A DNA stretch of 17,768 bases from the NCBI GenBank assembly GCA_025453925.1, contig JALOPK010000030.1, forward strand, positions 1 to 17,768. Direction: 5' to 3'. The DNA is from Candidatus Eiseniibacteriota bacterium. GTDB lineage: Bacteria; JAFGKV01. This document shows positions 1 to 17,768 of this stretch, in pieces. The position numbers and the translations under genes are program-made. Under the pieces are notes generated by a model, which did not search any database, was not told the origin of the DNA, and saw nothing but the letters and a program-made list of their open reading frames with translations. Every line of letters starts with the position of its first letter. Within the stretch, counting starts at the first letter, position 1.

Positions 1-951
1 GTGACCATCGGGTGCGATCTCAACCCCGACTTCCCCTCCAGCCTCTGGGCTCGACGGCAGACAGGCGTCACGGTCGTGCCTGTCCAGCATCACCACGCCC
101 ACATCGTGGCCGCGGCCCTGGAGCATGGCGTGGTGCCCCCGGTGCTGGGGCTCGCCATCGACGGCACGGGTCTGGGCACCGACGGCACTGTCTGGGGATG
201 CGAGCTGCTCCTGGCTGAACGTGGCGACTTCCGCCGCCTTGGGCACCTGCTGCCGTCGCCCCTCCCCGGCGGGGACGCGGCGGTGCACGAGCCATGGCGT
301 GCGGCGCTTGGTCTCCTCCATGAGAGTTTCGGGAGTGGTGCCCTTGACCTGACGGATCGTCTTTTTCACGGTGTGGCGGCAGCCGCGGCACGGGGAGTGC
401 ACGAGGCAATGGCCCGGGGGGTGAACACGCCCCGGCATTCCTCCTGCGGGAGGCTCTTCGACGGAGTTGCGGCCTTGGCGAACGTGTGCACGGAGGCACG
501 CTTCGAAGCGGAAGCCGCAATGCTGCTGGAGCGCGCGGCCGGGCCGGGGAGATACGAGCGGGACCGGGCAGCGCCGTTCCCCATCGAGGTCGTGGCGGGC
601 GACGTCATGCTTCTCGATCACCGGGAGATGGTCAGGGAGATGGTCAGGCGTCGGCTGGCCGGCGATGCCCCGGAGACCCTCGCTCGGAGGTTTCACGACA
701 CGCTGGTGCAGGGAATGGTTCGGCTGGTGACGCAAGCTGCCGCGGGAGTCGGTCACGACACCGTGGTGCTGACCGGCGGGTGCATGCTCAACCGCCGGCT
801 CGCGGAGGGGCTCCTCGATGAACTGGAACGGGCAGGTCTACGGGCACTGGTGCCACGACAGCTTCCGGTCGGGGACGGAGGCGTCAGTCTGGGCCAGGCG
901 GCGGTCGCGGCCTGGCGTTCGAACCTTGTGCCCGGGGGATTTCCACCTTAG
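1..951 (+). CDS. hypF: Carbamoyltransferase HypF, C-terminal part (5' end outside window)
   Basis: HypF makes the cyanide ligands of [NiFe]-hydrogenase: it activates carbamoyl phosphate and passes the carbamoyl group to HypE in the cytoplasm. Visible here is the Kae1/YrdC-associated C-terminal domain. It has the metal-binding QHHHAHI segment near residue 29, then AIDGTGLGTDGTVWG, LPGGDAAVHEPWRAAL, SSCGRLFDGVAAL, and near the end VLTGGCMLNRRLAEGLL and PVGDGGVSLGQAAVA. These are standard HypF landmarks in the usual order. The family is about 750 residues long, so the acylphosphatase, zinc-finger and YrdC domains lie upstream of the window. The GTG at base 1 is therefore an internal codon and not a start. 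The frame is intact to a TAG at 949-951. hypA and hypB lie about 13 kb away and are not in this operon. Confidence 0.95.
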   Translation: MTIGCDLNPDFPSSLWARRQTGVTVVPVQHHHAHIVAAALEHGVVPPVLGLAIDGTGLGTDGTVWGCELLLAERGDFRRLGHLLPSPLPGGDAAVHEPWRAALGLLHESFGSGALDLTDRLFHGVAAAAARGVHEAMARGVNTPRHSSCGRLFDGVAALANVCTEARFEAEAAMLLERAAGPGRYERDRAAPFPIEVVAGDVMLLDHREMVREMVRRRLAGDAPETLARRFHDTLVQGMVRLVTQAAAGVGHDTVVLTGGCMLNRRLAEGLLDELERAGLRALVPRQLPVGDGGVSLGQAAVAAWRSNLVPGGFPP

Positions 952-1027
952 ACTACCGCGTATGAAGGGGTTGCCCCTCATTGAGTCATCGAACCCCAGC
1001 GTTCCCGGGAGGAGGTGAGAGAGCATC

Positions 1028-1195
1028 ATGCCCACCTACGAGTTTCATTGCACGGCGTGCGGAAAGGAGTTCACGACGATACTGAGCATTTCCGCGCGGG
1101 GTGAAGAGTCGATCGCATGCCCTCATTGCGGTTCGAAGAGGGTCGAACAGCAATACACGGCAGTCTCGGTCAAGACAGGGAAGAAGACCTGGTAG
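1028..1195 (+). CDS. FmdB-family small zinc-ribbon protein
   Basis: A 55-residue protein beginning MPTYEFHCTACGKEF, the typical opening of the FmdB/CxxC-CxxC putative regulatory family. The two zinc knuckles are C8-x2-C11 and C31-x2-C34 (CPHCGS). The protein ends GKKTW, whereas many members have a longer low-complexity tail. A strong GGGAGGAGG lies about 10 bases before the ATG. It starts 76 bases after hypF on the same strand and could be cotranscribed with it. The family is named after a putative regulator of formamidase and amidase genes, but its molecular function is not settled; zinc binding is the only safe inference. Confidence 0.85.
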   Translation: MPTYEFHCTACGKEFTTILSISARGEESIACPHCGSKRVEQQYTAVSVKTGKKTW

Positions 1196-1226
1196 CACGC
1201 CCCCGTGTTAGGGGGAGGAGGTCCTC

Positions 1227-2282
1227 ATGAGAGTGATTTCAGCGGTCATTCTGGCAGTGTTCCTGATCATGCCGGCCCGGGCGGCTGTCCTGTTTGTCTA
1301 CGACCACGACGACGGCGCAACGCTGACCGACCCGATGGGCGCCGGCACGGTGGGCACCGAGTTTGCCGTCGTACGTGCGCTTCAGGCCCTCGGGCATCAG
1401 GTGACCACCTCGACGGTCTTGCCTGCGGATCTGACACCCTACGAGGGTGTCTTTGTGCTCACCGCGTGGTCTACGGGTTGAGGCTCGTGCATCTCGCTTG
1501 AGCAGGCTGCTCAGGCTACCTTGATGACGTACCTTCAAGCGGGTGGTTCGATCTACATCGAGGGTGTCGAGATCGGCTACTACCATGCCACCGGACAGTT
1601 GTACGACTCCGGCCTCTGGGGCTATCTGGGCTCCCTCTACCTGGGCGACGGGAATGCGACGGGCAATGTCAGCCAGCTGCACGGCCAGAACATGTGGTTC
1701 GGGGCGGGCATGCTGTTCGGTTACCCCTACGGGCAGACCCCTGACACGTGGGTTGATATCCTCGGCCCGGCAGGCGTGGGCAGCGGTCTCCAGTTCGTGG
1801 ATCAGCTCAACCAGGGCCGAATCGTGTCATACCAGCCGCCTGGCCAGACGTATCGAACCATTACCAGCGGCGTGTGTTTCTGTGCGTTCAGCGAGAATGC
1901 GCCCATGTCGACGCAACAGCGTCTTATGGCACGCCTCGTGGGGTTCATGGTGGGTGAGGATGCCATTCCACCCGGCGCCATCGCCAGCGTGGAGGCCCAG
2001 CTGGCCGGAACGACGATGACGCTCTCGTGGACTCCGGTGACCCAGGACGCGCAGGGGGACCCGGAGCACCTCGACTGTTATCTCGTGGAGCGTGGGATCT
2101 CCGCGGCAGGCCCCTGGACCGCCGTGGGCATACCGGTGAACGCCAGCTACAGCGGGCAGGCCCCCGGCGCGGGGGATCCGGATCTGCACAGCTTCTACCG
2201 CATCCGGGCGCTGGACGCCACGGGCAATCTCGGCGCGGCCGCGCTGGCGGCGGAGTTTGAGTTCGCCATTGACCATCCGTAG
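1227..2282 (+). CDS. Secreted FN3-domain protein interrupted by in-frame TGA; candidate selenoprotein or nonsense-mutated gene
   Basis: One reading frame runs from an ATG preceded by GGGGGAGGAGG to a TAG at 2280-2282, broken only by TGA at 1479-1481 (codon 85). The N-terminus MRVISAVILAVFLIMPARA is a signal peptide. Residues 20-84 look like the first half of a Rossmann-like domain (VLFVYDHDDG, then RALQALGHQV, then YEGVFVLTAW). The frame resumes right after the TGA as GSCISLEQAAQATLMTYL, then AGGSIYIEGVEIG, so the domain is continuous across the stop. A fibronectin type III-like domain covers roughly residues 249-345. Other cysteines include C88 and a C-x-C at 217/219. The only near restart, TTG at 1521, has no ribosome binding site. 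If the TGA is selenocysteine, the local motif is U85-G-S-C88. If it is a mutation, the gene is a recent pseudogene of TGC (Cys) or TGG (Trp) origin. The family is unrecognised beyond these domains. Confidence 0.65.
1479..1481 (+). other. In-frame TGA codon, possible selenocysteine site
   Basis: The TGA sits in the frame that is coding on both sides. Reading it as selenocysteine gives U-G-S-C, a redox-type motif spacing. A single substitution from TGC or TGG, or a sequencing error, would also explain it. No selenocysteine machinery genes are visible in this window. Confidence 0.35.
1496..1516 (+). promoter_or_regulatory. SECIS-like hairpin just downstream of the in-frame TGA
   Basis: Bases 1496-1504 pair with 1508-1516 (9 bp, one G-T wobble) around a GGC loop at 1505-1507. 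The loop begins 23 bases after the TGA. Known bacterial SECIS elements are hairpins just 3' of the UGA, with an apical loop roughly 16-37 bases away and a G in the first two loop positions. This one meets those loose criteria. GC-rich DNA makes hairpins easily, so on its own it is suggestive only. Confidence 0.35.
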
Positions 2283-2285
2283 ATG

Positions 2286-2321
2286 CTCAGGCTCCCCCGC
2301 GGTGGCGCGGGGGAGCCTGAG
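2286..2321 (+). terminator. Perfect 15-bp GC-rich hairpin, probable terminator
   Basis: Bases 2286-2300 pair perfectly with 2307-2321 around a 6-base loop, starting 4 bases after the stop codon of the FN3 protein. No T-run follows, so it would be a hairpin-only terminator or a 3'-end stabiliser. A second hairpin follows at once. Confidence 0.6.
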
Positions 2322-2322
2322 A

Positions 2323-2345
2323 TGCCCGGGCGAAGACCCCGGGCA
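2323..2345 (+). terminator. Second tandem hairpin after the FN3 gene
   Basis: TGCCCGGG at 2323-2330 pairs with CCCGGGCA at 2338-2345 around a 7-base loop. It lies one base after the 15-bp hairpin and separates the FN3 gene from the sigma factor unit. Confidence 0.4.
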
Positions 2346-2476
2346 CACTGTTCCCGGGGCCGGATTGCGGGGATGGCGCCGTGCCGGTCGGGGATCCGGT
2401 TCCGGCCGACGTCTGAAGGGACGCCCCGAGTCGGTGTCGCCGGATGCCCGCGAGGCATGAGGCGAGGGAGCCGGGA

Positions 2477-3031
2477 ATGGACCTTGGGGGTCTGAGCATC
2501 GAGCAGGTCGGCGAGGCCGCTCGAGAGGGAGATCAGGCGGCGCTGGAGGAGTTGTGCCGGCGGCTTCGCGTTAGTTTTCTGGTGATCGCGAAACGAAGGA
2601 TAGGGGATGAGGATACTGCCGAAGACCTCACGCACGACGCGTTGGCGGTGGTGGCCGAGAAGATCGGGACCATCTCTGCCGATGTCGGTGTGCTCCCTTG
2701 GTGCCTGACGGTTCTACGGAACGTCGTAGGAAACTACTACTCCTCCCGCCGGCGGTCCGAACGGCTAGGCCCGTGGATCCGTGGACTCGCCACCCGCTGG
2801 CATGGGGGAGCGAACGACGATGTCGAGCAGGCCCGAGATGAGATTCAGCAGGTGATGCCTCGCCTGTCCGCCCGGTCCAGGCAACTGGTCGAGTGGACGA
2901 TGGCAGGTTTCACTGCGGAGGAGATGCAGGAGTTCCTTGGGTTGCCGAGCCGCAATGCACTGTACATGCGGCTGTACCGGAGCCGTGAGGAACTTAGAGA
3001 AGCCTTGGAAGCGGAGCGAGAACAGCAATGA
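2477..3031 (+). CDS. ECF-type RNA polymerase sigma factor
   Basis: A 184-residue sigma-70 family protein of extracytoplasmic-function size. Region 2 covers roughly residues 20-95, with RRIGDEDTAEDLTHDAL as the region 2.2-like core-binding helix and LPWCLTVLRNVVGNYYSSRRR behind it. Region 4 is about 125-178 (LSARSRQLVEWTMAGFTAEEMQEFLG), a helix-turn-helix ending in a basic YMRLYRSREELREAL helix. The start was set at ATG 2477 because GAGGGAG lies just upstream; an ATG 33 bases earlier has no such site and adds non-conserved sequence. The last bases overlap the start of the anti-sigma gene (ATGA), as expected for a coupled sigma/anti-sigma pair. No paired -35/-10 promoter for an ECF factor was recognised upstream. 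Confidence 0.9.
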   Translation: MDLGGLSIEQVGEAAREGDQAALEELCRRLRVSFLVIAKRRIGDEDTAEDLTHDALAVVAEKIGTISADVGVLPWCLTVLRNVVGNYYSSRRRSERLGPWIRGLATRWHGGANDDVEQARDEIQQVMPRLSARSRQLVEWTMAGFTAEEMQEFLGLPSRNALYMRLYRSREELREALEAEREQQ

Positions 3032-3456
3032 GACGCATACTGGATCTTCACGCAATGCGACCGGAAGGATGCACCGACCATGAGGCCGGCTCGCTCCTTG
3101 CGGCCTATGAGTGGGGACTCCTCGCGTCCGCCGAGGAGGACGCGTTCGAGGCGCACCTCATCGGGTGCGCCGCATGTGCGCAGGAGCTCTCTCAGGCCGG
3201 GCGGGTCGGCGATGCCATCAGATCCCGCGGCAGGCGCAGAAGCCGTGTCTGGATTCCCATAGGAGCCGCCGCGGCGGCTGCGGCGATACTCACTTTTTCT
3301 CACGTGCTCTCTCCGCCGCAGTCAGGGATCGCCGTGACCAGCCTGCAGACGGACACCGTCTCCTCGCCGGCGCGCCAGGCAACCATGTCGTTCGAGCTGA
3401 GCGTCCCCAGCCAGACTCGATTCTCCTACGATTTGAGCGTTCCCGGCACGGGCTGA
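3028..3456 (+). CDS. Membrane anti-sigma factor with ZAS zinc finger
   Basis: A 142-residue protein whose cytoplasmic N-terminus carries the zinc-binding anti-sigma motif H43-x3-C47-x2-C50 (HLIGCAAC) after an acidic helix. That motif normally clamps the cognate sigma factor. A basic RRRSR at 70-74 precedes one transmembrane helix at about 74-92. The remaining 50 residues are periplasmic and end in a short internal duplication, FELSVPSQTRF then YDLSVPG. The start codon overlaps the sigma stop by four bases, so the pair is translationally coupled and the sigma factor upstream is the likely partner. The periplasmic tail has no recognisable sensor domain. Confidence 0.88.
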   Translation: MRRILDLHAMRPEGCTDHEAGSLLAAYEWGLLASAEEDAFEAHLIGCAACAQELSQAGRVGDAIRSRGRRRSRVWIPIGAAAAAAAILTFSHVLSPPQSGIAVTSLQTDTVSSPARQATMSFELSVPSQTRFSYDLSVPGTG

Positions 3457-3474
3457 GCCCTCCTCATCACGTCT

Positions 3475-3490
3475 CCGCCGTCAGCGGCGG
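3475..3490 (+). terminator. Short hairpin after the anti-sigma gene
   Basis: CCGCCG at 3475-3480 pairs with CGGCGG at 3485-3490 around TCAG and is followed by a pyrimidine-rich TCTCTCGCTT. This is a weak terminator candidate. The remaining bases to 3591 hold no other feature that I can see. Confidence 0.35.
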
Positions 3491-3591
3491 TCTCTCGCTT
3501 GTCTCTCTCGCACCTCTCCGAGTATACCTGGTTCCCGACGGATCCCCGCCCGGCAACCCCCTAACCAACGCTCCCCAACCCGACGGCCCGG

Positions 3592-3867
3592 TCAGCTCCG
3601 TTTCTTGGAGGGGCGTGCGTGGTCCTTCAAGAATCGCGTGGCCGCAGTCGTTCTCCGTCTCTCTCTCCTGACAACGGAGACGAGCTCATCCGTCGTGACC
3701 CGCGCCTTGATCGACGGGACATCCAACGGTGACACAGGGGTTCTGTCAGGCTCCAGCGAAAACGTCCGGCCATCCTTACGGCGGATAAGGACTTTGCCGG
3801 TGAGCTCCGCCTTGTCCAGCACAGCGGAGAGTCTCTGTCGCGCTTCTGAGTAGGTATAGACTTCCAT
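3592..3867 (-). CDS. Phd/YefM-family antitoxin
   Basis: A 91-residue protein opening MEVYTYSEARQRLSAVLDKA, followed by GKVLIRRKDGRTFSLEP. This is the N-terminal DNA-binding and dimerisation fold of the Phd/YefM (prevent-host-death) antitoxins. The basic C-terminal tail (RRERRRTTAATRFLKDH) is where such proteins usually wrap the toxin. It follows the PIN-domain gene by three bases, and its ribosome binding site (GGAGGTG) lies in the end of that gene, so the two are coupled. It probably neutralises the toxin and represses the shared promoter. Antitoxin second is not the commonest order for this class. Confidence 0.85.
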   Translation of the reverse strand: MEVYTYSEARQRLSAVLDKAELTGKVLIRRKDGRTFSLEPDRTPVSPLDVPSIKARVTTDELVSVVRRERRRTTAATRFLKDHARPSKKRS

Positions 3868-3870
3868 GAC

Positions 3871-4263
3871 TCACACCTCCAGAGCGTGAATGCCGATCTT
3901 GTCGGCCGCACTCTTGAGAAGGCCATCCAGAGTCAGCAACGGGGCAGCGTGACGCAGCGCGCAATCGAGGTAGTACGCGTCGTATGCATACAAGTTGCCT
4001 GCGTCAGCGATCGACAGCGCGTTCTCTAGATCAACGGCGAGAAGCCGAATCGGGACGGACTGAAAGATGGCCATGCCCCGCCGCGCTTCCCCGAGAGCGA
4101 TTCGCTCCTGCTTCAGCATCGAGGAGAAGGCGTTGCCGATCTCCCATGGGAGCGAACCCGGGCCAATCAGGTCGTGGCCGGCGGTCATCTCAACAATGCG
4201 GTCGCGTTCGGGCTCACCGACGATGACCGCGAGAATGGCAGACGCATCAATCACGATGTCCAT
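3871..4263 (-). CDS. vapC: VapC-type PIN-domain ribonuclease toxin
   Basis: A 130-residue PIN domain, a usual length for VapC. The acidic metal-binding residues are all present: D6 in MDIVIDASAIL, E41 in LPWEIGNAF, D95 in AYDAYYLDCAL and D113 in LLTLDGLL. They coordinate Mg2+ or Mn2+ for RNA cleavage, typically of tRNA or rRNA. Nothing suggests inactivation. GAGGAGGG precedes the ATG. It is the first gene of a two-gene unit with the Phd-like antitoxin and has a near-consensus promoter 30-55 bases upstream. The RNA target cannot be deduced from sequence. Confidence 0.9.
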   Translation of the reverse strand: MDIVIDASAILAVIVGEPERDRIVEMTAGHDLIGPGSLPWEIGNAFSSMLKQERIALGEARRGMAIFQSVPIRLLAVDLENALSIADAGNLYAYDAYYLDCALRHAAPLLTLDGLLKSAADKIGIHALEV

Positions 4264-4291
4264 TGCGATTCCCTCCTCTCATCATCAGACA

Positions 4292-4319
4292 ATTGTACAA
4301 TAGTCAATCGCATTGTCAA
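4292..4319 (-). promoter_or_regulatory. Sigma-70 promoter of the toxin-antitoxin unit with overlapping palindrome
   Basis: On the minus strand TTGACA (4314-4319) is followed after 16 bases by TACAAT (4292-4297). The -10 element lies inside a perfect 10-base palindrome ATTGTACAAT at 4292-4301, and GATTGAC is directly repeated across the spacer. The palindrome is a likely operator for the Phd-like antitoxin. Confidence 0.65.
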
Positions 4320-4750
4320 TCATCTCTTCCGGGGGAGTGCCAGGAGTCGTGCGCGTGGTGCCGATTGGATGCTGATCGCCGCCCTCCGCTGTCAGTCTCG
4401 ACTGTCCGCATCAATCCGGATTCCGTGCTTCGTGCCTCTTGCTCCCCGCGGCCTCGGCGGGGCGGACCGCCAAGTGCAGACCGCCGACTCGCTCGCTTCC
4501 TCTTGATCCGCTCTCTTTCCGTCTACCCCCACGCGCGAGGGGACAACTCTCCGGTTGCGTGAACCCGACGTCGGTCCCGCTATCCGACCTTGCGGCATTG
4601 ATGACACCTGGCGTTCCTGCGGCAACACTCGGGAGCCTGACCGTCACCATCGGCTTCGGGACGCTGGCGTCGCGCTTGTTCGGTCTCCGGAAGTCCGATA
4701 CATTCTGCGGGAAGCATTCTCGGCTCGGTCTCTCTACCCCTGAGGTTCGC
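4320..4750. other. Non-coding interval with little recognisable content
   Basis: Between the toxin promoter and the cytochrome lipoprotein no frame looks like a protein; the open frames here are biased to Arg, Pro and Ser and have no ribosome binding site. A small GC-rich hairpin pairs 4444-4449 with 4457-4462. A promoter candidate for the next operon lies near its right end. No tRNA or repeat was seen. Confidence 0.5.
4676..4704 (+). promoter_or_regulatory. Candidate promoter of the cytochrome/DUF5777/Rieske operon
   Basis: TTGTTC (4676-4681) and TACATT (4699-4704) are separated by 17 bases, about 47 bases before the first start codon. The match to the sigma-70 consensus is partial. Confidence 0.35.
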
Positions 4751-5125
4751 ATGATGACCACACGACGCACGCTGTCCGCCGTCCTCCCTCTCTTGGCTGC
4801 AGCTCTGTTCTGCCTTGGGTGCGACGACAAGGCTGATCCCGTCGGGGATCAGAGTGATGGGTTGCCGGACGTGGTGACGTACACACAGCATGTGAAACCG
4901 CTCCTGGATGCCAGCTGCATTCAATGCCATGCAACGTTTCGGCAGGGCGCCGATCGGAATGGCGCACCCACGGGGATCAACTTTGACACCTATTCTGTTG
5001 CCCGCGCCTCCGCCGATGGGGGAAGCATGAGCATTCAGGCGGGAACCATGCCGCCCGCCGGTGGGCTTTCACAGTATGACCGTTCCCTGTTCGCCAAGTG
5101 GGTCGAGCAAGGGACTCAAGAGTGA
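4751..5125 (+). CDS. Mono-heme cytochrome c lipoprotein
   Basis: A 124-residue exported protein. The N-terminus has RR at 5-6, a hydrophobic core and a lipobox LG-C24, so the mature protein is probably lipid-anchored; D25 at +2 would favour the inner membrane if the E. coli rule holds. One heme-attachment motif, C56-I-Q-C-H60, follows the conserved HVKPLLDASC lead-in of small cytochrome c domains, and M100 in GTMPP is a good candidate for the distal heme ligand. ATG codons at 4751 and 4754 are both possible; a GAGG at 4742-4745 fits the second better. It heads a tight operon with a beta-barrel and a Rieske protein, suggesting an extracytoplasmic electron-transfer role. Confidence 0.85.
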   Translation: MMTTRRTLSAVLPLLAAALFCLGCDDKADPVGDQSDGLPDVVTYTQHVKPLLDASCIQCHATFRQGADRNGAPTGINFDTYSVARASADGGSMSIQAGTMPPAGGLSQYDRSLFAKWVEQGTQE

Positions 5126-5136
5126 GGAGGGCAGCG

Positions 5137-5970
5137 ATGAGAATGCTGTTCGTTCTCGCCGCGGTCGTGGTGCTGAGTGCCCACCCGACGTGGGCCGATA
5201 CTGACGTCACGGTCGCCGTGGATACCGCATGGGACGATATGTCGCGAAGCGACCGGTCGGTCAACGCGCTGACGGCGACGCCGATTGACCCGGGCACCTT
5301 CCTCTTCGTGGTCACGCATCGCGCCCGTCAATCCCTCACCGATCACGCGGGGCGCGACTTCCTGGGTCTGGACGCCGGCGGCCTCAAGATCGGTCTCGGT
5401 CTGCGATGGGGCGTGATCAATGGCCTCGACGCCGGCGTGTTTCGGCTGAACGGCACCGCGGAGATCTTCGACACCGTGGAGTTCGATCTCAGGTCCCGCC
5501 TGCTGAGCCAGGAGGCGCACGGCCTCGACGTCGCCCTTCGCCCCGGTATCACCTGGTTCATCCAGCCCGATCAGGGCGATGCCTCGGGGCTGTTCGCCCA
5601 GCTTCTCGCCACCCGGCAGTTAGGACATCGAGCGACGGTTGGCGCCGGTTTGCTCTACCACCAGGATTCGTCCGGCGACAGAAAGGCGACGATGGATGAT
5701 GACGAGTCCGTGGCGCTTCTTGCGCACGGGGAGTTCAGACTCACGCCAAAGCTGGCTGTCGCCGTGGAAGCGGCGCCGAACCTGGGGGGCTACGGGGAAA
5801 ACAAGCCGTCAACCAGCATTGCGCTCAAGGTCTTTACCTACGGGCATACCTTCAGCCTCGTGGTGAGCAACACTCAGTACATCGGGGCTGACGGCATCGT
5901 CACCGGCGCCTGGCGCGAATGGGACGAACCCATCATCGGCTTCACTATCACCCGTGACATCGAACCATGA
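5137..5970 (+). CDS. DUF5777-like beta-barrel protein
   Basis: A 277-residue exported protein with signal peptide MRMLFVLAAVVVLSAHPTWA. The body is rich in alternating amphipathic strands (GGLKIGLGLRWGVINGLDAG, FDLRSRLL, LDVALRPGITWFIQ) and resembles the DUF5777 family of beta-barrel proteins, whose members often sit beside cytochrome c and Rieske genes. The early TFLFVVTHRARQS stretch is typical of that family. The start was placed at ATG 5137, after GAGGAGG, instead of an earlier frame opening that lacks a signal peptide. It begins 11 bases after the cytochrome gene. It probably sits in the outer membrane, but substrate and function are unknown. Confidence 0.75.
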   Translation: MRMLFVLAAVVVLSAHPTWADTDVTVAVDTAWDDMSRSDRSVNALTATPIDPGTFLFVVTHRARQSLTDHAGRDFLGLDAGGLKIGLGLRWGVINGLDAGVFRLNGTAEIFDTVEFDLRSRLLSQEAHGLDVALRPGITWFIQPDQGDASGLFAQLLATRQLGHRATVGAGLLYHQDSSGDRKATMDDDESVALLAHGEFRLTPKLAVAVEAAPNLGGYGENKPSTSIALKVFTYGHTFSLVVSNTQYIGADGIVTGAWREWDEPIIGFTITRDIEP

Positions 5971-5984
5971 GAAAGGCGTGCCCC

Positions 5985-6449
5985 ATGACAACCCGACGAC
6001 GCGTGCTCCGGGATCTCGCAGCGGGAGTAGCAGGCCTGGCCATCTGGCCCAAAGCCGCCGGCTCCCAGGACGCCCCGCCGGCCGCGCCGGCGGATTCCAC
6101 GAAGTCCGCCGCATCCGACACGACCGCGGCACCCCCCGAAGTCTCCATCGCGCTCTCCGCCGTCCGGGAGCTCGCCAAGGTGGGAGGCTCGGCGGTGGTT
6201 ACGGTCAAAGGGAGGACGCTGCTCCTGGCGCGCGACTCGGAGACCTCGGTGCTGGCCTTTGAATCCCGCTGTACTCACAAGCAGGTCACCCTCAAGTTTG
6301 ATCATAAGAACGCACGGCTGAACTGCCCCGCGCACGGGTCACGGTTCGATCTCGGCGGCAAGGTGCAGAAAGGCCCGGCCAAGGAGCATCTGCAGGCGTA
6401 CCCGGCGGTGTTGAAGGCGGATACGATCGTAGTGACGCTCCCGGAATAG
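5985..6449 (+). CDS. Tat-exported Rieske [2Fe-2S] protein
   Basis: A 154-residue protein with a twin-arginine signal (TTRRRVLRDLAAGVAGLA), a Pro/Ala/Ser/Thr-rich linker at about 30-60, then a Rieske domain. The cluster ligands are the Cys and His of RCTHKQ and of NCPAHGSRFD, followed by the usual Gly-rich return (GGKVQKGPAKEHLQAYPA). Cofactor-loaded Rieske proteins are normally exported by Tat, which agrees. GAAAGG lies about 8 bases before ATG 5985. An alternative ATG at 5967 overlaps the previous stop (ATGA) but has no ribosome binding site; it would add six residues and keep the Tat motif. Last gene of the operon, it probably passes electrons to or from the neighbouring cytochrome c; its partners are unknown. 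Confidence 0.88.
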   Translation: MTTRRRVLRDLAAGVAGLAIWPKAAGSQDAPPAAPADSTKSAASDTTAAPPEVSIALSAVRELAKVGGSAVVTVKGRTLLLARDSETSVLAFESRCTHKQVTLKFDHKNARLNCPAHGSRFDLGGKVQKGPAKEHLQAYPAVLKADTIVVTLPE

Positions 6450-6452
6450 CGT

Positions 6453-6486
6453 GAGGGCCGGGAGCGCACGAGGCGTCCTGGCCCTC
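6453..6486. terminator. Bidirectional hairpin between convergent operons
   Basis: GAGGGCCGGGA (6453-6463) pairs with TCCTGGCCCTC (6476-6486) with one G-T pair. It lies between the Rieske stop and the stop of the opposing CxxCH gene, with no T-run on either side. Confidence 0.55.
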
Positions 6487-6497
6487 GATGCGCCGGC

Positions 6498-7313
6498 CTA
6501 TTCGAGGATGACGAGGCGCCGCGATTCGGTGACTCCGTCAGTCGCGAGCCGACAGAGATAGGCGCCGGCCGGCACGCCCGCGGCGGCGGCATCCCATGAC
6601 ACGGTGCACGTCCCGGCGTGATGCGTGCCGTTGACCAGGCGTGTGACGAGCGATCCGGCCAGGTCGTAGATACCCAGATTCACCATGCCGGTCTGGGGCA
6701 CCCTGAACGTGATCAGCGTGCGGCCCCGCATGGGATTCGGAGAGCTGGACAGGAGCGCGTGGCCGGGCAGCGGGGTGCCGTCGTGGACGCTCTGAGCCAG
6801 CGGTATCTGAATGCTGGCGGTGTAGATGTAGTCCCCGCTCGTCGATCCGTTTCCGTTCGCGGCATTCGCCGCGGCGTAGAACGTCACGAGATCGGGAGGC
6901 TGGGCAGGCGCAGTCCAGTTGAAGGTCCAGCCCGCCTGATCCATCACGCCGGCGTACGTGCCGGCGGCGGTCTGCTTCACATAGGTCTTGCCGCCCTGGG
7001 TCTCAATCTGAACGGTCGTGGGTTCGATGAGCCCGCAGGTCCCGATGGTCAGCGGGGTGAACTCGAAGCCCCATCGGGACTGCCCTGTCTGTTCGATCGT
7101 GATGACTATGGGATACGTCATGCCCGCCTCGAACGCGTCGGGAGCCGCGATCGTGACTGTGCCGGGGCCACTGTTGAGGCCGAAACTGGCGTGGCAGTCG
7201 TGGCACGTGCCTTCTCCGGGGGCGCCCGTCTTGCCGTTCGGTGGGTTGCCCGAGTATGCGAGGGTGACCGAGGGGGCTGCAACGCACAATGCCGCGAGAA
7301 CGACCAACCTCAT
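6498..7313 (-). CDS. Secreted CxxCH 'choice-of-anchor V' type protein with FlgD-like C-terminal sorting domain
   Basis: A 271-residue protein. After the signal peptide (about 1-19) comes YSGNPPNGKTGAPGEGTCHDC, giving C37-H-D-C-H41, a heme-type CxxCH motif. A roughly 130-residue domain follows with SRWGFEFTPL, TYVKQTAAGTYAG and WTFNWTAPAQPPDLVTFYAAANAANG, matching what I know as the choice-of-anchor V domain. The last 85 residues (SSPNPMRGRTLITFRVPQTGMVNLGIYDLAG to the C-terminus) form the FlgD-like/type IX sorting domain common in FCB bacteria. The start was set at ATG 7313, preceded by AAAGGAGG. It is third and last in an operon of three paralogs. Heme binding is inferred from the motif alone. 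Confidence 0.82.
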   Translation of the reverse strand: MRLVVLAALCVAAPSVTLAYSGNPPNGKTGAPGEGTCHDCHASFGLNSGPGTVTIAAPDAFEAGMTYPIVITIEQTGQSRWGFEFTPLTIGTCGLIEPTTVQIETQGGKTYVKQTAAGTYAGVMDQAGWTFNWTAPAQPPDLVTFYAAANAANGNGSTSGDYIYTASIQIPLAQSVHDGTPLPGHALLSSSPNPMRGRTLITFRVPQTGMVNLGIYDLAGSLVTRLVNGTHHAGTCTVSWDAAAAGVPAGAYLCRLATDGVTESRRLVILE

Positions 7314-7352
7314 GGGAGAACCTCCTTTGTGGCGGGGCATCTTGCCCCACGC

Positions 7353-8441
7353 CTACTTGACGACGACGAATGGCTCAACAGCCACATCGTCTCCGAATGA
7401 TGCGCGACAGACGTACATCGCGGGTGGGATCCTGCGACCGTTGCCGTCGCGCAAGTCCCAGGTTGTAGGTGATCCCGTGTTGGGCGCGACGAAGTGACGT
7501 ACCATTCTCCCTGCGACGTCGATGATCTCGACGTCTTCGTAGCCGTCGGCACGGATCAGCATGGCTGTCTGCCCGTGGATCACGGTCGGCGTCACGTCCA
7601 GCGTACGCTCCGGCCTGGGGATGGTCACGGAAGTCCTTCCGGATGCAGTCTCCCGGCCAGTCGAGCTGACATCCATCAGGCGATATGCGTACTGGTTCCC
7701 AGGGCGAACATCCGGGTCCGTGAAGCGATAATCGTGAGGAACAGGTGACGTTCCTGCTCCCGGGATGAGGCGAGGGGAGATGAGGCTCGTCTCGTCCATG
7801 CAGGATCGATAGATCCGGAACCCGGCATTGTCACACTCGGAGAGGGTTGTCCAGCGCAGGACGACGACGCCCCCTTCGAACGCCGCCCCGAACCGGAGGA
7901 GTTCCACCGGCACAAGACCCATGGAGTGGGTCGCGGTGTAAATGTAGTCTCCTTCGGGCGACCCATCGCTGTTCGCGGCATTACCGGCGGCGTAGAACGT
8001 GATGGACGAGGGAGGTTCTGCCGGAGCGGTCCAGTTGAACGTCCAGGAAGCCGGGCCCGGGGTTCCCGAGTATGTGCCGGCCGCGGTATGTGTGACGTAC
8101 GACCTCCCGCCGGAAACGCTCGCCTGGGTATTCGCCGGATCGGTGATCCCGCACGCACCCTGATCCAAGGGTGAAAACTCGAAGCCCCAGCGGGTCTGCC
8201 CCGCATGTTGGAGGCTCACCGTCACGGGATAGGTTTGCCCGGCCTCATACGAAGGCGGGCCCGAGATGGTCAGCACTCCGGGCCCCGAGTTGAGTCCGAA
8301 ACTGGTGTGGCACATCACGCAGGTATCCTCGCCGGGACCTCCCGTCATGCCGTCAGGTGGCCCCCCGGAATACCCGTAGGCCAGCCCAACCGCGATGCTC
8401 AACAGAACGGTTGCCGTCCATCGTGTCTCTTCGAATCGCAT
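7353..8441 (-). CDS. Secreted CxxCH 'choice-of-anchor V' type protein with additional beta-sandwich and sorting domain
   Basis: A 362-residue paralog of its neighbours: signal peptide to about 23, YSGGPPDGMTGGPGEDTCVMC with C41-V-M-C-H45, then the shared domain (TRWGFEFSPLDQGACGIT, WTFNWTAPAEPPSSITFYAAG, GDYIYTA) to about 175. Unlike the 6498-7313 protein it has an inserted module at about 180-280 containing VVLRWTTLSECDNAGFRIYRS, typical of FN3-like modules just before a sorting domain, and ends in a FlgD-like domain (VEIIDVAGRMVRHF to YVCRASFGDDVAVEPFVVVK). GGGGAGGG precedes the ATG. It lies 15 bases after the stop of the first paralog and 39 before the third. Confidence 0.82.
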   Translation of the reverse strand: MRFEETRWTATVLLSIAVGLAYGYSGGPPDGMTGGPGEDTCVMCHTSFGLNSGPGVLTISGPPSYEAGQTYPVTVSLQHAGQTRWGFEFSPLDQGACGITDPANTQASVSGGRSYVTHTAAGTYSGTPGPASWTFNWTAPAEPPSSITFYAAGNAANSDGSPEGDYIYTATHSMGLVPVELLRFGAAFEGGVVVLRWTTLSECDNAGFRIYRSCMDETSLISPRLIPGAGTSPVPHDYRFTDPDVRPGNQYAYRLMDVSSTGRETASGRTSVTIPRPERTLDVTPTVIHGQTAMLIRADGYEDVEIIDVAGRMVRHFVAPNTGSPTTWDLRDGNGRRIPPAMYVCRASFGDDVAVEPFVVVK

Positions 8442-8456
8442 GTCGCCCTCCCCGGA

Positions 8457-9317
8457 TCAGAGACTGAACTCGACTTCGCCCACGTAGTTCGAGGGCTGAC
8501 CGAGATTCTGCGCCGCGTCCCGGGCGATCACATTGTAGAAGTGGTTGACCACCGGGTTCCCCGCGCCGTTCGGCACGATATGGGGTGGGCCTGCGACGAT
8601 CACGAAGGCCGGGCCTGTCGGAGAGAAGAAGGCCACCGGCGAGGTGTAGACCAGGTAGTCGGTGACTCCCACGTTGTCCCCCGGATTCGACCAGGTAAGG
8701 ATCAGACTGGTGCCCGACGCTGCGATGGAGAGATCCGTCACCGCGTTCGGCGGCTGGGTATCCTGAAGGACTGCCCACGCGACCGTGGTGTAGATGTAGT
8801 CGCCCGTTGAGCGGTTGTTGTTGTTTGCGCCGTTCCCTGCGGCATAGAAGAAGATGGTATCGGGAGGTGTGGCGGGGGCCGTCCAATCGAAGTGCCATGA
8901 CATGGGACCGGTGCTGCCAGCATTGGTGCCGGCGAGTGTTTGCTTCACGTACGTGTTGCCCCCGCTGGCGGAGAGCTGGGTGGAATCGGGGTTCGTGATG
9001 GTGCACGCGCCCTGATCCAGCGGCGAGAACTCGAAACCCCAACGGGTCTGCCCCGGATCGCCAACGGTGACGGTGATGCTGTGCGTGCTGCCCGGAAGGA
9101 ACGTCGCAGGGGCGGCGATCGTGATGAACCCATCGCCACTGTTGAGGGGGAAGTCGGCGTGGCAGTCATGGCAGGTGCCCTGGCCGGGGGCCCCCGTCTT
9201 GCCGTCAGGAGGCCCCGTCGAATAGGCATCGACCGGGCTGGGGAGCCCCGCAAGCGTCAGCACGCTCAGAGTCATCACGACGAACAGCGGGGGGAAGAAT
9301 CGCGTGCGCAGACCCAC
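8457..9317 (-). CDS. Secreted CxxCH 'choice-of-anchor V' type protein with FN3 C-terminus
   Basis: A 286-residue first gene of the paralog operon. The GTG at 9317 was chosen because AGGAGGTGA (9322-9330) sits at ideal spacing and gives a classical signal peptide (RTRFF, then a long hydrophobic core, then PVDA before YS). An ATG 66 bases upstream adds a non-signal-like extension and has its site only three bases away. Mature motif TGAPGQGTCHDCHADFPLNS has C49-H-D-C-H53. The shared domain follows (TRWGFEFSPLDQGACTIT, WHFDWTAPATPPDTIFFYAAG). The C-terminus, from DTQPPNAVTDL, is an FN3-like domain ending VGEVEFSL. It has no FlgD-like sorting domain, so its attachment may differ from that of its two paralogs. 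Confidence 0.82.
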   Translation of the reverse strand: MGLRTRFFPPLFVVMTLSVLTLAGLPSPVDAYSTGPPDGKTGAPGQGTCHDCHADFPLNSGDGFITIAAPATFLPGSTHSITVTVGDPGQTRWGFEFSPLDQGACTITNPDSTQLSASGGNTYVKQTLAGTNAGSTGPMSWHFDWTAPATPPDTIFFYAAGNGANNNNRSTGDYIYTTVAWAVLQDTQPPNAVTDLSIAASGTSLILTWSNPGDNVGVTDYLVYTSPVAFFSPTGPAFVIVAGPPHIVPNGAGNPVVNHFYNVIARDAAQNLGQPSNYVGEVEFSL

Positions 9318-9321
9318 TGGG

Positions 9322-9330
9322 TCACCTCCT
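9322..9330 (-). promoter_or_regulatory. Ribosome binding site deciding a GTG start
   Basis: AGGAGGTGA on the minus strand, four bases before the GTG at 9317; it settles the start of the first CxxCH paralog. Confidence 0.75.
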
Positions 9331-9409
9331 GGTGCGTCGGCCCGGACAGGCCCGTTCCTGGTTCCGGCAGGGTAGGACGCCATAGGCCTCCTGCCTCTTC
9401 ATAGGAACG

Positions 9410-9438
9410 ATTCTAAATACGAAACAGGGCCTGGTCAA
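9410..9438 (-). promoter_or_regulatory. Sigma-70 promoter of the CxxCH paralog operon
   Basis: TTGACC (9433-9438) and TAGAAT (9410-9415) on the minus strand with 17 bases between them, about 93 bases before the GTG start of the first paralog. The local AT-richness contrasts with the flanks. Confidence 0.65.
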
Positions 9439-9536
9439 CAGTATTCGCCCGGGGGTCGGGAGGGAAGGCTCCCCCTCCATGTGACCGACGGTGCGGATGG
9501 GCAGTGTTCCGCGACCTGGTGTGCGCTCGGCGCTGG

Positions 9537-10628
9537 TCAGGGGGTGAAGGCGACACCAAACACGTGTTCGAACTGATCCCGACTGTGTCCCGTCAGTTCC
9601 TGCGCGCGGATTCGGCACGCGGCGGCGCGCGACGCCATATTGCTCCCGGGGCCACGACCTGCCAGGGCGGACACCCACTCCTCCAGGCCGACCTTCCCCT
9701 CGACGGGGGGGAGGATGATGCCTGCCTCACCGGCGACCTCGGGAAGCGCGCCGAGGCGGGACACCAGCGGCACTCTGCCGACCGCCATCGCCTCATGCAC
9801 GACGCGGCCGAAACCCTCCTCGCAGCGCGACGGGACCAGGACCACGCCGGCCTCGCGATAGTATCGGCCCGGGTCAAGGAGGAAGGGGACCCATTCCACG
9901 TTCGGGCTGGTGGTCTCCGGATCAGCGTGATGCCACCCCTGCACGATGCGGAAACGACGATCCGGTAGGCGGGCGGCCAGGTCGAGCACCGTCTGGAGCC
10001 CCTTCTCGTAGGAAGCGGCGAAGGCCGTGACAGGATCGTCGCCGCGTGAGGCCGGTCCCGACGGCGGGGGCGAGAGCGCGGGGTAGAGGAGGGATGTCTC
10101 AAAGTCATGGGACGCGGCGCGTTCCCGGATGAAGCAGGAGGGCGCCACCATCTTCAGCGAGGATGCCCGCAGACGGGCAATCGCGTCGGCGGTCATGACC
10201 GACGTGAGGGTCCGAAGGGCCTCGGTCTCCTGCACGAGGATGAACCCCGTTCCCCTCCAGAGCGCCGCGAGCGGCGGCAGAAGCATGACGTCTTTGGCCT
10301 GGGCGATGACCACATCAGGAGCCAGTTCGTCAAGCCACGAGCCGACCCACGCGGGCGGCGGAGATACTACGCCGACGGTCTCCACGGGCACCCCCGCGGC
10401 AACGTAGTCGACGCGCCGGCGCGCGCACCGGGTGACGGGTAGGCCAAACCGCGTGATCACATGGAGGAACGCGTGGAACGCGTGATCCGGAAGACCGGGC
10501 GGGATGGCGTAGCGCATCATCCCATCATGACCTGACCGGACAAGGGCTGAAAGGATGTCGAGGACGGCGCGTTCCCCTCCCGTGGCGTATGGCCACAGGA
10601 AGTAGGACGCGAGCGCGGCGAACCTCAC
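9537..10628 (-). CDS. GT4-type glycosyltransferase
   Basis: A 363-residue GT-B-fold glycosyltransferase. The N-terminal half begins with a strand and the Gly-rich LWPYATGGERAVLDIL acceptor-side loop. The C-terminal half contains RRFRIVQGWHHADPE, VEWVPFLLDPGRYYREAGVVLVPS and the donor-nucleotide signature EEGFGRVVHEAMAVGRVPLVSRLGALPEVAGEAG, with the conserved E-x7-E spacing. It probably transfers an activated sugar in glycan or lipopolysaccharide assembly at the cytoplasmic membrane face; donor and acceptor are unknown. The GTG start overlaps the stop of the L7Ae-like gene (GTGA), so translation is coupled. About 200 bases separate its stop from the next operon, with only a weak hairpin (9459-9464 with 9473-9478). 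Confidence 0.85.
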   Translation of the reverse strand: MRFAALASYFLWPYATGGERAVLDILSALVRSGHDGMMRYAIPPGLPDHAFHAFLHVITRFGLPVTRCARRRVDYVAAGVPVETVGVVSPPPAWVGSWLDELAPDVVIAQAKDVMLLPPLAALWRGTGFILVQETEALRTLTSVMTADAIARLRASSLKMVAPSCFIRERAASHDFETSLLYPALSPPPSGPASRGDDPVTAFAASYEKGLQTVLDLAARLPDRRFRIVQGWHHADPETTSPNVEWVPFLLDPGRYYREAGVVLVPSRCEEGFGRVVHEAMAVGRVPLVSRLGALPEVAGEAGIILPPVEGKVGLEEWVSALAGRGPGSNMASRAAACRIRAQELTGHSRDQFEHVFGVAFTP

Positions 10629-10948
10629 GGCTCGCCGGGGCTCCCGCGGGTCAGCCGCAGGATCTGGGCAGCCAGCGCTCCATGGCGTACCCCGGCCACC
10701 GCCACTGGGGGCATCCCCATCAGTTCACCGAGACGTTCCATGGTGCCGCCCTGGATCAACGGTGTGGCACCGCACATCCTGCGCACGACGCGCGCCGTGC
10801 GTGCGGATGCGTCGCCGGCGAGGACTACGATGGCGAGCTTCCGCTGCTCCGCACCCGCGGTGGTCGCGCGCAGCCCGAGGGTTGCCGCGCCAGAGCGACG
10901 AGCCAGTCCCAGGAGCCGCCCGATCCTCTCGAATGCTTCAGAGTCCAC
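10625..10948 (-). CDS. L7Ae/L30e-family RNA-binding protein, YlxQ-like
   Basis: A 107-residue protein with FERIGRLLGLARRSGAATLG, KLAIVVLAGDASARTARVVRRMC and the closing MGMPPVAVAGVRHGALAAQIL, matching the small bacterial L7Ae/YlxQ-like proteins that bind kink-turn-type RNA. The usual members are about 100 residues and begin just before the GLARRAG helix. For that reason GTG 10948 was chosen: GGAGG at 10958-10962 is nine bases upstream. The ATG at 10975 has no ribosome binding site and lies only 15 bases after the T-run of a terminator. The gene overlaps the glycosyltransferase start by four bases; ylxQ usually sits in the nusA-infB operon, so the partner here is unexpected. Confidence 0.75.
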   Translation of the reverse strand: MDSEAFERIGRLLGLARRSGAATLGLRATTAGAEQRKLAIVVLAGDASARTARVVRRMCGATPLIQGGTMERLGELMGMPPVAVAGVRHGALAAQILRLTRGSPGEP

Positions 10949-10957
10949 CGGTCGAAT

Positions 10958-10962
10958 CCTCC
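10958..10962 (-). promoter_or_regulatory. Ribosome binding site deciding the GTG start of the L7Ae-like gene
   Basis: GGAGG on the minus strand nine bases before GTG 10948; no comparable site precedes the alternative ATG at 10975. Confidence 0.55.
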
Positions 10963-10990
10963 ATTCCTCTCCCATCGAACGCAATTCGGC

Positions 10991-11029
10991 AAAAAGAAAC
11001 GGCCTGGCCCCATGCAGGCCAAGCCGTTT
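10991..11029 (-). terminator. Intrinsic terminator of the lipoprotein gene
   Basis: On the minus strand bases 11029-11017 pair with 11009-10997 (13 bp, one G-T wobble) around a 7-base loop, followed after one base by TTTTT at 10995-10991. This is the clearest Rho-independent terminator in the window. Confidence 0.88.
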
Positions 11030-11049
11030 CGGCAGCGGTCCGGAGTGCT

Positions 11050-11856
11050 CTATCGAACGATGTACGGGAAGAGCCAAGCTGTCCCGTCGTAGGCCGCCCC
11101 GGCATCATAGATGGTCGCGTGGCTCAGCACATCAATGCCCACACGGCGAAGGCCCGCGTACTGCGGTGCGTGCCATTGGCCTTCGAAGTGGTCGCCTTGG
11201 AACGTCATGACGAAGCTGGAGAAGTCCGACAACGTTGCGGGAACCCGCAGCACGACGATGGCGTCCTGGGGAGGTCCCCACACGCGGATAGTGACCGGCT
11301 CCATCGGATCCAGGTGAACGAGCCCGCCGGGGAACTCCATCAGTTCGAGCGGATCCTCGATGGCGGTCGTGCCAGATGCCGCAACGATTTCGACCCGGGT
11401 AATGGCCATTTGACCACCGGCGGTCGTGATCAGCGTCGGCGAGATCTGCTGGAGCACTCCCGGTGTTCCGCGCGCCGGACGGGACACGATCGAGTGTTTG
11501 ACGCCATCGCACGTGAACGCTTTGTCGGTGATCGTACTGTCTTCCCACTGCACATGGAGGATTCCGGTGATCACCGCGGTCCGCGTGACCTCGAACAGGC
11601 CGGGGCCCAGTTGTTCGATGATCCACGTGTTCTGAAACGGCCTCACCAAGTCCCGCCAGATGGCCGTGAACCCCTGGAGCCCGGCGATGGGGGCTCCCAT
11701 GTAGGCGGCATCGGCCTCATAGTCGAAGAGATCCGGCTCTCCCTCGACGGGATCGATGAGTTCCGGATCGGACGAGATGTCGTACGGGGATGTCGTGTTG
11801 TTCTCGCACCCGGCGAGAATGAGCGTCGAGACGATGATCAAGGAGAGCCACTTCAT
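11050..11856 (-). CDS. Lipoprotein of unknown function
   Basis: A 268-residue protein with a short signal peptide MKWLSLIIVSTLILAG-C17 (lipobox LAGC, E at +2), then an acidic, Ser/Thr/Pro-poor stretch (DPELIDPVEGEPDLFDYEADA). The rest is predicted beta-rich: VTRTAVITGILHVQWEDSTI, MAITRVEIVAASG, VTIRVWGPPQDAIVVLRVPATL, and a closing FEGQWHAPQYAGLRRVGIDVLSHATIYD. No enzyme motif was recognised. AAGGAGG precedes the ATG, and a strong terminator follows the stop by about 20 bases, so it is monocistronic. An outer-membrane lipoprotein is likely; its role is unknown. Confidence 0.8.
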   Translation of the reverse strand: MKWLSLIIVSTLILAGCENNTTSPYDISSDPELIDPVEGEPDLFDYEADAAYMGAPIAGLQGFTAIWRDLVRPFQNTWIIEQLGPGLFEVTRTAVITGILHVQWEDSTITDKAFTCDGVKHSIVSRPARGTPGVLQQISPTLITTAGGQMAITRVEIVAASGTTAIEDPLELMEFPGGLVHLDPMEPVTIRVWGPPQDAIVVLRVPATLSDFSSFVMTFQGDHFEGQWHAPQYAGLRRVGIDVLSHATIYDAGAAYDGTAWLFPYIVR

Positions 11857-11974
11857 AACGAACCTCCTTCAGGTAGTTACCGGGATCTCTGCTGTTCGAC
11901 TGGGAGCTCCGCGTACCGACCATTGAGACGAAGGAACCCCGTGCCGGTTTACCGGCCGACCGATGTCCCCGCGC

Positions 11975-12002
11975 TTGACATGCGGCGGTTCGACCGTAGC
12001 TT
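11975..12002 (+). promoter_or_regulatory. Candidate promoter of the zinc-ribbon gene
   Basis: TTGACA at 11975-11980 with TAGCTT at 11997-12002 (16-base spacer). The -35 is perfect and the -10 poor. It would give a leader of about 220 bases containing two hairpins. Confidence 0.3.
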
Positions 12003-12076
12003 GAGGAATTGAGCCGCGATGCGAAACCTACCCCCGTAGAGTGCCGATGCTTCAGCCACACATCGCGTCGGGGCTC

Positions 12077-12093
12077 TGGCCGGTTACCGGCCA
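12077..12093 (+). repeat. Palindrome TGGCCGGTTACCGGCCA
   Basis: Perfect 8-base arms around one T. Its core CCGGTTACCGG closely resembles the palindrome at 11943-11956. It could be an operator or a leader hairpin. Confidence 0.5.
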
Positions 12094-12098
12094 TGCTC

Positions 12099-12130
12099 AG
12101 GGCCGGCTGGTGACCCGGCCAGCCGGCCCT
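12099..12130 (+). repeat. 12-bp perfect hairpin in the leader of the zinc-ribbon gene
   Basis: Bases 12099-12110 pair perfectly with 12119-12130 around an 8-base loop, about 100 bases before the start codon. No T-run follows. Confidence 0.55.
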
Positions 12131-12229
12131 CACGCATCATGCCGGTCTGCCCCGCCTGCACCCCGATGGCACCCATCGGTGTGCGGCAGGCATTCACTCG
12201 GCGAGTTTTCCCGCCACAGGAGCGCGATG

Positions 12230-12706
12230 ATGGATTGCAGACAAGAACGGTCCTCCAGCCAGAGCCGAGACAGAGTCGAGGTCACCGTACCGGCCGCCGC
12301 CCTCGTGGTCAGACACGCACGGTGTCCCAACGGATGTCTTCTCATGGCCTCGGAGGTTACCATAGGAGGACACCCATCCATTCACGTCCGGGCTCGACAG
12401 GGCGGGTGTGATGGCGACGTGTTCCTGGACCCCGCATACGGGAGCTACAACCATCGCTCGGCAATGGAAATCGCGGAGGGATCGGTCGTCACCATCGCCT
12501 GCCCCCACTGCGGTGTCACGCTTGAAGAGGCCGGCCGGTTCTGCAGCAGTTGCTCTGCGCCGCTGTTCGCGATGCAGCTTCCGAGGGGCGGCAGGGTCGA
12601 AGGCTGCACGCGCAAGGGTTGCTTCTCCCACCGCCTCGAAGTCATCGATCTGGGTGCGCAGCTCCTCCGGCTCTACGACGCAGGGCAGATGGATGCCCAC
12701 CTGTAG
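12230..12706 (+). CDS. Conserved cysteine-rich zinc-ribbon protein of unknown function
   Basis: A 158-residue protein with four Cys pairs: C32-x3-C36 (CPNGC), C91-x2-C94 (CPHCG), C105-x2-C108 (CSSC) and C126-x4-C131. Around them are conserved-looking stretches: VTVPAAALVVRHARCPNGC, HPSIHVRARQG, VFLDPAYGSYNH, PLFAMQLPRGGRVEGC and LGAQLLRLYDAGQMD. I recall similar uncharacterised proteins in other anaerobes but no experimental function. The pairs could hold two zinc ions or another metal. ATG 12230 has AGGAG (12218-12222) at seven bases; the longer open frame upstream is not protein-like. It ends 19 bases from the stop of the convergent transglycosylase. Confidence 0.82.
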   Translation: MDCRQERSSSQSRDRVEVTVPAAALVVRHARCPNGCLLMASEVTIGGHPSIHVRARQGGCDGDVFLDPAYGSYNHRSAMEIAEGSVVTIACPHCGVTLEEAGRFCSSCSAPLFAMQLPRGGRVEGCTRKGCFSHRLEVIDLGAQLLRLYDAGQMDAHL

Positions 12707-12731
12707 CCGCGGTGCACCGCGCGGGCTACAG
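12701..12731. terminator. Bidirectional hairpin containing both convergent stop codons
   Basis: CTGTAGCC (12701-12708) plus GCGG pairs with CCGC (12717-12720) and GGCTACAG (12724-12731), with a 3-base bulge. The stop codons of the zinc-ribbon gene (12704-12706) and of the transglycosylase (12728-12726) are both in the stem. Confidence 0.5.
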
Positions 12732-13871
12732 AGCGGGATGACGTCCGAACGAGAGAAACACCGACTGTCGAACTGTTTCCGCCCCACGCTTCTTCGACGC
12801 TGTTGCGAGCTGTGCCACACCCATGGCGAACCGCCCCGTCTCGATGGCCGCTCCCAGTAGCACCATGTGACGCCTCGCCTTCGCCTCGACCCAGAGGCCC
12901 AGGGGCAGCGCCACCTTCATCGCCCCGACGAATCCGCCCGAACGATCCCTTTCACCGCCGAACAACACCCGCTCCCCCTGCAGGGCGATGAGCCCTCCCG
13001 CTTCCCACGATTGATCGTGCCAATGGTAGGCGCCCGCCACGAGAAGAGGGTCAAGCAGGTACATCCGTGCCCCGACCACCGGGTCGCTGACGGTCGAGTC
13101 TCCCCTCTGCCAGACGGACCACCCCGCTCCCAGTTCGAAGAAGGACTGCACGTCAAAGCCCCACCCCAGCGCGCCGGCGGACTCATCCCCGCTGTGCGCG
13201 TAGCCCAGCGCCACCCCATTGCCCCCGCGGGCGCACCTTTCCGGGTATCGCATGGCGTACGCCTTGCGTAGCCTCGTGATCGAGGCAACGTACGCCGCCA
13301 CCGCGGGATCTTGTAGCACCGCCCGCCCTTTGCGCCGCACCGTGCCCGGGCCTACGTTGTACGCGGCCAGCGCCAACTCGTCGTCCCCGAACAGGCGGCG
13401 CATCTGTGCGAGATAGGTGAGCCCCCCCCAGAGATTCCACCTGGGCCAGTGGCGATTGTAGACGCCGAGGGACCGGGCGGTGCTCGACGTGAGCTGCGTC
13501 AGGCCCCGGGCGCCCGTTACGCTGACCGCACGGGGATTGAACCCCGATTCGGCGGCCACCAGCGCGGCCGCCAGGGTTGAGTCGACTCCGGTCGAACGAG
13601 CGACTGCGGGGATCTCGGAGCTGCAGAAGAGCGGCAGGCCGAATCCGAGGGCCGCCGACGCGCCCGCCGAACGGAAGGCGATCCGCTGGGCTTCTCGAGG
13701 AAGAATGGCGCCTCCCCATGCCCGAAACCCCGGGGTTCGGGCGAGGGAGGCCGGGTTTCTCCACACGGTCTCTCCCGGCCCGCTCTGGGCGATCAGGGGG
13801 AGTTCGAGCACGTCTCCGAGGATAGGGGGCGCGGCTCGAAGCGAAGGCGGGATGATGCACGAAATGACCAT
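12726..13871 (-). CDS. Lytic transglycosylase (SLT) domain flanked by beta-barrel-like segments
   Basis: A protein of about 381 residues. The centre (about 97-180) is an SLT/goose-lysozyme-like transglycosylase domain: catalytic E108 in AAESGFNP, then GARGLTQLTSSTA and ALAAYNVGPGTV. It would cleave peptidoglycan glycan strands. Before it, WRNPASLARTPGFRAWGG recalls the NPA start of FadL/PorV-like outer-membrane barrels. After it, about 170 residues of alternating amphipathic strands end LATASKKRGAETVRQSVFLSF, again barrel-like. ATG 13871 is the only standard start near a signal-like segment, but it gives a short uncharged signal (MVISCIIPPSLRAAPP) and overlaps the divergent hypA by 17 bases. 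An ATT 24 bases upstream would give a better signal peptide, so the start is uncertain. Confidence 0.8.
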   Translation of the reverse strand: MVISCIIPPSLRAAPPILGDVLELPLIAQSGPGETVWRNPASLARTPGFRAWGGAILPREAQRIAFRSAGASAALGFGLPLFCSSEIPAVARSTGVDSTLAAALVAAESGFNPRAVSVTGARGLTQLTSSTARSLGVYNRHWPRWNLWGGLTYLAQMRRLFGDDELALAAYNVGPGTVRRKGRAVLQDPAVAAYVASITRLRKAYAMRYPERCARGGNGVALGYAHSGDESAGALGWGFDVQSFFELGAGWSVWQRGDSTVSDPVVGARMYLLDPLLVAGAYHWHDQSWEAGGLIALQGERVLFGGERDRSGGFVGAMKVALPLGLWVEAKARRHMVLLGAAIETGRFAMGVAQLATASKKRGAETVRQSVFLSFGRHPAL

Positions 13872-14197
13872 CGCCGTGAGTATTGTGCGAATGGTGGCCC
13901 AGATCCTGCGGGAGCACGGCGCACACCATCCCATATCCGTGCGCATCCGTACGGGCTGCATGACCGGCATCGTCCCCGAGGCGCTGGCGCAGGCCTTCAG
14001 CATCGCTGCTCCCGACGAACTGGGGTGCGTTCCTGAGTTGCGCATTGACCAGGCCTCCGTGGTCGCCACCTGCGCCGAGTGTGGGAATGCATTTGATTCC
14101 GTTGCCTTTCCGGCGATCTGCCCGCAGTGTGACGGGGTGGGCACATGGCTGAAGGGTGGAGACGAGCTGGAACTTGTTTCAGTGGAGGTGAACGACG

Positions 14198-14883
<686 letters not shown>

Positions 14884-14887
<4 letters not shown>

Positions 14888-16464
14888 GGCGAACACAAGG
14901 CCTCCCGATTGATGCGATAGACCCGGAACATTCCCTCCCGAGTCGTCAATTGCGGGAAGAGGAAGGGAGGCAGGTCCCTTTCGAGTACGACACCGTCCGC
15001 GGCGATCCAGTGCTGCCCAAGGGCGGGGAGCCAGCGAAGCTGCTCGGCACTGACCACGAGATACTCGACGCGGTAGTCGCAGGCCACCCGCCACACGTCC
15101 TCCATCGTGCCAAAGGGGGTCATGACAGTCGGCCGGGCATAGAGATAGAGGTACTTCTCCACGATGGGGAACCCCATGAGTGCGGCATCCGGGCCGGTGG
15201 ACCGCTCTATCCAGTCTACCACCTCCATCGCCTCGCCGTGGACGACACGATCGCTCCGGGAGAGGGTTGCGGCAATGGGCCGCGCCAGAGGAAGCAAGAA
15301 GAGGAAAAGCGCGGCGCACCACGCCCAGGCTCTGCGCACCGAGGGGAGAGGGGACACACAGCGATCCCAGGCTTCCGAGAGGCCTACCCCCGCGCCGACG
15401 AATACGAGGGCATAGAAGGGGATGAAGTACCGGTACGTCCCGTGGGCGTGCCAGGCAATCGTGACGAAGTGCAGAAGAAACGCGACCAGAGGAAAGGCCA
15501 TCGGCCTGCCGAGCCGGCGGAAGCCGAAGACCATGGCCGCCAGCGGAAGGATAAGCGAATCGCGGGCGAACGGCTCGTCCCGGAAGATGTTCCCAATCAG
15601 GAACCCCTCAATGCTCAGGTACGCTCCCTTGAGCCAGCGGAGCGCGATGTCGGCCACGGAGTGGGCCGCGAAGTACGCCGTCATGGTCGGGGGGGACTCG
15701 CGCAGGGAGAACACCGACCAGAAACCGTCGCTCCACAGAAAGAACGAGTTGTCTGTGTGGAAGGGGTTGCCGAAGGCGTGGGCATTGCGCACGAACCACG
15801 GTGCGGCCACGATCGCGGCCGCGGCACACGTCATGAGAACGTGCCGTGTGCGCCGGCGCCAGAGCCCCACCGCGGCGTAGGCGACCGCGATCAGGAGACC
15901 GTTGGCCCGGGTCAGGTACAGCGCCCCCAGGAGTACCCCGGGAACCCAGGGGCGGAGGGGGGCCTCCTGGTGCCGAAGGCTCCAAAGAACGAGTCCCAGG
16001 AAGAGCGCGGTGAAGACGATCTGGTCTTCAATCTGGGCAGAGAAGTAGATCTGGGGCGGGTCGAGGGCCGAGAACCAGGCGGCCAGGGAGCCTGCGCGCC
16101 TTCCCCCCACGGCCAGGGCGATCCGGTACGACAGCACGACAACGAGAAGGCCGGCAAGCAGGGGCACGATCTGCGCGACACGGAAGGAGTCGCCGCCGAT
16201 TCGGCGCGCGCCCGCCTCGAGAATCGGAAGGAGAGGTTGCCGGTTCCCCTCCGGCTGTCCAAATTGGGCGGCCGGGCCATAGAAGGTCCATATCCTGAGC
16301 GTCGTGAAGCCTTTCCCTTCGCTCAGATTTCTGGCGAGCTCGAGAACGGTAGCGCCGTTATCGCCCCACGGCGCATGGATACTCCAGGCCATCATCAGGC
16401 GCAGCGCCAGGCCTACTGCGAGCGGAAGCATGAGCCCCCAGGGGCAACGGGTGTGTGGTCGCAC
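14884..16464 (-). CDS. ArnT/PMT-like membrane glycosyltransferase
   Basis: A 526-residue polytopic membrane protein. The first helix is followed by a periplasmic loop with D35 in WGDNGATVLELARNLSEGKGF, the usual place of the catalytic acid in GT-C enzymes of the PMT/ArnT type that use polyprenyl-phosphate sugars. About ten further hydrophobic segments follow (for example VVVLSYRIALAV, VPGVLLGALYLTRANGLLIAVAY, CAAAAIVAAPWFVRNAHAFGNP), then a soluble C-terminal region of about 110 residues (RSDRVVHGEAMEVVDWIERST onward). GTG 16464 was chosen because GGGAAGGGA lies just upstream; ATG 16431 is an alternative. It probably glycosylates lipid A, a protein or a surface glycan. It is convergent with hypB. 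Confidence 0.83.
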
Positions 16465-16520
16465 GGTCCCTTCCCGGTAGTGGAGTGAAGTCCTCAGATC
16501 CGTAGAGATTGGCAGAAACC

Positions 16521-17246
16521 ATGAGAGTGATCAAGGTTCTCGTCCTTCATCTGGCGTTTGTCGCGCTCTTTCTGCTGGTGCTCGACCGTCTCGCGGCGAT
16601 GCTCCTGGCTGAGCCGGCCCTGAGCCGCCCGAAAGCTGTGGGCACGGAAACGCGAACCCTGGCAACGTGGCCGCTTCGCTCTGATCCCGCTTTGGGGTGG
16701 GCGCTGGCACCACCGCCCGAGAAGCCGGACGAAATGGGCCAGGGCTACCAGCTATCCCACGCGGGGATCGGCCTGCGATGGTTGCCGGGAACCATGGACA
16801 TGGGCCCGCCCCTCGTGATGCTGGTGCTGGGAGACGAAACGGCGTTCGGCCCCACCGGTCCCCTGCAGGACACGTTCGGCGGCGGAATCAAACGGGCCAC
16901 CGAAGAGCGGCTGCGCGACCGCACCATGGCGGTCGCCACCGCGGCGGTCCCCGGGTATGATGCGCTGCAGATGTGTCTCCAGTTCAAGCGACTCACGTCG
17001 CTGCGACCGCACCTTGCCCTGTTCTGTTTCTCCGCCGGACAGACCCTTGCCCCCACGGCACCCCTGTGGAGGCCCACCAGCATACGCCCGGCCCTCACCA
17101 AGGAATTGCTGTATAGACCAAGTCTTGCCCAGGCGCTCTACCTCGGGATCGACCGCCTGACCGGCGGCACCGAGGTGAGCGGAGTCTCGTGGGACGTGGC
17201 GCCGGAGCGGATACGTCAGGACGCGGCCGAGGATTTCGGCGCATGA
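16521..17246 (+). CDS. Membrane-anchored degenerate SGNH-like protein, N-terminal half
   Basis: A 241-residue protein with a transmembrane anchor at about 7-30 and a linker to about 65. The next part, LVMLVLGDETAFGPTGPLQDTF, aligns by pattern with block I of SGNH/GDSL hydrolases (GDSxTxG), but E106 occupies the place of the catalytic serine. Block II-like AAVPGYDALQMCLQF is present; block III (GxND) is replaced by FSAGQT. It stops before the region where the fold's DxxH motif should be; the next gene seems to supply that. ATG 16521 is preferred over TTG 16509. It opens a polysaccharide-type operon with a flippase. It may be an inactive relative or part of an acetylation system. Confidence 0.7.
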   Translation: MRVIKVLVLHLAFVALFLLVLDRLAAMLLAEPALSRPKAVGTETRTLATWPLRSDPALGWALAPPPEKPDEMGQGYQLSHAGIGLRWLPGTMDMGPPLVMLVLGDETAFGPTGPLQDTFGGGIKRATEERLRDRTMAVATAAVPGYDALQMCLQFKRLTSLRPHLALFCFSAGQTLAPTAPLWRPTSIRPALTKELLYRPSLAQALYLGIDRLTGGTEVSGVSWDVAPERIRQDAAEDFGA

Positions 17247-17623
17247 CCAGCCTGGGTCTCCCGGAGCAGTATCGGTCGGTTCTGGAGGCCCGCTGTCTGC
17301 AGGAAGGCGTGGCCTACCTCGATGGAGACGAGGCGCTCCTCGAACACGCGGAGGAGCGCCGGGCCGCCCCCGCCCCCGCCCGAGCTGGCGGTGGGGCACC
17401 GGAAGTGGGCATCGTCGCCCCGCTGGATGCGACCAACCAGGCCCACGCGTGGTGGATTCAGCAGCAGCTCAGGCCTCGGGTCAGACCCATCTTCCTGAGC
17501 CGCGTCTATTTCTCGCCCGCGCTGCTGCCAACCCGGGCAGCACATCGGGTCCTGGGTGAGGCTCTGGCCCTGGCCATTGCCGAAGGGGATCTTTTCTCCT
17601 GGAGACACCGCGTCCTGCAATGA
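17243..17623 (+). CDS. Small protein resembling the C-terminal half of an SGNH hydrolase
   Basis: A 126-residue protein starting at an ATG that overlaps the previous stop (ATGA). YRSVLEARCLQEGVAYLDGDEALL resembles the helix-strand that precedes the last catalytic block in SGNH proteins, and D62-ATNQA-H68 fits the DxxH-type block V. A low-complexity Ala/Pro/Gly linker lies at about 40-53. With the preceding gene it would make 367 residues, a normal size for a membrane-anchored SGNH protein, so the two are probably either a natural split or the result of a frameshift. It also overlaps the following flippase gene by four bases. No independent function was recognised. Confidence 0.6.
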   Translation: MTSLGLPEQYRSVLEARCLQEGVAYLDGDEALLEHAEERRAAPAPARAGGGAPEVGIVAPLDATNQAHAWWIQQQLRPRVRPIFLSRVYFSPALLPTRAAHRVLGEALALAIAEGDLFSWRHRVLQ

Positions 17624-17768
17624 GCGGGCGTTCTCTCACCCGCACCACGTTCTTCACGGGGGTCAGCAAGGGAGCGGAGGGGCTCGGCTCTCTTGCGGCC
17701 ACGATCATCGTCGCCCGCTATCTGGGCCCCGGGGGGTATGGGATCTACGCGCAAGTCGTCTCCGCGGT
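17620..17768 (+). CDS. Polysaccharide flippase (Wzx/MVF-like), N-terminus only
   Basis: The first 49 codons of a membrane protein cut by the window end. It reads MSGRSLTRTTFFTGVSKGAE, then a first transmembrane helix (about 20-35), then ARYLGPGGYGIYAQVVSA, the hallmark loop of oligosaccharide flippases that move lipid-linked units across the inner membrane. ATG overlaps the previous stop (ATGA), so it is the third coupled gene of the unit. Confidence 0.85.
   Translation, partial: MSGRSLTRTTFFTGVSKGAEGLGSLAATIIVARYLGPGGYGIYAQVVSA

Follow-up and report, generated by a model that had tools for sequence, protein, structure and literature searches.

Does the TGA that interrupts a bacterial reading frame end its protein, or does it encode selenocysteine (Sec)? 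The frame lies in a window of 17,768 nucleotides (the whole stretch of DNA that was analyzed), which is contig C295 of a 3.9-Mb genome in 502 contigs with 82% completeness. An earlier reading of the letters alone, here called the sequence-only reading, had proposed a new secreted selenoprotein with a hairpin downstream of the TGA. Comparison of homologs showed, at the level of sequence, that a single protein spans the UGA and that decoding of the UGA goes by way of a SECIS hairpin in an organism that uses Sec decoding. We estimate the probability of Sec insertion at 1479-1481 at about 0.95, and the joint claim that Sec is inserted in one exported protein is held with almost the same assurance. 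The features of the locus are collected in Table 1.

Table 1. Features at the selenoprotein locus, in window coordinates
Feature	Position	Strand	Description and evidence
FmdB-type zinc-ribbon gene	1028..1195	+	directly upstream; PF09723, E 1.2e-15; same neighbor in G001 and G002
Shine-Dalgarno-like GGAGGAGGT	1214..1222	+	upstream of ATG 1227; strong; read from sequence
Selenoprotein gene	1227..2282	+	351 residues, Sec at codon 85, stop TAG 2280-2282; read-through translation, homologs continuous across the site, dN/dS
Probable signal peptide (MRVISAVILAVFLIMPARA)	1227..1283	+	seen in the sequence; the model has a hydrophobic helix at 4-11
Predicted GATase1-like domain	1281..1961	+	residues 19-245; AlphaFold2, VIA-align
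In-frame TGA read as Sec	1479..1481	+	UGSC motif; TGA kept at this column in six loci from three genomes; selA, selB, selD and tRNA-Sec in genome
Bacterial SECIS hairpin	1496..1516	+	9-bp stem, loop GGC 1505-1507; folding, covariation, best conserved stem, absent from 13 non-Sec homologs
C-terminal FN3-like part	1962..2279	+	many proteins encoded in the same genomes match residues about 241-348; named after its sequence pattern
Possible terminator	2286..2321	+	16-bp inverted repeat directly 3' of the stop; read from sequence, stem also flagged in hairpin scan

Reading frame and conservation of the in-frame TGA

Read-through translation confirmed the starting point of the sequence-only reading, namely that frame 1227-2282 holds a single internal TGA, at codon 85, where the translation runs ...TAW-STG-U-GSC-ISLEQ.... 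Ordinary genes of the window also end in TGA, which is thus used as a normal stop, and there is therefore no genome-wide TGA reassignment. A read-through search gave six loci with TGA at a single alignment column, from three genomes and two phyla: the window gene, its homolog in a genome of the same genus (G001; 68% identity), a paralog in the window's own genome (C220; 59% identity) and three loci of a genome from another phylum (G104; 32-34% identity over the whole protein and 37-38% over the domain). The G001 homolog is the same gene as that in JAFGKV010000147.1, a contig of a congeneric Candidatus Fermentibacteria MAG that was the true match in a scan of genome contigs for relatives; another match in that scan, L033, was unrelated and due to chance. 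An invariant Trp (W81) stands beside the TGA column in all six loci, and exactly one Cys accompanies the Sec in each, at +3 (UGSC/UxxC) or at -1 (CU), the motifs being STGUGSC and GTGUGSC in one pair and WGCUGAS, WWCUAGA, WYCUGGG and WWCUGGGG in the other four.

The main alternative named by the sequence-only reading was a nonsense mutation or a sequencing error. A mutation, pseudogene or assembly error confined to one genome would be in keeping with the many contigs and partial completeness of the host assembly, and with the decayed look of the homolog in G002, a genome of the same family, where a remnant (L036, 1660-2221) with no N-terminal third carries AGA at the TGA column and retains the hairpin in 7-bp form, a state that looks like a recent loss. 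This explanation was nonetheless refuted by the recurrence of the TGA in all six loci, and the covariation of the hairpin and the purifying selection on both sides of the TGA also stand against it, making it exceedingly improbable. Between the window gene and the G001 homolog, dN/dS was 0.154 upstream of the TGA and 0.171 downstream, with dS of 1.15 and 1.04, respectively (synonymous sites near-saturated), and the TGA codon was unchanged. By this comparison purifying selection is equal on either side of the TGA, and on these values the gene is not dead.

Termination followed by a restart would yield two polypeptides, one from 1227-1481 and one from 1521 or 1524, and a TTG (1521) and an ATG (1524) are indeed available downstream. 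However, no ribosome binding site was seen upstream of 1521, as had been stated from the sequence, the residues between the TGA and 1521 are conserved among homologs, and 13 homologs run as one continuous frame across the site. Additionally, the second polypeptide would be without a signal peptide and the fold would be split, so that two separate products are highly improbable.

The sequence-only reading had asked that homologs be aligned to see whether Cys or TGA occupies the column, and this check came out in favor of Sec, with TGA there in the six loci; the distant non-Sec homologs have a shorter loop at the Sec site and no Cys at the column. No homolog carrying Cys at precisely the Sec column turned up in a survey of roughly 400 genomes; Cys homologs exist for nearly all selenoproteins (PMC13188914, a 2026 review). 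In one distant G104 domain (L101) the loop at that site contains a Cys (SCGGT), which does not align clearly with the Sec column. No further TGA-bearing members came from profile searches in 3 genomes of the host phylum, 1 of the phylum of G104 and 14 of the phylum of G123, or in two sets of 386 genomes that overlap, and the Sec-bearing subfamily is known from three genomes only. In the phylum of G123 (L142-L152, L117), the non-Sec homologs are single-copy in 13 of the 14 genomes, and many have a C-terminal tail in common, for example APASLGRVRALFR or SWGEIKAGYR, which could be a sorting signal. In the C220 copy (L030, 2150-2330), about 60 bases close to the end of the contig occur twice, head to tail, probably through an assembly fault; the duplication shifts the frame, and extra stops occur only beyond it.

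The downstream hairpin and the selenocysteine machinery

A 9-bp hairpin with a GGC loop had been described as starting 23 bases after the TGA. The stem length and the loop were both correct, and the distance of 23 nt from the TGA is that to the loop; the stem, in which 1496-1504 pair with 1508-1516, starts 14 nt after the TGA. By the same rule, SECIS-like hairpins of at least 9 bp follow 4 of the 491 TGAs on the two strands of the window. In one sequence alone the hairpin is thus only moderately unusual and no more than suggestive, whereas its conservation across the family far exceeds what chance would give. Across the six-sequence alignment 96.3% of the hairpin cells were paired, as compared with 24-41% when the partner was slid by 1-3 columns, and 13 compensated double changes were counted. 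The covariation score was 0.659 versus 0.220 in shuffles, and none of the 500 shuffles scored as high. When every stem of 7-9 bp with a loop of 3-9 nt was scanned along the codon alignment of the domain, this hairpin ranked first among 11,751 placements. In the 13 TGA-less homologs, which belong to the phylum of G123, only 2-6 of the nine hairpin positions pair.

Published limits for bacterial SECIS elements (bSECIS) comprise a loop of 3-9 nt with G in its first two positions, a spacing of 16-37 nt, a stem of 4-16 bp and an energy of at most -7.5 kcal/mol (PMC13188914). All six hairpins fall within these limits, having stems of 7-10 bp, 3-nt loops starting with G, spacings of 23-26 nt and energies of -8.4 to -12.6 kcal/mol, and the comparison with a SECIS model that the sequence-only reading had called for thus came out in its favor. 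Covarying across two phyla, the hairpin offers a good natural series for the study of SelB recognition.

The host genome was also searched for the selenocysteine machinery, and selA (523.6 bits), selB (333.9 bits), selD and tRNA-Sec (78.8 bits, anticodon TCA (UCA)) were all present. The host selD itself carries an in-frame TGA (SelD Sec motif AAGUAAK); with the machinery in place, a known selenoprotein therefore already uses Sec decoding in this organism. The selD hairpin, GGCGCAG-GTC-CTGCGCC, has the apical GCAGG..CTGC pattern in common with the hairpin of the window gene. Near-cognate tRNAs can decode UGA in general, and the UGA might accordingly undergo read-through, or be decoded as a different amino acid such as Trp, with the aid of the hairpin. 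This has very little probability here, given the complete machinery, the need of selD for Sec decoding, and a hairpin that agrees with the SECIS model and is similar to the selD hairpin. Altogether, the reading of the TGA as Sec is supported by the machinery, by agreement with the SECIS limits, by covariation and by the conserved TGA.

Protein architecture, neighborhood and proposed role

An earlier structure model from 6 sequences was poor (pLDDT 63) and was superseded by an AlphaFold2 model with 37 homologs (pLDDT 90.9, pTM 0.89). This model predicts a class I glutamine-amidotransferase-like fold behind the probable signal peptide, and VIA-align gave Z of 14-17 to GATase1-like, ThuA-like, GH42-middle-domain and IFT52 structures. 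The proposal of an FN3-type secreted protein therefore needs amendment, as the main domain is predicted to be GATase1-like and FN3-like sequence makes up only the C-terminal third. Pfam had no family for the protein at E up to 0.1, including FN3 for this third, no NCBIfam model (release June 2026) matched at E up to 1, and a sequence search of the PDB gave no relative. The G104 selenoproteins have their C-terminal part (profile about 235-345; 105 places) in common with dozens of other G104 proteins, and this domain might serve in sorting or anchoring.

Strand order in the model would place the Sec loop (residues 80-92, predicted with lower confidence) after the third core strand. Judged by the order of secondary-structure elements, it would correspond to the oxyanion-loop side of the pocket in true glutamine amidotransferases. 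Strand order would likewise put Glu112-Gly113, which are conserved in at least 90% of the 37 sequences, at the nucleophile elbow, where they would replace the catalytic Cys.

We propose that SelB and Sec-tRNA(UCA) bind the hairpin 14-35 nt after the UGA and insert Sec, so that one full-length protein would be made and, judging by its N-terminal signal peptide, exported. The Sec would lie in a loop inserted after the third core strand of the GATase1-like body. Because one Cys always stands beside the Sec, the pair probably cycles, outside the cytoplasm, between selenol/thiol and selenenylsulfide or else coordinates a soft metal. In view of the motif and the fold, on which a functional assignment of low confidence is based, one of these two roles is likely, and for a redox role of the Sec/Cys pair in particular the odds appear about even. 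Rather unlikely is a Sec that is not redox-active and acts as a soft metal or metalloid ligand in an extracytoplasmic binding protein. Such a role would agree with the CU motifs of the metal- or mercury-related selenoproteins HgcA, SaoL and MbdU (PMC13188914), with the place of the Sec loop at the pocket edge and with a nucleophile position that has no catalytic Cys, but the neighboring Cys is the only second soft ligand conserved across both lineages and there are no adjoining transporter genes. As to origin, it is a tentative suggestion that Sec arose in a new loop of an extracytoplasmic GATase1-like domain and not by replacement of a catalytic Cys; the protein would then have a chemistry not known from the fold, as a selenoenzyme or as a binder that depends on selenium, and no Cys-bearing ancestor.

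Upstream, hypF and the FmdB-type gene are kept in three Fermentibacterota genomes and not in G104, so the neighborhood gives no functional clue. The order hypF-FmdB-selenoprotein is kept in G001 and, with the remnant, in G002. The contig carries hypF (1-951), hypA (13840-14232) and hypB (14198-14887), which serve NiFe hydrogenase maturation. Three tandem related proteins, probably secreted, are encoded on the minus strand (6498-7340, 7353-8441, 8457-9383) and have a GTCHDCHADFPLNSG-like motif (CxxCH, haem-binding type); two of them were searched against Pfam, with no match. Two small adjoining genes at 3592-4263 (minus strand) resemble, by eye, an antitoxin and PIN-domain (VapC-like) toxin pair.

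Comparison with known systems

Bacterial selenoproteins have been tabulated in 119 families (PMC13188914). None of these could be linked to the window gene by way of the NCBIfam and Pfam models that exist for them; NCBIfam covers many of the 119, including the UGSC family (NF041046) and a glutamine-amidotransferase selenoprotein (NF004836). The claim that the protein stands outside known selenoprotein families was thus upheld by the lack of a Pfam or NCBIfam match and of a fitting family in the table of PMC13188914. No paper treating selenocysteine and Fermentibacter together was found in a search of a library of open-access papers. As far as can be checked from sequence comparisons, this is a secreted selenoprotein family not found in current catalogues. 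Selenoprotein searches mostly depend on Cys homologs; a family without them is therefore missed by design and annotated as two broken fragments.

The closest resemblances are partial. With NF041046 the window protein has the letters U-G-S-C in common, and it matched no model at E up to 1; the likeness is probably a coincidence, since UGSC is not kept in 4 of the 6 homologs. NF004836, a CTP-synthase C-terminal-related selenoprotein with the motif GxUxG (PMC12013277), likewise has a relationship to glutamine amidotransferases. Its motif suggests that Sec is placed at the catalytic nucleophile, whereas the window protein has its Sec in another loop and Glu-Gly at the nucleophile place, again with no model match at E up to 1.

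Among proteins without Sec, the predicted fold is like that of GATase1-like, ThuA-like and GIFT-type domains (3RHT, 1T0B, 5FMR, GH42 middle domain), with Z of 14-17 over 176-203 residues, but identity is 8-15% and the window protein is probably secreted; we know of no Sec in such domains. The class I glutamine amidotransferases have the GATase1-like fold in common with it, but not the catalytic Cys at the nucleophile elbow. Homologous domains (E 1e-22 to 1e-30) occur in secreted multidomain proteins with C25 and M6 peptidases in other phyla, where they have no TGA and a different loop and are set within large proteins.

With the selenoproteins that depend on SelB and bSECIS elements (SelD, FdhA and others), the window gene shares the UGA, a hairpin loop that starts with G 16-37 nt downstream, and selA, selB, selD and tRNA-Sec, and known selenoprotein families also use UxxC and CU motifs. 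It differs from them in having Sec in a loop insertion, in having no Cys-bearing homolog and in its predicted secreted GATase1-like fold. With it, uncultured phyla (Ca. Fermentibacterota and a second one) would gain a secreted selenoprotein family, which would also be a rare case of Sec in an inserted loop rather than as a substitution for Cys.
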